Origin: Sphingobium sp.
Lineage (GTDB): Bacteria > Pseudomonadota > Alphaproteobacteria > Sphingomonadales > Sphingomonadaceae
Assembly (NCBI GenBank): GCA_009360885.1
Contig: SPEL01000001.1
Span: 434,001 to 498,000 of the forward strand
DNA: 64,000 nucleotides
Direction: 5' to 3'
A model generated the notes under the pieces. It did no database searches. It worked only from the letters and a program-made list of their open reading frames with translations, and was not told the DNA's origin. The position numbers and the translations under genes are program-made. This document shows positions 1 through 64,000 of the stretch, piece after piece (position 1 is the first letter of the stretch; each line of letters starts with the position of its first letter).

Positions 1-1
1 G

Positions 2-1312
2 GCTGTCACGGCTGCGCGCAAAGCCTTTGATGATGGCCCATGGGGCGATTTTTCACCGGCCCAGCGCAGCAAATATATCGCCGCCATGGGTGAAGAACTG
101 AAACGCCGCGAACCGGAACTGGCCCGTGCCTTTACGGCGCAAGTAGGCGGTCTGGCCAGCTTTGCCCCACAGATGGTTGGCGGGGCAACAATGGTGTTCA
201 ATAATATCGCTGGCCTGTGTGATACCTTCCCCTTCGCGGAAAGGCGGCCCAGTATGATGATTGATACTGCCATTGTTACGCGCGAACCGGCCGGGGTTGT
301 CGTCGCTATTGCGCCATGGAATGCCCCTTATTCCATCATGTCGTCCAAAGTAGCTTATGCTTTGGTGGCGGGGTGTACCGTGATTATGAAACCGTCACCC
401 GAAACCCCATTGGAAGCCTATATAATTGCCGAGGCAGCCGAAGCGGCCGGTATTCCCGCCGGGGTTGTTAATCTGGTTTGCGGTGGGCGGGACGCGTCTG
501 ACCATCTGGTGAATAATCCCGGTGTTGATAAAGTCAGCTTTACGGGGTCCACTATCGCCGGAAAACGTATCGGTGAGGTATGCGCAGGCCGTATTGCCCG
601 CTGTACCTTGGAACTGGGCGGTAAATCTGCGGCCATCATCCGCGATGATTTCCCGATAGAAGCCGCAGCGGCCATATTGGGCAACACGATTACAATGATG
701 AGTGGGCAGGTTTGCGCCATGCTCAGCCGTGCCATTGTTACGAAAAGCCGCCATGACGAACTGGCCGATGCTATCGCCAAAGTAATGCAAGGCGTTAAAA
801 TTGGCCATAGCGATGCACCCGATACGCAATTGGGCCCGGTGGCGATGAAGCGGCAGCTTGAACGGGTGGAGGACTATATCGAAGATGGCCGCAAAACGGC
901 TGATCTGGTAACCGGAGGTAGACGCCCTGCCCATATGAACAAGGGCTATTTCATTGAACCGACCCTGTTTGCCAATGTCGATAATCAATCCCGCATCGCG
1001 CAGGAAGAAATTTTCGGCCCTGTCCTTGCCCTTATTCCTGCCGAAGATGAAGCCGATGCCCTGCGGATCGCCAATGAAAGCAATTTTGGGCTGAACGGCG
1101 CGGTGCTGACTAATGATGCCGACGCTGCTTATCATATCGCGCGCAAAATGCGGACTGGCGGTGTTGGGCAAAATGGCCTCCGGATGGAGTTTAACCTTCC
1201 CTTTGGCGGCTTTAAGCAATCGGGCATTGGGCGCGAAGGTGGAGAAGAGGGGCTTTGGTCCTATTTAGAGACGAAGACGATATTGCTGGATGCAACACCG
1301 ACATCTCTCTGA
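2..1312 (+). CDS. Aldehyde dehydrogenase, 5' end cut by window edge
   Basis: NAD(P)-dependent aldehyde dehydrogenase family, oxidising an aldehyde to a carboxylic acid. The reading frame is open from the first bases of the window (it begins AVTAARKAFDDGPW, typical of the N-terminal third), so the true start lies outside. The conserved Asn-containing motif APWNAP, the catalytic-glutamate motif LELGGKSA, the catalytic cysteine in GQVCAM (codon at 713-715), and EEIFGPV and PFGGFKQSG near the C-terminus are all present, so the visible part looks active. It runs convergent to the TonB receptor downstream. The substrate cannot be read from sequence; the neighbouring stilbene-cleavage-type and O-demethylase genes make an aromatic aldehyde plausible. 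Confidence 0.93.
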   Translation, partial: AVTAARKAFDDGPWGDFSPAQRSKYIAAMGEELKRREPELARAFTAQVGGLASFAPQMVGGATMVFNNIAGLCDTFPFAERRPSMMIDTAIVTREPAGVVVAIAPWNAPYSIMSSKVAYALVAGCTVIMKPSPETPLEAYIIAEAAEAAGIPAGVVNLVCGGRDASDHLVNNPGVDKVSFTGSTIAGKRIGEVCAGRIARCTLELGGKSAAIIRDDFPIEAAAAILGNTITMMSGQVCAMLSRAIVTKSRHDELADAIAKVMQGVKIGHSDAPDTQLGPVAMKRQLERVEDYIEDGRKTADLVTGGRRPAHMNKGYFIEPTLFANVDNQSRIAQEEIFGPVLALIPAEDEADALRIANESNFGLNGAVLTNDADAAYHIARKMRTGGVGQNGLRMEFNLPFGGFKQSGIGREGGEEGLWSYLETKTILLDATPTSL

Positions 1313-1407
1313 TTGTATAGAGGGGGGCATGCGGCTGTCGCTGTCCCCTTTCTCGTCGCTATTCCCGCCTGAGGTGATGCACTATATTTCGCATCTATGG
1401 CGTTACT

Positions 1408-1450
1408 ATGGACAGGCGGCGCTATGGCCTGTCCATATTGGTGTTTTTTG
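1408..1450 (+). terminator. Probable terminator of the aldehyde dehydrogenase transcript
   Basis: A perfect 10-bp inverted repeat (ATGGACAGGC / GCCTGTCCAT, loop 9 nt) is followed a few bases later by TTTTTT on the plus strand. It lies 95 bp after the aldehyde dehydrogenase stop codon. Confidence 0.6.
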
Positions 1451-1508
1451 ATTGCCACTGCTGCCTTACTCTGGCGGCATGATCGGGATAAGACAGCATG
1501 GAACAGAC

Positions 1509-1556
1509 AGGCCAGCCAGTCATAACCAAGTCAGGAATGATGGTCTGGCCTATATT
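1509..1556 (+). terminator. Second hairpin with T-run, plus strand
   Basis: AGGCCAG and CTGGCCT enclose a further pairing (CCAGTCAT with ATGATGG, one bulge), followed by TATATTGTTTTTT. It is another plus-strand terminator-like hairpin, about 60 bp after the first and just before the end of the convergent TonB receptor gene. The two hairpins together may insulate the convergent genes. Confidence 0.45.
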
Positions 1557-1561
1557 GTTTT

Positions 1562-3841
1562 TTAGCGAAGAGTGGCGCGTACTGTGATGCCATAGGTTCT
1601 TGGTGGCCGAATATCCGCATAAAATAATGTAGGATCGCCGCCAATTTGCCGTGGCAGCGAAAATGGGTAACGATAGCCACCTGAATAAATGGCCTGATTG
1701 CCGATATTGCGGACCCAGCCTGTTACTGAAAACCCGTGTCGTGACTCAAATGTAAGGTCAGCGTCAAATGCGGCATAACCATCATCATAGGCCGATGAGA
1801 TATAATCGGGGCTCAGATACATGCTGCTGGCAAATTTCATGGAGGCGGCGGGTATAATATGATCTCCGCTGCTCAGTTCGATTGGATAGTCATATTTGAC
1901 GGAACCGGTCCATTTGGGCGCATGGGGCAGAGGCATCCCTGAACAATCAATCCTGTTCGTCGCAAGGGCCGGGTTTATAGGCGTCAATGGGCCAATGGCG
2001 CAGGTCGTCGCCAGTGGTGAATAGCCAAAAGAGGCCGCAGGACCGGCACTGACAGCAGTATATACGAAGCTGTCATATTTGGTGTGAAGATATTCACCAT
2101 TAATACGCAGCGTACCTGCCCCAATTTTGGCCATAATATCAAGATTTGCGCCGTATAATGTTGCTGCGCCAGCATTAGTCGTCAGGAGGCCTGTGCCCCC
2201 ACTGGGAAGAACACCAAGGAAGCGTTCCTGCTTATCATCATATTTCCAATAAAATCCTTCAATGTTGATTTGAAGATTATTATCAAGAAATCTGTTTCTG
2301 GAACCTATAGTATAAGCAGTAATTTTCTCTGGTTTAAAATTGTTATTCGGTGCCGTTACGCTGGGATAAAAACCACCGGCTTTATATCCGGTAGAGACAG
2401 TCGCAAAAAGCATGTTCCGGGGCGAAAGATCATATTCCAGACCAGCGCGAAAAGAGATATTATCATCCTTACGGCGGCCAAAATTATCAGTAATCGTGAG
2501 GACCGGCAGGGTTGCTGTACTAATGCCGTTCTGGCCTTTTTTGTCATTGGAATAACGCAGCCCGCCAATGATCCTGAACTGTTCGCTCAGGCTCAAATTC
2601 GCTTCGCCAAAGAAGGCATAAGCCTTGGTCGAAAGCGTGGTTTGCACATGGTTCTGCTGAATTGGGCGCGCGAGCAGCGTATAGTCCTGCGTTTGGTCCT
2701 CATCAAAATAATAGGCACCGATCACCCATTTTAACCGGTCACTTTCATTTGAAAGCCGCAATTCATAGCTTTGCTGCTGCGCTGTTTCTGCCGTTCCGAA
2801 ATAGAAACCGGGCTGATAGGTCAGGGTGCTTGGTTTTGTGTCCCGATAGGCGGGGAGGAAGGTCAGATTTGCGAAACCAAGATCAATGTCAAGCTGGGCG
2901 CTGATCGCAGCAATTCGCGTATCAACAAAACCATTGGTAGTGATTTTGTCGGGGCCAATCAGAGCGGCAGCGGGTGGAGGGGCTTGCGTTGGGCCAGTCC
3001 ATGGATCATGCGGCTGAGGCTGAAGGGAGGAGCGAAAGGCACCGCCAGAACCGCGTCCGTCCAGTTTCATATATTCCCCGACAACCAGAAGCGACACAGT
3101 ATTAGTGGGCTGCCACAGGACGCTCAGGCGCGAAGCAATGTCTGACTGATCGTTATAACCGTCGGTCAAATAGCCATCCCTTTTGGTGTGCTGGACAGCG
3201 GCGCGAATGCCTAATGTATCGGTTACTGGCCCTCCTACACCTCCGCTAAGGCGCAAGAGGCCGTAATTGCCGATATCGGCTGAGAAATCGGCCTCCAGCG
3301 CTTTGCTTGGGCGGCGGGTAATGAGGTTGATGGCGCCGCCACTGGCATTGCGGCCATATAATGTGCCTTGCGGGCCTTTGAGAACTTCAACGCGATCCAG
3401 ATCAAAGAAAATTGCGCCAACACCCGCAGGGCGTGAAATGAAAACGCCATTTAAGTTATAGGCAATAGAGCTGTCTGAGTTTGCATCTGTTGCGAAACTT
3501 CCAACCCCGCGAATATAGGTTGAGATATTCTGGCCTGATGATGCAGAAGTCAGGCTGGGCACGGCATTTTGTAAATCTGCCACCTTTGTTATGCCCTGAT
3601 TCACGAGGGCGCCACCATCCAGAACTTCTATGGCAAGGGATGATTTCTGAACCGACTGTTCCCGCCGGCTTGCTGTGACGATAATGTCAGAAATGCCAGA
3701 ATTACTGACTGATTTCTCTCTATATTGCTCGTCTTCTGGTGACGTATTTTCAGAATTAATAATGTCGGCATGGGCAATGATAGGAGTTGCTGTGCATATA
3801 GCAAATGCAAAATATGATATGGATGTTATAAATTTTCTCAT
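1562..3841 (-). CDS. TonB-dependent outer-membrane receptor
   Basis: Outer-membrane receptor that would import a bound substrate using TonB energy. The start at 3841 is preferred over 3856 because a GGAGAGG ribosome-binding site precedes it and it begins directly with a signal peptide (MRKFITSISYFAFAICT...AHA). A TonB-box-like stretch (SDIIVTASRREQS) follows, then the plug domain (VEVLKGPQGTLYGRNASGGAINLITRRP) and a beta barrel ending in the aromatic/basic C-terminus YGITVRATLR. About 759 residues, normal for a receptor without an STN signalling domain. It sits in the same orientation as, and 73 bp after, the carotenoid-oxygenase-like gene, so probably imports the substrate of that cluster. 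The ligand is unknown. Confidence 0.93.
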   Translation of the reverse strand: MRKFITSISYFAFAICTATPIIAHADIINSENTSPEDEQYREKSVSNSGISDIIVTASRREQSVQKSSLAIEVLDGGALVNQGITKVADLQNAVPSLTSASSGQNISTYIRGVGSFATDANSDSSIAYNLNGVFISRPAGVGAIFFDLDRVEVLKGPQGTLYGRNASGGAINLITRRPSKALEADFSADIGNYGLLRLSGGVGGPVTDTLGIRAAVQHTKRDGYLTDGYNDQSDIASRLSVLWQPTNTVSLLVVGEYMKLDGRGSGGAFRSSLQPQPHDPWTGPTQAPPPAAALIGPDKITTNGFVDTRIAAISAQLDIDLGFANLTFLPAYRDTKPSTLTYQPGFYFGTAETAQQQSYELRLSNESDRLKWVIGAYYFDEDQTQDYTLLARPIQQNHVQTTLSTKAYAFFGEANLSLSEQFRIIGGLRYSNDKKGQNGISTATLPVLTITDNFGRRKDDNISFRAGLEYDLSPRNMLFATVSTGYKAGGFYPSVTAPNNNFKPEKITAYTIGSRNRFLDNNLQINIEGFYWKYDDKQERFLGVLPSGGTGLLTTNAGAATLYGANLDIMAKIGAGTLRINGEYLHTKYDSFVYTAVSAGPAASFGYSPLATTCAIGPLTPINPALATNRIDCSGMPLPHAPKWTGSVKYDYPIELSSGDHIIPAASMKFASSMYLSPDYISSAYDDGYAAFDADLTFESRHGFSVTGWVRNIGNQAIYSGGYRYPFSLPRQIGGDPTLFYADIRPPRTYGITVRATLR

Positions 3842-3914
3842 TTTCCTCTCCAGCATTTGTTTTTAATTTATTATTTTGAATATTATTTGATTATCATGTT
3901 ATGATATTATGGAA

Positions 3915-5315
3915 TTATCGATTTGAAATAATGCCGGGTTGAAACATCCCGTGAAAAGCCATGGGCAGATCAAAAGGTAATCTTATCGTTGCGACCGGGG
4001 GACGGTCTATGTGCATCGCATCGACGATCAGCAGGTCTGCTCGGTTTTCCTCCGGGCGGTTGACCACGCAGAGCAGCCACCCATCCCCCTCGGGGGCATC
4101 CGTCATGCGGGGCACGAAAATAGGCTCCTGAGTGCGGGCTCCGGGCGTCAGATGCTCGTCCAGCGACAAGGTCTCCCAGTCCAGCCGAATAATGCCATTG
4201 CGCGATTTGCCATAACCATAACGATAGCGGCTCATCTGAAAACGCTCATCCAGCCTCGGCATTTCGCCGACTGCATTGGGAAAGGGTTGGACAGCGACGG
4301 GGGCATTATGATTGCTCAGGTCAAAACTGAGCCTTGTCATGGTAGCCAGACCCATGACCGGTTCCGTCACATTGCCAGACTTATCCTTGAAAAATGTGAA
4401 AGGGTTGCCGGGGGAAATTGCCGCATCGAAATGAACAATGTCGCCTTCACTCCATGCGTTCATGACGTGCCCCATGAAGGCATGGGGAACTTCGAACCAG
4501 CGCATATCCGCCACTGTTCCGGTTCTGGGCATGATGCCGTAAACCGGGTTCTGATTGGGATCATAAGCATAGAAATCGCCACCAGCTCGCGCGCCATCAA
4601 TATCGACAACCAGCGGCATGACGGGGAATATCACATGATCGCGGGTAACGGCGAAATCGTGACAAATGCCCGGAAACGGGGCCTTAAACTCCTCATCACG
4701 AATGAGTTCACCGTCCCGGCTGACGACGTAAAGTGCCATTTCTCCTTCGAAAAGCTTATGACTGAACAGCCCAAATCCCCACCATTCGCCGGTTACAGGA
4801 TCAATTTTGGGATGGGCCGTCATCGCCAGCCCTTTCAGCTTTCCATCAAAATCATATTCACCGATTGTCGTCAGGGTTGCGGGATCTATTTCGGTGGGAT
4901 GGCTATCCTCGCGCAGGGCGAATAATTTACCATGATGGTAAAAACCATATGTGTTGGCGGTGTTATCGCGGTTAGTATTCGCAACAGATGGATCATCAGT
5001 ATAGGGGTTACGATACGCACCATAAAGGCGTTTACGTGCCCGTTTTTCAGTAAGATATCGTTCTGTCTGCACGTAGCGGCACCGGAAATCGACATTGCCA
5101 TCTTCAAAGTAAAAGGCAGACACGATGCCGTCACCGTTGATGATGACGTCGCCTTCAAGGGTGGGATAGGCTCGGTCCGGCCCTACCCTGAAGAGCGCGC
5201 CATTCAGTTCTTTCGGAACTGTGCCGATGACTTCACAGTCATAAACATCGGCTTCGAAACGAAGAGTTTTTTGCTTCTGCGCGTAAAAGCTATCGATCAG
5301 CAAATGTTCGGTCAT
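3915..5315 (-). CDS. Carotenoid oxygenase family dioxygenase (lignostilbene-dioxygenase-like)
   Basis: Non-haem Fe(II) dioxygenase of the carotenoid cleavage / lignostilbene dioxygenase family, which cleaves an olefinic C=C into two carbonyls. About 466 aa counting from ATG 5315; the frame is open further upstream but that extension is not family-like. The four iron-binding histidines are visible at about H168 (TAHPKIDP), H219 (CHDFAV), H283 (FMGHVMNAW) and H455 (AFHGMF). Tyr101 (GAYRNPYT) and Arg135 (LFALRED) appear to sit where lignostilbene dioxygenases have the phenol-binding Tyr and Lys; that alignment is from memory. No signal peptide, so cytosolic. The neighbours (LigM-like demethylase, aldehyde dehydrogenase, TonB receptor) favour a stilbene or related lignin-derived substrate over a carotenoid. 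Confidence 0.9.
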   Translation of the reverse strand: MTEHLLIDSFYAQKQKTLRFEADVYDCEVIGTVPKELNGALFRVGPDRAYPTLEGDVIINGDGIVSAFYFEDGNVDFRCRYVQTERYLTEKRARKRLYGAYRNPYTDDPSVANTNRDNTANTYGFYHHGKLFALREDSHPTEIDPATLTTIGEYDFDGKLKGLAMTAHPKIDPVTGEWWGFGLFSHKLFEGEMALYVVSRDGELIRDEEFKAPFPGICHDFAVTRDHVIFPVMPLVVDIDGARAGGDFYAYDPNQNPVYGIMPRTGTVADMRWFEVPHAFMGHVMNAWSEGDIVHFDAAISPGNPFTFFKDKSGNVTEPVMGLATMTRLSFDLSNHNAPVAVQPFPNAVGEMPRLDERFQMSRYRYGYGKSRNGIIRLDWETLSLDEHLTPGARTQEPIFVPRMTDAPEGDGWLLCVVNRPEENRADLLIVDAMHIDRPPVATIRLPFDLPMAFHGMFQPGIISNR

Positions 5316-5367
5316 AATTTCATATCCAGATATAATAATGATGAAATTACGCAGCCATTGAAGGAGA

Positions 5368-6618
5368 TTAATTCTTCCTTTTTTGGGCAGCATTCGATTG
5401 ATTTTTTGCGTTCTTCAGTATTTTTCTGAGCAATTCTGCGAGGGTGGACTGATCTTCCGGGCCGAGATCGTAAAGAAGATGGGGTTTCTTCTCTGACACG
5501 ATGGCAGCTTCTGCAAAAAGTTCGTTTAGTAGCCGTTGATCGTCTGTTTCCGGCGATGGTAAATCCGATTGTGCGGACATGAGGGGGGAATTGAGTGTGG
5601 GCCAATGAGGCAGCTGCACGATGCGGGCCAGAGCCGGGGGGCCGCTGGTGCCATCCCCCAAAACAATCTCCGACAAATTTTTCAGTAGTTCAATCCGTTC
5701 CGCCGGAACGAGCAGGTTCAGAAAACTGGCGGTGGCAGTATATATTTTGGGTTCAAGTGTCTGAAGAAGGTCGCGCCCGGCTTCGGTTACCCGATACCGC
5801 CGTCGCCGCTTGCTTTCATCGACGTCGATCAGCTTTTTTGTGACCAGCCCCCGTGCAATGAAGCTGGTATTTGAAAGCTCCAGCCCGATTGTTGAAGCGA
5901 TCTGGCTTTCGCCGACATCATTATGCAGTCCGATAATCAGCAATACAACATATTGCCTTATCGTCATTGTGCTATCCGCGAGGAACGGTGCGCAGCGTTG
6001 CTCGATCAACTGGATAGTGCGGCGGATGAGAAATTGCATTGAGCGATGCACAATGGTGAGTCTCTGTGAGGCATCCGGCCCCAGACCCGCCGGCCCACTA
6101 ATCTTGCCGCCACCCCGGTTCACGAGTGTAGCCAGCAAATGGATCAACCGCCCCGGTTTACCACCCAATGGGGCTTCCAGCGTCTGAATGGCGCTGCGGA
6201 AGGGCGGGAGTAATTTGCTGAAATGGGCTCGTCCTTCGGCGGTTGCGCTGATAACCTTACGCCGCCGGTCCTGCGGATCGGCTTCCCGGTTGAGCCATCC
6301 CCTTTTCACTAATGTGCTGACGACCAGACTAGTTGTGGCCTCATCCGCGGCAACCTGACGGGCAATTTCGCCCTGAGGGAAAGCGCCAACTTGCGTTGCG
6401 ATGTAAAGTACGTGCGACTGGGGCAATGTGGTTTGCAGGCCCTTTGCGGCCTGATTGAACAGGCTGACGGCCCTTTGATCGGCCCGCCGCAGCAAGAAAA
6501 ACAGGTTGGAATATAGCTGCACGAGTGCCTCGTCCGATAACTCTTCGGGCTTGCTGCCTCGACTCGGCGCCTGTTTCACTGGTCTCTCCATTTTTACTTG
6601 TTGAACATTCATTGACAT
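5368..6618 (-). CDS. Tandem-domain MarR-family transcriptional regulator
   Basis: A 416-residue regulator with two consecutive MarR winged-helix domains, about twice the usual MarR length. Domain 1 (about 30-165) contains a helix-turn-helix region (GEIARQVAADEATTSLVVSTL) and the wing DPQDRRRKVISATAEGRA. Domain 2 (about 195-325) repeats the layout with a HTH near SQIASTIGLELSNTSFIARGL and the wing DESKRRRRYRVTEAGRD. The tail (about 365-410) again looks like the C-terminal dimerisation helix of MarR proteins (LGPEDQSTLAELLRKILK). It lies 52 bp upstream of the dioxygenase gene, same strand, and is divergent from the LigM-like gene, so it probably controls both. No clear ribosome-binding site precedes the start; ATG codons at 6612 or 6591 are alternatives. 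Confidence 0.85.
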   Translation of the reverse strand: MSMNVQQVKMERPVKQAPSRGSKPEELSDEALVQLYSNLFFLLRRADQRAVSLFNQAAKGLQTTLPQSHVLYIATQVGAFPQGEIARQVAADEATTSLVVSTLVKRGWLNREADPQDRRRKVISATAEGRAHFSKLLPPFRSAIQTLEAPLGGKPGRLIHLLATLVNRGGGKISGPAGLGPDASQRLTIVHRSMQFLIRRTIQLIEQRCAPFLADSTMTIRQYVVLLIIGLHNDVGESQIASTIGLELSNTSFIARGLVTKKLIDVDESKRRRRYRVTEAGRDLLQTLEPKIYTATASFLNLLVPAERIELLKNLSEIVLGDGTSGPPALARIVQLPHWPTLNSPLMSAQSDLPSPETDDQRLLNELFAEAAIVSEKKPHLLYDLGPEDQSTLAELLRKILKNAKNQSNAAQKRKN

Positions 6619-6647
6619 GCAGTTCTAAGTTTTACAAGATGCAGTTC
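6617..6647. promoter_or_regulatory. Candidate operator: two direct repeats 22 bp apart
   Basis: ATGCAGTTC occurs at 6617-6625 and again at 6639-6647, spaced exactly 22 bp start to start (about two helical turns), in the 69-bp gap between the divergent tandem-MarR gene and the LigM-like gene. A TAAAAT (6651-6656) that could be a -10 element for the plus-strand gene lies directly after the second copy, so a bound repressor could block it. The repeats are seen directly; the operator role is inferred. Confidence 0.5.
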
Positions 6648-6687
6648 AAATAAAATCTGTAATCAAAAAAGCCGGAGAGTGACTGTC

Positions 6688-8037
6688 ATGCAAAGCCAAC
6701 ATCATCTTATTACCAATCCTTTCATCCCAGCAGCGCCGGGCGCCATTAGCTGGACGCGCTTTACCGCGCAGTTTGAACCATATGAGTTTAGCGGCTGGGT
6801 AGATGAAAGCCTGTCATGGAAGCGCACGGCCTATGTTGGTGACTGGTCACCACTCAACAACAAGGTCATCGTAAAAGGCCCTGATGCGCTCAGGTTTTTT
6901 CAGGATATTTCGGTCAACAGCTTCGCAAAATTTGAAGTTGGTCAGGCAAAGCACAGCATCCAATGTGCCGAAGATGGCAAGGTGATGGTGGAGGGGGTTC
7001 TGATGCGATTGCAGGAGGATGAACTGCTCTTCACCAGTGGCCCTGCATTCTGGACCGAATATCAGTTTAAGCGTGGCAATTATAACGCGACGCTGACCCA
7101 GCATGGCACCGATCTTTTTATAATTCAGTTACAAGGCCCCAATTCCATCCATATCCTTGAAAAAGCTACGGGCGAATCGCACCGGGATTATGGCTTTATG
7201 CGCTTTCGGGAGACCAGCATCGCGGGCAGGGCGTTCCTCTCCCTTCGGCAGGGAATGTCCGGGGAGCTAGGCTTTGAACTGCACGGGCGCGGTGAAGATG
7301 CGCTGGCTGTGCATCAGGCTTTGCTGGACGCGGGGGAGGAGTTCGGGGTGCGCCGGCTGGGTGGTCGCACAAAAATGGTGAACCATGCGGAGGCTGCATT
7401 CCCGACGCCAAGCGTCGATTTCATGCCCGCATTATATAGTGACCCTGACTATGTTTCTTATGTGGAACAGCATCATCCGGAATTGCTTATCGCCAGTCGT
7501 CTGAAAACGAGCGGAAGCGAACAGCTTACTGATATTCGACAATTATATCGGGATCCAACCGAGTTGGGCTGGATCAGGAATATAAAATTTGACCATGAAT
7601 TTGTCGGCCGCGCTGCGTTGGAACAAATTGTGGCGGCACCCAAACGCACACTTGTCTCCCTCGTGTGGAATAAGGAGGATGTCGTTGATATTTTCGCATC
7701 CCTTCTGGGGGGCGAAGAGCCTTATGAATATATGGAAATGCCGCGGGGGCTGCTGGGCACAGTTGCTATTGATAAGGTATTGATTGGCGATCGTCAGATC
7801 GGCGTTTCAACATCCCGTTGCTATAGCCATCATCTGCGTGAGATGATTTCTCTTTGTAGCATTGATGTGGATGCATCGGTGCCCGGTACACAGGTTGAGG
7901 TTCTGTGGGGGGCGCCGGGGGCGCGTCAGAAGCGTGTAAGAGCCATCGTTGCCAAAGCCCCGTTCAAGGAAGATAAGCGGCGCATTGATGTGTCGACCTT
8001 GCCATCCTATTTGAAAAAAGCGGAAGGTTCGGTCTGA
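6688..8037 (+). CDS. LigM-like tetrahydrofolate-dependent aryl O-demethylase (GcvT fold)
   Basis: Aminomethyltransferase-fold protein of 449 aa resembling the vanillate/3-O-methylgallate O-demethylase LigM of Sphingobium in length and layout. Such enzymes transfer a methyl group from a methoxylated aromatic to tetrahydrofolate, giving a phenol and 5-methyl-THF. Similar stretches include GWIRNIKFDHEFVGRAAL (LigM has a matching IGYGPFVKFDHDFIGRDAL), SLVWNKEDVVDIFASLL and TQVEVLWG. ATG 6688 is chosen because GGAG (6673-6676) is well spaced for it and much too close to the upstream GTG at 6679. The stop overlaps the start of the esterase gene by one base, implying translational coupling. The exact substrate is unknown, and other members of the family (for example DesA) cannot be excluded. 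Confidence 0.85.
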   Translation: MQSQHHLITNPFIPAAPGAISWTRFTAQFEPYEFSGWVDESLSWKRTAYVGDWSPLNNKVIVKGPDALRFFQDISVNSFAKFEVGQAKHSIQCAEDGKVMVEGVLMRLQEDELLFTSGPAFWTEYQFKRGNYNATLTQHGTDLFIIQLQGPNSIHILEKATGESHRDYGFMRFRETSIAGRAFLSLRQGMSGELGFELHGRGEDALAVHQALLDAGEEFGVRRLGGRTKMVNHAEAAFPTPSVDFMPALYSDPDYVSYVEQHHPELLIASRLKTSGSEQLTDIRQLYRDPTELGWIRNIKFDHEFVGRAALEQIVAAPKRTLVSLVWNKEDVVDIFASLLGGEEPYEYMEMPRGLLGTVAIDKVLIGDRQIGVSTSRCYSHHLREMISLCSIDVDASVPGTQVEVLWGAPGARQKRVRAIVAKAPFKEDKRRIDVSTLPSYLKKAEGSV

Positions 8038-8909
8038 TGAGTGCGCCTCAGCGTGTCGACCATCTCCGTGCGTTAGGAACCAAAATATCGCCTGAGATGC
8101 TGCAGCAAACAATGGCGCTTTTTGCGCCCTATGCAGCACGTCCGGATTCATCCTCCGGCATTATTCGGCGCGATGTTGCTTATGGCGATCATGAGCGGCA
8201 TCGGCTGGATATATTTGCGCCCCATATGGAGGAAGAGCAGGGCCTTCCGGTTGTGGTGTTCGTCCATGGCGGTGGCTTTGTTGGGGGGGATAAGGGGGCG
8301 GAGGATGCCCTCTTCTACAATAATATCGGTGCATGGGCGGTTCGTCATGGCATGGTCGGGGTTACGCTTCGTTACAGGCTGGCCCCATCGTCGCCTTGGC
8401 CCGCCGGGGCGGAAGATATAGCCCAGGCGGTGCAATGGCTGCGCAATCATATTCAGAAGGTAGGAGGGGATACAGGGCGGATCGTGGCGATGGGCCAGTC
8501 AGCGGGGGCGGCCCATGTTGCCGGATATATCGCTCATCCAGATTTAGACGCAGAGGCTTCCATTGCCGGAGCAATCATGATGTCCGGCATATATGATCTG
8601 GAGACCCTTGCGCATTCTCCACTAGAGAATGCCTATTATGGGACGGATAGCGCTCTTTTTGCGGAGCGTTCCAGCCTCACGGGCCTGGTCCGAACGTCCC
8701 TGCCGTGCCTGTTCACTCTATCGGAATTTGATCCCGATAGTTTCCAGATGCAGGCAGAGAGGGTGGTGCATGAAAATTGTCGGGTAAATGGCCGCTGGCC
8801 ACGAATGCGATATTTATCAGGGCATAATCATTTGTCCCCAGCATTGATTTTGGGGGAATTGGATGATCCCTTAAGTGCTGAGTTGGCAGATTTCATTAAA
8901 TCTGTCTGA
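8037..8909 (+). CDS. Alpha/beta hydrolase, HSL-type carboxylesterase
   Basis: Esterase of the hormone-sensitive-lipase-like alpha/beta-hydrolase family, 290 aa. The oxyanion-hole motif HGGGF occurs near residue 80 (VVFVHGGGFVGGDKG), the nucleophile elbow is GQSAGAAH, and the conserved RYRLAPSSPWPAGAEDI block is present. The aspartate in SEFDPDS and a late histidine in YLSGHNHLSP are suitable for the triad. There is no signal peptide, so it is probably cytosolic. It is translationally coupled to the LigM-like gene, suggesting it releases an aromatic substrate from an ester before or after demethylation; the substrate is inferred from context only. Confidence 0.88.
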   Translation: MSAPQRVDHLRALGTKISPEMLQQTMALFAPYAARPDSSSGIIRRDVAYGDHERHRLDIFAPHMEEEQGLPVVVFVHGGGFVGGDKGAEDALFYNNIGAWAVRHGMVGVTLRYRLAPSSPWPAGAEDIAQAVQWLRNHIQKVGGDTGRIVAMGQSAGAAHVAGYIAHPDLDAEASIAGAIMMSGIYDLETLAHSPLENAYYGTDSALFAERSSLTGLVRTSLPCLFTLSEFDPDSFQMQAERVVHENCRVNGRWPRMRYLSGHNHLSPALILGELDDPLSAELADFIKSV

Positions 8910-9095
8910 ATCGGCTGACCTGCACTGACTGTGGGATGGAGTTCAGCCTTCCTTTGAGTTGTTTCGGATATATGAAAAAAATCAAATAAAATTGATATTT
9001 TTCGCATTCATAAATTAAATTGACAAAATAATGGGAATTATTGCTGCTATTTAAAATAATTTCTCGATAATGTGATGTTTGTTGCGCGGTTGTGG

Positions 9096-9124
9096 TTGAC
9101 GAATGATACCTAATTGATGAAATA
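9096..9124 (+). promoter_or_regulatory. Possible promoter of the gcv operon
   Basis: TTGACG (9096-9101) followed 17 bp later by GAAATA lies about 40 bp before the glycine riboswitch. The -35 is good and the -10 weak. The rest of 8910-9160 is AT-rich with no gene that I can support. Confidence 0.35.
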
Positions 9125-9160
9125 GGGGCCGTCTCCGTGGCGGATGAAGATTCGTCATGG

Positions 9161-9366
9161 TCATGATGCGGGAGAGTGTGCGGCACGGGTAACCGGGCCA
9201 AACCGCCGAAGGAGCAACCGCCCCGGAATCTCTCAGGCCAAAGGACCGCATCATGATACAGGCACTCTGGAAAGAGGGCGATATTTCGTCCCACCGAAGG
9301 GGTAAGCTACATATTTCCGCGTGGGAATATGCGGTCAAAGCTCTCAGGTTCCGTGACAGAGGGGGT
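9161..9366 (+). promoter_or_regulatory. Tandem glycine riboswitch (two aptamers)
   Basis: Both aptamer signatures are visible. Aptamer 1 is closed by a perfect 10-bp P1 stem, TCATGATGCG (9161-9170) with CGCATCATGA (9247-9256), and contains GGAGAG, GCCGAAGGAGCAA and CTCTCAGGCCAAAGGACC. Aptamer 2 (about 9264-9363) has CTCTGGAAAGAG, CACCGAAGGGGTAAG and CTCTCAGGTTCCGTGACAGAG. A short linker joins them, as in the cooperative glycine riboswitch class. It sits 56 bp upstream of gcvT, where it is known to turn on gcv expression when glycine is abundant. A weaker pairing (CAGGAA 9367-9372 with TTCCTG 9394-9399) close to the ribosome-binding site could be part of the expression platform. Confidence 0.96.
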
Positions 9367-9421
9367 CAGGAAGTAAAGGCGTAACAGGTCTTTTTCCTGC
9401 CCAATTTGAACGGAGATATAT

Positions 9422-10585
9422 ATGGGCGTTGCCGCCACTGCTGATACACAATCCGGGGATCACATAGCCCCGATGGTCCCTGAAAAATCGCCGCTGTGTG
9501 CATTGCCTCTGGATAGTTGGCACCGTGCGCAAGGGGCGCGGATGGTTGGCTTTGCCGGTTATGAGATGCCTATTCAATATGAAGGTATCATGGCTGAGCA
9601 TCTCTGGACGCGGGAGCATGCGGGCCTGTTTGATGTTAGCCATATGGGACAGATCAGCTTCACCGGCACAGGTGTTGATGCCGCGATTGAGGCGCTGATC
9701 CCCGTCAGCCTGTCGACATTGCCGGTGGGACGGCAGCGTTACTCCTTGCTGCTGAATGAAGCAGGCGGAATTCTTGACGATCTGATGATCGCGCGCCGCA
9801 GCGATGATATTTACATGGTCGTTAATGGTGCGACCAAATATGATGATATCGCATGGATGAAAGCACATCTGCCGCAGGATGTGATCCTGAATCTGATGGA
9901 GGATCAGGCACTGCTGGCTGTGCAGGGGCCAGAGGCGGTTGAGGCGCTCTCGCAGATTGTGCCGGGGGTGGAAGGCCTCGTTTTCATGCAGGCGGATGCC
10001 TTCCTGTGGAATGGCCATGCGCTGTGGATCAGCCGTTCAGGATATACGGGGGAGGATGGCTGCGAAATTAGCCTGCCCGCCAGCATTGTCACCGATTTTG
10101 CCGATGCGCTCTGTGCGCTGGAGGCCGTCAGGCCCATCGGGCTGGGGGCGCGGGATTCCCTGCGTCTGGAAGCTGGCCTGCCCCTATATGGCCATGATCT
10201 GACGCCCGAAATCAGCGTCATTGGCGCAGATTTAGGTTTCGCGATTTTAAAACGCCGCCGCGAAGAAGGCGGTTATATCGGCCATGAGCGTGTCGTCGCG
10301 GATTTGGCGGGTGGGCCGCCGGTCCGCCGTGTTGGCCTGACTATCGAAGGGCGTTTGCCTGCGCGTGAAGGGTGCCCGATCTTCGCCGGAGAACGCCAGA
10401 TAGGCCATATAACATCCGGTGGCTTTGCGCCCAGTGTTGGTGGCCCGATTGCCATGGGCTGGATCGAGGCTTCGCTGAGCGCCGCCGGAACGGCGCTGGA
10501 GATAGAAGTGCGTGGCAAACGCATTGGGGCCACCGTCGCGCCGATGCCCTTTGTGCCGCACCGCTATCACCGGGTGAAAAACTAA
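9422..10585 (+). CDS. gcvT: Glycine cleavage system T protein (aminomethyltransferase)
   Basis: T protein of glycine cleavage: moves the aminomethyl carbon from the lipoyl arm of GcvH to tetrahydrofolate, releasing ammonia and 5,10-methylene-THF. 387 aa. Typical N-terminal block ([19 protein letters not shown], then [11 protein letters not shown]), [12 protein letters not shown], and [21 protein letters not shown] in the second half. The first 25 residues are longer than in many T proteins. GGAG lies 7 bp before the ATG. First gene of gcvT-gcvH-gcvPA-gcvPB under the glycine riboswitch. Confidence 0.97.
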
Positions 10586-10659
10586 ATTTTAATACCGCAT
10601 TTTCCGAAAAACAGGCTGCAAAGGGTTGGTTGGAAAATGCTCTGTCACGGGGAACCATA

Positions 10660-11031
10660 ATGAGCCGCTATTTTACCGATGAACATGAATGGATTGACGT
10701 TAGCGGCGATATCGCCACTGTTGGCGTGACTGATTATGCCCAATGTCAACTGGGCGATATCGTATTCGCCGAACTGCCGGAAGAAGGCAAAGCCCTGTCC
10801 AAGGGGGATGACGCCGCAGTCGTGGAATCCGTAAAGGCTGCATCCGATGTATATGCCCCGGTATCGGGTGAGGTTGTCGAAGCCAATAGTGCGCTGGAAG
10901 CTGACCCTGCCCTTATCAACAGCGACGCCGAAGGCGATGGCTGGTTCTTCCGCCTGCGCCTCTCTGATATTTCGGAACTAGATGGGTTGATGGATCGGGC
11001 GGCCTATGACGCCTTCGTCGCCGGGTTATGA
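10660..11031 (+). CDS. gcvH: Glycine cleavage system H protein
   Basis: Lipoyl carrier protein of the glycine cleavage complex, 123 aa from ATG 10660 (preceded by GGGGAA). The frame is open far upstream into gcvT, but the H-protein start [12 protein letters not shown] is unmistakable. The lipoylated lysine is Lys59 in [14 protein letters not shown]. The remaining hallmark, [10 protein letters not shown] near the C-terminus, is present. It lies 74 bp after gcvT and 63 bp before gcvPA. Confidence 0.97.
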
Positions 11032-11094
11032 CCCGCGACTGACCTTCTGCCTCCCTTTTGCGCCCCTATAAGCGCGCACGATAAAGGACCCTAT

Positions 11095-12453
11095 ATGCGT
11101 TATCTTCCACTAACGCAGGCTGACCGGCAGGCTATGCTTGACCGGATAGGTGCTGCTTCGATTGATGATTTGTTCGTTGATGTGCCTGCTGATGCTCGTC
11201 TGCCCGGCTTGATTGAGGGCTTGCCGCTTCATGCCAGCGAAATGTCAGTAGAGCGCCATATGGCGGCACTGGCGCGGCGCAATATTTCTGCAGATGCTAC
11301 CCCTTTCTTTCTGGGGGCAGGGGCCTATCGTCATCATGTGCCAGCCAGTGTCGATCATCTGATCCAGCGCGGTGAGTTTCTGACGGCCTATACCCCGTAT
11401 CAGCCGGAAATCGCGCAGGGCACTTTGCAGGTGCTGTTTGAGTTCCAGACTCAGGTTGCAAAGCTGCTGGGCTGTGATGTCGCCAATGCCAGCATGTATG
11501 ACGGCTCAACCGCTTGCTGGGAAGCCATCTGCATGGCCCGCCGCATCACCAAGCGCGGCAAGGCGTTACTGTCCTCTGGTCTTCACCCCCATTATGTGAA
11601 TGTCGCAAAGACTATGGCGAAATTCACCGGTGATGAGCTGGTGTATCAGGCACCTTCGCTTGATGTCGCGGGTGATGCTGATGTGTTGACCGATGCAATC
11701 GGGAAGGATGTAAGCTGTGTCGTGGTGCAATATCCCGACATATTGGGCCGCATCGGTGATTTGTCGGTTCTCGCTGATAAAGCACATGAAGCGGGCGCAC
11801 TGTTGATTGCGGTTGTGACAGAGCCATTGGCGCTGGGGGCGATAAAGGCACCGGGCGAAATGGGGGCGGATATTGTCGTTGGGGAAGGGCAGTCCATTGG
11901 TGTGGGCCTGCAATTTGGCGGGCCATATCTTGGTCTGTTCGCGACGCGCCATAAATATGTTCGTCAGATGCCGGGGCGTCTGTGCGGTGAAACTGTCGAT
12001 TCAGAGGGTAAGCGCGGTTTTGTACTGACCCTGTCCACGCGGGAACAGCATATTCGCCGTGAAAAGGCGACGTCCAATATCTGCACCAATTCGGGCCTCT
12101 GTGCGCTGGCTTTTTCCATCCACATGACGTTGCTGGGTGAAAAAGGCCTGCGTGACCTTGCGATGCTGAATCATAAGCGCGCGGTACAAGTGGCAGAAAA
12201 GCTGGCGACCATCCCCGGTATATCGTTGCTGAATGATGCTTTCTTTAATGAATTTACGGTGATTTTGCCGAAGGATGCGCGGCAGGTTGTACGAGACCTT
12301 GCCGATAGGGGCGTGTTGGCCGGTGTGTCGCTGGGTCGCCTGTTCCCTGATGAAACTGCGCTTGCGCGTGGCCTTGTGATCGCGGTGACGGAAATGGTCA
12401 CGGACGAGGATATTGATGCCCTGATTGCGGGCCTGAAGGAGGTGCTGGCATGA
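11095..12453 (+). CDS. gcvPA: Glycine dehydrogenase (decarboxylating) subunit 1
   Basis: N-terminal half of the split P protein, which decarboxylates glycine with pyridoxal phosphate and transfers the aminomethyl group to GcvH lipoate. 452 aa, normal for the two-subunit form. Conserved blocks include [44 protein letters not shown] and [18 protein letters not shown]. This subunit lacks the PLP lysine, which is in the partner. The stop overlaps the gcvPB start (ATGA, 12450-12453), so the two halves are translationally coupled. Confidence 0.97.
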
Positions 12454-14033
12454 CGATTAACCAGAGTGGCTGGCGGCCAGAAGCCAATGCAGACCTTGCC
12501 GCCCTTCAGGCCATGCCTGCAACGGTAACGGGCAATCGCGGCTTGATGCTGGAAGAGGCGCTGATTTTTGAAATTGGCGCAACTGACCGCACCGGCGTCG
12601 ATATTGCGACCGCCCCCGATGTGCCGTCGCACCTTGGCGGGTTATCGCGCGATGCTGCTATCGGTCTGCCCGGCCTGTCGGAACAGGAAACCGTGCGCCA
12701 TTATACCCGGTTATCGCGTCAGAATTACGCGATTGACCTTGGCTTGTTCCCGCTTGGGTCTTGCACGATGAAGCATAATCCGCGCCTGAATGAAAAGGTG
12801 GCGCGGATGCCCGGCTTTGCCGACATTCACCCGTTGCAGCCTGTTGGCACGGTTCAGGGTGCATTGGCCGTCATATATGAACTGGCAGAGTGGCTGAAGG
12901 CGTTGACGGGCATGGCGGCGGTCGCCATGAGCCCCAAGGCAGGCGCGCATGGTGAGCTATGCGGTTTGCTGTCTATCCGTGCCGCGCTGGAGGCTCGGGG
13001 CGATGCGCGCAAGGTGATATTGGTGCCAGAAAGCGCCCATGGCACCAATCCGGCAACGGCGGCTTTCTGTGGCTATGCAGTGGAAAACATCCCTGCAACG
13101 GCAGATGGCAGGGTTGACCTCGCCGCATTAAAGGCACGTTTAGGGCCGGATGTCGCGGCGGTGATGGTTACCAACCCCAATACATGCGGTCTGTTTGAAC
13201 GCGATATGAAGAATATCGCCGATGCCGTTCATGCGGCAGGGGCTTTCGTCTATTGTGACGGGGCGAATTTCAATGCCATTGTTGGCCGGGTGCGGCCCGG
13301 AGACCTTGGCGTTGATGCGATGCACATCAACCTGCACAAGACATTTTCAACACCCCATGGCGGCGGCGGGCCGGGTAGTGGGCCGGTTGTCCTGTCAGAG
13401 GCTCTGGCCCCTTATGCGCCGCTGCCTGTCGTTAAGAAACAGGATGATGGCAGCTTCCTGCTGGTGGAGGAAGAAACGGCAGGCGACCACCATGCTGATG
13501 GTTTTGGCCGCATGGTTGCTTTTCACGGGCAGATGGGCATGTTCACGCGGGCATTGGCCTATATCCTCAGCCATGGGGCCGATGGTCTACGTCAGGTTGC
13601 AGAAGACGCAGTGCTGAATGCCAACTATCTATTGCGGAGCCTCGATGATCTCCTCGATGCGCCCTTTGGTGCGAGCGGCCCCTGTATGCATGAGGCGCTG
13701 TTCAGTGACGCAGATCATGGCAATGGCGGTCTGGCCGAAGGCTTTACCACGCTGGATGTCGCGAAGGGACTGATCGACGAAGGCTATCACCCGATGACCG
13801 TCTATTTCCCGCTGGTGGTGCATGGCGCGATGCTGATTGAGCCTACCGAAACGGAAAGCAAGGCTGCGCTGGATCAGTTCATTCTGGCCTTGCGTAACGT
13901 GGCGCAGCGGGCAAAGGCTGGCGATGAAATGCTAAAGGGTGCGCCATGGTATACGCCCCGGCGGCGTCTGGATGAAACATTAGCGGCGCGTAAGCCTGTG
14001 CTGGTGTGGGAAGCAAACACGGCTGCCAGTTGA
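12450..14033 (+). CDS. gcvPB: Glycine dehydrogenase (decarboxylating) subunit 2
   Basis: C-terminal half of the split P protein, 527 aa, carrying the PLP-binding lysine: Lys297 in [18 protein letters not shown]. Other family blocks are [37 protein letters not shown] and GANFNAIVG. Last gene of the gcv operon; ATGA overlap with gcvPA. Convergent with the Lrp-type regulator gene downstream. Confidence 0.97.
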
Positions 14034-14042
14034 TCTGAAATG

Positions 14043-14084
14043 CCTCGGTCTGACGATGTAAAGTCAGATCGGGGCAGTAGTTTT
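14043..14084 (+). terminator. Probable gcv operon terminator
   Basis: CCTCGGTCTGAC and GTCAGATCGGGG form a 12-bp stem (two G-U pairs) around an 8-nt loop, followed 6 nt later by TTTT. It lies 10 bp after the gcvPB stop. Confidence 0.55.
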
Positions 14085-14177
14085 GTTCCCGTGGGATTCG
14101 CGGAGACGGGCGGGGGATCGGGCAGATCGCGTGTCGGTGTTTTCGTTGCCTCTTCGCTGCACTGAGAAGAGAGGCGC

Positions 14178-14669
14178 TTATTCCCCCGAAAGTACAATTG
14201 GGGCAATAGGTCGCGTTGCCACCTGTCGCATTACAAAGCTGCTACGTATTTTGGAAACATGGGGCAGGGCGGACAATTCCTTGCGATAGATTGTGTCATA
14301 ATCCTCAAAAGAACGGACGTTGAGGATCATCATAAAATCCATATCGCCTGAAACAAAGGCGCAAAACTGCATGGAAGGGGATGCAAGCACGGCTTCTTCA
14401 AAGCCCCGCAGCACATTTTCTGCCTGCGATGATAGTTCGATCTGTACGATGACCATGATGCCATAGCCCAGCGCCCGCATATCAAGATCGGCACTATAGC
14501 CCTTAATATAGCCGGATTCTTCTAATATTTTGCGACGGCGTGCGACAGCTGTGCTCGATAAATGCAGTTCTTCGCCTAGTTTCACATCAGATGCGCGGCC
14601 ATCTTCAACCAATTGACGCATGATCCGAAAATCAGTCAGATCCAGATCTTTGATGTTGATTTCTGACAT
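14178..14669 (-). CDS. Lrp/AsnC family transcriptional regulator
   Basis: 163-aa regulator with an N-terminal helix-turn-helix (LGEELHLSSTAVARRRKIL, residues about 29-50) and a C-terminal RAM/AsnC ligand domain (GIMVIVQIELSSQ, then VSGDMDFMMILNVRSFEDYDTI). Members sense amino acids and control amino-acid metabolism or transport. It is convergent with gcvPB and faces the acylase/TonB receptor module, so it may regulate either glycine/serine catabolism or its own gene. A 10-bp palindrome TCCTATAGGA at 14692-14701, about 25 bp upstream of its start, is a possible binding site. Confidence 0.9.
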   Translation of the reverse strand: MSEINIKDLDLTDFRIMRQLVEDGRASDVKLGEELHLSSTAVARRRKILEESGYIKGYSADLDMRALGYGIMVIVQIELSSQAENVLRGFEEAVLASPSMQFCAFVSGDMDFMMILNVRSFEDYDTIYRKELSALPHVSKIRSSFVMRQVATRPIAPIVLSGE

Positions 14670-14932
14670 ATTTCTACCTGCTATTGATGATTTCCTATAG
14701 GATATAGCGGTAAATTCTACATAAGTAAGCAGGAACTGCCGTGAGGGAGGGATGAATCTTCACGCTTCAGCGATATTTATATCGTATCAGGGTGGTTTCG
14801 TTGGTCTGGCTCTAAATAATCTGTGGATTTTTCGATAGGCGAAAATATGCCTGACTTATTGTTCGATATATTGGTCAGGTTCATATCGCACCGCGACGTC
14901 TGTTATTATGCAAAGCTGTAGGTGCATATACG
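14670..14932. other. Intergenic region, no gene seen
   Basis: AT-rich spacer between the divergent-facing Lrp gene start and the terminator of the acylase gene. It holds the palindrome TCCTATAGGA (14692-14701) and an inverted repeat CCTGAC/GTCAGG with an 18-nt centre at about 14850-14879. No coding frame or RNA gene is supported. Confidence 0.5.
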
Positions 14933-14963
14933 AAAAAGGCCACATGATTAAATCACATGGCCC
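14933..14963 (-). terminator. Terminator of the acylase gene
   Basis: On the minus strand GGCCA...TGGCC encloses a second perfect pairing (TGATT/AATCA) and is followed by TTTTT. It lies 24 bp after the acylase stop codon. Confidence 0.8.
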
Positions 14964-14987
14964 TTCCCAATACACTACCAGAATTTG

Positions 14988-17102
14988 TTAAAATTTCGTC
15001 GTTTCTTCCAGATTCTGCTCTATTTCTTTGCGATCAATCCACAACTTTCGGAATGTTTTTGACGCTACATATTTGAGCTGATCGCTATTATGTTTGGAGC
15101 CGGGCTGGCTGCTATTGCCATAGCTCATGACGCCGACGGCCTTTAGCGGTGTTCCAAATTCCACCATGGATACCCATGTTTCACCATGAACAGGGGTGCG
15201 CTGCCCGTCCTTCATTGGTCCCCATGTGATGGTGCGGAATACGCCGGTATTCCCAAAGCCACCATTGGCGGGCAGATTCACATCGCCAATGTGGAAACGC
15301 GATACATCGCCATAAGGGCGGTCAACCGCTCCATAAAGGGTCTTCGTCTTGGCGACTGCTTGCTTCAGCATCGCGACGGCAGAGGCCGGGTTTCCAAGGC
15401 CGCGTGGCGTTTCCAGCGGATCAGACAATGTCCATTTTACCGCATAGTTAGACTGGTCCGTAAAGTTTTTCGGCGCAAAAATTCCGGCCCATGTTTCAAA
15501 TAGCAATGCGCCCCGTGCTTCAGGTTCAAACCGATGATCCCACTGCTTCAGCAGGGCAATGGCATTGACGATTTCGGGGTCCGTATTCCCCTCTGCCGCC
15601 TTGAACAGTTCCGGCAACAGCCGGTCTGCCATTAATGCGCGGGTTTCGACCTTACGCTGGATGAAATCATCAAAGCTTAATTTCGGGGTAGCATCCATCA
15701 GCTTAACGGAAAGCTGTGCGCGTTGGCTCATCGGCCCTTCGGGTGCAACATAAGCCGGGAAAGCCTTGGGATCGAGCTGACGCGGCCATGTCGCCAGCCA
15801 GGGCTGGTCATTGGCATTTTGCACAAAGCCGCTTTTGGGATCGACTACCTTCGGCATGTCCTCATAGCTATGAACATCTTTCCAGAGGGTTTTGGAAGTG
15901 TCACCCGGCACCGGTGCTGACCAATAAGCAAGGTCGCCGCTGCTATGCTTAGGAAGGATGCCATTATCGAGATAGAGTATGTGTCCGGCCCGGTCCGCAT
16001 AGATGATGTTGAACATCGGCACCTGCATGGTTTTCAGTGCCGTTTCAAATTGCGCCCAATTGGTGGCCTTACCCATATCCAGATATTGTTGCAGAGCGCC
16101 GGGACGATCCAGACCCGCCACCTTCAATGCTATTTCAGTTTTGCTGTCGGGTAGTTCAAAAACCGGCCCCTGCAGGGTGCTGCGTTGGGTGAAGCTGACG
16201 GTTTTCAGCGAGCCATCGGCCTGCTTTACCTTATAGCTTTTGACCTCTGACTTAAAGGGAAGCACCTTGCCATCAAACAGATAGCCATTGTCTTTCAGGG
16301 TGAGCTGGTAAGAGGTGAACCCTTGCATGGTGTTCACGGTATTCGTAAAGCCAAGCTCGTTGTTAAAGCCAAAGCGCAGTACAGGCAGCCCCACCTGCGT
16401 AGCGCCATACAGGCTCATGCCCGGCGCGTTCAGATGGGCCTCAAAATAGGTGAGCTGGCTGGGCGCCCATGGCAAATGCGGGTTGGCGAGCAGCATAGCC
16501 TTACCGCTGGCGGAACGAGAGGGCGCGACCGCCCATGCGTTAGAGCCACCTGCCAGATTGGTGCTGGGGTCTTTGAGGACCTTCCTATCTGATGCGACAT
16601 AGACATAATTCATCAGGCGATGGGTATGCGCCATGATGTCAACGCCGGTTAAGGGCAAAATTTTGCTGATGTCCGGGTCAATTTTATCGGGGTGGGCTTT
16701 GGCATAGGCGTTAATCCCTGCGGCAAAGGCATCCAGATTTTTGCGCATTTGCGGCGTCTGGGCTTTATACCATGTCACAGAGCGCGCAGGAACATCATTG
16801 GCGATTAACCAGCGGTCCTGTTCCTCATATTTCTCACCCCAATATTCTGCGGCTTTTGCTCGTGCCTCACCAAAGAGGCGAATGACCAGATTGCCATGCC
16901 CTTGTGCCTGCGCATAGCCAAAGCCGTAAAAAGCGCCTTCTTCGGTTTTGGCGTAAATATGAGGAACGCCGTAGCTATCCCATAAAATTTCGCCACCGCC
17001 AAAGGCCGTTTTAGCAGCCTGCTGCGCCACAACCGGGGTGGAGGCGGCTATGCCCCCAACCCCGGCCAGCGTCAGGCCCAACCATAATGTCATATTTTTC
17101 AT
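14988..17102 (-). CDS. Penicillin acylase family (Ntn) amidase, exported
   Basis: Self-processing N-terminal-nucleophile hydrolase of the penicillin acylase / acyl-homoserine-lactone acylase family, hydrolysing an amide to acid plus amine. About 704 aa. ATG 17102 is preferred over 17108 because AAGG is correctly spaced for it. A signal peptide (MKNMTLWLGLTLAGVGG...VVAQQ) sends it to the periplasm. The alpha-chain start reads DSYGVPHIYAKTEEGAFYGFGYAQAQ; the cleavage/nucleophile site is GGSNAWAV with Ser187 as the beta-chain N-terminus; ANPHLPW follows. Convergent with nothing; 15 bp after the TonB receptor, so co-transcribed with it. The natural substrate (N-acyl amino acid, peptide or AHL) is not determinable here. 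Confidence 0.92.
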   Translation of the reverse strand: MKNMTLWLGLTLAGVGGIAASTPVVAQQAAKTAFGGGEILWDSYGVPHIYAKTEEGAFYGFGYAQAQGHGNLVIRLFGEARAKAAEYWGEKYEEQDRWLIANDVPARSVTWYKAQTPQMRKNLDAFAAGINAYAKAHPDKIDPDISKILPLTGVDIMAHTHRLMNYVYVASDRKVLKDPSTNLAGGSNAWAVAPSRSASGKAMLLANPHLPWAPSQLTYFEAHLNAPGMSLYGATQVGLPVLRFGFNNELGFTNTVNTMQGFTSYQLTLKDNGYLFDGKVLPFKSEVKSYKVKQADGSLKTVSFTQRSTLQGPVFELPDSKTEIALKVAGLDRPGALQQYLDMGKATNWAQFETALKTMQVPMFNIIYADRAGHILYLDNGILPKHSSGDLAYWSAPVPGDTSKTLWKDVHSYEDMPKVVDPKSGFVQNANDQPWLATWPRQLDPKAFPAYVAPEGPMSQRAQLSVKLMDATPKLSFDDFIQRKVETRALMADRLLPELFKAAEGNTDPEIVNAIALLKQWDHRFEPEARGALLFETWAGIFAPKNFTDQSNYAVKWTLSDPLETPRGLGNPASAVAMLKQAVAKTKTLYGAVDRPYGDVSRFHIGDVNLPANGGFGNTGVFRTITWGPMKDGQRTPVHGETWVSMVEFGTPLKAVGVMSYGNSSQPGSKHNSDQLKYVASKTFRKLWIDRKEIEQNLEETTKF

Positions 17103-17117
17103 GGTCATCCTTACCCC

Positions 17118-19925
17118 TTAGAAATTAACCGTGATGCGGCCATAATAAAAGCCTCCGGTGAAACCATAGGCACCGCTGGTCGCATAGAAACCAGCCCCGG
17201 TATTTACGTTTGCCATTGCATCATTACGTTCAGGATAAACGTTGAAAAGATTATTTGCACCGATGGCGATAGAGAACAGCTCAGTTGCTTTCCAAGACAG
17301 CTCTACATCCGTGATCCACTTTGCCCCGAATTCGCGGTCAGTAGATGTGCTGTTGCCATAGCTTTTGAATGCACCATAGCGAACTACGCGGGTATTGAGG
17401 GAAACATCCTGCCAGGTTGTTGAGTTGCCCAGATAGAGTTTTGTGCGTGGCAGGTTGACCGTCATATTGCTCTGTGAAAGGCGATCGAACAGCACATAAT
17501 CCGCGCCCAGAGATGCAAGTTCACTTGGATTGTCCTTGATGTTGGTGATGACGCTCTTGTTATAGTTATAACCAAGATTCCAGTTCATGCTGATGTCATC
17601 GCCAACATTGTGACGATATGTAGCCACCACATCGATACCGCGTGTACGGGTATCGATAGCATTGGTGTAATATTGCGCGCTGATGTCCCCGGACAGGCCA
17701 TTAGCGATCAGTATGTTGGATACAGCCGTGCCCGTCAGCGTACTGGTGAGGGTAATGCGATCCTTTACCTTGATCTGATAGGCGTCAACCGTGATGTTGA
17801 GGCCGTTTAGCGGCGTCAGCACAAAACCGGCCGAGAGGTTGGTTGATTTTTCCGGTGTCAGTGGTTCTGCGCCCAAAGCAATGGCCGCGGCTGACCCTAC
17901 TGGCAAAGTCTTGATCTGAAGCAGGGTTAGTACCGGCGGATTGCCGATATTGCGGAACTGCCCGGTGGTGGATGCATAGACCTGCTGCGCGAGGGCCGGG
18001 GCGCGGAAGCCCGTGCTGACGGCACCGCGAAGCGACAGCCATGATGTGGCTGCGTAACGCGCATTGAACTTACCGATCAATGTGTCGCCGCTGTCGTCAT
18101 CATAATTTTCGTAACGGACGGCAGCACCGAGGGTCACGTCTTTATTAGGATCCCACGCAACATCACCATAAACGGCAAAGTTGTTCCGGTTCATGCTGCC
18201 CGCATCCGCCGGAGTAAAGCCCGCAGCCCCGGATGCGCCGGGTGTGAGAAGGCCAAGAGGAGACGTATAGGTGCCTGCATAATAGCTGGGTTCGTCACCC
18301 TGCAACACTGCATAACGTTCATAGCGGTGCTGAAGGCCACCGGAGACCTGCAAATTACCGCCGCCCACATCATAGCCACGGGTTAAGTCAAGCGAAGTAA
18401 CGATTTCCTTGGACTTCAGCGTGCCGACATAAAATTCTGTCGGGCTGGTCGGCCCCATTGTTGCGTTCAGTGTGCCATCGGCTCTCTGGCGTGCGCGGTT
18501 GCTGCCATAAGTGGTGCTGAGGTCAGCATCCCACCCGGCGATCGTGGCGCGCAGACCAACGGCGAATTCCAGATCCTCTTCCGCAATCATGACGCGCGGG
18601 CGGAAACCATTGGGAAAGATTTGCGGCAGAGAGTTTGCGTTGTTGGGCGCGCGGAAAGTGTAGTTGAGGTCGGATTTACGCTGGCTATAGGTGCCGAAGG
18701 AGTAGAGCTCTAAATCGCCTCCAAGATCATATTCAGCATTATAGCCAAGGTTGATGCTCTTTTGCGGCATGGAACCATAATTATAGGTTACAAGGCGATC
18801 AACGGTTGCTTCGCGCGGGTCAGGCTGTCCGCCAACCAGCGGGTAAAGGCGGATGCTGGAAGAAATCGGTTCTGCGCGGTTGGATGCTTCCTGCTTCTTG
18901 GCGCTGGCGGACACATTGAAATATCCGCGATCACCGATGCTGGTGCCCAGATTCAGCTCTGCACGGTATAATTCCCCATCGCTACGGTCAAAATTCTGGC
19001 CGGCGGAGAAGGAGGCGGAACCGCCCTGCGCTTTATCCTTGAGGATGATGTTGATAACGCCCGCAATAGCATCAGACCCATATTGGGCCGCAGCACCATC
19101 GCGCAGCACTTCGATATGGCTGATGGCAGAGGACGGGATCATGTCCATATCCGCAGGAACAGAGCCGTTATAGAAGGTCGATACCGCGTTGATGAGCGAT
19201 GTTTTATGGCGGCGCTTGCCGTTCACGAGAATGAGCGCCTGATCGGGGTTTAACCCGCGCAGACCGCCTGTTGCGATAACGGTTGATGTGCCGCCGCCAG
19301 CGCGCGTGGGCAGGTTAAAGGAAGGAACCAATGTGTTGAGGGCGGAAAGCACGCCTGCTTTGCCGGTGCGGTCCATTTCTGCCGCCCCGATTACGTCGAT
19401 CGGTGTTGGGCTGTCGGTAACGGTGCGCGGCTGACCACGAGAACCGGTGACGATGATGTCTGCTGCCGGTTCGTTCGCGGCTGCGGCGCCCGCACGCGCA
19501 ACCGAAGGAGCGCTGCCCTGCAAACCTGTCGCCACCATGATCGGTGCCATATTGCTATTGCCAAGGCTCGCAATCTGGACTGGCTTTGCTGGCATATTGC
19601 GCTGTGTGCTGGCTGGCACGGAAAGGGCGATCGAGTTTGCAGAGGTGATGTTAATATTAAGGCCTGTGCCTGCTATCATCTTTTTCAGGGCGCTCTGCGG
19701 CGTCATCGACCCTGTGATGGCCTTTGTGCGCAAGCCTTCTACCTGATCGTAGGGGAAAAGTATCTGCACACCCGATTGCCGCGCAAACAGCGGCATGGCG
19801 CTTTTCACTGCCTGCGCAGGGATGTTGAAGTTCTTACGGGCCTGGCTTGTTTCAGCCGTGGCGGGCGCGGCAACGCTGATAGCCACAACGCTGGCGGTTA
19901 AACCCAGAAGATGGAATGGTGTCAT
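17118..19925 (-). CDS. TonB-dependent receptor with N-terminal STN signalling domain
   Basis: 935-aa FecA-type outer-membrane receptor. Signal peptide (to about residue 24, ending ATAE), then an STN domain (about 30-105: FNIPAQAVKSAMPLFARQSG...). A linker precedes the TonB-box-like ADIIVTGSRGQP, the plug (HIEVLRDGAAAQYGSDAIAGVINIILK) and a barrel ending YYGRITVNF. STN receptors transmit ligand occupancy through a FecR protein to an ECF sigma factor, and exactly such a pair lies divergently 253 bp away. It is upstream of and probably co-transcribed with the acylase gene, so the imported molecule may be the acylase's substrate or product. The plug type resembles receptors for large organic ligands more than simple siderophores, but the ligand is unknown. 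Confidence 0.94.
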   Translation of the reverse strand: MTPFHLLGLTASVVAISVAAPATAETSQARKNFNIPAQAVKSAMPLFARQSGVQILFPYDQVEGLRTKAITGSMTPQSALKKMIAGTGLNINITSANSIALSVPASTQRNMPAKPVQIASLGNSNMAPIMVATGLQGSAPSVARAGAAAANEPAADIIVTGSRGQPRTVTDSPTPIDVIGAAEMDRTGKAGVLSALNTLVPSFNLPTRAGGGTSTVIATGGLRGLNPDQALILVNGKRRHKTSLINAVSTFYNGSVPADMDMIPSSAISHIEVLRDGAAAQYGSDAIAGVINIILKDKAQGGSASFSAGQNFDRSDGELYRAELNLGTSIGDRGYFNVSASAKKQEASNRAEPISSSIRLYPLVGGQPDPREATVDRLVTYNYGSMPQKSINLGYNAEYDLGGDLELYSFGTYSQRKSDLNYTFRAPNNANSLPQIFPNGFRPRVMIAEEDLEFAVGLRATIAGWDADLSTTYGSNRARQRADGTLNATMGPTSPTEFYVGTLKSKEIVTSLDLTRGYDVGGGNLQVSGGLQHRYERYAVLQGDEPSYYAGTYTSPLGLLTPGASGAAGFTPADAGSMNRNNFAVYGDVAWDPNKDVTLGAAVRYENYDDDSGDTLIGKFNARYAATSWLSLRGAVSTGFRAPALAQQVYASTTGQFRNIGNPPVLTLLQIKTLPVGSAAAIALGAEPLTPEKSTNLSAGFVLTPLNGLNITVDAYQIKVKDRITLTSTLTGTAVSNILIANGLSGDISAQYYTNAIDTRTRGIDVVATYRHNVGDDISMNWNLGYNYNKSVITNIKDNPSELASLGADYVLFDRLSQSNMTVNLPRTKLYLGNSTTWQDVSLNTRVVRYGAFKSYGNSTSTDREFGAKWITDVELSWKATELFSIAIGANNLFNVYPERNDAMANVNTGAGFYATSGAYGFTGGFYYGRITVNF

Positions 19926-20178
19926 ATGTGTAAACCCCCTATATTTCGTTCAATAGGGGATACGAAGGGGATGGGCATATTCTGCCACTGGTTGGTTGTG
20001 AAATTAAATCTGTAGCTCCATTTAGATTAAATTTTACGCTCATCACATATTATTGTTGCAAATTATTGAATGATGCGGCTTGCTCTGTATCTGATAGAGG
20101 GTGCTTGCGTGACTTTGAACGGATACCGATACAGATAAAATACGAAAAATCAGCTTAGAAGGGTGAAAAGGGGGGAAC

Positions 20179-20766
20179 TTGCATCCTGTTCGACTGAGAT
20201 TGGAATGGTATAAAGAATCGATTCTTCCGCATGAGGGAGCGTTGAGGAGCCGTATGCGTCGGCTTTTACCGGCCGGTTATGATGTTGATAATCTGGTGGC
20301 GGAAGCGATGGCGCGGGCCTATTCGGCTGGCGATCCGCATCATACAGGAAGTGGTCGGGCTTTTTTATTCCAGATAGCGCGCAATTTGCTCATCGATGAA
20401 GTGCGTCGCGAGAAAATCGTTTCATTTGAATTTGTAGCAGACATGGAATTGCTGCACGCGGATGAGAAAACGGAAAATGTTCTGTACGCCCGCGATGAAT
20501 TGCGACATCTGCAGAAAATTCTTGATACATTGCCGCCTCAATGTCGGCGGGCGTTTATTTTACGACGGGTGTTCGATAAATCTGTTATTGAGATAGCAGA
20601 GGAGATGCGCTTATCCGTTTCAACAGTTGATAAGCATCTTATGCGGGCGTCAGCGAAAATTATGGACGCCCTTAGCCAGTTCGAGGACAGTGGTTTTGGA
20701 TGGTCGCTACAAAAGCGCCGAAGCAAGGCAGGCACTGGAAGCGGAAGCCGCCAGTCGCTTTCATAA
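20179..20766 (+). CDS. ECF RNA polymerase sigma factor (FecI-like)
   Basis: 195-aa extracytoplasmic-function sigma factor. Region 2 is visible around residues 25-85 (AFLFQIARNLLIDEVRREK) and region 4 around 110-165 (LDTLPPQCRRAFILRRVFDKSVIEIAEEMRLSVSTVDKHL). The start is a TTG with a strong GGGGGA site immediately upstream; the first ATG in frame (MRRLLP) would remove part of region 2. The gene is divergent from the STN receptor and overlaps the downstream fecR-like gene, the classical arrangement for cell-surface signalling, so it probably directs transcription of the receptor operon. Confidence 0.92.
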   Translation: MHPVRLRLEWYKESILPHEGALRSRMRRLLPAGYDVDNLVAEAMARAYSAGDPHHTGSGRAFLFQIARNLLIDEVRREKIVSFEFVADMELLHADEKTENVLYARDELRHLQKILDTLPPQCRRAFILRRVFDKSVIEIAEEMRLSVSTVDKHLMRASAKIMDALSQFEDSGFGWSLQKRRSKAGTGSGSRQSLS

Positions 20767-21775
20767 AGCCAGGTCTGCTGACACAGATGCAGCATGGAAC
20801 GCTGTCTATGAGTGGATAGGTCAGGACGCCGCGCATGGTGTTGCCTTTGTTAAGGCCGAGGCAAGCTGGGAAATTTCCGGGCGGCTGTGTGAAATACCGC
20901 ATATATGTGATGTTGATGCGGATGAGACCCTTTCGGCTTCTCACGAAATTGAACCGGATAATGTCGACAGGTCGATTCTCTGGGCGTCAACGCCAGATAA
21001 TGACCGCGATACGGCATTGCCTCAGCGGGGATACATGCCCCCTATTCCTACGGGCTGGGTAAGAAGAGCTTTTCTGGGTTTGATGGCGGCATCCGTCATT
21101 GGGACAGCCGGTGTTGCATTTTGGCAATTTGAAAATGCCGTTGATCGTTATGGTACTTCCGTTGGGCAGATGCGTACGATTACCCTTTCCGATGGGTCTG
21201 TCATCCGCCTCAACACCAATAGCGCCGTCGAAGTTGCGCTGCGCCCTGACCGGCGGCTTATTCGCTTGTTAAAGGGGGAGGCCCGCTTCGATGTGGCCAA
21301 AGACAAAAAGCGCCCTTTTTTAGTGCAGGCGGGTAGCACTACAGTTCGGGCGGTTGGAACGGCATTTAATGTGCGTCTGAAACCGGAATTGACGGAACTA
21401 ACCGTTATAGAAGGCGTGGTTTCGGTTGGGGACGGGGTGAGTTCATCCCGTAAACTGTCGGCAGGTCGCGCCGCAGCCATCCGGGGCGGAGCTATTGCGG
21501 TAACGCCGATTGAGCCGGGCGGTATCAACCAGCGAATGGCGTGGGAGGGCGGCAAAATCGAATTGGATGGCGCAACCCTTGCTCAGGCTGTTGAAGAGTT
21601 TAACCGCTATCGCAAAGTACCACTTGTTATCGCTGACCCGGCCATATCGGGGCTGCGTATCGGTGGAACATTCCTCAATGATGGTTCTGATGATTTTGTG
21701 GCCGCCCTTAAACAGAGTTTCGACATAGATGCGGTTGAAGGGCGGGATTCTATATTATTAGTGGCCGCAGAATAA
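20690..21775 (+). CDS. FecR-family anti-sigma factor / signal transducer
   Basis: Inner-membrane regulator that relays receptor occupancy to the ECF sigma factor. About 361 aa from GTG 20690, which follows GAGG; the frame is open back to 20627, so the start is uncertain. Cytoplasmic N-terminal DUF4880-like part (about 1-90), a membrane segment near residue 130 (RRAFLGLMAASVIGTAGVAFW), the periplasmic FecR domain (MRTITLSDGSVIRLNTNSAVEV...GEARFDVAKDKKRPFLVQAG) and a C-terminal STN-like tail. The start overlaps the end of the sigma-factor gene by 77 bases in another frame, unusually long and indicative of coupled translation. Confidence 0.88.
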   Translation: MVLDGRYKSAEARQALEAEAASRFHKARSADTDAAWNAVYEWIGQDAAHGVAFVKAEASWEISGRLCEIPHICDVDADETLSASHEIEPDNVDRSILWASTPDNDRDTALPQRGYMPPIPTGWVRRAFLGLMAASVIGTAGVAFWQFENAVDRYGTSVGQMRTITLSDGSVIRLNTNSAVEVALRPDRRLIRLLKGEARFDVAKDKKRPFLVQAGSTTVRAVGTAFNVRLKPELTELTVIEGVVSVGDGVSSSRKLSAGRAAAIRGGAIAVTPIEPGGINQRMAWEGGKIELDGATLAQAVEEFNRYRKVPLVIADPAISGLRIGGTFLNDGSDDFVAALKQSFDIDAVEGRDSILLVAAE

Positions 21776-21833
21776 TGCATATTTCTGCGATTGATACTGG
21801 CAGATTTAAGACGGCTGGTCCGTATCACCCGAT

Positions 21834-23144
21834 ATGACAACAGAAAATGATAACAGGGATGCCTCTCCCGCTCGTTCCGCAGGACCCGTTCGCTCCATAA
21901 TTGGGGGGTCGCTGGGCAATCTGGTCGAATGGTATGACTGGTATGTCTATTCGGCTTTCACCCTTTATTTTGCGCCGGTTATTTTCCCATCTGATAGCCC
22001 GACAGCGCAGCTTTTAAGTGCTGCTGCTATTTTTGCCGTTGGCTTTTTAATGCGTCCTCTGGGTGCCTGGTTGATGGGGGTTTATGCTGATAGGCATGGC
22101 CGTAAGGCCGGGCTGACCCTCTCTGTCATGATGATGGGCGGTGGCTCTATGCTGATTGCCTGCATCCCCAGCTATGACACAATCGGGGTGGCAGCCCCCG
22201 CTTTGTTGCTTTTCGCCCGTTTGTTACAGGGGCTTAGCGTTGGCGGTGAATATGGGGCCAGCGCCACTTATTTATCGGAAATGGCTTTGCCGGGGCGGCG
22301 CGGTTTCTTCTCCAGCTTTCAATATGTAACTCTGATTGCCGGGCAGCTACTGGCGCTGAGTATGTTGCTGCTTTTGCAATTGTTGCTGACCGAAGATCAG
22401 CTCGATCAATGGGGCTGGCGCATTCCGTTTGTTGTCGGCGGGTTTATGGCCTTGCTGGTTTTCTATCTCAGGCGTGGGTTGCAGGAAACGCAGGCGTTTA
22501 AGAATAATGCTGCGCGTAAGGATGCACCCAAATCTTCCGGGCTTATGCTGTTTCGCGAACACCCGCGTGAGGTATTCACGGTTATTGCCATGACGGCAGG
22601 TGGGACGCTCGCTTTCTACGCTTATTCCACCTATATGCAGAAATATCTGGTCAACAGCGTCGGCTTTGGTCGGCAGACTGCCACCGCCATCATGGCGAGC
22701 GCTCTTTTCATATACATGTTGGCCCAGCCCGTAATGGGAGGCCTTTCGGATCGTATCGGGCGCAAGCCCTTACTCGTCGGCTTTGGTGTTTTGGGCATGT
22801 TGTGCACCGTGCCAATATTCACGACCTTGCAGACTGTGACCTCATCCTTCACCGCCTTCATCCTGATATTGGGTGGGCTGATGATTGTCAGCGGTTACAC
22901 GTCCATTAACGCCGTGGTGAAGGCAGAGATGTTCCCGGCCAATATCAGGGCGCTGGGCGTTGCCCTCCCTTATGCCCTAGCCAATACAATATTTGGCGGA
23001 ACGGCAGAATATGTCGCATTGCAGCTAAAGCAATGGGATATGGAAAGCGGCTTTTACTGGTATGTTTCGGCCATGATCGGTGTATCGCTGATCGTGTACA
23101 TCATGATGCCGGAAACCAGTAAAGACGACCGTTTGGCAAAATAG
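21834..23144 (+). CDS. MFS transporter, metabolite:H+ symporter (MHS) family
   Basis: 436-aa, 12-helix transporter of the MHS branch (relatives: KgtP, ProP, ShiA), importing an organic acid or amino-acid-like solute with protons. Hallmarks are the N-terminal GGSLGNLVEWYDWYVYSAF, the loop-2/3 motif GVYADRHGRKAGL, LLQGLSVGGEYGASATYL and the second motif GGLSDRIGRKPLL. It lies 58 bp after fecR on the same strand. Its place in a cluster with an acylase, a TonB receptor and serine dehydratase suggests uptake of the acylase products, but the substrate cannot be read from sequence. Confidence 0.9.
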   Translation: MTTENDNRDASPARSAGPVRSIIGGSLGNLVEWYDWYVYSAFTLYFAPVIFPSDSPTAQLLSAAAIFAVGFLMRPLGAWLMGVYADRHGRKAGLTLSVMMMGGGSMLIACIPSYDTIGVAAPALLLFARLLQGLSVGGEYGASATYLSEMALPGRRGFFSSFQYVTLIAGQLLALSMLLLLQLLLTEDQLDQWGWRIPFVVGGFMALLVFYLRRGLQETQAFKNNAARKDAPKSSGLMLFREHPREVFTVIAMTAGGTLAFYAYSTYMQKYLVNSVGFGRQTATAIMASALFIYMLAQPVMGGLSDRIGRKPLLVGFGVLGMLCTVPIFTTLQTVTSSFTAFILILGGLMIVSGYTSINAVVKAEMFPANIRALGVALPYALANTIFGGTAEYVALQLKQWDMESGFYWYVSAMIGVSLIVYIMMPETSKDDRLAK

Positions 23145-23212
23145 ATAAACATTCCAATATCCATTCTGTCCCGGCCGGGTGCAGGGGCAGTTAAAACAGA
23201 AAGGGTCATCTT

Positions 23213-24718
23213 ATGCGCCTGTTAGCTTCCTTATCTGTCCTTGCGCTTATTCCCGCCATGGCATCGGCGCAGGATAAGGCGGAAACTCTGCCGAAGTTGC
23301 CCTTCACCTCGATACAGCCCGAAATGTTCGGCATGGTCGGGTCGCTTTCCAACGCATGGGGTGATTTTGATAATGATGGCGATCTTGACCTCGCTGTGTC
23401 GATGAAGAGCGGCGAAGTCAGGCTGTATCGCAATGATGATGGGGTCTTTGTCAGCATTGGTTCGGCTATGGGGCTGCCGACCTCTGGCAAGGAATTTCGC
23501 GGTTTAAGCTGGGGCGATTATGATGGCGATGGCTGGTTGGACCTGCATGGTGGTGCCACCAGCCCTAAGGAAATCAGCGTCGTATTCCATAATGAAGGCG
23601 GTAAAGGGTTTCGCGAGGTCGCGGAAGAAGTGGGGCTGACTTTGCCCGGTCGATCGGCCCGGCAATCGAGCTGGATTGACTATGACAATGATGGCGATCT
23701 TGATTTTTACGGCACAGATCGCATCGGCGTGAATCGCCTCTATCGCAATGATGATGGAAAATTTGTGCAGGCCTTTGCCGATAACGGCATAACGGACCCG
23801 CGGCCAACCGTTGGTGCCTGCTGGTTTGATTATAATGGTGATGGCAAATTGGATTTGTTCCTTGCCAACCAATCCGGCGCAACCGATGCATTATGGCGCA
23901 ACGATGGTAATGGCTTTACCGATGTGGCGGCAGAAGCAGGCGTTGCCAGCCCCGGCCGCAGCAAACAGGAAGGCGGGGTTGGTTGCGCCATTGGCGATTA
24001 TGACAATGACGGCCTGCTTGATATTTTTGTGCCGAATTATGGGGTAAATGCTCTGTTCCGTAACAATGGGAACGGCACTTTTACCAATGTTGCAGAAGAA
24101 GTCGGCCTTGCATTTGACAATCACGCCGTGGGCGCTGCATGGGGCGATTATGACAATGATGGCTTCATTGATCTTTCCATCATGTCTTATGAAGGTCCGT
24201 CAGGCCAGCAGGTCCCCAAAAACCGTTTGCTACGCAATGTTGGCGGCAAGAAATTCGTCAATGTCCTTGCCGATGACAGCCCAATGAACGCCGGGGATCA
24301 TAGCACCCAATGGGTTGATTATAATAAGGACGGCGCACTCGATCTGTCGATTACGGATGGATACGGGCCAGAAGGCGGGCATTTCCTGTTCCGGAATATG
24401 ATGGCAGCCGCTACTGCCAAACGTAGTCTGGCTGTACAGGTAACCGATGCCAAGGGGCATTTTACGCGCTATGGCGCAGAGGTTCGTATCAAGGATAGCA
24501 AGGGTAAAATCCTCGGCACAAGGCTTATCAGCGCTGGTGATGGTTATAACACCCAGAGCGCATTACCGGCCTATTTTGGGTTGACGAAGATGCAGCGTGT
24601 TACGGTTGAGGTCACCTTCATGAGCAATGACGGGCGCAAGGTGCAGACCATCCGCAACGTTAACCCCGCAGATTATGCTGGCAAAGCCCTGATCGTGAAG
24701 GAAGATGCAACGCATTAA
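23213..24718 (+). CDS. Exported FG-GAP/VCBS repeat protein with ASPIC/UnbV domain (CRTAC1-like)
   Basis: 501-aa exported protein: signal peptide MRLLASLSVLALIPAMASA, then seven regularly spaced Asp-rich repeats of the D-x-D-x-D-G type (DFDNDGDLDL, DYDGDGWLDL, DYDNDGDLDF, DYNGDGKLDL, DYDNDGLLDI, DYDNDGFIDL, DYNKDGALDL), predicted to fold as a calcium-binding beta propeller. The C-terminal about 100 residues match an ASPIC/UnbV domain (RYGAEVRI...RLISAGDGYNTQS). Biochemical function is unknown for the family. It lies 68 bp after the MHS transporter, so may be part of the same operon and could bind a ligand in the periplasm or at the surface. Confidence 0.85.
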   Translation: MRLLASLSVLALIPAMASAQDKAETLPKLPFTSIQPEMFGMVGSLSNAWGDFDNDGDLDLAVSMKSGEVRLYRNDDGVFVSIGSAMGLPTSGKEFRGLSWGDYDGDGWLDLHGGATSPKEISVVFHNEGGKGFREVAEEVGLTLPGRSARQSSWIDYDNDGDLDFYGTDRIGVNRLYRNDDGKFVQAFADNGITDPRPTVGACWFDYNGDGKLDLFLANQSGATDALWRNDGNGFTDVAAEAGVASPGRSKQEGGVGCAIGDYDNDGLLDIFVPNYGVNALFRNNGNGTFTNVAEEVGLAFDNHAVGAAWGDYDNDGFIDLSIMSYEGPSGQQVPKNRLLRNVGGKKFVNVLADDSPMNAGDHSTQWVDYNKDGALDLSITDGYGPEGGHFLFRNMMAAATAKRSLAVQVTDAKGHFTRYGAEVRIKDSKGKILGTRLISAGDGYNTQSALPAYFGLTKMQRVTVEVTFMSNDGRKVQTIRNVNPADYAGKALIVKEDATH

Positions 24719-24729
24719 AAGGGGCTATG

Positions 24730-24766
24730 GAAATCGCGGTATTGCCCGGCGCTTTACCGCGATACC
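24730..24766. terminator. Hairpin after the FG-GAP gene
   Basis: ATCGCGGTA and TACCGCGAT pair perfectly (9 bp) across a 13-nt loop, and GGGG/CCCC flank the stem. There is no T-run, so it may be a processing or partial terminator element between the FG-GAP gene and sdaA. Confidence 0.35.
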
Positions 24767-24866
24767 CCGATTATAAGTCGTTCCATTCATAATATGCGCT
24801 TGTCAGGAAAAGAATATCGGGCATCAGTAGCGCCCAACATAATGCAGATAATGAGAATATGGGCGC

Positions 24867-26258
24867 ATGTTTCTATCGGTATTTGACGTTTTTAAAATTG
24901 GCGTTGGTCCATCCAGTTCCCATACAATGGGACCGATGGTTGCGGCAGGGCGCTTTTTAAAGGCCATTCTTACGGTTGATAGGGGTGATCGCATCGCCGC
25001 GGTAAAGGTGAGCCTTCATGGTTCTCTTGCCTTTACGGGGGTCGGCCATGGCAGTGGCAGGGCCGTTATATTGGGCCTGATGGGGGAAGATGCTGCCCAT
25101 GTTGACCCGGACAGGATGGACGACATCATCGCAGGGGTTGAACTGGCGGGAAAGGTAACGCCTCCCGGCCATACACCCTATAGTTTCCATCCGGAAACCG
25201 ACCTTATCTATGACTATGAACGCCCTTTACCGGGCCATGCCAATGGCATGATCTTCTATGCTTATGATGTGTCAGGAAATATCCTGATGGAGCAAATTTA
25301 TTACTCCATCGGTGGAGGTTTTGTTGTCACCGATCAGGAGCTGGAAGACATGCGTGCGGCAAGTGATAATCCACCGGAACGCCGCGTTCCTTATCCTTTT
25401 TCCTCTGCCCGGCAGATGCTGGAAATGGCGGCACAGTCCGGGCTGAGCATCGCCCAGATGAAGCGTGCGAATGAAGAAGTCAGGGTTGGCGGGGCGGCTA
25501 AGCTTGATGCTGGGCTGGACCATATCTGGATGGTGATGAACGACTGCATCAACCGGGGGTTGCGCGGGGATGGTATCATGCCCGGCGGGTTGAAGGTACG
25601 TCGGCGCGCGCGCGCTATTCATGATCGCCTGCATGAGGAAAGCCGGGCGAACCGCTTCAACCCACTGCTCGCCAATGACTGGCTGAGCGTTTATGCGATG
25701 GCGGTAAACGAAGAAAATGCAGCCGGGGGTAGGGTGGTGACCGCCCCCACCAATGGGGCCGCCGGGGTCATTCCCGCCACATTACGCTACTATCTCCATT
25801 TCAATGAAGATGCGACGCGGAAGGAAATCCATGATTTCCTACTAACGGCGGCGGCGATTGGCGGCATTGTGAAACATAATGCCTCTATTTCCGGCGCCGA
25901 GGTTGGCTGTCAGGGGGAGGTTGGCTCAGCGTCTGCCATGGCTGCGGCGGGTTTGGCCGCGATCATGGGTGGTACAGCCGAACAGATTGAAAATGCTGCT
26001 GAAATTGCTCTGGAACATCATCTGGGCATGACTTGTGATCCGGTTGGCGGATTGGTGCAGGTGCCGTGCATTGAGCGCAATGCATTGGGTGCGGTGAAGG
26101 CTGTAACGGCGGCCTCGCTGGCGATGAAGGGCGATGGCACCCATTTTGTCCCGCTTGATGCCTGTATCGAAACGATGCGCCAAACGGGCAAAGATATGAA
26201 TGACCGGTATAAGGAAACCTCAACAGGCGGTCTTGCGGTCAATGTGGTGGAATGTTGA
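24867..26258 (+). CDS. sdaA: L-serine ammonia-lyase (iron-sulfur dependent, single chain)
   Basis: Deaminates L-serine to pyruvate and ammonia with a [4Fe-4S] cluster. 463 aa, the single-chain form with beta-domain at the N-terminus ([16 protein letters not shown]) and catalytic alpha-domain from about residue 190. Cluster cysteines are visible in [20 protein letters not shown] and VPCIERN, along with [13 protein letters not shown]. It follows the transporter/FG-GAP genes on the same strand and sits near the glycine cleavage operon, forming a glycine-to-serine-to-pyruvate catabolic route. A biosynthetic serCA pair lies 8 kb away. Confidence 0.96.
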
Positions 26259-26363
26259 CTGCCTGATTGTTCAGAAAACGCTCTGGTCCCAACGCTCTGT
26301 TCCCGCTGCGGCACGTCAGGTTTCAGAATGATGTCATTCCCTCGGCGCTGCACCAGAGATAGC

Positions 26364-26400
26364 CCAATATTGGCCCCAATATTGGCAGTGCATTATTTTT
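26364..26400 (+). repeat. Two adjacent copies of a perfect 10-bp palindrome, possible terminator
   Basis: CCAATATTGG occurs at 26364-26373 and again at 26376-26385, separated by CC. Because each copy is self-complementary, the two can pair as one long hairpin, and TTATTTTTT follows 10 nt later. It could end sdaA transcription, or be a double operator; nothing else is coded between sdaA and the convergent LysR gene. Confidence 0.5.
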
Positions 26401-26446
26401 TCCTCTGCCCGGCCTGACGGATATTGCCATCCATCATATCGGGCTA

Positions 26447-27355
26447 TCACATTGGAGGCTGTGCCTGCGTTGCTACAGCGCGCGCAATCTGTGTGAAGTT
26501 TAAGGCTGGTTGCGGTGGCCTTGTCCTGAGATGAGCGATGGCGAGGTCGATATTTGCCTGATCGCCGGGCAGACGGCGGAAGCAAATACCACCGAGGTTG
26601 AGTTGCACCATCGACGTTGGCACGAGAGAAAAGCCTAGCTCGGCTGACACCAGCGACAGGATAGAGGCAATCTGCGGTGCTGACTGGCCCATTATGGGTT
26701 CGAACCCCGATGCACGGCACGCGGATATGGCCGCATCATGGAGGCCGATGCCAATCATGCGCGGGGTGAGTATGAGGGGCGTTGTAGCCAGCGAGGCGAG
26801 GTCAATGGGGGCACCATCCCTGGCCGCCGGATGGGATGCGGGCAAAACAACGACCAATGGCTCTTGCATCAGCACATATTTACGGATTTCAACAGGGTCT
26901 GATTCGGAAGGTCGGAGGATTGCCGCATCCAGATGCCCTGCGATGAGTTTCGTTGCCAGCGCGACCGAATTTGCTTCTTCCAATATCAGTTCCGCATCGG
27001 GATAGTCACGGCGGAAAGCGCGGATCGCCTCCGGCATGACGGGGTTGAGTGCCGCCGTCCCGGTGAAACCGAGGCGCAGTTTTCCTGTTTCTCCGCGTGA
27101 TGCGCGCTGCGCCGCCCGCATGGCGTTGGATGCTTGTTCCGGCATATCGCGCACATTTTCGAGGAAGGCGGTTCCTGCCTCGGTCAGCTCTGCGCCGTGC
27201 GGCACGCGATGGAATAGTTGCGCACCGATTTCCCTCTCAAGATCCTTGATCTGAAGGCTGAGTGGAGGCTGACCGATACCGAGCCTGATGGCGGCGCGGG
27301 TGAAGTTTCCCTCCTCAGCGACAGCCAGAAAGTAGCGGATGTGACGAAGTTCCAT
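26447..27355 (-). CDS. LysR-family transcriptional regulator (YnfL-like context)
   Basis: 302-aa LysR regulator. The N-terminal HTH is MELRHIRYFLAVAEEGNFTRAA...GQPPLSLQIKDLE, followed by a periplasmic-binding-protein-like effector domain (KLRLGFTGTAALNPVMPEAI). ATG 27355 is preferred over 27391 because it gives the standard LysR N-terminus. Divergent from an MFS efflux-type gene (95 bp between starts), the classical arrangement for local control; E. coli has an equivalent ynfL-ynfM pair. The effector is unknown. Confidence 0.9.
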   Translation of the reverse strand: MELRHIRYFLAVAEEGNFTRAAIRLGIGQPPLSLQIKDLEREIGAQLFHRVPHGAELTEAGTAFLENVRDMPEQASNAMRAAQRASRGETGKLRLGFTGTAALNPVMPEAIRAFRRDYPDAELILEEANSVALATKLIAGHLDAAILRPSESDPVEIRKYVLMQEPLVVVLPASHPAARDGAPIDLASLATTPLILTPRMIGIGLHDAAISACRASGFEPIMGQSAPQIASILSLVSAELGFSLVPTSMVQLNLGGICFRRLPGDQANIDLAIAHLRTRPPQPALNFTQIARAVATQAQPPM

Positions 27356-27449
27356 ATCATTTATATAACATATAAAGAATGGTAGTTCCATATATTAGAC
27401 AAATATATATTTTCCCTCGATAGTGGCGGCGTAAAAGAAAGAGCAGATC

Positions 27450-28787
27450 ATGTCCGATCTTAATTTGCCCACACGTCTCGTCATGACCAACAGGTCGTCA
27501 AATAGTATAGATGCACGCGGTTCAGGCGCAGGCACGTCAGGCGCAGGGAGAGCAGGCAATGCGGTCTCTGGCGCGACTCCCACCTCTGGCGCGACACCCA
27601 ATTGGGTTCGGCGCGGCACTCTTGAGTATCGTAACGCCGGATACGCGCTGTTCCTGCTCGGCTTTGCAAGCTTTTCCCTCATTTATTGTGTTCAGCCGCT
27701 ATTGCCGCAATTCGCCCGCACTTTCGGCGTCAGTCCGGCGGAGAGTTCCCTGGCCCTGTCGCTGACCACGGGCCTGCTCGCTATCTCGATCGTCCTCGCA
27801 GGGGCATTCTCGCAGGCGCTGGGACGGCGCGGGCTAATGTTTGTGTCGATGGCTATCGGGGCCGTTCTCAACATCGCCGCAGGTCTGGTGCCGGGCTGGC
27901 ATGATTTGCTGGTGGTGCGCGCGATGGAAGGCATTGTGCTGGGCGGGGTGCCCGCGGTGGCCATGGCATGGCTGGCAGAGGAGATTGAGCCAGCGCATCT
28001 TGGCAAGGCGATGGGGCTCTATATTGGCGGCACCGCTTTCGGGGCGATGATGGGCCGGGTAGGGATGGGGCTGATGACCGAATATGCTTCCTGGCATGTG
28101 GCGATGATTGCGCTGGGGCTGCTATGTTTTGTCGCCGCATTGGGTTTCCTGCTGCTCCTGCGGCCATCGCGCAACTTCGTCCGCCAGCCGGGTTTTGATC
28201 CGCGCTTTCACCTGGCGGCATGGGCAATGCATTTGCGTAACCCTCGTCTGCTGAGGGTGTATGCCCTCGGCTTTGCGCTGACCAGTATCTTCAGTGCTTT
28301 GTTCAACTATGCGACCTTTCGCCTGTCGGGCGCGCCCTATTTGCTGAGCCCGTCGCAGGTGAGCCTGATCTTTCTCGCTTTCGCGCTTGGGATTGTGTCC
28401 TCGTCGATGGCGGGGGGGCTTGCGGACAGATTTGGACGACGCCCTCTGTTGATTGCAGGGTTCGTGACCATGCTTGCTGGCGTGGTCCTGACGCTTTCGC
28501 CCTCCCTTGTCGTTATCGCAATTGGTATAGCGCTGGTGGCGACGGGCTATTTTATCGGCCATTCGGTCGCCAGCGGTGCGGTTGGGCCGGTTGCCGGAGT
28601 TCACAAAGGGCACGCAGCTTCGCTTTACCTGCTGTTCTACTATATGGGGGCTAGCCTGACAGGGTCTGTCGCTGGCTGGGCCTGGCAGCACGGAGGCTGG
28701 CTAGCCGTTGCGGCTCTCACCGGTGGTTTCGCGGTGGCAGGCATCGTGCTGGCGCTAACGCTGCCTCATACGGCAAAGGCATCATGA
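27450..28787 (+). CDS. MFS transporter, YnfM-like
   Basis: 445-aa, 12-helix major facilitator with strong resemblance to E. coli YnfM: RRGTLEYRNAGYALFLLGFA, FSLIYCVQPLLPQF, VPAVAMAWLAEEI, GLYIGGTAFGAMMGR and the late GHSVASGAVGP...GHAASLYLLFYYMGAS. The first 50 residues are a Ser/Gly/Ala/Thr-rich low-complexity cytoplasmic tail with ATTCC-like repeats (GATPTSGATP). Divergent from the LysR gene that probably regulates it. Transport direction and substrate are unknown; drug or metabolite efflux is the usual guess. Confidence 0.9.
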   Translation: MSDLNLPTRLVMTNRSSNSIDARGSGAGTSGAGRAGNAVSGATPTSGATPNWVRRGTLEYRNAGYALFLLGFASFSLIYCVQPLLPQFARTFGVSPAESSLALSLTTGLLAISIVLAGAFSQALGRRGLMFVSMAIGAVLNIAAGLVPGWHDLLVVRAMEGIVLGGVPAVAMAWLAEEIEPAHLGKAMGLYIGGTAFGAMMGRVGMGLMTEYASWHVAMIALGLLCFVAALGFLLLLRPSRNFVRQPGFDPRFHLAAWAMHLRNPRLLRVYALGFALTSIFSALFNYATFRLSGAPYLLSPSQVSLIFLAFALGIVSSSMAGGLADRFGRRPLLIAGFVTMLAGVVLTLSPSLVVIAIGIALVATGYFIGHSVASGAVGPVAGVHKGHAASLYLLFYYMGASLTGSVAGWAWQHGGWLAVAALTGGFAVAGIVLALTLPHTAKAS

Positions 28788-28904
28788 TGGACGAGGTTGC
28801 CGCCCCATAGTCACGAGATGGGTGAAGCCTAACCCTATATTTACGGAATTTTCGATTGATGTCGGGCTCGGTAACGTCCCACATGTTTGCTATACCAAAT
28901 CTTG

Positions 28905-29591
28905 TTACCGCTCCATAAGGCGTTTCAAGGCCACCGTAATCACGTCAGGCGTTTCTATCGGTGTCATATGGCCTGCATGTTTTACGATAGCCAGACGTGC
29001 AGTGGGGATTAAGGCCGCCATTTCACGATGAATATCCGGCGGTGTTAATTGGTCATATTCACCGCATAGCACCAGTGTAGGGACAGAGATTGTGCGAAGG
29101 ACAACATGATGGTCCGGACGAGAAATCTGGCTTTGCCGAATAAATATTTCTGGCCCCAGTCGGGCCGTCATGTCCCGAATACGATTGGCCATTTCTTCAT
29201 TATCCAGATTCTCAGGGGCAAGATATCGCTTTAACAAATTTTCTCCGAAACCATGAAACCGACCGGGATTTTTCGCCAAAGCCGTTAAAAACCGTCTTTC
29301 ATCCGCTCGTTCAACGCTATCCGGCTTCATCGTGGTATCAAGCAGCGCGAGGTGCGTAACCCGCTCAGGAGCTGTCTTCATCACCTCTTGCGCGACAATG
29401 CCGCCAAGCGAAAAGCCTGCCAATGCAAATGAGTCTCCACCGACAGACAGCACAGCATCCACCAGATCGCTGAGTTTCTCCCCTTGCGTGATATCCGCGA
29501 CGACAGGGTCGCAAACAGCTTTCAGAGGTTCGATCTGGTCTCTCCAGAGTGCACCATCATTCAAAAGCCCCGGAACGAGAACCAGCCGCAT
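28905..29591 (-). CDS. Alpha/beta hydrolase
   Basis: About 228 aa, alpha/beta-hydrolase fold. The start at 29591 (or the adjacent ATG 29594) follows AAGGGG and gives the typical N-terminus MRLVLVPGLLNDGALW; the frame is open to 29630 but the extension lacks a ribosome-binding site. Nucleophile elbow GFSLGGIVAQE, aspartate in LCGEYDQLTPP, and histidine in KHAGHMTPIE form a complete triad. It resembles small esterases/pimeloyl-ester-like hydrolases but the substrate is not recognisable. Divergent from ada. Confidence 0.85.
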   Translation of the reverse strand: MRLVLVPGLLNDGALWRDQIEPLKAVCDPVVADITQGEKLSDLVDAVLSVGGDSFALAGFSLGGIVAQEVMKTAPERVTHLALLDTTMKPDSVERADERRFLTALAKNPGRFHGFGENLLKRYLAPENLDNEEMANRIRDMTARLGPEIFIRQSQISRPDHHVVLRTISVPTLVLCGEYDQLTPPDIHREMAALIPTARLAIVKHAGHMTPIETPDVITVALKRLMER

Positions 29592-29741
29592 CATTACCCC
29601 TTCGCACCCATAATATGTAACATCATCCATAACCCGGAAATCTGTTTATTTTCATGGTGTCTCGGTACCATGTTTTTCAACCGAAAATTTGAAAGCAAGA
29701 AACAGGGTGTGGTCTTATGGAAAGACTGGCAAAATGGTTTC

Positions 29742-30818
29742 ATGATGACAAATAGAGATACAAACTATGCTGATGTCGCCAGTGATCCGCGCTGGGCGCA
29801 TATTGTGGCGCGCGACAAAAGTGCCGATGGGCATTTCTGGTACTCAGTAGCGACGACCGGCATTTATTGTCGCCCGTCCTGCCCATCGCGTAGTGCGAAC
29901 CCGCACAATGTGACTTTGCATGACACGTTGGAAAGTGCGCGGGCGACCGGATGCCGCCCCTGTAAGCGGTGCAACCCGGAAGGATTGCCCGTTGATGCAG
30001 ACAATGCGCGGTTGATTGAGCAGGCATGTCGGAGGATCGAGGCATCGGAGGAGCCTCTTTCGCTCGATGAGCTGGCCGGGGCGGTTAAACTTAGCCCGGG
30101 TTATTTTCATCGCCTTTTCAAGGCACATACCGGCCTTACTCCAAAAGGATATATGGTGGCCCACCGCGCTAACAAAGTGCGGCATAGCCTTGCCGAAGGA
30201 AATCGCGTGACCGACACTATTTATGAGGCTGGGTTTAATTCCAGCGGTCGTTTTTACGAACAATCCTCTGCGATGCTGGGCATGACGCCGGGGCGGTATA
30301 AAAATGGCGGCGCGGATGAGGTGCTACGTTTTGCGATTGGGCAATGCTCGCTGGGCGCGATTCTCGTTGCGTCCAGTGATAAGGGGGTGGCGTCCATCCT
30401 GTTGGGTGATGAACCGGATGCGTTGGTGCGTGACCTTCAGGACCGCTTTCCTAAGGCCGAGTTAATCGGCGGTGATGCTGATTATGAACTGATGGTGGCG
30501 AAAGTCGTCGGCTTTGTCGAAGCCCCTAATATCGGCCTTGATCTGCCGCTGGATGTGCGTGGCACCGCCTTTCAACAGCGTGTGTGGCAGGCATTATGTG
30601 CTATTCCCGCAGGGGAAACAGCTACCTATGCAGAGGTCGCTCGCCGCATCGGCTCGCCCAGCGCAACCCGCGCTGTGGCCGGTGCCTGCGCCGCCAATGC
30701 TATTGCTGTTGCCATTCCCTGCCACCGGGTGATTCGTCATGATGGTTCGCTCTCTGGCTATCGCTGGGGCGTGGAGCGTAAGCGCCGCTTGTTGGCGCGT
30801 GAGGCGGATGCGGGGTGA
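29742..30818 (+). CDS. ada: Bifunctional DNA repair methyltransferase / activator Ada
   Basis: Adaptive-response protein: repairs methylphosphotriesters and O6-methylguanine in DNA and activates repair genes once methylated. About 358 aa. N-terminal Ada zinc domain with YCRPSCPSR and CRPCKRC; AraC-type HTH (LDELAGAVKLSPGYFHRLFKA...GFNSSGRFYE); C-terminal methyltransferase with the acceptor cysteine in AIPCHRVIRHDG and GYRWGVERKRRLL. The start is chosen at the ATG pair 29742/29745, where homology begins; no obvious ribosome-binding site is present, and the frame is open further upstream into the divergent hydrolase gene. Confidence 0.93.
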   Translation: MMTNRDTNYADVASDPRWAHIVARDKSADGHFWYSVATTGIYCRPSCPSRSANPHNVTLHDTLESARATGCRPCKRCNPEGLPVDADNARLIEQACRRIEASEEPLSLDELAGAVKLSPGYFHRLFKAHTGLTPKGYMVAHRANKVRHSLAEGNRVTDTIYEAGFNSSGRFYEQSSAMLGMTPGRYKNGGADEVLRFAIGQCSLGAILVASSDKGVASILLGDEPDALVRDLQDRFPKAELIGGDADYELMVAKVVGFVEAPNIGLDLPLDVRGTAFQQRVWQALCAIPAGETATYAEVARRIGSPSATRAVAGACAANAIAVAIPCHRVIRHDGSLSGYRWGVERKRRLLAREADAG

Positions 30819-30901
30819 AGGAGGACATATAAAGGCCTCTAAGGGAAAGGGCGCGTTATCTTCCGCGCTCTTCCCTTGTGTTTGTTCCGTTAGCAGGCTT
30901 T

Positions 30902-31768
30902 TCAGGTGCCATTTTGATAAAAGGCTTCCACTGCCGCCCAGCCTTCCTCGGCGCTTTCCACCCATGTAATCAGGTCAAGATCACTGGGCGCAATCACGCC
31001 TTCCTCGACGAGGGCCTCAAAATTAACGACGCGTTTCCAGAAATCGCGACCATAAAGCAGAATCGGTATCGGTTTCACCTTGCCGGTCTGCACCAGTGTC
31101 AGCAGTTCGAAAAACTCATCAAAAGTGCCGAATCCGCCGGGGAAGATTGCCAGCGCCCTTGCGCGCAGCAGGAAATGCATTTTGCGCAGCGCGAAATAAT
31201 GAAACTGGAAGGATAAATCCGGCGTCACATATTCATTGGGGGCTTGCTCATGCGGTAACACGATATTCAGCGCGATGGAGCGAGAGCCAACATCCGCTGC
31301 GCCGCGATTGGCGGCTTCCATGATGGAAGGTCCGCCGCCGGAGCAGACGACGAAGTTATGATTTCCCGCAGTATCGACCGGAAAACGAGCGGCAATGCCT
31401 GCTAATTTGCGGGCTTCTTCATAATATACTGCCTTGGCGGCGAGGCTGTTTGCGATTCGGCTGTCTCGTTCCGTTCGGGCGGCATCAATCAGAGCCTGCG
31501 CTTTTTCTGGTGATGGAATACGGGCCGATCCGTAAAATACAAAGGTAGAGGCGATTTTCGCTTCATCCAGCAGTAATTCGGGTTTCAGAAGTTCCAGTTG
31601 AAAGCGCACCGGGCGCAAATCATCGCGCAGCAGAAAGTCTGTATCCTGAAAGGCCAGCTTATAAGCATCGCTGCGGGTTTGGGGGCTGTGGACGCTATCG
31701 AGGGCGTCGTGGGCTTCCTGCCTTGCGGGGCGGAAGATGCGTTCTTCAATCTTATGTTTGCGTTTCAT
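30902..31768 (-). CDS. LOG family protein (Rossmann-fold nucleotide-binding)
   Basis: About 288 aa from ATG 31768. Carries the LOG / TIGR00730 motif PGGFGTFDEFFELLTLVQTGK (Rossmann nucleotide-binding and catalytic region) and CSGGGPSIMEAANRGA. Related proteins are cytokinin-activating phosphoribohydrolases or nucleotide 5'-monophosphate nucleosidases, but many bacterial members have no proven role. The N-terminal extension of about 80 residues (KIEERIFRPARQEAHDAL...) is usual for the long alphaproteobacterial form. Convergent with ada. Confidence 0.85.
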   Translation of the reverse strand: MKRKHKIEERIFRPARQEAHDALDSVHSPQTRSDAYKLAFQDTDFLLRDDLRPVRFQLELLKPELLLDEAKIASTFVFYGSARIPSPEKAQALIDAARTERDSRIANSLAAKAVYYEEARKLAGIAARFPVDTAGNHNFVVCSGGGPSIMEAANRGAADVGSRSIALNIVLPHEQAPNEYVTPDLSFQFHYFALRKMHFLLRARALAIFPGGFGTFDEFFELLTLVQTGKVKPIPILLYGRDFWKRVVNFEALVEEGVIAPSDLDLITWVESAEEGWAAVEAFYQNGT

Positions 31769-31831
31769 AATGGGGAAGGTAGCGACTTTCCGGGTCAGTA
31801 AAAAGACCATCCGGCACAGAAAAGCAGAAGA

Positions 31832-32551
31832 TTAACGGCAATAAGTGCCTTTTCCGCCCATGTCGAAGTGCAGATGGTCATGGTGGGCTTCATTATAATC
31901 AGGCCCTAATACCGTGCGAAATCTCTTGCAGGCGCTAGCGTGGACGGTGCGCAGAAATTCCTTTGTTCGCCGGTCGCTGTTCCAGTGATTCTTTACCGTG
32001 ATTCGGCGTCCATCGGCCAGAATGAACGCGGAAATATCCACCGCATTACTATGCCCATGTTCGGACAATCTGCCCGTACCGGCAATAGGGCGGCAATTGA
32101 ACGTGCCCATGGTTTCTATCTTCACCAGTTCGCTGCCCAATATCAATCGCGCGGCAGGCGCGACGCCATAGCGCGCCCATGCGGTGAAATTTTCAGCGAG
32201 AGAACATGTCATCGCGCCCAGATTGGAAACTGGCACCCCGACATCCAGTAATTTGACCGAACCATAAGCGGTGCATCCTCCATTATAGCTGCGATCGGGG
32301 AGGGGGGTATATTGCGCGTTAAGGCTGGCCAGCTTGACGGCGCATTGCCGGAATTCCGTGCTGCCTGCCCGGTAACGCCCCGGTGCAGGGGCGGAGGAAA
32401 CGGGTTTGTGCGCAATGGATTTTTTTGGTGTTGCAACGGTGCCGCCGCAACCGGAAAGGATGAGCGCAACCACCGCGAGCAATCCGGCCATGCGGGCGGA
32501 CGTCGCCGGTACCACAGGAAGAGTCAGAAAAGGGGGCTGATGGCTTTTCAT
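31832..32551 (-). CDS. Extensin-like family lipoprotein
   Basis: 239 aa with an N-terminal lipoprotein signal (VVALILSGCGG, lipobox LSGC) and an extensin-like C-terminal domain related to D-Ala-D-Ala carboxypeptidase-type peptidases. Metal-ligand-like residues occur in SEHGHSNAVDISAF and AHHDHLHFDMG, and conserved cysteines are at CAVKL, GGCTAYG, TCSLAENF, FNCRP, ACKRF and GTYCR. It is probably a cell-wall-associated enzyme; activity has not been proven for most members. ATG 32491 (residue 21) is an alternative start. Confidence 0.8.
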   Translation of the reverse strand: MKSHQPPFLTLPVVPATSARMAGLLAVVALILSGCGGTVATPKKSIAHKPVSSAPAPGRYRAGSTEFRQCAVKLASLNAQYTPLPDRSYNGGCTAYGSVKLLDVGVPVSNLGAMTCSLAENFTAWARYGVAPAARLILGSELVKIETMGTFNCRPIAGTGRLSEHGHSNAVDISAFILADGRRITVKNHWNSDRRTKEFLRTVHASACKRFRTVLGPDYNEAHHDHLHFDMGGKGTYCR

Positions 32552-32637
32552 GCCCTTTATTCAGCCATGTTTTGGTTAACGAGAGGTTAAAAAGTCCCAT
32601 ATATGCGACGGATGGAGAGGGGGAGTAACGCAGCTCC

Positions 32638-32708
32638 GGAAAAGCAGCGCCGGAAAAGCAGGCGCGAAAAAGCAGAGCCAGAAAAACAGGCCCGGAAAAA
32701 CATGGCGG
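32638..32708. repeat. Degenerate tandem repeat, period 14-15 bp, about five units
   Basis: Units of about GGAAAAGCAGGCCC start near 32638, 32652, 32666, 32681 and 32695 with a few substitutions each. They sit just before the serC promoter. A 67-codon frame runs through them (32603-32806) but its composition is that of the repeat, so I do not call it a gene. The 12-mer CGGAAAAGCAGG recurs near purE at 62128-62139. Confidence 0.55.
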
Positions 32709-32717
32709 CATTTTCAT

Positions 32718-32802
32718 TTGACATTAACGATCTGGACGTTAGACGCAGCGACGGGCCACGCGGTCCCAACGCCGCGCGAGCTCTCTGTAAGGAGACGCAT
32801 AC
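32718..32802 (+). promoter_or_regulatory. serC promoter and serC-type leader RNA (two hairpins)
   Basis: TTGACA (32718-32723) and TAGACG (32740-32745) form a probable promoter with 16-bp spacing. The leader then holds two hairpins: CGCGG/CCGCG (32759-32763 with 32772-32776) and TCTCT-GTAA-GGAGA (32782-32795), whose GNRA-type loop and right arm include the ribosome-binding site AGGAG. Two tandem hairpins at the start of serC in an alphaproteobacterium match the described serC RNA motif, a predicted regulator of serine-biosynthesis genes. The pairing is seen; membership of that Rfam family is inferred. Confidence 0.65.
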
Positions 32803-33933
32803 ATGACTGAAGTGACTAAGCCGCAGGCGAAGCCTGCGCGTCCGCATTTTTCTTCTGGCCCCTGCGCAAAGGCACCGGGCTGGGATGCTTCCAAACTCGC
32901 TACTGAATCGCTGGGCCGCTCTCACCGCGCCAAGATTGGCAAGACTCGTCTGGGTCTGTCGATTGATCTGATGCGCGAAGTGCTTGGTGTGCCGGATACG
33001 CACCGTATCGGCATTGTCCCCGGTTCTGATACCGGCGCGTTTGAAATGGCTATGTGGACGATGTTGGGCGCTCGTCCGGTTACCACCCTTGCATGGGAAA
33101 GCTTTGGTGAGGGTTGGGTCACCGATGCTGCTAAGCAATTGAAGCTGGACCCCACTGTTATCCGCGCTGATTATGGTCAGCTCCCGGATTTGAATGCCGT
33201 TGACTGGTCCAATGACGTTCTCTTTACATGGAACGGCACGACCTCCGGCGTTCGTGTGCCTAATGGCGACTGGATCGCTGATGATCGCGCAGGCCTGTCC
33301 TTCTGCGATGCGACTTCTGCCGTATTCGCTTATGATATGCCGTGGGATAAGCTCGATGTAACGACCTTCTCATGGCAGAAGGTGTTGGGCGGCGAAGGTG
33401 CGCATGGCGTTATCATCCTTGGCCCGCGTGCTGTTGAACGTCTTGAAAATCATACTCCTGCATGGCCACTGCCGAAGGTTTTCCGCCTGATGGCAAAGGG
33501 TAAGCTGGCGGAAGGTATCTTCAAGGGCGAAACCATCAACACCCCGTCTATGCTGGCGGTAGAAGATGTGATTTTCGCGCTGGAATGGGCAAAGTCTGTT
33601 GGCGGCCTTGAAGGGCTGAAGGCGCGGTCGGGCGCCAATGCTGCGGCGCTCGCGAAGATCATTGTTGACCGTGACTGGCTTGGCCATCTCGCAACGGATG
33701 AGGCTACTCGTTCCACCACCTCCGTCTGCCTGACGGTGGAAGGGGCCGACGCTGACTTCATCAAGAAGATGGCTGGCGCACTTGAAAAAGAAGATGCGGC
33801 TTATGACATTGCTGGCTATCGCGATGCTCCGGCTGGTCTGCGCATCTGGTGCGGTGCGACGGTCGATACCGCCGATATCGAAGCCTTGGGTCCGTGGCTC
33901 GATTGGGCCTATGCGACCGCCAAGGCTGGCTAA
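32803..33933 (+). CDS. serC: Phosphoserine aminotransferase
   Basis: Second enzyme of serine biosynthesis, converting 3-phosphohydroxypyruvate and glutamate to phosphoserine and 2-oxoglutarate. 376 aa. PLP lysine is Lys193 in FSWQKVLGGEGAHGVI; the N-terminal FSSGPCAKAPGW and SDTGAFEMAMWTMLG are typical of the alphaproteobacterial SerC. First gene of serC-serA (84 bp apart), followed by hisZ and purA. Likely controlled by the hairpins in its leader. Confidence 0.97.
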   Translation: MTEVTKPQAKPARPHFSSGPCAKAPGWDASKLATESLGRSHRAKIGKTRLGLSIDLMREVLGVPDTHRIGIVPGSDTGAFEMAMWTMLGARPVTTLAWESFGEGWVTDAAKQLKLDPTVIRADYGQLPDLNAVDWSNDVLFTWNGTTSGVRVPNGDWIADDRAGLSFCDATSAVFAYDMPWDKLDVTTFSWQKVLGGEGAHGVIILGPRAVERLENHTPAWPLPKVFRLMAKGKLAEGIFKGETINTPSMLAVEDVIFALEWAKSVGGLEGLKARSGANAAALAKIIVDRDWLGHLATDEATRSTTSVCLTVEGADADFIKKMAGALEKEDAAYDIAGYRDAPAGLRIWCGATVDTADIEALGPWLDWAYATAKAG

Positions 33934-34017
33934 GCATACTCTTTTCTGAACCTTCTTTGCATTACATCGCGCGCGCCCGGAAATTACGGGCCGCGTAACA
34001 CGCAGGAGTGTACCCTC

Positions 34018-35595
34018 ATGCCTAAAGTGCTTATTTCCGATAAAATGGATCCGCAGGCCGCGCAGATTTTCCGCGATAATGGCGTGGAAGTAGATGAAAT
34101 TACCGGCAAGACTCCCGAAGAACTGATGCAGATCATCGGGGAATATGATGGTCTGGCTATCCGTAGCTCCACTAAAGTGACGAAGGAAATCCTCGACGCT
34201 GCGACGAACCTGAAGGTCATTGGGCGCGCTGGCATCGGTGTAGACAATGTGGACATCCCCTACGCCAGTTCCAAGGGCGTAGTGGTGATGAACACGCCCT
34301 TTGGCAACTCCATCACCACTGCTGAACACGCGATTGCACTGATGTTCGCGCTCGCTCGTCAGCTTCCCGAAGCAGACGCCAGCACGCAGGCCGGTAAGTG
34401 GGAAAAGAACCGCTTCATGGGCGTGGAAGTTACCGGTAAGACGCTGGGCCTCATCGGTGCCGGCAATATCGGCTCCATCGTCGCCAGCCGTGCGCTGGGC
34501 CTCAAGATGAAGGTCGTGGCTTTTGACCCGTTCCTGACGCCGGAACGCGCCATTGAAATGGGCGTGGAAAAGGCTGATCTGGACACCTTGCTGGCCAAGG
34601 CGGATTTCATCACGCTACACACGCCGCTCACCGACCAGACACGCAATATCCTCAGCAAGGAAAATCTGGCCAAGACCAAAAAGGGCGTTCGTATCATCAA
34701 CTGCGCCCGTGGTGGTCTGATAGACGAAGCAGCACTGAAGGAAGCATTGGAATCCGGCCATGTCGCAGGTGCGGCACTGGATGTTTTCGCGGTGGAACCG
34801 GCCAAAGAAAACCCGCTTTTCGGTGTGCCGAACCTCATCAGCACGCCGCATCTGGGCGCATCCACCAAGGAAGCGCAGGTCAATGTTGCGCTTCAGGTTG
34901 CGGAACAGCTTTCCGATTATCTGATGACCGGCGGCGTTACCAACGCGCTCAATATGCCCAGCCTGTCCGCCGAAGAAGCACCGAAGCTGAAGCCTTATAT
35001 GGCTCTGGCTGAAAAGCTCGGCAGCCTTGTGGGGCAGCTCGCATCGGATGATCTTGATAATATCGCTATCGAGGTTGAAGGGGCTGCTGCGGCGCTCAAC
35101 ATCAAGCCGATCACCGGCGCGGTTCTGGCGGGCTTCATGCGCCGCTATTCTGATACGGTGAACATGGTCAACGCCCCCTATCTGGCGAAGGAGCGCGGTC
35201 TTGACGTGCGCGAAGTTCGCCATGCGCAGGAAGGCGATTATCAGACCCTCGTTCGCGTAACCGTGAACACCAGTCAGGGTGAACGTTCGGTTGCCGGTAC
35301 GCTCTTTGGTAATGCCAATCCGCGTCTGGTCGAAATGTTCGGTATCAGCCTTGAGGCCGAACTGGAAGGCGATATGCTTTATATCGTCAACGAAGATGCG
35401 CCGGGCTTCATTGGCCGGGTTGGCACCATCGTGGGCGAAGCGGGCATCAATATCGGTACTTTCCACCTTGGTCGCCGCAGTGCTGGCGGAGAGGCGATCC
35501 TGCTGCTGACGCTGGATAGCCCGTTGCCGCAAAATCTGCTGGACACTATCGCATCTGTGAAGAACGTGACCCGCGTTAAGGCATTGAAATTCTGA
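34018..35595 (+). CDS. serA: D-3-phosphoglycerate dehydrogenase
   Basis: First enzyme of serine biosynthesis, oxidising 3-phosphoglycerate with NAD. 525 aa, the long form. Catalytic NAD-binding motif GLIGAGNIGSIV near residue 144, NCARGGLIDEAAL, and the catalytic histidine in STPHLGAST. The C-terminal half has an intervening (ASB) domain and an ACT domain (ALTLDSPLPQ... at the very end; NEDAPGFIGRVGTIVGEAGINI), the usual site of feedback inhibition by serine. Ribosome-binding site AGGAG precedes the ATG. Confidence 0.97.
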   Translation: MPKVLISDKMDPQAAQIFRDNGVEVDEITGKTPEELMQIIGEYDGLAIRSSTKVTKEILDAATNLKVIGRAGIGVDNVDIPYASSKGVVVMNTPFGNSITTAEHAIALMFALARQLPEADASTQAGKWEKNRFMGVEVTGKTLGLIGAGNIGSIVASRALGLKMKVVAFDPFLTPERAIEMGVEKADLDTLLAKADFITLHTPLTDQTRNILSKENLAKTKKGVRIINCARGGLIDEAALKEALESGHVAGAALDVFAVEPAKENPLFGVPNLISTPHLGASTKEAQVNVALQVAEQLSDYLMTGGVTNALNMPSLSAEEAPKLKPYMALAEKLGSLVGQLASDDLDNIAIEVEGAAAALNIKPITGAVLAGFMRRYSDTVNMVNAPYLAKERGLDVREVRHAQEGDYQTLVRVTVNTSQGERSVAGTLFGNANPRLVEMFGISLEAELEGDMLYIVNEDAPGFIGRVGTIVGEAGINIGTFHLGRRSAGGEAILLLTLDSPLPQNLLDTIASVKNVTRVKALKF

Positions 35596-35629
35596 TTTAG
35601 CCGGGAAAAACCCGCACAATCTGACAGGT

Positions 35630-35659
35630 GGCCCGGCATTTCTGGTGGAATGTCGGGTC
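35630..35659. other. Intergenic hairpin between serA and hisZ
   Basis: GGCCCGGCATT and AATGTCGGGTC form an 11-bp stem (two G-U pairs) with an 8-nt loop, 35 bp after the serA stop. No T-run follows, so it may be a processing site or weak attenuator. Confidence 0.4.
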
Positions 35660-35730
35660 ATTTGCGGTAAAGGCTATGGCGTTAAAGCCATTTACTGTGA
35701 AAACCCCTCATTCTCCGTGAAGACATTATC

Positions 35731-36876
35731 ATGACTGTGATGCCCAAATCTGCTGGCCTGATTGCTGACGGCCTCTTGCCCGAAGGCCTGGCCGACCGTT
35801 TGCCCCCGCAGGCTGAGGCGTCTGCCCGGCTGGTACGCGATGTGCTGGATACGGTGGCGGCGCATGGTTATGCGCGGGTAATGCCGCCGCTGGCGGAGTT
35901 CGAGGAAACACTGACGACTCGCCTGCAATCTGCCGGGGCGCAAGACATGCTTCGTGCGATTGATCCGGTTTCACAGCGCACCCTTGCCCTGCGGCCTGAT
36001 ATTACCGCGCAGGTTGGGCGCATCGCTGCGACCCGGCTTGGTTCTGCACCGCGCCCATTGCGGCTTTGCTATGCGGGTTCTGTGCTAAAATTGCGCGCGG
36101 ATCAGTTGCGGCCAGAACGCGAAGCGATGCAGGTGGGTGCTGAACTGATCGGCAATGACAGCGTTGCAGCGGCCACTGAGATTGTAACCGTCGCGATAGA
36201 GGCATTGCAGGCGGCGGGTGTCACCGGCATCACCATTGATTTCAATTTGCCCCAGTTGGTGGGCGATCTGGCGGCTGGTCCGCTCCCCCTCGCGCCGGAG
36301 ATGATTGGCGCGGTGCGTGCCAGGCTGGATGCGAAAGATGCTGGCGGGCTGGTGGCATTGGGGCCGCAGGCTGCTGCTTATCTGCCGCTGATTGAGGCGA
36401 CGGGCCCATTCCATCGGGCGCTGGAACGGTTAGAGGCTTTTGGCGCTGATGGGGTTTTGGGGCAGTATATTGCCGCCCTGCGCGCCATTGCGAAGCCGAT
36501 CGATTGGGACATCACCCTCACACTGGACCCTACCGAACGCCATGGCTTTGAATATCATAGCTGGTTTGGTTTTTCGGTTTTTGCGGCGGGCTTTGTCGGC
36601 GAAATTGGTCGGGGCGGCAGCTATGCTATTCGTCATGGTGATGGACATGACGAAGCCGCTATGGGCTTTTCGCTGTATCCCGACCCGCTGATTGACGTGG
36701 GATTTGGCCGGGAGACCGCACAGTTTCTGTTTCTGCCATTGGGACATGATGCAGAGCGAGCCAAAGCCTTGCGGGCGCAAGGGTGGCGCACGGTGGCGGC
36801 GCTTTCCGCTGATGATGATGGGCGGGCATTGGGCTGCTCCCACCATCTCAATGGGGGCGAAGCTCTCGCTTATTAA
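35731..36876 (+). CDS. hisZ: ATP phosphoribosyltransferase regulatory subunit
   Basis: Histidyl-tRNA-synthetase-like regulatory subunit needed with a short-form HisG for the first step of histidine synthesis. 381 aa. Seen: GLLPEGLADRLPPQAE near the start, LRPDITAQVGRIAATRLG (class II motif 2 region), and FGFSVF/FVGEIGRGGSYAIRHG late. It lacks a tRNA anticodon-binding domain, as HisZ should. It lies between serA and purA; the catalytic hisG is not in this window. Confidence 0.93.
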   Translation: MTVMPKSAGLIADGLLPEGLADRLPPQAEASARLVRDVLDTVAAHGYARVMPPLAEFEETLTTRLQSAGAQDMLRAIDPVSQRTLALRPDITAQVGRIAATRLGSAPRPLRLCYAGSVLKLRADQLRPEREAMQVGAELIGNDSVAAATEIVTVAIEALQAAGVTGITIDFNLPQLVGDLAAGPLPLAPEMIGAVRARLDAKDAGGLVALGPQAAAYLPLIEATGPFHRALERLEAFGADGVLGQYIAALRAIAKPIDWDITLTLDPTERHGFEYHSWFGFSVFAAGFVGEIGRGGSYAIRHGDGHDEAAMGFSLYPDPLIDVGFGRETAQFLFLPLGHDAERAKALRAQGWRTVAALSADDDGRALGCSHHLNGGEALAY

Positions 36877-36986
36877 ATGCAGGCCTGACTATGTGGGGCA
36901 ATTTGGCCCCCACGCCCTGACCATGACCTTGCCTGCTGCACCAAAAGGTTTATGGAACAGGGGAACTTTCCAGCGAGGATGAATAT

Positions 36987-38276
36987 ATGGCGAATGTGAC
37001 CGTCATTGGTGCCCAATGGGGCGATGAAGGCAAAGGCAAGATTGTGGATTGGCTGGCGGAGCGCGCCAGTTGCGTCGTGCGCTTTCAGGGCGGGCATAAT
37101 GCCGGTCATACGCTGGTAATCGGCGATAAAACGTACAAGCTTGCTTTGCTGCCCAGCGGTGTTGTGCGTGGCACCTTGTCGGTTATCGGCAATGGGGTGG
37201 TGTTTGACCCATGGCATTTCCGGGATGAGGTTGAAAAAATTGCAGGGCAGGGCGTGGAAATTACCCCTGATGTGCTGCATGTGGCGGAAACTGCGCCGCT
37301 CATCCTCCCTATCCATCGTGATCTTGATGGTCTGCGTGAAGACGCATCGGGTGCGGGCAAGATTGGTACGACCCGTCGCGGAATCGGCCCCGCTTATGAG
37401 GATAAGGTAGGTCGCCGCGCTATCCGTATTTGTGATCTTGCGCATCTTGATGATCTTGGCCCGCAGATTGAACGCCTGTGCGCCCATCACGATGCCCTGC
37501 GCGCTGGTTTCGGCCACCCGCCGGTGGATCGCGATCAATTGATGGCGAATCTGCGCGAAATTGCTGATTTCGTCCTGCCCTTCGCCAAGCCGGTTTGGCT
37601 CACCCTTAACGAGGCGCGCAAGCGTGGCGACCGCATCCTGTTCGAAGGGGCGCAGGGCGTGCTGCTGGATGTTGACCACGGCACATATCCCTTCGTCACC
37701 AGTTCGAACACGGTGGCTGGTACGGCGTCCTCTGGCACTGGCCTTGGCCCCAAAGGCGCGGGTTTCGTGCTGGGTATTGTAAAGGCCTATACCACCCGCG
37801 TTGGTTCTGGTCCGTTCCCGACGGAGCAGGACAATGAGGTGGGCGAATATCTGGGTGTCACCGGCCATGAATTTGGTGTGAATACTGGGCGCAAGCGGCG
37901 CTGTGGCTGGTTTGATGCGGTGCTGGTGCGTCAATCTGCTGCGGTCAGCGGTATCACGGGTATTGCGCTCACCAAGCTCGATATTCTGGATGGTCTGGAT
38001 GAGATTAATATCTGTACCGGCTATATGCTGGATGGGCAGCGTTATGATTATCTGCCGCCCCATGCCAAGGATCAGGCGCGGGTTGAGCCTATTTACGAAA
38101 CCATTGATGGTTGGAAAAGCACGACTGCTGGTGCGCGGAGCTGGGCTGAACTTCCGGCTCAGGCGATCAAATATATCCGCCGGATTGAGGAGCTGATTGA
38201 ATGTCCGGTGACATTGGTTTCAACATCACCTCAGCGGGATGACACCATATTGGTGCGGGATCCATTTGCGGATTGA
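36987..38276 (+). CDS. purA: Adenylosuccinate synthase
   Basis: Converts IMP and aspartate to adenylosuccinate with GTP in AMP biosynthesis. 429 aa. N-terminal GTP loop [17 protein letters not shown], then [46 protein letters not shown] and the C-terminal NKXD-equivalent [12 protein letters not shown]. Complete and unremarkable; 110 bp after hisZ, and followed by a strong terminator. Confidence 0.98.
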
Positions 38277-38318
38277 AGTAGAATGAGCGGAGCCATCGGT
38301 TCCGCACAGGAATAGAAG

Positions 38319-38361
38319 AAAGGCCGGGACTTCCTCGAAGGGCGAGGGTTCCGGCCTTTTT
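38319..38361. terminator. purA terminator, probably bidirectional
   Basis: AAAGGCCGG...CCGGCCTTTTT with an inner pairing CCTCG/CGAGG gives a long hairpin followed by TTTTT on the plus strand, 43 bp after purA. The opposite strand reads TTTCTTCT after the stem, so it may also end the short minus-strand gene next to it. Confidence 0.85.
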
Positions 38362-38373
38362 ATGTGCCATATT

Positions 38374-38454
38374 CTATCTGAAAAAGAAGAACCACATTAG
38401 CAATATTACCGGAATAGGTATGCCCAGCAGCCATAATATTATGCCTTTACCCAT
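38374..38454 (-). CDS. Tiny 26-aa hydrophobic membrane peptide
   Basis: A 26-codon frame on the minus strand encodes a peptide beginning MGKGIILWLLGIPIPV and ending in four phenylalanines and Arg. The perfect ribosome-binding site AGGAGG (plus-strand 38461-38466 reads CCTCCT) lies 6 bases before the ATG, which is far better than chance for so short a frame. The peptide is one transmembrane helix with a central PIP motif. I do not recognise its function; it may be a small membrane protein or a toxin-like peptide. It lies alone between the purA terminator and rpoZ. Confidence 0.65.
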   Translation of the reverse strand: MGKGIILWLLGIPIPVILLMWFFFFR

Positions 38455-38543
38455 CCATATCCTCCTTTATTCTGGTAGATGAGAGGGTACAGATAAAGCG
38501 TTTGAAAGCTGTCTTTTGTTCCATTTCAGTGAGCGCACGCAAA

Positions 38544-38573
38544 GAAAACCCGGCCACTTTACAGCGACCGGGC
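38544..38573 (-). terminator. rpoZ terminator
   Basis: On the minus strand GCCCGG...CCGGGTTTTC forms a hairpin with a T-run, 49 bp after the rpoZ stop. Confidence 0.75.
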
Positions 38574-38621
38574 TTCTCCTCCTCCCCTGTGATCTTTTAG
38601 AAGCAGCGGTTATAGCTGTGT

Positions 38622-38966
38622 TCAGCCTTCGTAATCGCTGCCGATATTCTGGTTGCGTGGCGGGGCTGCTGCCGTCAGGCGCAGCGCCTCTGCCGACTGA
38701 GCAATATTGCCGATTTCATCAGGCGTATCGTCATCATCAATACGAACCTTCTGCAAATCGCCAATAAGCGCTTCTTGCAACTCGGTGGGCAGAACAGTTT
38801 CTTCTGCGATTTCACGCAGTGCAACAACGGGGTTTTTATCCCGATCACGGTCAAGGGTCAGTTCCGCGCCGCCCGAAATTTCGCGGGCGCGCTGTGCGGC
38901 AAGCAGAACGAGATCAAAGCGATTCGTGACCTTGTCGATGCAATCTTCGACAGTAACGCGGGCCAT
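38622..38966 (-). CDS. rpoZ: DNA-directed RNA polymerase omega subunit
   Basis: 114-aa omega subunit, which helps assemble and stabilise RNA polymerase. The N-terminus [20 protein letters not shown] and the [15 protein letters not shown] block are characteristic. The last 25 residues ([11 protein letters not shown]...) form a non-conserved tail. GGAGG precedes the start. Divergent from the TonB receptor at 39241. Confidence 0.96.
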
Positions 38967-39192
38967 CGGGCCTCCTGAATGAAAATAAAAGAGTAATCCG
39001 GGCGGCTATCAGCATGGGGGGTAAAAGTCAATGTTTTGCTGCATGCGGGCGGGTAGGGACGTATGGGAAGGTGGAATGATATGGAATATATCGATGTTGA
39101 TTTTGCACCACTGTTGCATAAATGTGACTTGCCGACCTAGGTATCATTGTCATATCTAGTCATATCTAATAGAAACAATAAAAACATTATCA

Positions 39193-39226
39193 GTAACCAT
39201 CGGTTACATGATGCATAACCATGCAT
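39193..39226. promoter_or_regulatory. Inverted repeats in the leader of the third TonB receptor
   Basis: GTAACC-ATC-GGTTAC (39193-39207) is a perfect 15-bp inverted repeat, followed at 39211-39226 by ATGCAT-AACC-ATGCAT, another perfect inverted repeat. Both are in the 5' region of the receptor gene if translation starts at TTG 39241. Upstream, TCATATCTA is duplicated around 39150-39168. Operator function is inferred. Confidence 0.4.
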
Positions 39227-39240
39227 TCAGGGAGAGAAAG

Positions 39241-41712
39241 TTGAAAATAATCAAGAATATCGCAGGGATGTCTGTGTCTGCAATTGCCCTGTTGTTTACA
39301 CAGCAAGCATATGCACAGGACGAAAGCGCGAATAGCGGTGCGGATAATTATGAAATCATCGTGACCGCGCAAAAGCGTGCGCAGTCATTGCAAGATGTCA
39401 GCGTCGCCGTTTCGGCCGTTACGTCTGATGCGCTCGTCAATGCCGGGATCAGCAACCTTCAAGATATGCAGCAGCTTGTTCCTGCGGTGACCTTTGGCAA
39501 TGACTTCAATCAGGCAAAGGTATTCATTCGCGGTGTCGGTGCCAATACGTCCACCACGGGTAGCAGCACAGGCGTTGCTCTCCATGTCGATGGTGCGTAT
39601 GTTGCCCGCGCAGAAGCGCAGTTGACGTCGCTTTTTGATGTGGAGCGCGTCGAAGTTTTGCGCGGCCCGCAGGGGAGCCTTTATGGCCGTAACGCAGTTG
39701 GTGGCTCCATTAACATCATTACCGCCAAGCCGACGGCGGAAACATCCGGCTATGCGCGCTTTGGCTATGGTAATTATAATGCGCTGACGGCTGAAGCGGC
39801 CATTTCCGGTTCGTTAGCCGATTGGTTGCGTGTTCGTGTCGCCGCCAAATCAGAATTGCGTGATGGCTATGGCGAAGATCCAGTCCACAAATGGGATGTG
39901 GATGATCTTAACCGCAAGATGGTACGCGGTCAGGCGCAGATTTTATTCTCTGATCGGGCAGATTTGCTCTTGTCAGCGGAATATTTCCGTCAAAAGGACA
40001 ATAGCGGCGCAGTCCATTATTATGGCGACGCCTTCCCGGGTGTTGCGCGTTTGCAACCGCTGGCTCCTGCTGGCATCGCTAAGGACCCGCGCGATCTGGG
40101 CAGTGATGAGCCGCCTTCGGTTGATACGAAGAGCCAGTCTTATACCGCGACCCTTAACTGGGAACTGAGCGATAATTTCTCGATTTCGAATATCGCCAAC
40201 TATCGTGATTTCAAAACTCAGCTGATTCAGGATTTGGATATTTCCTCAACCGTCAGCACATTGCCCAATGCCACGACCATGCAGACCCGCACGGTTCAGG
40301 CCAAGCAGTGGAGCAATGAATTTCAGGTAAAATATGATGGCGACATCATGAATGCGGTTGTCGGCCTTTATTATTTCGGCGAGCATCAGCGCCCGCGCGA
40401 TCAGGTTGGTTACAGCACCAGCGGTGATCTTCCGAGCACGCTTACCTTCTTTAATACGAAACCCGTTCGTATTGATGGCCGGATGGAAGCGCCGGGCTAT
40501 TTCTCGCTCGCTGATGCGCTGGATTTGTGTGATTTTCCGGCGGGTACGATTCCCAACCGTGTCTGCGTTAAATCCCGCCTGAACACCGAGGCATATGCTG
40601 CCTTTGGCCAGTTGAACTTCGACCTTGAAAAAGCGCTGGGTCTCAATGGCCTTACGCTGAAGCTGGGGGGTCGTTATAGCCATGAAAAGGTATCGACAAC
40701 CAACCGCAGCATGGTGATGACAGCCAATGCTAACCCGGCTGCTGCCACTGGCATCGTGCAGGTTGGCACGGATGCTGATGTCAGTCAGGGCGGCACCTAT
40801 AACGAAAAGACCTTCAAAGACTTCACCCCGGAAATCGGGCTGAGCTGGAAGCCCAATAATGATATGTTGTTTTACTACACATATTCTGAAGGGTTTAAGG
40901 CTGGTTCCGGCGAAAATGCAGCGTTCAGCAGCACAATCGTAAAGCCGGAAACGATGAAGAACCACGAAGTGGGTATGAAGCTTGACCTGTTGGATCGTAA
41001 GCTGACCTTCAACATTGCTGGCTATTATTACAAGCTCAACGATTTGCAGATCAATAAAACGATTGGTGGCGGCCCTACCGGTTATACGACCATTTTCGAA
41101 AATGCCGCAAAGACTGAGGCCAAAGGTATCGAAATTGACTGGATGCTGCGCCCGGTTCATCGGGTTCGCCTGTCTGGTGCTGTTTCCTATACCGATAGCA
41201 AATATAAGGACTTTGTGACGCTTGATCCGCTTGATCCGCGTAACGTGGATCAGCCGGGGCAGCCTCGTTACGATCCGGTAACTAATCCTTCCCCGACGGC
41301 TTTTGGTGCGCCATGTCTGGATGGAACGGCGAATGTTACTGGCTGCTACAGCCAGCTTTCCGGCAACGCGACACGCAACTCGCCGAAATGGGCGTATAAC
41401 GTCCATGCCGAAGTTGATGTGATCGATGGGCCGGTTGGCGTTGTCACTCTGTCGGGCGATATGTCGGGCAAGAGCAACGTCTACTTCACCGAGTTTAACC
41501 GTCTGAGCGAAGGCGCAAAGGCGTATCAGATTTATGATGCCTCGCTGCGCTGGACATCGGCCAAGAAAGACCTGACGGCATCGCTGTGGGTTAAGAATAT
41601 CGCGGATACACTGCGCGCCAGCTCTAGCTTTGCGATTTCGACGGGGCGTGTCATCGGCGCGACATGGTTGCCGCCACGGACCTACGGCCTGACGCTCGGT
41701 TACCGTTACTAA
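39241..41712 (+). CDS. TonB-dependent outer-membrane receptor, probable TTG start
   Basis: 823-aa receptor. GGGAGAG lies directly before TTG 39241, and translation from there gives a clean signal peptide (MKIIKNIAGMSVSAIALL...AYAQ); the ATG codons at 39208/39211 have no ribosome-binding site and would add a spoiling charged extension. TonB-box-like NYEIIVTAQKRAQ, plug motif VEVLRGPQGSLYGRNAVGGSINIITAKP, barrel ending YGLTLGYRY. No STN domain and no sigma factor next to it. The ligand is unknown; a monocistronic gene ended by its own terminator. Confidence 0.92.
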   Translation: MKIIKNIAGMSVSAIALLFTQQAYAQDESANSGADNYEIIVTAQKRAQSLQDVSVAVSAVTSDALVNAGISNLQDMQQLVPAVTFGNDFNQAKVFIRGVGANTSTTGSSTGVALHVDGAYVARAEAQLTSLFDVERVEVLRGPQGSLYGRNAVGGSINIITAKPTAETSGYARFGYGNYNALTAEAAISGSLADWLRVRVAAKSELRDGYGEDPVHKWDVDDLNRKMVRGQAQILFSDRADLLLSAEYFRQKDNSGAVHYYGDAFPGVARLQPLAPAGIAKDPRDLGSDEPPSVDTKSQSYTATLNWELSDNFSISNIANYRDFKTQLIQDLDISSTVSTLPNATTMQTRTVQAKQWSNEFQVKYDGDIMNAVVGLYYFGEHQRPRDQVGYSTSGDLPSTLTFFNTKPVRIDGRMEAPGYFSLADALDLCDFPAGTIPNRVCVKSRLNTEAYAAFGQLNFDLEKALGLNGLTLKLGGRYSHEKVSTTNRSMVMTANANPAAATGIVQVGTDADVSQGGTYNEKTFKDFTPEIGLSWKPNNDMLFYYTYSEGFKAGSGENAAFSSTIVKPETMKNHEVGMKLDLLDRKLTFNIAGYYYKLNDLQINKTIGGGPTGYTTIFENAAKTEAKGIEIDWMLRPVHRVRLSGAVSYTDSKYKDFVTLDPLDPRNVDQPGQPRYDPVTNPSPTAFGAPCLDGTANVTGCYSQLSGNATRNSPKWAYNVHAEVDVIDGPVGVVTLSGDMSGKSNVYFTEFNRLSEGAKAYQIYDASLRWTSAKKDLTASLWVKNIADTLRASSSFAISTGRVIGATWLPPRTYGLTLGYRY

Positions 41713-41750
41713 GGTAGAGGTTGCGAAAGGCAATTCATACAGAAAAGAGA

Positions 41751-41777
41751 GGGGCGGGAGAAATCCTGCCCCTTTTT
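41751..41777 (+). terminator. Terminator of the third TonB receptor gene
   Basis: GGGGCGGGA-GAAA-TCCTGCCCC followed by TTTTT, 39 bp after the receptor stop codon. The GAAA loop makes this a very stable hairpin. Confidence 0.9.
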
Positions 41778-41829
41778 ATGTGCGTTGTAACTTCATGCTT
41801 GCCGCCTGTCGGGGGTCTAGCGGTGGGCT

Positions 41830-42402
41830 TCAGCCCTGACGCGCGGTGATGAGGTAACAGGGTGGAATGTTCACCCAATGACGGCGACTGCGCACATCGG
41901 TGAAATGTCGGCGTAGCATTGGCACTACAAAGCGCGAATATTGGTAAATCAGAAACGCACCATCAGGGGCCAGAGATTGGGCTGTCGCCGCGACAATATC
42001 GTCTCCGACACCTTCTGGCAGAGTTGAAAAAGGGAGGCCGGAAAGCACATAATTAGCCTGCTGACCGGGGGCATATTTCTCTAATATATCTTTCACATCT
42101 GATGCTGACCCATGCACCAATGTCAGGCGCGGATCTTTGGCAGATGCGCCCAGATGGTCGATAAAATCACGGCAGGTATCAATCGCGATCAGTCTGGCAT
42201 CGGGGCGTAACCGCTTCAGTATCGGATAAGTAAAAGTACCGACGCCGGGGCCATATTCCACAAAAACATCAGCTTTGCTCCAGTCCACCTCGGACAGTAG
42301 CGCATCAATCGCCTGACGGGAGGTGGGAATTACAGAACCAACCATTTTAGGGGAGCGAAGGAACTGACGGAAAAATTTCAGATTTTCGGAAAAACTATGC
42401 AT
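41830..42402 (-). CDS. SAM-dependent methyltransferase, PmtA-like
   Basis: 190-aa class I methyltransferase. The start FFRQFLRSPKMVGSVIPTSR and the SAM motif VEYGPGVGTFTYPILKRL match the rRNA-adenine-dimethylase-like phospholipid N-methyltransferases (PmtA type) that convert phosphatidylethanolamine to phosphatidylcholine. The conserved LSGLPFSTLP and the C-terminal WVNIPPCYL are also of this group. It could be a PmtA or a related methyltransferase of unknown substrate; no lipid-synthesis neighbours support either. Convergent with the TonB receptor gene. Confidence 0.75.
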   Translation of the reverse strand: MHSFSENLKFFRQFLRSPKMVGSVIPTSRQAIDALLSEVDWSKADVFVEYGPGVGTFTYPILKRLRPDARLIAIDTCRDFIDHLGASAKDPRLTLVHGSASDVKDILEKYAPGQQANYVLSGLPFSTLPEGVGDDIVAATAQSLAPDGAFLIYQYSRFVVPMLRRHFTDVRSRRHWVNIPPCYLITARQG

Positions 42403-42564
42403 GGGCGGCGGACGATTTCTTTTTAGATGATAAGGCGCATGGGCATGCCTTACAGGTCTGCCTATGACGGACTATCATCTTATCCATATGCGGGGAATCA
42501 GCAAAGCTGAAAACGGCCTGTCGCTGCTTGTATGCGCCAGTGGGAAATATCGGCATGAGGCAGA

Positions 42565-42636
42565 TAAAAAAGGGGCCAGCCGAAGCTGACCCTTGAAAGT
42601 TTATTTAGGAGAGGATGCCTGAAAGGCACCTCCTAT
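42565..42636 (-). ncRNA. Candidate small RNA with its own terminator
   Basis: On the minus strand a strong hairpin (TAGGAGGTGCC pairing with GGCA...CTCCTA, loop about TTTCA, 42611-42636) is followed by a single-stranded AT-rich linker and then GGGTCAGC-TTCG-GCTGGCCCC with a UUCG tetraloop and TTTTTT (42565-42593). No minus-strand gene lies upstream for this terminator to serve: the next gene to the right is the plus-strand LysR gene. Hairpin, linker and terminator resemble a short trans-acting sRNA of about 70 nt, and the linker-side arm contains the anti-ribosome-binding-site-like sequence ATCCTCTCC. I could not define a promoter. Confidence 0.5.
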
Positions 42637-42846
42637 GTGCATTGCCACATGATTTTGTGCAAGTGCGAAGGCGTGGTTTTTACATGCAAACTTTGCAACT
42701 AAAAAATACTATCTCTTGCCCAATCTTTCATTCTGCTGATCGTAGTGAATTCATGCTGCCTGATGACAGCGATGTTATCCCCATTGTCGTTTTCCGCGAA
42801 TTAAGGCATGACAATGCTATCAATATAGCGAGCGGAAACATCATAC
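42637..42846. other. Intergenic region, no gene seen
   Basis: Spacer upstream of the LysR gene. A plus-strand frame is open from 42615, but it has no homology-like content and overlaps the real LysR start in another frame. No coding gene is supported; the promoters of the LysR gene and of the candidate small RNA should be here. Confidence 0.5.
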
Positions 42847-43728
42847 ATGCGGCGTTTGCCCCCTTTAACGGCGCTGGAGGCCTTTGTTCAGGTGGCGCGG
42901 CTTGGCTCAGTCAAAGCTGCGGCGGAGGAACTGGCTCTGTCTACTCCAGCGCTCAGCCGCCGGATTCAGGCGTTGGAGCGTTATGTCGGAAGGCCGCTGT
43001 TCGAACGCCGCCATCAGGCGCTGGAGATCAACGCAGACGGGTTGATGCTGCTCAATGATATTGCGCCTGCACTGGATGCAATGTCAGTTGCGGTTGAAAA
43101 GCTGATGAATGGCGGGAATCAGCTCCGGCTGCGGCTGGCTGTCATGCCGCTTTTTGCGTCGCAGCGGTTGCTTCCTATGCTGGGGGAGTTGCGGCAGGCC
43201 TATCCCATGCTGCATCTTGAGATTGAAACTACCCCTCATGCTGTTGCCCGGCTGGGTGAGGGGCTGGATGCGGCGATCGTACTGGCCCGGGAAACGGATC
43301 CTGCTCTTTATTCGCAGGAATTGGGTCGCGAATATATTTATCTTTTTGGTAGTCAGGATCGGCTGGAGAAAAATCCTGTCCACACTATTGATGATTTGCA
43401 GAATCAGATTTTGCTTGTCCACCGTGATATGCCCACCATTTTCGATGACTGGAAAAAGGGTGTCGGGCAGGAAGCCGTTCAGCCAATGGCGATTGATACC
43501 TATGATTCGGGCAATCTGATCTTAGAGGCAACGGCGCAGGGTTTGGGGATTGCGGTCATGCTCGCCAGCCATTTTGATCATTCACAGGATGAGCGGTTGG
43601 TGCGTCTGTTCGATGCTGATGTAGAAAGCCCTTATCGTTATTATTTTGTATGCCGGCCGCGCGCGCTGCAGAATCGCGCCGTACGCATCTTCCATGACTG
43701 GCTGTTGGGGCATAATAAAACGGCTTGA
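42847..43728 (+). CDS. LysR-family transcriptional regulator (GcvA-like)
   Basis: 293-aa LysR regulator with the GcvA-type N-terminus MRRLPPLTALEAFVQVARLGSVKAAAEELALS and HTH through TPALSRRIQALERYVGRPLFER. The effector domain (residues 90-290) is complete (RLRLAVMPLFASQRLLPML; AVMLASHF). It has no obvious divergent partner; the nearest genes are the candidate small RNA and a diguanylate cyclase. The target is unknown. Confidence 0.88.
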   Translation: MRRLPPLTALEAFVQVARLGSVKAAAEELALSTPALSRRIQALERYVGRPLFERRHQALEINADGLMLLNDIAPALDAMSVAVEKLMNGGNQLRLRLAVMPLFASQRLLPMLGELRQAYPMLHLEIETTPHAVARLGEGLDAAIVLARETDPALYSQELGREYIYLFGSQDRLEKNPVHTIDDLQNQILLVHRDMPTIFDDWKKGVGQEAVQPMAIDTYDSGNLILEATAQGLGIAVMLASHFDHSQDERLVRLFDADVESPYRYYFVCRPRALQNRAVRIFHDWLLGHNKTA

Positions 43729-43898
43729 TATTCGGAATATTTATTACCGTGATTTGCTTTGTATAGAATTATTATAATATCATGATTATAAAGCATTTTT
43801 CTTTTATGTGATTTTTGAGATTTGATAGCGCGCAGCTACGAAAAGTTTACTCCTTTGTCTTATGTATATTACATCAAGGCAGATAGTAGGCAGCACCA

Positions 43899-45044
43899 AT
43901 GAATGCGCATGTCGGGTTAGGGAAAAGACTTTCTCTCTGGGTTCAGGGAATAGCAGTTGATGAAGGCAATGGTGAAGCAGAACTAATAAGTTCACGAGAG
44001 GCTTCCCGCTATCGTTCCAGCCGGGAAGTGGAGAGGCGGCGCCAGCTTTACGATGATATTGGCGGCTTCTTATTTGCACATGATCTGGATTTGACGCCGG
44101 TTAATTTCGGGCTGGCGCATGATTATCTGACCGGCAATGATCGGGGGATAGAGACTGCGATCAAAGCGATATTGGCGCAACATGGTCAGATCACCAATGG
44201 TCTGGCAGAGAAAATCGTCACAGAGCGTAATTCAGGTGAACTGACGGCTGAGGGGCTGAGTAATCTGCTGGATACTGTGGAGCAAAATCTCATGCATTTT
44301 GCTCACCTTGTTGACGAATCAAGAGTTTCCGCCAGTGATTATGGTGATGCTCTGCAGGCCAGTGTCACGGATATGGACGGTGAACAGACGCCTGAGCAGA
44401 TAGTGTCGGCTCTTATGGGCCTGACGCGCATCATGCTGGATAAGACGCGTCAGGTGGAAACGGAGATGCGCGACAATCAGAAACGCACCCATGCTTTGCA
44501 GCGGAGTCTGGAAACCGCACGCAAAGCGGCTGAACAAGACCATTTGACGGGGCTGCCGAACCGGCGAGCCTTTGAGGCTTTGCTGAAGGCCGAGGTCATC
44601 AAGGCGAAAGAAAATCATGAATCTCTTAGTGTCGCCATTTGCGATATTGATAATTTCAAGCAGGTGAATGACGCGCATGGTCATGATACTGGCGACCGGG
44701 TACTGAAATTCGTAGGGTCTCTCTTTACCGAAATCACGAATGAGAAATGCCATGTCGCCCGCCACGGCGGAGAGGAATTTGTCATGCTGTTGCGCGGCAA
44801 AACCATCAGCGAGGCTTGTGCGGTCATTGATGAAACGCGTGAAGACCTTGCCTCACGCCATCTGGTTGACCGCGAGAGCGGAGAGCCGATGGAGCAGATC
44901 AGCTTTTCAGGTGGGGTAGCTGATATATTCGGCTATTCCAGCCCCAGAGATGCGTTAAAGGCGGCAGATAAAGCGCTTTATCTGGCAAAGGAACATGGCC
45001 GCAATCGTGTCTATATTGCGCCCAGACCGGGGGATGAGGCATAG
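43899..45044 (+). CDS. Diguanylate cyclase (GGDEF domain)
   Basis: 381-aa protein with an N-terminal helical region of about 205 residues of unknown type (no clear PAS, GAF or membrane segment) and a C-terminal GGDEF domain (about 210-370): DHLTGLPNRRAF, VAICDIDNFKQVND and the active-site loop RHGGEEFVMLL. It would make cyclic di-GMP from GTP. The inhibitory RxxD site that usually lies five residues before GGEEF is absent. Predicted cytosolic, with a coiled-coil-like linker (EMRDNQKRTHALQRSLETARKAAE) just before the catalytic domain. Confidence 0.92.
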   Translation: MNAHVGLGKRLSLWVQGIAVDEGNGEAELISSREASRYRSSREVERRRQLYDDIGGFLFAHDLDLTPVNFGLAHDYLTGNDRGIETAIKAILAQHGQITNGLAEKIVTERNSGELTAEGLSNLLDTVEQNLMHFAHLVDESRVSASDYGDALQASVTDMDGEQTPEQIVSALMGLTRIMLDKTRQVETEMRDNQKRTHALQRSLETARKAAEQDHLTGLPNRRAFEALLKAEVIKAKENHESLSVAICDIDNFKQVNDAHGHDTGDRVLKFVGSLFTEITNEKCHVARHGGEEFVMLLRGKTISEACAVIDETREDLASRHLVDRESGEPMEQISFSGGVADIFGYSSPRDALKAADKALYLAKEHGRNRVYIAPRPGDEA

Positions 45045-45091
45045 CCGATTTTACCCGGTTGACCGGTTTTCCAATATGCCATCCGTAATAA

Positions 45092-45763
45092 TCAGAAGTC
45101 CGGTTTCTCGTAATAAGGGGGAGGCGTGATGACCTCCATCCGTTCCGACAGCAAGGGGCGGAAGGAAGGGCGGGATTTGAACGCCGAATACCAGCGTTTC
45201 ACCGGCTCATGCCCAGTCCAGTCCAGCCCACCCAGATAATCTGCTACGGAAATATGGGCGGCAATGGTGATATCTGCGAGGCTCATCGTGCCGCCTGCCA
45301 GCCAGCTACGATGATCCAGCAGATAATCCATATAGTCCATATGGGTGTTGGCGTTCCGCATCGCCTCACGCAGTTTCCCGCCATCAGGCGGTGCGCGGTG
45401 GACGAGGCGTTTTTTCATCCGCTCATCCAGCAAAGGGGAAACCACATCGCGGTAGAAAATCTGATCTGCCCAAGCGGTTAACCGACGGATTTCGGCCCGG
45501 CCAGCCGCACTGCCGTTGATGAGCGGTAGTTTCTCGACGGTTTCTTCAAAATATTCGCATATGGCCTGACTATCGATCAGGACAACGCCTTTTTCCTCAT
45601 CCACCATGACGGGGGTTTGCGCCGCAGGGTTCAGGTCCAGAAACGCATCCTGCCCTTCCCAGGGGGATTCGCGAACGAGATCATAGCCGACACCTTTTTC
45701 ACCCAGAAGAAGGCGGACTTTACGGGAAAAGGGGCAAAGGGGGAATTGATAGAGACGCCACAT
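45092..45763 (-). CDS. Glutathione S-transferase family protein
   Basis: 223 aa. Thioredoxin-like N-terminal domain (MWRLYQFPLCPFSRKVRLLLGEKGV, with CPFS as the probable glutathione-site motif; NPAAQTPVMVDEEKGVVLIDSQAICEYFEE) and a helical C-terminal domain (SLADITIAAHISVADYL). It conjugates or reduces with glutathione; the substrate is unknown. It lies downstream of the pal gene's terminator, on the same strand, and is probably separately transcribed. Confidence 0.9.
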   Translation of the reverse strand: MWRLYQFPLCPFSRKVRLLLGEKGVGYDLVRESPWEGQDAFLDLNPAAQTPVMVDEEKGVVLIDSQAICEYFEETVEKLPLINGSAAGRAEIRRLTAWADQIFYRDVVSPLLDERMKKRLVHRAPPDGGKLREAMRNANTHMDYMDYLLDHRSWLAGGTMSLADITIAAHISVADYLGGLDWTGHEPVKRWYSAFKSRPSFRPLLSERMEVITPPPYYEKPDF

Positions 45764-45870
45764 GGCCCCTATCTAGGCCGATATTGCCGGGGACGCCAGC
45801 CGCATTTGTATATGTCGGCTCATTAACGGGCATCCCTGTCGGGCTGGATGATCGGAAACCGCAGAAAACC

Positions 45871-45923
45871 AAAAACAGGGCAGGAAGATGTTGCATTTTA
45901 TTGCAACCCTGTCCCGCCCTGTT
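45871..45923 (-). terminator. Terminator of the tol-pal operon
   Basis: On the minus strand AACAGGGC...GCCCTGTTTTT with an inner perfect pairing GTTGCA/TGCAAC gives a two-tier hairpin ending in TTTTT, 23 bp after the pal stop codon. Confidence 0.85.
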
Positions 45924-45945
45924 CGGTGTAATATCAGCTTTGTTT

Positions 45946-46461
45946 TTATTGAACGGTGACCGTCACAGCACGACGGTTCTGCGCCCATGCAGCTTCGTCA
46001 GAACCCAGTGCGACCGGGCGCTCCTTGCCATAGCTTATGGTGCTGATCCGCGAAGAATCCACGCCGATAGAGGCGAGATAGTTTTTCGCAGCATTCGCGC
46101 GGCGTTCGCCAAGGGCGAGGTTATAATCGCGGGTGCCGCGTTCATCCGCATGGCCTTCAATGGTGATGCGAGCCGTTGGGTTTTGTGCCAGCCATTGGGC
46201 CTGACTGCGCAGCGTGGCCTGATCTTCTTCATCGACATTATACTGGTCGAGGCCGAAATAAATGCGATCAGACATGACGCTGGCAAGGAAATCTTCCTGG
46301 CTGCCCTTAACCGGCCCGGTCGGCGCATTGGCATTAGGATCATAAGCCTGGCTATTATCTACCGGTGGTGGCGGCAAGTCTTCGGGCTTAGGCTTTTTGG
46401 AACAGGCCGACAAAGCGACCAGAGCGGTGGCAATCACCAGAGTGCGGGTAAGCGGGGCCAT
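45946..46461 (-). CDS. pal: Peptidoglycan-associated lipoprotein
   Basis: 171-aa outer-membrane lipoprotein of the Tol-Pal system that binds peptidoglycan and TolB. Lipobox VALSAC near residue 19, a proline-rich linker (PEDLPPPPVDN), then an OmpA-like domain with DRIYFGLDQYNVDEE and EGHADERGTRDYNLALGERRA. Last gene of the operon ybgC-tolQ-tolR-tolA-tolB-pal. Confidence 0.97.
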   Translation of the reverse strand: MAPLTRTLVIATALVALSACSKKPKPEDLPPPPVDNSQAYDPNANAPTGPVKGSQEDFLASVMSDRIYFGLDQYNVDEEDQATLRSQAQWLAQNPTARITIEGHADERGTRDYNLALGERRANAAKNYLASIGVDSSRISTISYGKERPVALGSDEAAWAQNRRAVTVTVQ

Positions 46462-46548
46462 GCAGTTTCTCCTTAGAAGCTGATCGGGCAGAAGGCTGAT
46501 GATCTTTCAGCCTCTTGTCAATCGGTTGTGTGGCTTTTTCGGCGCGTA

Positions 46549-47889
46549 TCAGGGCAGCAGCGGGCCCCATGCAGGGTCAGAGCCGGAAAGTGGTGTGGGA
46601 ATACGTCGTTCATTGACACCCGTAAGATCCACCTGCCAGATTTGGCTGGCCCCACTGCGTCCGGCGGACGTGCGGAAGAACTGCAATACACGGCCATTAG
46701 GGGACCATGTAGGCGATTCGTCCTGCCAGCCATTGGTGAGGATGCGCTCGTTATTACCGTCTGGCGTCATCACGGCGACATGGAAATTGCCTGCCATTTT
46801 GGTGAAGGCAATGAGATCGCCGCGTGGGCTCCATTCCGGGGTCGCATAGCGGCCACTGCCATGGCTGATGCGGCGCTGGCCGGAGCCATCGGCATTCATG
46901 ATGTAGAGTTGCTGGCTGCCGCTGCGGTCGCTTTCAAACACGATCTTCGTGCCATCGGGGGAGTAGCTGCCGCCCACATCAATGCCGGGCGCAGTGGTTA
47001 GGCGGGTTGGGGTGCCGCCATTTGATGACACGCGGTAAATATCGGTATTGCCGCCAATCGCCATGGAAAAGAGAATCCATCGCCCGTCGGGGGACCAGCG
47101 CGGGGCGAATGTGGTGTTGCTGCTTTCGGTAATCAGGCGCTGTTTGCCGGTGCCGATGTCATAAACGAAGATACGCACCCGGTCGCCAACATAGCTCACA
47201 TAGAGGATGGAGCCATAATCGGGCGAAAAACGCGGGGTGAGCGCGATAGACTGACCATTGGTGATAAAGCGATGGTTGGCCCCGTCGCTATCCATGATGG
47301 CGAGGCGTTTGACGCGCTTATCTTTGGGGCCGCTTTCGGCGATATAGGCGATACGGCTATCAAAAAACGGGCTTTCGCCGGAAAGGCGCGCGTAAATGGC
47401 GTCGGCGCATTTATGCGCGGCGCGGCGCCAGTCCTTCGGCGCGACGACATAGCCCTGTCGGGTGAGTTCCGATTGCAGAGCCGTGTCATAGAGATAGCAG
47501 CCAACGGTAATGTCATTGTCTCCGCCCGCAGAGCGAACAAAGCCCTGAACCAATGCCTCATAAGCGGACCATTTTGAGAAAACCGGCGCGGTGACTTCGG
47601 CCATGCTGATGGCGGGCAGACCGGCAGGGCCGACGGGCGCGAACAGGCCGGAGCCTTTAAGGTCATCAGCGATGACCTGTGCGATTTTCTGGCCCAGTTC
47701 CTGCGTACTGCCCGCAGGCGTTGCGACATTCTGGCTGGTCGGCAGAACCGGCACTGCGATTTTTAACGCATTGGTGCCGCTATCATCGGTAACATCCACC
47801 GAAAGCTGGGCATGGGAAACGCCTGTGGTGGCCAGCAACAGGGCCAGCAGCGCCGTCATCCGGGGGGTGATCGAGGAAAAACGGATCAT
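46549..47889 (-). CDS. tolB: Tol-Pal system protein TolB
   Basis: 446-aa periplasmic protein with a signal peptide (MTALLALLLATTGVSHAQ region), an N-terminal alpha/beta domain (AEVTAPVFSKWSAYEALVQGFV) and a six-bladed WD40-like beta propeller built of repeats such as LTPRFSPDYGSILYVSY and FAPRWSPDGRWILFS. Interacts with Pal and TolA. Its start overlaps the end of tolA by 4 bases. Confidence 0.97.
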   Translation of the reverse strand: MIRFSSITPRMTALLALLLATTGVSHAQLSVDVTDDSGTNALKIAVPVLPTSQNVATPAGSTQELGQKIAQVIADDLKGSGLFAPVGPAGLPAISMAEVTAPVFSKWSAYEALVQGFVRSAGGDNDITVGCYLYDTALQSELTRQGYVVAPKDWRRAAHKCADAIYARLSGESPFFDSRIAYIAESGPKDKRVKRLAIMDSDGANHRFITNGQSIALTPRFSPDYGSILYVSYVGDRVRIFVYDIGTGKQRLITESSNTTFAPRWSPDGRWILFSMAIGGNTDIYRVSSNGGTPTRLTTAPGIDVGGSYSPDGTKIVFESDRSGSQQLYIMNADGSGQRRISHGSGRYATPEWSPRGDLIAFTKMAGNFHVAVMTPDGNNERILTNGWQDESPTWSPNGRVLQFFRTSAGRSGASQIWQVDLTGVNERRIPTPLSGSDPAWGPLLP

Positions 47890-48896
47890 TGCGAAAGCCT
47901 CTTATCGAGATTGATTTGAAGGGTCTGCCATGCAGAATAGAAATTGGCGGGCAGGCGGAAGGGGGCGGCCAGCTTTACAGCCTTGATGGCCTGTTCCTGA
48001 TGCAGCCTTACCTGCGTGCGGTTGCTGGCGGTAACGCCAGTGGTATCGACAATGCGCGGTTCACCAATGATGGAACCGTCGCGCGCCAGCTTTAGTTCCA
48101 CGATGGTGCGTAGGGATTCTACATCCGCTCCGGTCGGCGCCTTCCAATGCGGTTTGATCTGGCGCCGTATTTCTGCGTCCAGCGCGCTTTTTTGTGCCGG
48201 GCCGATGGTGGTGGCCTGCGCACCTGCGCTGGGTTTGCTGTTGGTTGCCGAGCTATTGCTGGATGATTTCACCCAGTCGCTGGTGTCGAGTTTGAGTTTC
48301 GAGCCACTGGATTGCGCCTTGGTGCCTTTGGCGGTCGCCTTGCCGGTGGCATTGGCGACTGGTTTCGCTGCGGGCTTGGCTGCTGGCTTGGCTGGCGTCT
48401 TGCTATTTGCCTTGCTCTGGCTGGCTGCGGCTGGCGCGGGCTTTTTAGGGTCAGGCTTTTTGGGAGCGGGTTGTGCCGCAGGCTTCGGCTGGGGCTTTGG
48501 TTTCTCGGCTGGCTTTTTGGCCGGTTTCGGGGCGGGCTGTGGCTTGGCGACGGGCTTCGGTTCCGGCTTTGGCGCGGCTTTTGGCTGCGCTTTTGGCTGG
48601 GCGGCGGGCGGCGGCGGTGTCGGCTCCGGCGGCGTGAGGGTTTCTGATGGTGCAGGGGCGGCTTCTTCTGGCGCTCCTTCTATATCGCCGGGCGTGGGCG
48701 GCGGCGGAGAGTCCGCCAGCTTCGGCGCTGAGGAACGCAGCGCGACCTCATCCGCGATAGAAATTTCGATTGGCTTATTGTCCAGCTTCAGCGGCTTGTG
48801 AGGCCCAAACCAACTGCCGGAAAGTGCCGCGAACAGCAGCACATGCGCCGCGCTCGCAACGCCAAATCCTATTTTTTCCGCCCGGTTCATAGCCAC
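47886..48896 (-). CDS. tolA: Tol-Pal system protein TolA
   Basis: 336-aa inner-membrane protein spanning the periplasm. N-terminal membrane segment (IGFGVASAAHVLLFAALSGSWF), then a long Pro/Ala/Lys-rich rod (about 95-200, PKPEPKPVAKPQPAPK and PAKPAAKPAAKPVA repeats) and a C-terminal domain (LDAEIRRQIKPHWKAPTGADVESLRTIVELKL) of the TonB/TolA type. It connects TolQR proton energy to TolB/Pal. Position and domain order identify it; the rod gives little homology. Confidence 0.93.
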   Translation of the reverse strand: MAMNRAEKIGFGVASAAHVLLFAALSGSWFGPHKPLKLDNKPIEISIADEVALRSSAPKLADSPPPPTPGDIEGAPEEAAPAPSETLTPPEPTPPPPAAQPKAQPKAAPKPEPKPVAKPQPAPKPAKKPAEKPKPQPKPAAQPAPKKPDPKKPAPAAASQSKANSKTPAKPAAKPAAKPVANATGKATAKGTKAQSSGSKLKLDTSDWVKSSSNSSATNSKPSAGAQATTIGPAQKSALDAEIRRQIKPHWKAPTGADVESLRTIVELKLARDGSIIGEPRIVDTTGVTASNRTQVRLHQEQAIKAVKLAAPFRLPANFYSAWQTLQINLDKRLSQ

Positions 48897-48910
48897 TTAG
48901 TTTGCACCGT

Positions 48911-49393
48911 TCATTCTGAACCATCGCTTACGGTTGCGGTGGCGCTATCTGACTGGTTGCCTCCTTCGGCGTTACTAACCAGCGAGATTTTATTGAGGCC
49001 CGCCCGGTTGAGTTCGCCCAAAACACGCGACACCTGCCCATAATTAATGGCTTCATCGGCGCGCAGGAAGATTTGCGGTGTGTCCAGCCCAGCATGAGCG
49101 GCGGCAAAATCGGCAAGGCGATCCGGCAGTTCGGCTTCGGTAATTTCGGTTTCGTTGAAATAGAGCTGACCTTGCGCGGTGACGGAAATGACTGTTGGTT
49201 TTTCATCCGTCTCCAGTGCCTTAGCGCGGTTTTCCGGCAATTTCACCGGAACGCCTGTCACCAGAAGCGGGGCAGTCACCATGAAGATGATGAGCAACAC
49301 CAGCATCACGTCCACCAGTGGCGTGACGTTAATATCCGCCATTGGCGCGCGGCGACGCCCGCGCCGCGCCGAAGGAGGCACACCCATGCCCAT
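48911..49393 (-). CDS. tolR: Tol-Pal system protein TolR (ExbD family)
   Basis: 160-aa protein with one membrane segment (VMLVLLIIFMVTAPLLVTGV) preceded by MADINVTPLVDV, whose conserved aspartate is part of the proton path. A periplasmic domain follows (VKLPENRAKAL; IFLRADEAINYGQVSRVLGEL). Partner of TolQ; the start overlaps the tolQ stop by one base. Confidence 0.96.
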   Translation of the reverse strand: MGMGVPPSARRGRRRAPMADINVTPLVDVMLVLLIIFMVTAPLLVTGVPVKLPENRAKALETDEKPTVISVTAQGQLYFNETEITEAELPDRLADFAAAHAGLDTPQIFLRADEAINYGQVSRVLGELNRAGLNKISLVSNAEGGNQSDSATATVSDGSE

Positions 49394-50091
49394 CAGCCTT
49401 GCTCCAGCTCGCGACTGAGCATGGAATAGAAGCCATCGGAAAAGCGATTGAGGCCAGATTCCACTTTGTTAATGCGATGGCTGAAGCGGTTATAGGCGAT
49501 AACCGCCGGAATGGCCGCAAACAAGCCGATTGCGGTTGCAAACAGTGCCTCGGCAATGCCGGGGGCGACCACTGCAAGGCTGCTATTCTGCTGCGCGGCA
49601 ATGGCGGTAAAGCTGCGCATAATGCCCCAAACTGTGCCGAACAGGCCAACAAAGGGGGCTACAGCGCCGATTGTCGCCAATATGTTGAGACGGTCAGAAA
49701 GCCGGTCTACCTCGCCGCCAACGGCGCTGGAAAGGGTGGTGGAGATGCGATCCCGTACCCCTTCGCGGTCTACCACCTTATTGCGGGTCGAACGCCGCCA
49801 TTCGGTGATACCAGCGGCCAGCACGCGGGCGATGGGGAGTTCCTCCTTGCCGCGTGTTTCGTAGAAACGATCAATATCATCGGTGCGCCAGAATTCCTGT
49901 TCAAATTGCTGGCATTTTTTGGCGGTACGGCCAACAGAGAAGCCGAAACCGATGATGATCGTCCACGTCCAGATACTCGCAAGGGCAAGACCAACCATCA
50001 CCCCTTTGACGACCAGATCAGCCTGCATGAACAGGGTATAGGGCGATAATGTGGCCGCGTGGGCGGATAGGTCAACAAGTGGCGCAGTCAT
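49393..50091 (-). CDS. tolQ: Tol-Pal system protein TolQ (MotA/TolQ/ExbB family)
   Basis: 232-aa inner-membrane protein of the TolQR proton channel. Membrane segments at about 20-50 (ADLVVKGVMVGLALASIWTW), 135-160 (LNILATIGAVAPFVGLFGTVWGIM) and 170-200 (VAPGIAEALFATAIGLFAAIPAV) match the family. It overlaps ybgC by 4 bases upstream. Confidence 0.97.
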   Translation of the reverse strand: MTAPLVDLSAHAATLSPYTLFMQADLVVKGVMVGLALASIWTWTIIIGFGFSVGRTAKKCQQFEQEFWRTDDIDRFYETRGKEELPIARVLAAGITEWRRSTRNKVVDREGVRDRISTTLSSAVGGEVDRLSDRLNILATIGAVAPFVGLFGTVWGIMRSFTAIAAQQNSSLAVVAPGIAEALFATAIGLFAAIPAVIAYNRFSHRINKVESGLNRFSDGFYSMLSRELEQG

Positions 50092-50567
50092 GAGTGAAAA
50101 TCTTCCCCTTGAGCAATCCGGGTAAAAAGCGTGACCCAGGGCTTTGGTTGCCTTTTGGGGCGGCCCTGGGGTGAAAGAAAGGCGACGACTATATCCCCGG
50201 ATGTGACGGGAATATTACCGCGCATGATGTCTTGCGTGATGGTGACGGTAACGCCGGAAACGGCGGTAACGCGGCTGATGATGATGAGGTCATCCTCCAG
50301 CCGGGCGGGCTGGCGATAATCCAGATTGACATGGGTGACCGCATAAACGCCTATCCCATCATCCAATGCAGCGCGCTGATCTATGCCGACAAGGCGTAGC
50401 ATGTCAGAACGCGCCCGTTCCATATAGCGCAGATAATTGGCGTGGTAGACGACCCCGCCGGTGTCTGTATCCTCGAAAAACACGCGCACCGGATAATAAT
50501 GCACCCCGCCGATAAAACGACCAGAGGCGGGCAGAGGCAAATCAGGGGCGGGTGAAGATACAGACAT
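50088..50567 (-). CDS. ybgC: YbgC/FadM family acyl-CoA thioesterase
   Basis: Hot-dog-fold thioesterase, 159 aa from ATG 50567 (the frame is open to a TTG at 50603). Motif VYHANYLRYMERARSDML with DTDTGGVVYH near residue 35 is the signature of the group. First gene of the tol-pal operon and commonly found there; its exact in vivo substrate (acyl-CoA or acyl-ACP) is unsettled in general. Confidence 0.93.
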   Translation of the reverse strand: MSVSSPAPDLPLPASGRFIGGVHYYPVRVFFEDTDTGGVVYHANYLRYMERARSDMLRLVGIDQRAALDDGIGVYAVTHVNLDYRQPARLEDDLIIISRVTAVSGVTVTITQDIMRGNIPVTSGDIVVAFLSPQGRPKRQPKPWVTLFTRIAQGEDFHS

Positions 50568-50694
50568 CAATGCTTTGTTAACCGAGGTGCGACTCCTTGG
50601 CAAAGGGCGAAATTCACTTCGTCGTCACAATTTTACGCTTTATCCGGTGATTGAGTGGTGCAGGCGGCAAAAAGCGCGCCATCAGCACGCCATA

Positions 50695-51720
50695 TCATGT
50701 GTCGAACAGCCCATCCTGAACTGATGTAGGCGGGTTGAGGCCCAGATGTTTCCACCCACCGGCATTGAGGCAGCGCCCCCGCGCCGTGCGGGCGACAAGG
50801 CCAAGCTGAATGAGATAAGGCTCAATCACTTCCTCGATCGTGTCGCGCGGTTCAGAAAGGCCTGCCGCCAGCGTTTCCACACCGACCGGGCCGCCCTTAT
50901 AGATGTCAGCGATCATCATCAGATAGCGCCGGTCCATTGCATCCAGCCCCAGCCGGTCTACCTCTAGCCGGTTGAGCGCACTATCAGCCATGCTAGCATC
51001 CACCACGCTGACCCCGGCGACATTGGCGAAATCCCTCACCCGGCGTAGCAATCGCCCGGCGATACGCGGCGTCCCGCGGGAGCGGCGGGCTACTTCGGTT
51101 GCGCCATCCTCGCTCATCGCAAGGCCCAGCAGGCGGGCCGCGCGGGTGACGACCAGCATCAGTTCCGCCACCGTATAAAATTGCAGGCGCACGGGAATGC
51201 CGAAACGGTCACGCAGCGGTGTCGTTAGCAACCCCTGCCGGGTGGTTGCACCGACCAGCGTGAATTTGGGAAGGTCAATCCGCACCGATCGCGCCGATGG
51301 CCCTTCGCCAATCATGATGTCTAATGCGCGGTCCTCCATCGCTGGATAGAGGATTTCTTCCACCGCAGGATTGAGGCGATGGATTTCGTCCACAAACAAC
51401 ACATCGCCTTCATCCAGATTGGTGAGGAGAGCCGCGAGATCCCCCGCCTTGGCGATGACCGGGCCGGATGTAGCACGAAAGCCCACGCCCATTTCCCGCG
51501 CCATAATCTGTGCCAGCGTCGTTTTGCCGAGGCCGGGAGGGCCGAAGAACAGCACATGATCCAGCGCATCGCCGCGCACCTTCGCGGCCTCTATGAAGAT
51601 GCGCAGATTATCGCGGGCCTGTTGCTGGCCGATAAATTCATCGAGGCTTTTGGGGCGCAGCGCGGCGTCCTGATCCTCAACCATGCGGGCGGGGGCGATG
51701 AGGCGATCACTATCCGTCAT
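50695..51720 (-). CDS. ruvB: Holliday junction branch migration ATPase RuvB
   Basis: 341-aa AAA+ motor that drives branch migration with RuvA. N-terminal [11 protein letters not shown], Walker [14 protein letters not shown], Walker [10 protein letters not shown], sensor-1 LVGATTR, arginine finger region [10 protein letters not shown], and a C-terminal winged helix ([27 protein letters not shown]). Its start overlaps the ruvA stop by 4 bases. Confidence 0.98.
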
Positions 51721-52352
51721 TTCGCGGCTTTTCTAAGCGACAGGCGCACCAGCGCATCCAGGTTAATTTCTTTGCCGGGGCTGGCGGCCTCCAGTTCGGC
51801 CTCCGCAGCGGCAACGGCTGCGCTGGCTTCTGCCGGTTTGAAGCCGAGGCTGGTGAGGGCGGAGAGGGCATCGGCGGCAAGGCCACCTGCAATGGGCAGG
51901 GGGGCACTGCTGCCATCGCCGGAAAGGGGTGCTGTTCCGGCCCCCGCAATCTTGCCGGTTTTATCCTTGAGCTCGCGCACAATGCGTTCAGCGAGCTTAG
52001 GACCGACGCCATTGGCGCGGGCGACCATTGCTTTGTCCTGCGCAGCAATGGCGCGGTGCAGTTCCGGCCCATCCAGCGCCGATAATATCGCCAGCGCCAC
52101 GCGGGAACCAACGCCTTGCACGCCCGACAGCAAACGGAACCAGTCCCGTTCCCCGGCATTGGCGAAGCCCACGAGGCGGATGAAATCATCCCCGACCAGC
52201 ATATCCGTGTGCACGGTAACAGCTTCCCCCGTCGGCCCCAGAGCGGCCAATGTGCGGGTGGACGCGCTAAACATATAGCCCACGCCGCCGACATCAACGA
52301 CGGCATGGTCTATCCCGGTGCTGACAAGGCGGCCTTTAAGATGTGCAATCAT
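51717..52352 (-). CDS. ruvA: Holliday junction DNA helicase RuvA
   Basis: 211-aa tetrameric junction-binding protein. N-terminal OB fold ([26 protein letters not shown]), helix-hairpin-helix domains ([33 protein letters not shown]) and a C-terminal RuvB-contacting domain ([21 protein letters not shown]). Separated from ruvC by an opposite-strand gene, so ruvAB must have its own promoter in 52353-52454. Confidence 0.98.
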
Positions 52353-52454
52353 GCGCTTTGCTTAGCCTTGTTCACCCTTCGTTTCCAATCGAAAAATGCA
52401 ACATCATGTATAAGAGGGGATTTGCATTGCCATGAAACTGACATAATAGGAGCC

Positions 52455-52793
52455 ATGCCAACGATATTGCTGCTCATCATATCCAATATATTCATGACGA
52501 TTGCATGGTATTGGCACCTGAAGGGCGGCGACGCCAAGCCCATCATGCTGGTTATATTAATCAGTTGGGGCATTGCTTTTGTGGAATATTGCTTTGCCGT
52601 TCCGGCCAATCGCATCGGCTTTGCCCATGGGTGGAGCGCTGGTCAGCTTAAAATAGCGCAGGAGGTGATTGCTCTCGCGGTGTTTGCTATTTTCATGGTG
52701 CTGGTGATGAAGGAGCCGCTAAGCTGGCGTTATGCGGGTGCGTTTGTCTGTATGGCCGGGGCCGCAGCATTTATGTTTGTGGGGAAGGCTTAG
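52455..52793 (+). CDS. DUF486 family membrane protein (DMT-like)
   Basis: 112-aa, four-helix hydrophobic protein; MPTILLLIISNIFMTIAWYWHLK, WGIAFVEYCFAVPANRIG and FVCMAGAAAFMFVGKA match the DUF486 / small drug-metabolite-transporter-like family. The function is unknown. It lies on the opposite strand between ruvA and ruvC, divergent from ruvA and convergent with ruvC. AGGAG precedes the ATG but is only 2 bases away. Confidence 0.85.
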   Translation: MPTILLLIISNIFMTIAWYWHLKGGDAKPIMLVILISWGIAFVEYCFAVPANRIGFAHGWSAGQLKIAQEVIALAVFAIFMVLVMKEPLSWRYAGAFVCMAGAAAFMFVGKA

Positions 52794-52822
52794 CCTGTCA
52801 TTTTTCGCCGCGCACGGCGGGG

Positions 52823-53320
52823 TTAGAAACGGATTTTCGATAAAGACCGCGCACTGGCAAGATGATGGGCATGGGTGATTGCAACGGCAAGGGCATCCGC
52901 CGCGTCCGCACCCACGATCTTCGTGCCGGGAAGCAGTTGGCGCACCATCGCATGGACCTGATCTTTGCTGGCATTGCCGACGCCGACCACCGATTTCTTA
53001 ACGAGCCGTGCCGCATATTCGCCCACCGCCATGCCGGACCGTGCGGCATTTAACAGCACGACGCCGCGCGCCTGCCCCAGTTTCAACGTGGATTGCGGAT
53101 TGACGTTGACGAACACTTCCTCAACGGCTGCTCCATCCGGGCGATGCTGAAGGATGAGGTCGGTGAGCGCTGCGTCCAGCGTAACAAGGCGTTCCGCCAG
53201 CGGGGCAGCGGTTTCCGTTTTGATATGGCCATTGGCGATGTGCCGCAGGCGATTACCATCGGCAAATATCAGGCCCCAGCCGGTGGTGCCGAGGCCCGGG
53301 TCGAGACCCAGAATAATCAA
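52823..53320 (-). CDS. ruvC: Crossover junction endodeoxyribonuclease RuvC, TTG start
   Basis: 165-aa Holliday-junction resolvase. The frame is open to 53530, but the family N-terminus [15 protein letters not shown] fixes the start at TTG 53320, preceded by GGGGTGA. Acidic active-site residues are visible at about D7 (GLDPG), E67 (AVEEVF), D139 and D142 ([11 protein letters not shown]). The start overlaps the stop codon of the upstream DUF3147 gene (TTTGA), implying coupling to it. Confidence 0.95.
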
Positions 53321-53667
53321 AGCTTCACCCCAAAGGATGGCGCGATCAGGGTCATCAGCAGATAGAGCAGCATAGTGAGCCCGCAGCCCAGCAACAGGCT
53401 GATCCAGAAGGAGGTGCCGTGCCGCAGCAGCAGCGGCATCAGTAGGAACATGGGTAGGGACGGGAGGACGTACCAGAAGGTGGCGGCCGAATGCTGCGCC
53501 ATATTCTCCGCATCCGGCCGCCCGTACCACAGCAGGATCATACCCAGCACGGAGACGAGCGGCAGCGATGCGACTAGCGCCGCAACGGTCGGCTGCCGCT
53601 TACCGATTTCGCTGATCGCCACGATCAACGCCCCGCAGAGCAAGGCCCGGGCGATCAGCGCGATCAT
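53317..53667 (-). CDS. DUF3147 family membrane protein
   Basis: 116 aa, about four predicted membrane helices ([77 protein letters not shown]). Matches the DUF3147 family from memory. Function unknown. Placed between yebC (2 bp away) and ruvC (overlapping), so co-transcribed with both. Confidence 0.75.
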
Positions 53668-53669
53668 GA

Positions 53670-54413
53670 TCAGCCCAGCTTAGCCATTACTTCGTCGGAC
53701 ACTTCGTAATTGCCCCAGACGGTCTGGACGTCATCATCATCTTCCAGCGCATCAATCATCTTGAGCAGAGTCGCGGCGCTGGCTTCATCGACTTCGATGG
53801 TGGTTTGCGGTTTCCACGCGAGCTTCGCACCTTCTGCCGGACCAAGCACATCTTCCAATATCTTGGCGACTTCGTGAAGGGCATCCATCGCTGTCCAGAT
53901 TTCATGTTCATCTTCGTCCGATGACACGTCTTCTGCGCCAGCTTCGAGGGCCGCTTCGAAAATCTTTTCCGCGTCGCCAACGCTGGCCGGGTAAGTGATG
54001 AGGCCCATGCGGTCAAAGCCGTGGCTCACCGCACCGGAAGAACCGAGGTTGCCGCCATTTTTGGAAAAGGCCGTCCGCACGTTGGTCGCGGTACGGTTGC
54101 GGTTGTCGGTCAATGCCTCAACGATGATGGCGACGCCTGCGGGGCCATAGCCTTCATAACGGATTTCTTCGTAATTATCGCCTTCGCCCTTGGTTGCTTT
54201 GTCGATGGCGCGCTGGATATTATCCTTAGGCATCGACTGTGCCTTGGCGGCGTTCACCGCGAGGCGCAGACGGGGGTTCATATCCGGGTCGGCCATGCCC
54301 ATTTTCGCTGCCACGGTGATTTCGCGGCTGAGCTTGGAAAACATGGCGGAGCGCTTTTTATCTTGCGCGCCTTTGCGGTGCATGATGTTTTTGAATTTAC
54401 TATGGCCTGCCAA
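53670..54413 (-). CDS. yebC: YebC/PmpR family DNA-binding regulatory protein
   Basis: 247 aa, the usual length. [21 protein letters not shown] and [15 protein letters not shown] at the N-terminus, and [28 protein letters not shown] in the middle, are the family signature. Once named a transcriptional regulator; some members affect translation of proline-rich proteins. First gene of yebC-DUF3147-ruvC. Confidence 0.96.
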
Positions 54414-54557
54414 TGGCCCACTCCCTCAAACAAGAATGATCAATATGTGGCGCCGTCTATACCCGATTGGGGCTATGAGAAAACACCCTGCGCAACAGGA
54501 AAAGCGCAAAAATCACCCACAGTAAGGGTGAAATGGCGCGAAAACAGCCTGATGAAG

Positions 54558-54923
54558 CTATAATGATACGGCGGTGCCCGTTGCCGACACCATCAGCATA
54601 GAGCCGTTAGACCCTAAAACTTCATAATCCAGATCAACGCCGATGACGGCATTGGCCCCCAATTCGGCGGCGCGAGCCTGCATTTCCTGAAGCGCCTGTT
54701 CCCGTGCGCGTTGCAGCACATCTTCATAAGCACCTGCGCGCCCACCAACCAGATCACGAATACCGGCGAATAAATCGCGGAATATATTCGCGCCCACAAT
54801 AACCTCGCCAGTGACGATGCCGTGATACTGGCGGGCGGGGCGGCCTTCCACCCCATTGGTGGTGGTGACGATCATGCTGCCCTTACCTGCCGGGTCAGAT
54901 GACCCCCATGGAGATTGTGCCAT
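54558..54923 (-). CDS. YbjQ family protein
   Basis: 121 aa. [34 protein letters not shown] and [22 protein letters not shown] are the signature of the YbjQ (formerly DUF74, heavy-metal-binding-like) family; function unknown. ATG 54923 has AAGGA at good spacing; ATG 54875 (residue 17) is the alternative where family homology begins. Confidence 0.85.
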
Positions 54924-55023
54924 GTGAAATTCCTTATCCGGCCCGGCTTAGTATAGGGGCAATATGTGGCCATTGGGCGCATGCTGCCCCTATAACCGCA
55001 CCTGCGGCGCACACTGCGCGGGG

Positions 55024-55266
55024 TTATTCTATGCCGAGGGCGTTTTTATATGTTTCCAGCAAGGCTTCTGCTTCCTGCCGGGCGTGGCTTTCCAGCTTAC
55101 GCAGGCGGATAATAGCACGCATCGTCTTGACGTCATAGCCATTGGCTTTCGCCTCCAGATAGACATCCTTAATATCGTCGGCGATGCCCTTTTTTTCTTC
55201 CTCAAGCCGTTCAATGCGCTCAATAAATAGGCGCAGTTGTTCGGCGGCGACATTGCCTTCGCTCAT
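55024..55266 (-). CDS. gapR: GapR/DUF2312 nucleoid-associated protein
   Basis: 80-aa protein of the DUF2312 family; in Caulobacter the member GapR binds overtwisted AT-rich DNA ahead of replication and transcription machinery. [36 protein letters not shown] is the signature of the dimerising coiled coil, and [10 protein letters not shown] the start of the basic DNA-contacting region. Monocistronic; a 14-bp palindrome lies just upstream. Confidence 0.92.
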
Positions 55267-55283
55267 GGTAACTCCTTAGCGTG

Positions 55284-55297
55284 AATCATGCATGATT
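55284..55297. repeat. Perfect 14-bp palindrome upstream of gapR
   Basis: AATCATGCATGATT, 18-31 bp before the gapR start codon on its 5' side. Possible operator for gapR; not a GANTC methylation site. The rest of 55298-55580 shows no supported gene or element. Confidence 0.5.
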
Positions 55298-55580
55298 AAT
55301 GATAGCGCCGTCCTTAACCATCTGTCCGCGTTCTGGCTATGTTTTCTTCGCAATGACTATTGCAAGACGAAGGTAAATGTTGGCAAACTGTGGGTAAGGC
55401 GTTGGTTCATGGCATTTTTATGGGTTCTATCATTTGCGCCTGTGTGGTGAATGGTTTACCCTCCTGCGTCACAAAGCTGTCGTGCAGCCGCGCTAGCATT
55501 TTATGAAAGAGCCGTGCCCCGCGGGAGTGTTTTTCAACCTGCGCCGGTATCGTCGGCATCCGTATAATGATGGAGAAACC

Positions 55581-57032
55581 GTGCCTTATTTCCCACCCCG
55601 TGCGCGCAAGGTTCGTATATTGGCGACATTGGGCCCTGCCAGCAGCGATGCGGAGACGATCCGGTCGCTTTTTCTGGCCGGTGCTGATGCTTTCCGTTTG
55701 AATATGAGCCATGGCGCACGGGCAGATCATGCCGCGAACATCGGTTATATTCGTGCGCTGGAGGAAGAGTTTAAGCGTCCGACGACTATATTGGCCGATC
55801 TTCAGGGGCCAAAACTGCGCATTGGCAGCTTTGCCGATAATCTGGTGACGCTGCGTGTGGGGGAGGTCTTTGTGCTAGACCGTGACCCGGCCCCCGGCAC
55901 ATCGCGCCGTGTCACCCTGCCGCACCCGGAAATTTACGCGGCGCTGTCGGGCGGCGAAAGATTGCTGCTGGATGATGGGCGGCTGGTACTGCGGGTGCGA
56001 TCTGTCAGTGACGATCGGATCGAGACCGTGGTGGAAATTGGCGGTCCTCTCTCCAACCGCAAGGGCGTTAATGTGCCGGACGTGGTGCTGCCCCTTGCCG
56101 CGATGACGGATAAGGACCGGGATGATCTCTCCTTTGCGCTGGAAATGGGCTGCGACTGGATCGCCCTTAGCTTTGTGCAACGGCCAGAGGATCTGGTCGA
56201 AGCGCGGGTGCTGATGGGTGGGCGGGGCGCGCTGATGGCGAAGATCGAAAAGCCGGCGGCGGTGCAATGCCTCAATGCGATACTGGAGCAGGCCGATGGC
56301 GTGATGGTTGCGCGCGGGGATCTCGGCGTGGAATTGCCTCCGCAAGCGGTGCCACCGCTGCAAAAGCAGATTGTTGCGGCAGCCCGGCGCATGGGCCGCC
56401 CGGTGGTGGTGGCGACGCAGATGCTCGAATCTATGGTGAAGGCGCCGACGCCGACTCGTGCCGAGGTGTCTGACGTCGCAACTGCTGTTTATGATGGCGC
56501 GGATGCCATCATGTTATCGGCGGAAACGGCGGTTGGCGATCATGTGCGGGAAGCCGTGCTGATGATGGATAATATTGCCCGGTCAGTGGAGGCGGATGCT
56601 GGTTATCTTGATCGGCTACATTTCACAGAAACCCGGCCTGAGCCAACGGCGGCTGATGCGCTGGCTGAGGCAGCGGAAGGCATTGTGAAAACCTTGCAGG
56701 CCAGTGTGATTGTCAGTTTCACATCGAGCGGCAGCACTGCGCGGCGTGTGTCACGCGAAAGGCCGCAGACGCCCATTCTTGCGCTCACCCCTTATGCGGA
56801 AATCGCGCGGCGCATGGGCTTGCTCTGGGGGGTGCATGCAATACGCACCGGAGAGATTGAGAATTTTGAGCAGATGATCGCCAAGGGCTGTCGCATGGCG
56901 ATGCGCCATGGTCTGGCCGCAGGCGGAGACCGAATCGTGGTGCTGGCAGGGGTGCCTTTTGGCACATCTGGTTCCACCAACGTTATTCATGTCGCGCAGG
57001 TGCGCGGTGATGAGCTGGAGGGGCGGCGTTAG
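55581..57032 (+). CDS. pyk: Pyruvate kinase
   Basis: Last step of glycolysis: phosphoenolpyruvate and ADP to pyruvate and ATP. 483 aa from GTG 55581, preceded by GGAG; the frame is open to 55503 but homology starts at PRARKVRILATLGPASS. Barrel motifs include FRLNMSHG, ADLQGPKLRIG, MAKIEKPAAVQCL and GVMVARGDLGVELP; the C-terminal domain is complete (ILALTPYAEIARRMGL...). Alternate fates such as an allosteric site cannot be judged. Confidence 0.96.
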   Translation: MPYFPPRARKVRILATLGPASSDAETIRSLFLAGADAFRLNMSHGARADHAANIGYIRALEEEFKRPTTILADLQGPKLRIGSFADNLVTLRVGEVFVLDRDPAPGTSRRVTLPHPEIYAALSGGERLLLDDGRLVLRVRSVSDDRIETVVEIGGPLSNRKGVNVPDVVLPLAAMTDKDRDDLSFALEMGCDWIALSFVQRPEDLVEARVLMGGRGALMAKIEKPAAVQCLNAILEQADGVMVARGDLGVELPPQAVPPLQKQIVAAARRMGRPVVVATQMLESMVKAPTPTRAEVSDVATAVYDGADAIMLSAETAVGDHVREAVLMMDNIARSVEADAGYLDRLHFTETRPEPTAADALAEAAEGIVKTLQASVIVSFTSSGSTARRVSRERPQTPILALTPYAEIARRMGLLWGVHAIRTGEIENFEQMIAKGCRMAMRHGLAAGGDRIVVLAGVPFGTSGSTNVIHVAQVRGDELEGRR

Positions 57033-57179
57033 AGGGATTCGGGTCTGACCCTGGGTAGGTTGGATGATGGCCTGAGCCTGGCCGCTCGCCATCATCGCCG
57101 TGCTTCGCCAATATGCCCGAATGAATATGCCCCTTATTAAGGGCGTCGTCAGATGGATTAGTGCGATAAGCCGTAATGC

Positions 57180-57206
57180 GAAAAACCCGGCGCTGATGGC
57201 CGGGTT
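57180..57206 (-). terminator. rpmJ terminator
   Basis: On the minus strand AACCCGGC...GCCGGGTTTTTC, a perfect 8-bp stem with a T-run, 43 bp after the rpmJ stop. Confidence 0.8.
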
Positions 57207-57248
57207 CCTCATATTTGGAATCCGCAGGGAAGCCTGCGAATAGATATA

Positions 57249-57374
57249 TTAGCCCTGACGAGCCTTGAAACGGCGGTTCGTCTTATTGATAACATATGTA
57301 CGACCGCGACGACGGATCACGCGGTTATCCCGGTGGCGGTCTTTGAGTGACTTCAGCGAGTTGCGGATCTTCAT
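57249..57374 (-). CDS. rpmJ: 50S ribosomal protein L36, cysteine-free type
   Basis: 41 residues beginning [18 protein letters not shown], and ending NRRFKARQG. This is the L36 variant without the zinc-binding CxxC/C/H set (the YkgO-like, zinc-independent form), which is the usual one in alphaproteobacteria. It is not obvious in long-ORF searches because it is so short. GAAGGCTGCGCA lies upstream with no strong ribosome-binding site visible, so the start rests on the conserved N-terminus. Confidence 0.95.
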
Positions 57375-57640
57375 TGCGCAGCCTTCGATATGATTCTGTT
57401 GATTGGTAATTTCGAAGCCGCGTCCCTATGGGGCCGGGCACCCAAAGTCAAGTGTCCAGATTCCTGAACCATGCTGGATTTTGCGTAATAATTCATAAAG
57501 CGCGACGAATTTGCGCTTTTGTTCATCATCGGTGCAGATACAATATGCGCAGGACATGATGTATAAACGCGACATCATCACAATGGCAGGCTGTTTCATT
57601 GGATACAGGCCGCGCGATATTCTTTTTAAGGGAGGATAGT

Positions 57641-58252
57641 ATGTCCCGACATTTTGCTGCCATGGCGTTCATCATCGCAGGTGGGCTGGCGCTTTCCGGT
57701 TGCGCGACATCTGTTGCGCCGGTCGATGTTACCCGATTCCACGCAGGCGGCCCGGTGGTGCAGGCAGGCGGCATAGTGGTGGAACCACAGATTGGCCCTC
57801 CGGTCGATCAGCTTGAGTTTCGCACTTATGCCGGGGCGGTTAGTCAGGAGTTGCAGCGCATCGGTTTTGTCGATGAGGCAGGCCGCCAGACCACTGCGCC
57901 CAGCCAATATGTCGCGCTCATCTCTTATGATCGGGTGGTGCAATCCCCTTATGCTGATTCGCGCTCTCCCGTCAGCGTTGGTGTAGGCGGTTCCACCGGC
58001 AGCTATGGCAGCGGTCTTGGCGTCGGTATTGGCATCAACCTTTCGGGCAAGCCTAAGGATGTGGTGGTGACACGCCTTTCAGTACAGATCAGGCGGCGGG
58101 CAGATAATATCGCCATCTGGGAAGGCCGCGCCGAAACCAGCGCCAAGGTTGGTACGCCTGCGTCTCAGGCTGGCCTTGCTGCCGGAAAACTGGCGAGCGC
58201 GCTGTTCAAGGGCTATCCCGGCAAGTCTGGTGAGACTATAACGGTCAAATGA
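57641..58252 (+). CDS. DUF4136 family lipoprotein
   Basis: 203-aa lipoprotein from ATG 57641, which follows GGGAGGAT. Lipobox ALSGC near residue 20, a DUF4136-like domain (LEFRTYAGAVSQELQRIGFVDE; QYVALISYDRVV) and a glycine/serine-rich stretch (VGVGGSTGSYGSGLGVGIGI). The family's role is unknown, probably periplasmic or outer-membrane. Its stop overlaps the start of the peptidase gene (ATGA). Confidence 0.82.
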   Translation: MSRHFAAMAFIIAGGLALSGCATSVAPVDVTRFHAGGPVVQAGGIVVEPQIGPPVDQLEFRTYAGAVSQELQRIGFVDEAGRQTTAPSQYVALISYDRVVQSPYADSRSPVSVGVGGSTGSYGSGLGVGIGINLSGKPKDVVVTRLSVQIRRRADNIAIWEGRAETSAKVGTPASQAGLAAGKLASALFKGYPGKSGETITVK

Positions 58253-59379
58253 CTCTATCTATCAGCACGGCCTTTGACGCAGGCAACATAAGCGTCACCT
58301 CCATCGACACCAGTTCCTCCCCATGGCGGGCGGAACTGGAAATCGTGAAGGACCATCAGAGCGATTTTTATCAGTGGTTTCACTTCCGTGTGGCGGGTGC
58401 AGCCGGGCAGGATGTGGAACTGGTGATTACCAACTGCGCCGATTCGGCTTATCCCGATGGTTGGCCGGGTTACAAAGCGCGGATGAGTGAGGACCGGGAA
58501 AACTGGCTGCTGGCGGATACCAGCTATGCCGATGGCCGCCTGACGATTCGCGTGCAGCCAGAGAGTAACAATTTGTGGCTTGCCTATTTCGCGCCTTATT
58601 CGATGGAACGTCACCATGATATGGTGGCATGGGCCGCGTTGCAGCCGGGCGTTACACAAAAAGAATTGGGCCTGACGCTGGATGGTCAACCGCTCGACAT
58701 GCTGACGATGGGCCATGGGGATAAGCAGGTGTGGCTCTATGCCCGTCAGCATCCCGGTGAAACCATGGCGGAGTGGTGGATGGAGGGCACTTTGGAGCGC
58801 CTCTGTGATCCAGAGGACAGCGTTGCTCGCCTGTTGCGGCAGAAGGCGACCTTCCACATCGTTCCCAATATGAATCCAGATGGCAGTCGTCGGGGGCATT
58901 TGCGCACCAATGCGGTTGGCGTAAACCTCAACCGTGAATGGGATGTGCCGACAATGGACCGCAGTCCTGAGGTTTTCCTCGTCCGGGCGGAGATGGACCG
59001 CACCGGCGTCGATTTCGCGATGGATGTGCATGGTGATGAGGCGATTCCAGCGGTTTTCATCGCGGGTTTTGAAGGGATACCGTCAGAGCGCGAAGACCGT
59101 ATGGCACTTTATCATCGCTATCGTGATGGTCTGGCTGCGCGATCACCCGATTTTCAGACGGAGATTGGATATGCTGTCTCTGCGCCGGGGCAGGCGAATC
59201 TCTCTATGTCCACCAATCAGGTGGCAGAGCGTTACGGCGCGGTCAGCATGACGCTGGAAATGCCGTTCAAGGATAATGACGCCCTGCCGGATGAGGATTA
59301 TGGTTGGTCGCCTGCGCGCAGTGCGCAACTGGGTAAGGATTGCCTCGCTATGCTGGCTGAGATTATCGACGATCTATGA
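58249..59379 (+). CDS. M14-type zinc carboxypeptidase family protein
   Basis: 376-aa metallo-carboxypeptidase related to the cytosolic (CCP/AGBL-like) M14 branch, which in bacteria trims C-terminal residues such as glutamate or D-amino acids. Zinc ligands are His158 and Glu161 (ARQHPGETMAEWW) and His251 (MDVHGDE); the catalytic glutamate is probably Glu327 (MTLEMPF). An N-terminal beta domain of about 120 residues precedes the catalytic part, as in the CCP group. No signal peptide. Translationally coupled to the DUF4136 lipoprotein, an uninterpreted pairing. Confidence 0.88.
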   Translation: MTLSISTAFDAGNISVTSIDTSSSPWRAELEIVKDHQSDFYQWFHFRVAGAAGQDVELVITNCADSAYPDGWPGYKARMSEDRENWLLADTSYADGRLTIRVQPESNNLWLAYFAPYSMERHHDMVAWAALQPGVTQKELGLTLDGQPLDMLTMGHGDKQVWLYARQHPGETMAEWWMEGTLERLCDPEDSVARLLRQKATFHIVPNMNPDGSRRGHLRTNAVGVNLNREWDVPTMDRSPEVFLVRAEMDRTGVDFAMDVHGDEAIPAVFIAGFEGIPSEREDRMALYHRYRDGLAARSPDFQTEIGYAVSAPGQANLSMSTNQVAERYGAVSMTLEMPFKDNDALPDEDYGWSPARSAQLGKDCLAMLAEIIDDL

Positions 59380-59417
59380 TCGGCATTTGCTATCCGCGTA
59401 AATAGCTAAATATAAGG

Positions 59418-59454
59418 AAAACCCCGCCACCCGGATAAGGAATGGCGGGGTTTT
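59418..59454. terminator. Bidirectional terminator
   Basis: AAAACCCCGCCA / TGGCGGGGTTTT is a perfect 12-bp stem with T-runs on both strands, between the convergent carboxypeptidase and dienelactone-hydrolase genes. Confidence 0.92.
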
Positions 59455-59476
59455 GTTCATCAGTTGTTGGTTTGAA

Positions 59477-60199
59477 TCAGCCGAAAACCTCGGTCAGCAT
59501 CGCCTGCATGGCTTTCCAGCTCCGGTCATTGGTGGCGGGCTGAAAACCAAAGCTATGGTCGTCATTCAGTGGCACATCATTGGCGGTGAAGGCATGGCCG
59601 GTGTCGCTATACGCAATCAGTTGCCAGTCGGCTTTGCTGGCGGTGAGTTCCTGCGCCAGTGCAACGGTGGCCTCTGGCGGGCAAAGAGGGTCATTCCACC
59701 CATGGCATATCAGCAGCTTTGCCTTGATTTCGGCATTAGGGAAAGGAGGGGCGTCATAAACGCCGTGGAAGCTGACGCCCAGAGCGATGTCTGCGCCTGA
59801 TCGGGCCAGATCCAGCACGCATTTGCCGCCAAGGCAGAACCCAATGGCGCCGGTGCGCGTGGTGTCTACACCCGGCAGGCTCTGTAATACGCCCAGCGCA
59901 TCAGTTAACCGGTCCCGCATAGCGGCGCGGTCTTCGGTCAGTTCATGCATATACTCGCCGGCCTTGGGGTCGCCCATGCCGCTGGCGCGCTTGCCTTGCC
60001 CATAGACATCGACCACCAGAACCTTGAAACCCAGTGAGGCCAATTCTTCTGCTTTGGCGAAATCCCATTCCTTGGTCCCCAGAAAATTAGGGAATAGCAG
60101 GAGGCCGGGCTGCGTGCCCGCAGCAGGATCGTAAACAGCCATGGACTCAAACGGGCCACCCGGTCCTTCGTGAATGATGATGTGACGTTCGGTGGTCAT
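59477..60199 (-). CDS. Dienelactone hydrolase family protein
   Basis: 240-aa alpha/beta hydrolase from ATG 60199, preceded by GAGGA. Nucleophile cysteine in GAIGFCLGGKCVLDLA, which is the dienelactone-hydrolase form of the elbow, with HGWNDPLCPP (Asp) and YSDTGHAF (His). Members hydrolyse dienelactones or other esters; there is no aromatic-pathway gene adjacent, so the substrate is uncertain. Confidence 0.9.
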   Translation of the reverse strand: MTTERHIIIHEGPGGPFESMAVYDPAAGTQPGLLLFPNFLGTKEWDFAKAEELASLGFKVLVVDVYGQGKRASGMGDPKAGEYMHELTEDRAAMRDRLTDALGVLQSLPGVDTTRTGAIGFCLGGKCVLDLARSGADIALGVSFHGVYDAPPFPNAEIKAKLLICHGWNDPLCPPEATVALAQELTASKADWQLIAYSDTGHAFTANDVPLNDDHSFGFQPATNDRSWKAMQAMLTEVFG

Positions 60200-60339
60200 G
60201 CAATAATCCTCTGCTGATTGGGATGTCGGATGGGTATTTATTATAAGGGTCAGCAAATGGTGCAAGTTGCGTTGTGGATAAATCCCGTTATTGAGGGCCG
60301 CGTTACCCTATCCTATCTGTGCAGAGACAAGGAAACGCG

Positions 60340-61026
60340 ATGCCTAAACTGGTTCTTATTCGTCATGGTCAGTCCGCCTGGAATCTTGAAAATCGTTTCA
60401 CCGGCTGGTGGGATGTGGATGTGACGGAAAAGGGTGCGGAAGAAGCCCGTGCTGCTGGCCGCCTGATGAAGGAAAAGGGGCTGGATTTTGATAGCTGCTT
60501 CACCTCGGTCCAGACCCGCGCGATTAAGACGCTGAATCTCGCTCTCGAAGAAATGGGCCGTTTGTGGTTGCCGGTTGAGAAGAACTGGCAGCTTAATGAA
60601 CGTCATTATGGTGGCCTTACTGGTCTCAACAAGGCGGAAACCGCCGCGAAACATGGCGATGAGCAGGTGCATGTCTGGCGCCGCAGCTTTGACGTGCCGC
60701 CGCCGCCGCTCGAAACCGGCAGTGAGTTCGATCTCTCGGCAGATCGTCGCTATGCGGGCATTAATATCCCCGCGACAGAGAGCCTGAAGGACACGATTGC
60801 CCGCGTATTGCCTTATTGGGAAAGCCGTATTGCGCCGGAACTGAAGGCTGGGAAGCGTGTCATCATCTCTGCCCATGGGAACTCCCTGCGGGCATTGGTG
60901 AAGCATCTGTCGAACATTCCTGATGATGAAATTACCAGTCTCGAAATCCCGACTGGGCAGCCGATTGTCTACGAACTGGATGACGCATTGAATGCGACGG
61001 ATCGTTATTATCTGTCGGAACGGTGA
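60340..61026 (+). CDS. gpmA: 2,3-bisphosphoglycerate-dependent phosphoglycerate mutase
   Basis: Interconverts 3- and 2-phosphoglycerate. 228 aa from ATG 60340 (AAGGA precedes it). Phosphorylated histidine is His9 in [10 protein letters not shown]; substrate residues in [14 protein letters not shown] and the second catalytic histidine in [16 protein letters not shown]. Shorter than the E. coli enzyme (about 250 aa) in the C-terminal tail, as is common in sphingomonads. Confidence 0.96.
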
Positions 61027-61084
61027 TGGCGGTATGATTCTGGGGCGGGCGGGTACTATCCCGCCCAACTTTGACAAGCTGACA

Positions 61085-61119
61085 AAAAAGAAGCGCCGTA
61101 CTATCGGCGCTTTTCTTTT
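61085..61119. terminator. Bidirectional terminator between gpmA and the GGDEF gene
   Basis: AAAAAAGAAGCGCCG / CGGCGCTTTTCTTTT, a GC stem with A- and T-tracts on either side, between convergent gpmA and the GGDEF gene. Confidence 0.85.
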
Positions 61120-61145
61120 AATAAGATGAGGAAGGAAGCGCCGAT

Positions 61146-61922
61146 TTAGGCAACCGCTTCATGATGGGGTGGTAGGGGCGGTTCACCGGATGCTGCTTCC
61201 TGTCGGCTATGCCATGCCCTTTTGCGGGCATACATATCAGCGTCCGCCCGATCCATCAGCGATTCCTGCGTGTCATTAGGGCGTAGCATGGTTATCCCGA
61301 TGGCGACTGAAACCGGCAGAGCTGCTGCGCCAAAGAGGCATGGCGTGCTGTGGAGCATTGCAGAAAGCTGCTCTGCCTTGGCGGTGGCACCCTGTTCATC
61401 GACGGCCTCCAAAATCATGGCAAATTCATCGCCACCGATTCTGGCCGCAATGTCAGTGCTACGAATATGGCTTTCGACAATACGGGCGACATGCACCAAT
61501 GCATAATCCCCCGCGCTATGCCCGAAACGATCATTAATATGCTTCATGCGGTTTACATCAATGAACAAAAGGGCGGCTTGATTATTATAACGCCGTGCGC
61601 GCGCCAGTTGCTCCTGAAGGCTATTTAGAAAATAACGGCGGTTAAACAAAGGGGTCAGCGTATCCTGTATCGCAACCCGCTCCAGTTCGGAATTGGCGAT
61701 GCGTAGCAACCGTAATTCACGCCGCAATGCGGTAATTTCATTCCGTAGTTCGTCTACTGTTCGCATTGGCTCGGTCGATGCTATGCCTTTGTTTTCGTGT
61801 AATATGCTGGACAGGTTGCATGGTAAACCATCAGGCGAAAATGATCCTGCGGTCAGTGGGGTCTTGCTGATTGATTGAGGATTCTTGCCCGGTTCCTGAC
61901 CGTGCTGACCATATACACCCAC
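61146..61922 (-). CDS. Short GGDEF protein (diguanylate cyclase), GTG start
   Basis: 258-aa protein; start GTG 61922 follows GGGGAGGG. An N-terminal stretch of low homology and a coiled coil (about 53-85, RTVDELRNEITALRRELRLLRIANSELE) lead to a GGDEF domain: DTLTPLFNRRYF, LFIDVNRMKHINDRFG and ARIGGDEFAMILE. The RSTD five residues before GGDEF is the RxxD product-inhibition site, in contrast to the other cyclase in this window. No sensor domain is visible, so control is likely through dimerisation. ATG 61766 is a shorter alternative start. Confidence 0.85.
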   Translation of the reverse strand: MGVYGQHGQEPGKNPQSISKTPLTAGSFSPDGLPCNLSSILHENKGIASTEPMRTVDELRNEITALRRELRLLRIANSELERVAIQDTLTPLFNRRYFLNSLQEQLARARRYNNQAALLFIDVNRMKHINDRFGHSAGDYALVHVARIVESHIRSTDIAARIGGDEFAMILEAVDEQGATAKAEQLSAMLHSTPCLFGAAALPVSVAIGITMLRPNDTQESLMDRADADMYARKRAWHSRQEAASGEPPLPPHHEAVA

Positions 61923-62230
61923 TATTTCGTTCCCTCCCCACGATGAACGCTGAACTGATATAACGCAAATGCACGAACGGGGTTCCCGGCTCCTGTTCGT
62001 GTTTTTTACACATTTGTAAAATGGATATAGCCATTAGATGGTTGCCTATTCATGAATGCAAATCATTTTCCATATCCATAGTGGAGAAAATTTTGCGCTG
62101 CGAAGATGCAGTGCGGAAAAAGGGAGGCGGAAAAGCAGGACAGTGCGCCCTCTGAACTAAATGTTAGGCATTGCCCCATGCGCTTGTGCTGTTTAAGGCG
62201 CAAAAGCAGGAGATTTATAGGGAACAGATT
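61923..62230. other. Intergenic region, no gene seen
   Basis: Divergent promoter region of the GGDEF gene and purE. It includes the 12-mer CGGAAAAGCAGG (62128-62139) also found upstream of serC. No further element is supported. Confidence 0.5.
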
Positions 62231-62731
62231 ATGTCGGGCAGTGAGGCGCAGCAAAAACCGCTGGTGGGTGTCATTATGGGCAGCCGGTCAGATTGGGAAA
62301 CCATGCGCCATGTGCAGGATGTGCTGACGGCTCTGGGCGTCGCACATGAATGTAAGGTGGTGTCGGCCCATCGTACACCGCAGCGTCTTTATGATTATGC
62401 AACCGGCGCGGTTGGGCGCGGGCTGAAGGTCATTATCGCGGGGGCGGGGGGAGCCGCGCATCTGCCGGGCATGGCGGCCAGCATGACGCGCCTTCCTGTT
62501 CTGGGGGTTCCTGTCGAATCTAAGGCGCTATCGGGCATGGATAGCCTTCTTTCTATTGTGCAGATGCCTGCTGGTATTCCTGTTGGTACATTGGCCATTG
62601 GTCGTGCCGGTGCGGTCAATGCGGCGCTGCTGGCTGCGTCGATGCTGGCAAATGAGGATGCGGCACTGGCTGCACGGCTGGATGACTGGCGCGCGAAGCA
62701 AACTGCAGATGTGGCGGACACCCCGGAATGA
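62231..62731 (+). CDS. purE: 5-(carboxyamino)imidazole ribonucleotide mutase
   Basis: Class I PurE, 166 aa from ATG 62231. It moves the carboxyl group of N5-CAIR to give CAIR in purine synthesis. [27 protein letters not shown] and [17 protein letters not shown] are the family motifs. The frame is open to 62171 but the extension is not PurE-like. Stop overlaps purK start (ATGA). Confidence 0.96.
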
Positions 62732-63798
62732 GCAGCTTTCCTCCCGGATCAGTCATTGGCATATTGGGTGGCGGCCAGCTTGGCCGGATGCTGGGTGTGG
62801 CCGCCGCGCAGCTTGGCTATGCGGTGCATATCTATGCACCAGAGGCGAATGGCCCCGCGAGCGACGCCAGCCGGTTCTGGACACAGGGGCGCTATGATGA
62901 TGGTGATGCGCTCTCTACCTTTGCCGCATCGGTTGATGTGCTGACCTATGAATTTGAAAATGTTGATGGCCGGGCGATGCAGGCTCTTTCCGGCAGCGGG
63001 TTGGTGCGTCCGTCGGTCGATGCGCTGCGTATTGCGCAGGATCGTCTGAAAGAGAAAAATTATGTTGCCGATCTGGGCGGGCGTACTGCCCCCTTCGCGG
63101 CTGTGGACAGTCTGGATGATCTGAAAGCGGCTCTGGCAACTATCGGCACGCCTGCTATCCTCAAGACCAATCGCTTTGGCTATGATGGCAAGGGGCAGGT
63201 GCGTCTGTACGATGCCGCTGATGCCGAAGCCGCATGGTCTGCCATTGGTGAGGCCCCCGCGATTCTTGAGGGCTTTGTTCAGTTCGATCAGGAATTTTCG
63301 GTGCTGTTGGTGCGCGGCTTTGATGGCGATATTCGCTTCTGGGACAGCCCGGCCAATGTGCATGTGGATGGCATATTGGATACATCCACTCTGCCCGCCG
63401 GGCCTGTCATCACCGCGCAGGTGGAGGAAGCCCGTGCTCTTGCCGCCAAGGTTGCCGAAGCGCTGGATTATGTTGGTGTGCTGACGCTGGAATTTTTCGC
63501 GGGTGCGGAGGGGCCGGTGTTTAATGAAATGGCCCCACGTGTCCATAATAGCGGGCATTGGACGATCGAAGGGGCCGTCACTAGCCAGTTTGAAAATCAT
63601 ATCCGTGCTGTGTGTGGCCTGCCATTGGGGGATACTGGCCTCGTCGCACAGGGTGTGACAATGCGTAACCTGATTGGCGAAGATGCGCTCGGTTGGCAGG
63701 TGATATTAGAAGATCCTGCCAATCACCTTCACCTTTATGGTAAGAAGGAGGCGCGCGCCGGTCGTAAAATGGGCCATGTCACCCGGCTGGAGCCGTGA
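62728..63798 (+). CDS. purK: 5-(carboxyamino)imidazole ribonucleotide synthase
   Basis: ATP-grasp enzyme that makes N5-CAIR from AIR and bicarbonate, the partner of PurE. 356 aa. N-terminal [25 protein letters not shown]-grasp middle ([16 protein letters not shown]), [28 protein letters not shown] and a C-terminal domain. Translationally coupled to purE. Confidence 0.97.

Positions 63799-64000
<202 letters not shown>

Follow-up and report, generated by a model that had tools for sequence, protein, structure and literature searches.

The described systems closest to this locus are the pin genes of Novosphingobium rhizosphaerae LY, the lignostilbene dioxygenases (LSDs) of Sphingobium SYK-6, the LigM/DesA proteins, and SesA and BrdA, which are tetrahydrofolate (THF)-dependent methylenedioxy demethylenases (PMC5547118). 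According to PMC12607616, the pin genes encode a GMC oxidase, a DUF3237 decarboxylase, an LSD, and a VAO-type flavoprotein with an overlapping cytochrome c. The LSD pathways described in this literature handle guaiacyl/syringyl dimers and stilbenoids; the substrates named in PMC12607616 and PMC8191317 comprise stilbenoids bearing methoxy or hydroxy groups and a lignan-derived butadiene. In LSD, Tyr101 and Lys134 bind the 4-hydroxyl and Phe59 stacks, and SYK-6 lsd7 lies about 5 kb from phcCD and phcFGH (PMC8191317). By analogy, our locus L268 appears to resemble this lsd7 setting. In SYK-6, LigM yields 5-methyl-THF, which an MTHFR recycles (PMC12585457). For lignostilbene together with demethylenase or methylenedioxy, the open-access literature yielded only PMC5547118.

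The window analyzed here is a 64 kb stretch (64,000 nucleotides) of Sphingobium DNA. It opens on six genes, all intact open frames and each with a profile match to its family. Together they make up the right end of a catabolic island of about 36.5 kb (406351-442909 on its own contig, Sphingobium lineage), which reaches about 27.6 kb further left than the window. The cluster is not free-standing but the end of a pin-like island. Its right boundary at 8909 was upheld, because the gcvT-H-P operon beyond it begins with a glycine riboswitch of its own (RF00504, 62 bits; 9159-9258). Membership of gcvTHP in the cluster was considered and rejected, since these genes form a separate operon with its own riboswitch.

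The island encodes proteins of the GMC (PinY), DUF3237 (PinX), VAO plus cytochrome (PinWV) and LSD (PinU) families. It also encodes an NmrA-type reductase; we take PinZ to be such a reductase, and hence place the island protein in the PinZ family. The families of PinZ, Y, X, W, V and U then co-occur in the island, at family level only and with PinZ's family assumed. Among solved structures, plant pinoresinol reductases did not match the NmrA protein at E<=1e-6. Homology to these plant-type enzymes was discarded, as the best solved relatives were YtfG and triphenylmethane reductase, and "PinZ family" is therefore a family-level label only. Compared with the pin set, the island adds two folate enzymes of the H82/H225 (SesA/BrdA-signature) type, hereafter H-type (DMT1 and DMT2), as well as PurU, a second LSD (LSD2, which passes the NOV2 model with 724 bits against a cut-off of 650), the esterase EST1, an HpaB-type hydroxylase and three TonB receptors. 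Nine island proteins are clustered again in a genome of the same genus (G470; among them DMT2, DUF3237 and SnoaL at 77% identity, PurU at 74% and NmrA at 65%). We judge it reasonably probable that this right-hand module belongs to a sphingomonad island that breaks down a phenylpropanoid-type plant compound, be it a lignan, a stilbenoid or a hydroxycinnamate ester.

LSD1 (3915-5315, reverse strand) belongs to the RPE65/lignostilbene dioxygenase family (PF03055, 396 bits). Its open frame extends to 5393, and the start is probably at 5315 instead, judging by an ortholog whose own start corresponds to MTEHLLIDSF. Scores for NF053778 (442 bits, cut-off 800) and NF053780 (377 bits, cut-off 650) were below cut-off. 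The lignostilbene model gave 442 bits versus 178 bits for the carotenoid model (cut-off 675), both sub-cut-off; on this comparison a carotenoid role was set aside as the main reading. In common with the SYK-6 enzymes, LSD1 keeps Tyr101, Asn120 and three aligned Fe-His residues; a fourth His is seen in the LsdA alignment. The three aligned positions are presumably 167, 218 and 282. Unlike the SYK-6 enzymes, LSD1 has Arg for Lys134, Ile for Phe59, and a loop after residue 394 that is 18-20 residues shorter in the LsdA alignment. Of the trio Tyr101, Lys134 and Phe59, only the first is retained. Arg at 134 was found in all 15 aligned LSD1 orthologs (one of the 16 was left out by an ORF filter). 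As judged from the alignment, LSD1 is a member of an LSD clade with Arg replacing Lys134, and this clade could serve as a direct handle on substrate choice in the LSD family.

EST1 (8037-8909, forward strand; PF20434 84 bits, PF07859 76 bits) is an alpha/beta hydrolase with the motifs HGGG and GQSAG, and the solved structure nearest to its modelled fold is 4zrs, a "feruloyl esterase from a soil metagenomic library" (TM 0.89, 45% identity). By similarity and catalytic motif it is feruloyl-esterase-like, a predicted activity. Using tblastn to count neighboring genes in the loci of relatives, we found that 15 of the 16 loci in the family have an EST1-like esterase at most 2.5 kb from their LSD1 ortholog. 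At most 1.5 kb separated the two in 12/16 LSD1-type and 9/9 "IYK"-type loci, versus 0/13 for other LSDs; the loci with both genes fall into two clades and thus reflect few independent events. In the family, LSD and esterase recur with a tandem MarR, or with a TonB receptor and an aldehyde dehydrogenase. The LSD-type profile of the dioxygenase and the feruloyl-esterase-like neighbor, found near such dioxygenases in relatives, bear out the prediction of a catabolic cluster, and the gene-set search that had been proposed returned the pairing in these loci and a dioxygenase-esterase-ALDH-DMT set in two Streptomyces genomes. Grouping of the genes is beyond chance, because both the pairing and this set recur elsewhere; for the same reason, the set is not unique. 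No published study of the LSD-esterase pairing, and no description of the whole set, was found in the open-access literature, nor a cluster of lignostilbene dioxygenase with esterase or LdpA in open-access titles and abstract starts. A SnoaL_4 protein at locus L258, considered as LdpA, matched only uncharacterised proteins.

The gene for the aldehyde dehydrogenase ALDH (1-1312, forward strand; PF00171, 451 bits) begins outside the window, 158 bp to its left (contig position 433843). Its product is 76% identical to the ALDH of a further pin-like cluster, which lies apart on contig C3 of the same genome. Seven of the 16 LSD1-ortholog loci carry an ALDH with 65-82% identity to it, in some cases cut at the locus end. 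TBDR1 (1562-3856, reverse strand; PF00593 134 bits, PF07715 47 bits) is a TonB-dependent receptor with a presumed role in outer-membrane uptake.

The regulator tMarR1 (5368-6618, reverse strand) matches PF01047 with 66 bits at residues 64-120, and MarR models match only its N-terminal half. For the C-terminal half, PadR was a borderline hit (27.5 bits against a cut-off of 27), OhrR/SlyA stayed below threshold, and BLAST found no similarity between the two halves. The "tandem MarR" architecture is likely, with a second winged-helix domain that is probable but weaker. Homologs of tMarR1 were detected at 9 places in 8 other genomes of the 397 in the family (E<=1e-20), and in 8/8 of these genomes an LSD lies 4.1-4.5 kb away. 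A candidate operator (6617-6650, no strand assigned) lies in the 60 bp that separate the divergent genes: the direct repeats ATGCAGTTCTAA and ATGCAGTTCAAA, 22 bp apart, the first of which overlaps the end of this gap at the tMarR1 start. These are the only two exact matches in the window, and the repeats are absent from locus L008; they may be an operator or may have arisen by chance.

DMT1 (6679-8037, forward strand; PF01571 120 bits, PF08669 30 bits) shares with LigM/DesA the GcvT fold and folate-type domains, and LigM is the solved structure nearest to its modelled fold (Foldseek TM 0.78, 29-30% identity). It fails both the DesA model (248 of 800 bits, 31% of the cut-off) and the LigM model (231 of 580 bits, 40%), and falls outside the LigM/DesA clade. 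At the position of LigM Tyr247 it has Lys, and at that of Arg122 a gap or Gly; we take these two, from their presumed roles and numbering, to be the LigM-type catalytic residues. Matched by spacing rather than by direct alignment, DMT1 has H82, R100, R179, H225 and E189 (SesA numbering, PMC5547118), that is, the SesA/BrdA proton donors except R81, plus E189; DMT2 has all five including R81, plus Y221. Departures from SesA/BrdA, also by spacing, are Glu (DMT1) or His (DMT2) for D95, and Lys for Y221 in DMT1. H82, R100, R179, E189 and H225 are invariant in 8 DMTs. By these comparisons DMT1 has LigM's fold but not LigM's active site, and it is presumed to be a THF-dependent C1-transferase of the H-type. 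Of the predicted "LigM-like O-demethylase", a label that implies demethylation of the vanillate type, the fold thus stands, while LigM-type function was abandoned as the main reading in favor of the methylenedioxy demethylenase pattern.

In the reading that we favor, TBDR1 would import the compound, EST1 would hydrolyse a hydroxycinnamoyl-type ester or lactone, and LSD1 would cleave a styryl C=C with Fe(II) and O2 into two aldehydes, to be converted to acids by ALDH. DMT1 would take a one-carbon unit off an aryl ether and pass it to THF; on a methylenedioxy ring, this would give 5,10-methylene-THF and a catechol. Bound in the 60-bp gap, tMarR1 would repress tMarR1-LSD1-TBDR1 and DMT1-EST1 until an inducer binds. 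The order of steps is the one that we infer, and co-transcription is likewise assumed. The likeliest substrate would combine an ester and an aryl ether in a lignan, stilbenoid or phenylpropanoid, methylenedioxy being slightly favored over methoxy.

An ordinary THF-dependent aryl O-demethylase, with a methoxy substrate and 5-methyl-THF as product, is a serious competitor for DMT1, if somewhat short of an even chance; the cluster would then serve methoxylated stilbenoids or ferulate-type esters. It would agree with LigM as nearest solved structure and with the described LSD substrates (PMC12607616, PMC8191317), but not with the lost LigM residues, the SesA/BrdA residues in their place, or the position outside the LigM/DesA clade. 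The C1 neighbors of the H-type as a whole also differ from those of LigM/DesA. Among genes having PurU, MetF was near 7/40 of the H-type versus 12/13 of the LigM/DesA-type, and in unmixed PurU loci near 1/31 versus 5/5 (Fisher p 1.6e-5), both counts being uncorrected for relatedness. The sole exception in the unmixed loci (L057), with MetF, FolD and PurU downstream, carries the closest relative of DMT1 that was found (61-63%), so that DMT1 itself may well transfer a methyl group. Within 6 kb of DMT1, none of these three genes was present. On balance, DMT1 is slightly more likely to move a methylenedioxy methylene than a methyl group.

It is also conceivable, though rather unlikely, that two unrelated units merely touch, a DMT gene for another substrate having been inserted into an LSD-esterase-type module (tMarR1, LSD1, EST1, TBDR1 and ALDH). 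Inspection of the surroundings of LSD1- or tMarR1-type genes at 20 loci in the family turned up no H-type DMT, the single DMT homolog there (L262) being LigM-type. The closest relative of DMT1 that was found is actinobacterial (63%), whereas the paralog in the same genome has 55% and other family homologs at most 50%, which suggests horizontal arrival. Against such an insertion, the stop codon of DMT1 and the start codon of EST1 share one base (TGATG), and the grouping of dioxygenase with esterase, ALDH and DMT is seen again in Streptomyces. That block (dioxygenase-esterase-ALDH-amidohydrolase-DMT-PurU) is 99% identical over 9.1 kb in S. stelliscabiei DSM 41803 (L098) and Streptomyces sp. MA5143a (L115), with different flanks. 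It resembles the cluster here in its dioxygenase, esterase (41% to EST1), ALDH, H-type DMT and divergent regulator, and differs in a PucR-type regulator and an extra amidohydrolase and PurU; no TonB receptor was seen. With 477 bits for the carotenoid model (cut-off 675) and 174 bits for the LSD model, the Streptomyces dioxygenase is nearer to the former. Together with RPE65 family membership and the replaced Lys134 and Phe59, this would suit an (apo)carotenoid cleavage role for LSD1, and a cluster outside aromatic catabolism. Such a role is nevertheless improbable, given the opposite order of the LSD1 scores, the retained Tyr101, Asn120 and Fe-His residues, and island neighbors of aromatic-type families.

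More tentatively, and with some doubt, the island may encode an entire pathway, with its own regulation, for methylenedioxy-bridged lignans or phenylpropanoid esters. It would combine pin-like side-chain chemistry, lignostilbene-type C=C cleavage and THF-dependent demethylenation (DMT2/PurU, DMT1), and its LSD clade would act alongside a feruloyl-type esterase; the similar Streptomyces set would have been assembled separately. If true, a cluster joining an LSD and an esterase with SesA/BrdA-type folate chemistry would widen bacterial catabolism to include lignans and phenylpropanoids whose catechols are blocked. The C1-gene pattern (MetF with the LigM/DesA type; FolD/PurU mostly without MetF with the H-type) might likewise predict methyl versus methylene transfer in "LigM-like" proteins. 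Against the favored reading it counts that H-type proteins are widespread, anaerobes and haloarchaea included, and that the genome studied here is about 80% complete; its three LigB-type genes count in favor.

All six genes of the original prediction (positions 2-8909) were found in the window: an aldehyde dehydrogenase (ALDH), a TonB receptor, a dioxygenase of the lignostilbene dioxygenase (LSD) family (LSD1), a MarR-type, probably tandem regulator (tMarR1), a folate enzyme of the GcvT/LigM fold (DMT1) and an esterase (EST1). The source assembly is 2.93 Mb long and about 80% complete, and the window spans 434001-498000 of its contig C1 (SPEL01000001.1). The ALDH gene starts 158 bp left of the window edge, at C1:433843, and LSD1 probably starts at 5315. 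The DMT1 stop and EST1 start codons share one base (TGATG), and the divergent tMarR1 and DMT1 genes are separated by a 60 bp gap. Two near-identical 12-mers, ATGCAGTTCTAA and ATGCAGTTCAAA, lie 22 bp apart in this gap (6617-6650) and have no further exact match anywhere in the 64 kb; two-copy repeats as short as 12 bp can arise by chance. They are direct, not inverted, repeats, which would suit a two-domain regulator of the MarR type on one chain. A glycine riboswitch (9159-9258) marks the neighbouring gcv operon on the right as a separate unit.

The six genes are best read as the terminal module of an island of about 36.5 kb (C1:406351-442909) for lignans or phenylpropanoids. By coordinate on C1, the island begins with a GMC oxidoreductase (406351), a TonB receptor (408122), an NmrA-type reductase (410468; we take PinZ of the published pinoresinol, or pin, pathway to be of this type), LysR (411413), SnoaL (412512) and DUF3237 (413007) proteins, PurU (413552), an NAD-binding protein (414448) and an SDR (415107). 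These are followed by a second GcvT/LigM-fold enzyme, DMT2 (415966), a MarR regulator (417373), a TonB receptor (417990), a second LSD, LSD2 (420458), an SDR (422066), a TetR regulator (422944), an HpaB-type hydroxylase (423714, or 9714 in locus L008) and an SMP-30 protein (425310). The remainder consists of a VAO-type flavoprotein (426366), a cytochrome c gene overlapping it (427919), a protein without family (428329), an MFS protein (428741), a cupredoxin (430133), a GMC protein (430741) and a fusion of an alpha/beta hydrolase with a flavin reductase (432411), after which the ALDH opens the six-gene module. Assignments were made by family, supplemented by similarity to the window paralogs for DMT2, LSD2 and the TonB receptor at 417990. 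PurU was named by similarity: the PurU of Streptomyces locus L098 matched the Pfam models Formyl_trans_N and ACT, and the others were linked to it by profile. The cupredoxin, GMC and fusion genes (L008 16133-19634), together with the HpaB-type hydroxylase, possibly include a two-component monooxygenase with its reductase fused to a hydrolase.

In the pin pathway (PMC12607616, PMC12997858), PinU is an LSD, PinZ a reductase, PinY a GMC oxidase, PinX a DUF3237 decarboxylase and PinWV a flavocytochrome of the cresol dehydrogenase type. Each of these enzymes has a counterpart in the island, at family level. The same genome carries a separate pin-like cluster on contig C3, with 47-76% identity to island genes (DUF3237 47%, GMC 48%, NmrA 49%, cytochrome 49%, LSD 54%, VAO 64%, ALDH 76%). 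The left part of the island has its match, in more compact form, in one other genome of the genus, G470 (DMT2, DUF3237 and SnoaL 77%, PurU 74%, NmrA 65%, TonB receptor 60%, GMC 56%, ALDH 53%, LSD 47%), which also has a second DMT.

Seven RPE65-family genes were found in the source assembly. One NOV2-type LSD gene occurs twice, at C3:146763-148515 (L031 8763-10515) and C6:40652-42400 (L032 8652-10400), as a 1.75 kb stretch with 99.7% identity in two different contexts, reflecting a recent duplication, a transposition or an assembly effect. A further cluster at C4:380001-400000 (L029) combines a TonB receptor, LSD, VAO, cytochrome, GMC, ALDH and amidohydrolase; its LSD scores above the lignostilbene cut-off (855 versus 800 bits).

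LSD1 orthologs were identified in at least 16 of 397 Sphingomonadaceae genomes besides the source (52-56% identity; other listed LSDs at most 44%). Arg occupies the position of LsdA Lys134 in all 15 aligned orthologs, one of the 16 having been excluded by the ORF filter, and Lys134 is kept in all 18 other rows, LsdA included (another LSD, L237, did not align). PMC8191317 describes Lys134, Tyr101 and Phe59 as the residues that keep the phenolic ring in place.

In 15/16 loci the LSD1 ortholog has an EST1 homolog no more than 2.5 kb away, and in the remaining one (L256) there is a partial match at 9.4 kb; in the source genome the two genes are 2.6-2.7 kb apart. Within 1.5 kb, an esterase accompanies 12/16 LSD1-type genes, 9/9 of a second clade ('IYK') and 0/13 other LSDs, L003 and L004 among the latter being near-identical copies. 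These loci are not 25 independent events, since the tree places them in two clades. The dioxygenase-esterase link strengthens the earlier idea of an aromatic substrate bearing both an ester and a C=C bond. The solved structure nearest to the EST1 model (pLDDT 78) is feruloyl esterase 4zrs (45% identity, TM 0.89).

Homologs of tMarR1 (E ≤ 1e-20) occur in at least eight other genomes, with an LSD 4.1-4.5 kb away in 8/8 genomes and 8/9 places. Four such loci (L267-L270) each contain a tMarR1 homolog, ALDH, esterase and LSD. One of them, L268, adds two DUF3237 genes and a GMC gene, and would thereby recall the SYK-6 phcFGH/phcCD/lsd7 neighbourhood (PMC8191317). The LSD1-type locus L258 comprises a TonB receptor, two ALDHs, a zinc ADH, an esterase, an LSD and SnoaL proteins.

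EST1 and LSD homologs (E ≤ 1e-15) occur together in only 2/104 DMT- or LigM-type loci (L036-L042, L057-L135, L190-L207), from Streptomyces stelliscabiei (L098) and Streptomyces sp. (L115); L041 and L104 gave weaker EST1 matches. The two share a 9.1 kb block (3140-12249 and 3138-12249, respectively), 99% identical with differing flanks and possibly a mobile catabolic cassette; the two genomes count as one event. The block encodes a PucR-type regulator, an RPE65-family dioxygenase, an esterase, an ALDH, an amidohydrolase, a DMT of the H type described below and PurU, with overlaps at the dioxygenase-esterase, esterase-ALDH and ALDH-amidohydrolase junctions. The recurrence is at family rather than clade level, because the block dioxygenase scores higher on the carotenoid model (477 bits, cut-off 675) than on the LSD model (174). 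Among the papers listed in searches largely confined to open-access literature, no description of an LSD-esterase or LSD-demethylenase cluster was found.

The label O-demethylase for DMT1 has to be widened. LigM is the top structural match of the DMT1 model (pLDDT 79, TM 0.78), but scores are only 231 bits on the LigM model (cut-off 580) and 248 on the DesA model (cut-off 800). In the alignment, Lys replaces the LigM Tyr that we take to be catalytic, and Arg122, presumably a site with a role in LigM, is absent. PMC5547118 expects R81, H82, R100, R179 and H225 to donate protons in SesA, and all BrdA share these residues except R81; E189, predicted to contact THF, is conserved throughout. When SesA positions were matched by the published spacings, with a one-residue shift between 100 and 179, DMT1 had H, R, R, E and H at 82, 100, 179, 189 and 225; DMT2 had the same five residues plus R81 and Y221. 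Eight DMT-type proteins carry these five residues without variation, and H-[RK]-R-E-H was found in 91/126 distinct DMT-like ORFs (79 + 12), the LigM/DesA-type rows having Gln at 82 (Q82-type). A FastTree tree of 124 rows was rooted on a single long gcvT row. In it, the Q82 rows group together in a clade of 27 (support 82), the H rows do not make up a single clade (3 changes), and DMT1 and DMT2 fall outside the Q82 clade, far apart. DMT1 is better called an H-type folate C1-transferase, demethylenase or demethylase. By sequence searches both enzymes appear rare: DMT1-like genes (E ≤ 1e-60) in at least 11/397 family genomes, DMT2 (E ≤ 1e-90) in at least 2/397 (the source and G225, 49%), and DMT2 above 45% identity in 2/94 genomes of the genus (the source and G470).

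In SYK-6, the LigM product 5-methyl-THF is oxidised to 5,10-methylene-THF by an MTHFR (PMC12585457). For a demethylenase, 5,10-methylene-THF would be the direct product, and no MTHFR step would be needed. The DesA gene of the source genome lies on another contig, next to a PurU gene and the single MTHFR gene that the assembly was found to contain. We counted C1 genes up to 6 kb away, using loci whose flanks total 6 kb or more and excluding six rows of neither type. PurU was near 40 of 89 H-type and 13 of 26 Q82-type genes, and none of PurU, MetF or FolD near 48 and 11, respectively. MetF (MTHFR) was present in 7/40 H-type versus 12/13 Q82-type PurU loci (p = 2e-6), and in 1/31 versus 5/5 loci without the other type (Fisher p = 1.6e-5), p values that are only indicative because of relatedness among the rows and because a single seed gave rise to the MetF profile. 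The boldest reading would be an LSD pathway for methylenedioxy compounds. For DMT1 itself, these sequence patterns would only slightly favour methylene over methyl transfer, because its nearest relative found (61-63%), in Pseudarthrobacter enclensis (L057, 1342-15200), is the sole unmixed H-type exception with MetF. Relatives with 53-55% identity in two Pseudomonas loci (L058, L060) lie beside intradiol dioxygenases, with FolD and PurU. The Pseudarthrobacter locus, in the order Paa-type oxygenase genes, DMT1 relative, FAA hydrolase, MTHFR, FolD and PurU, is unusual: an aromatic cluster resembling those for ring epoxidation, combined with recycling of folate C1 units.
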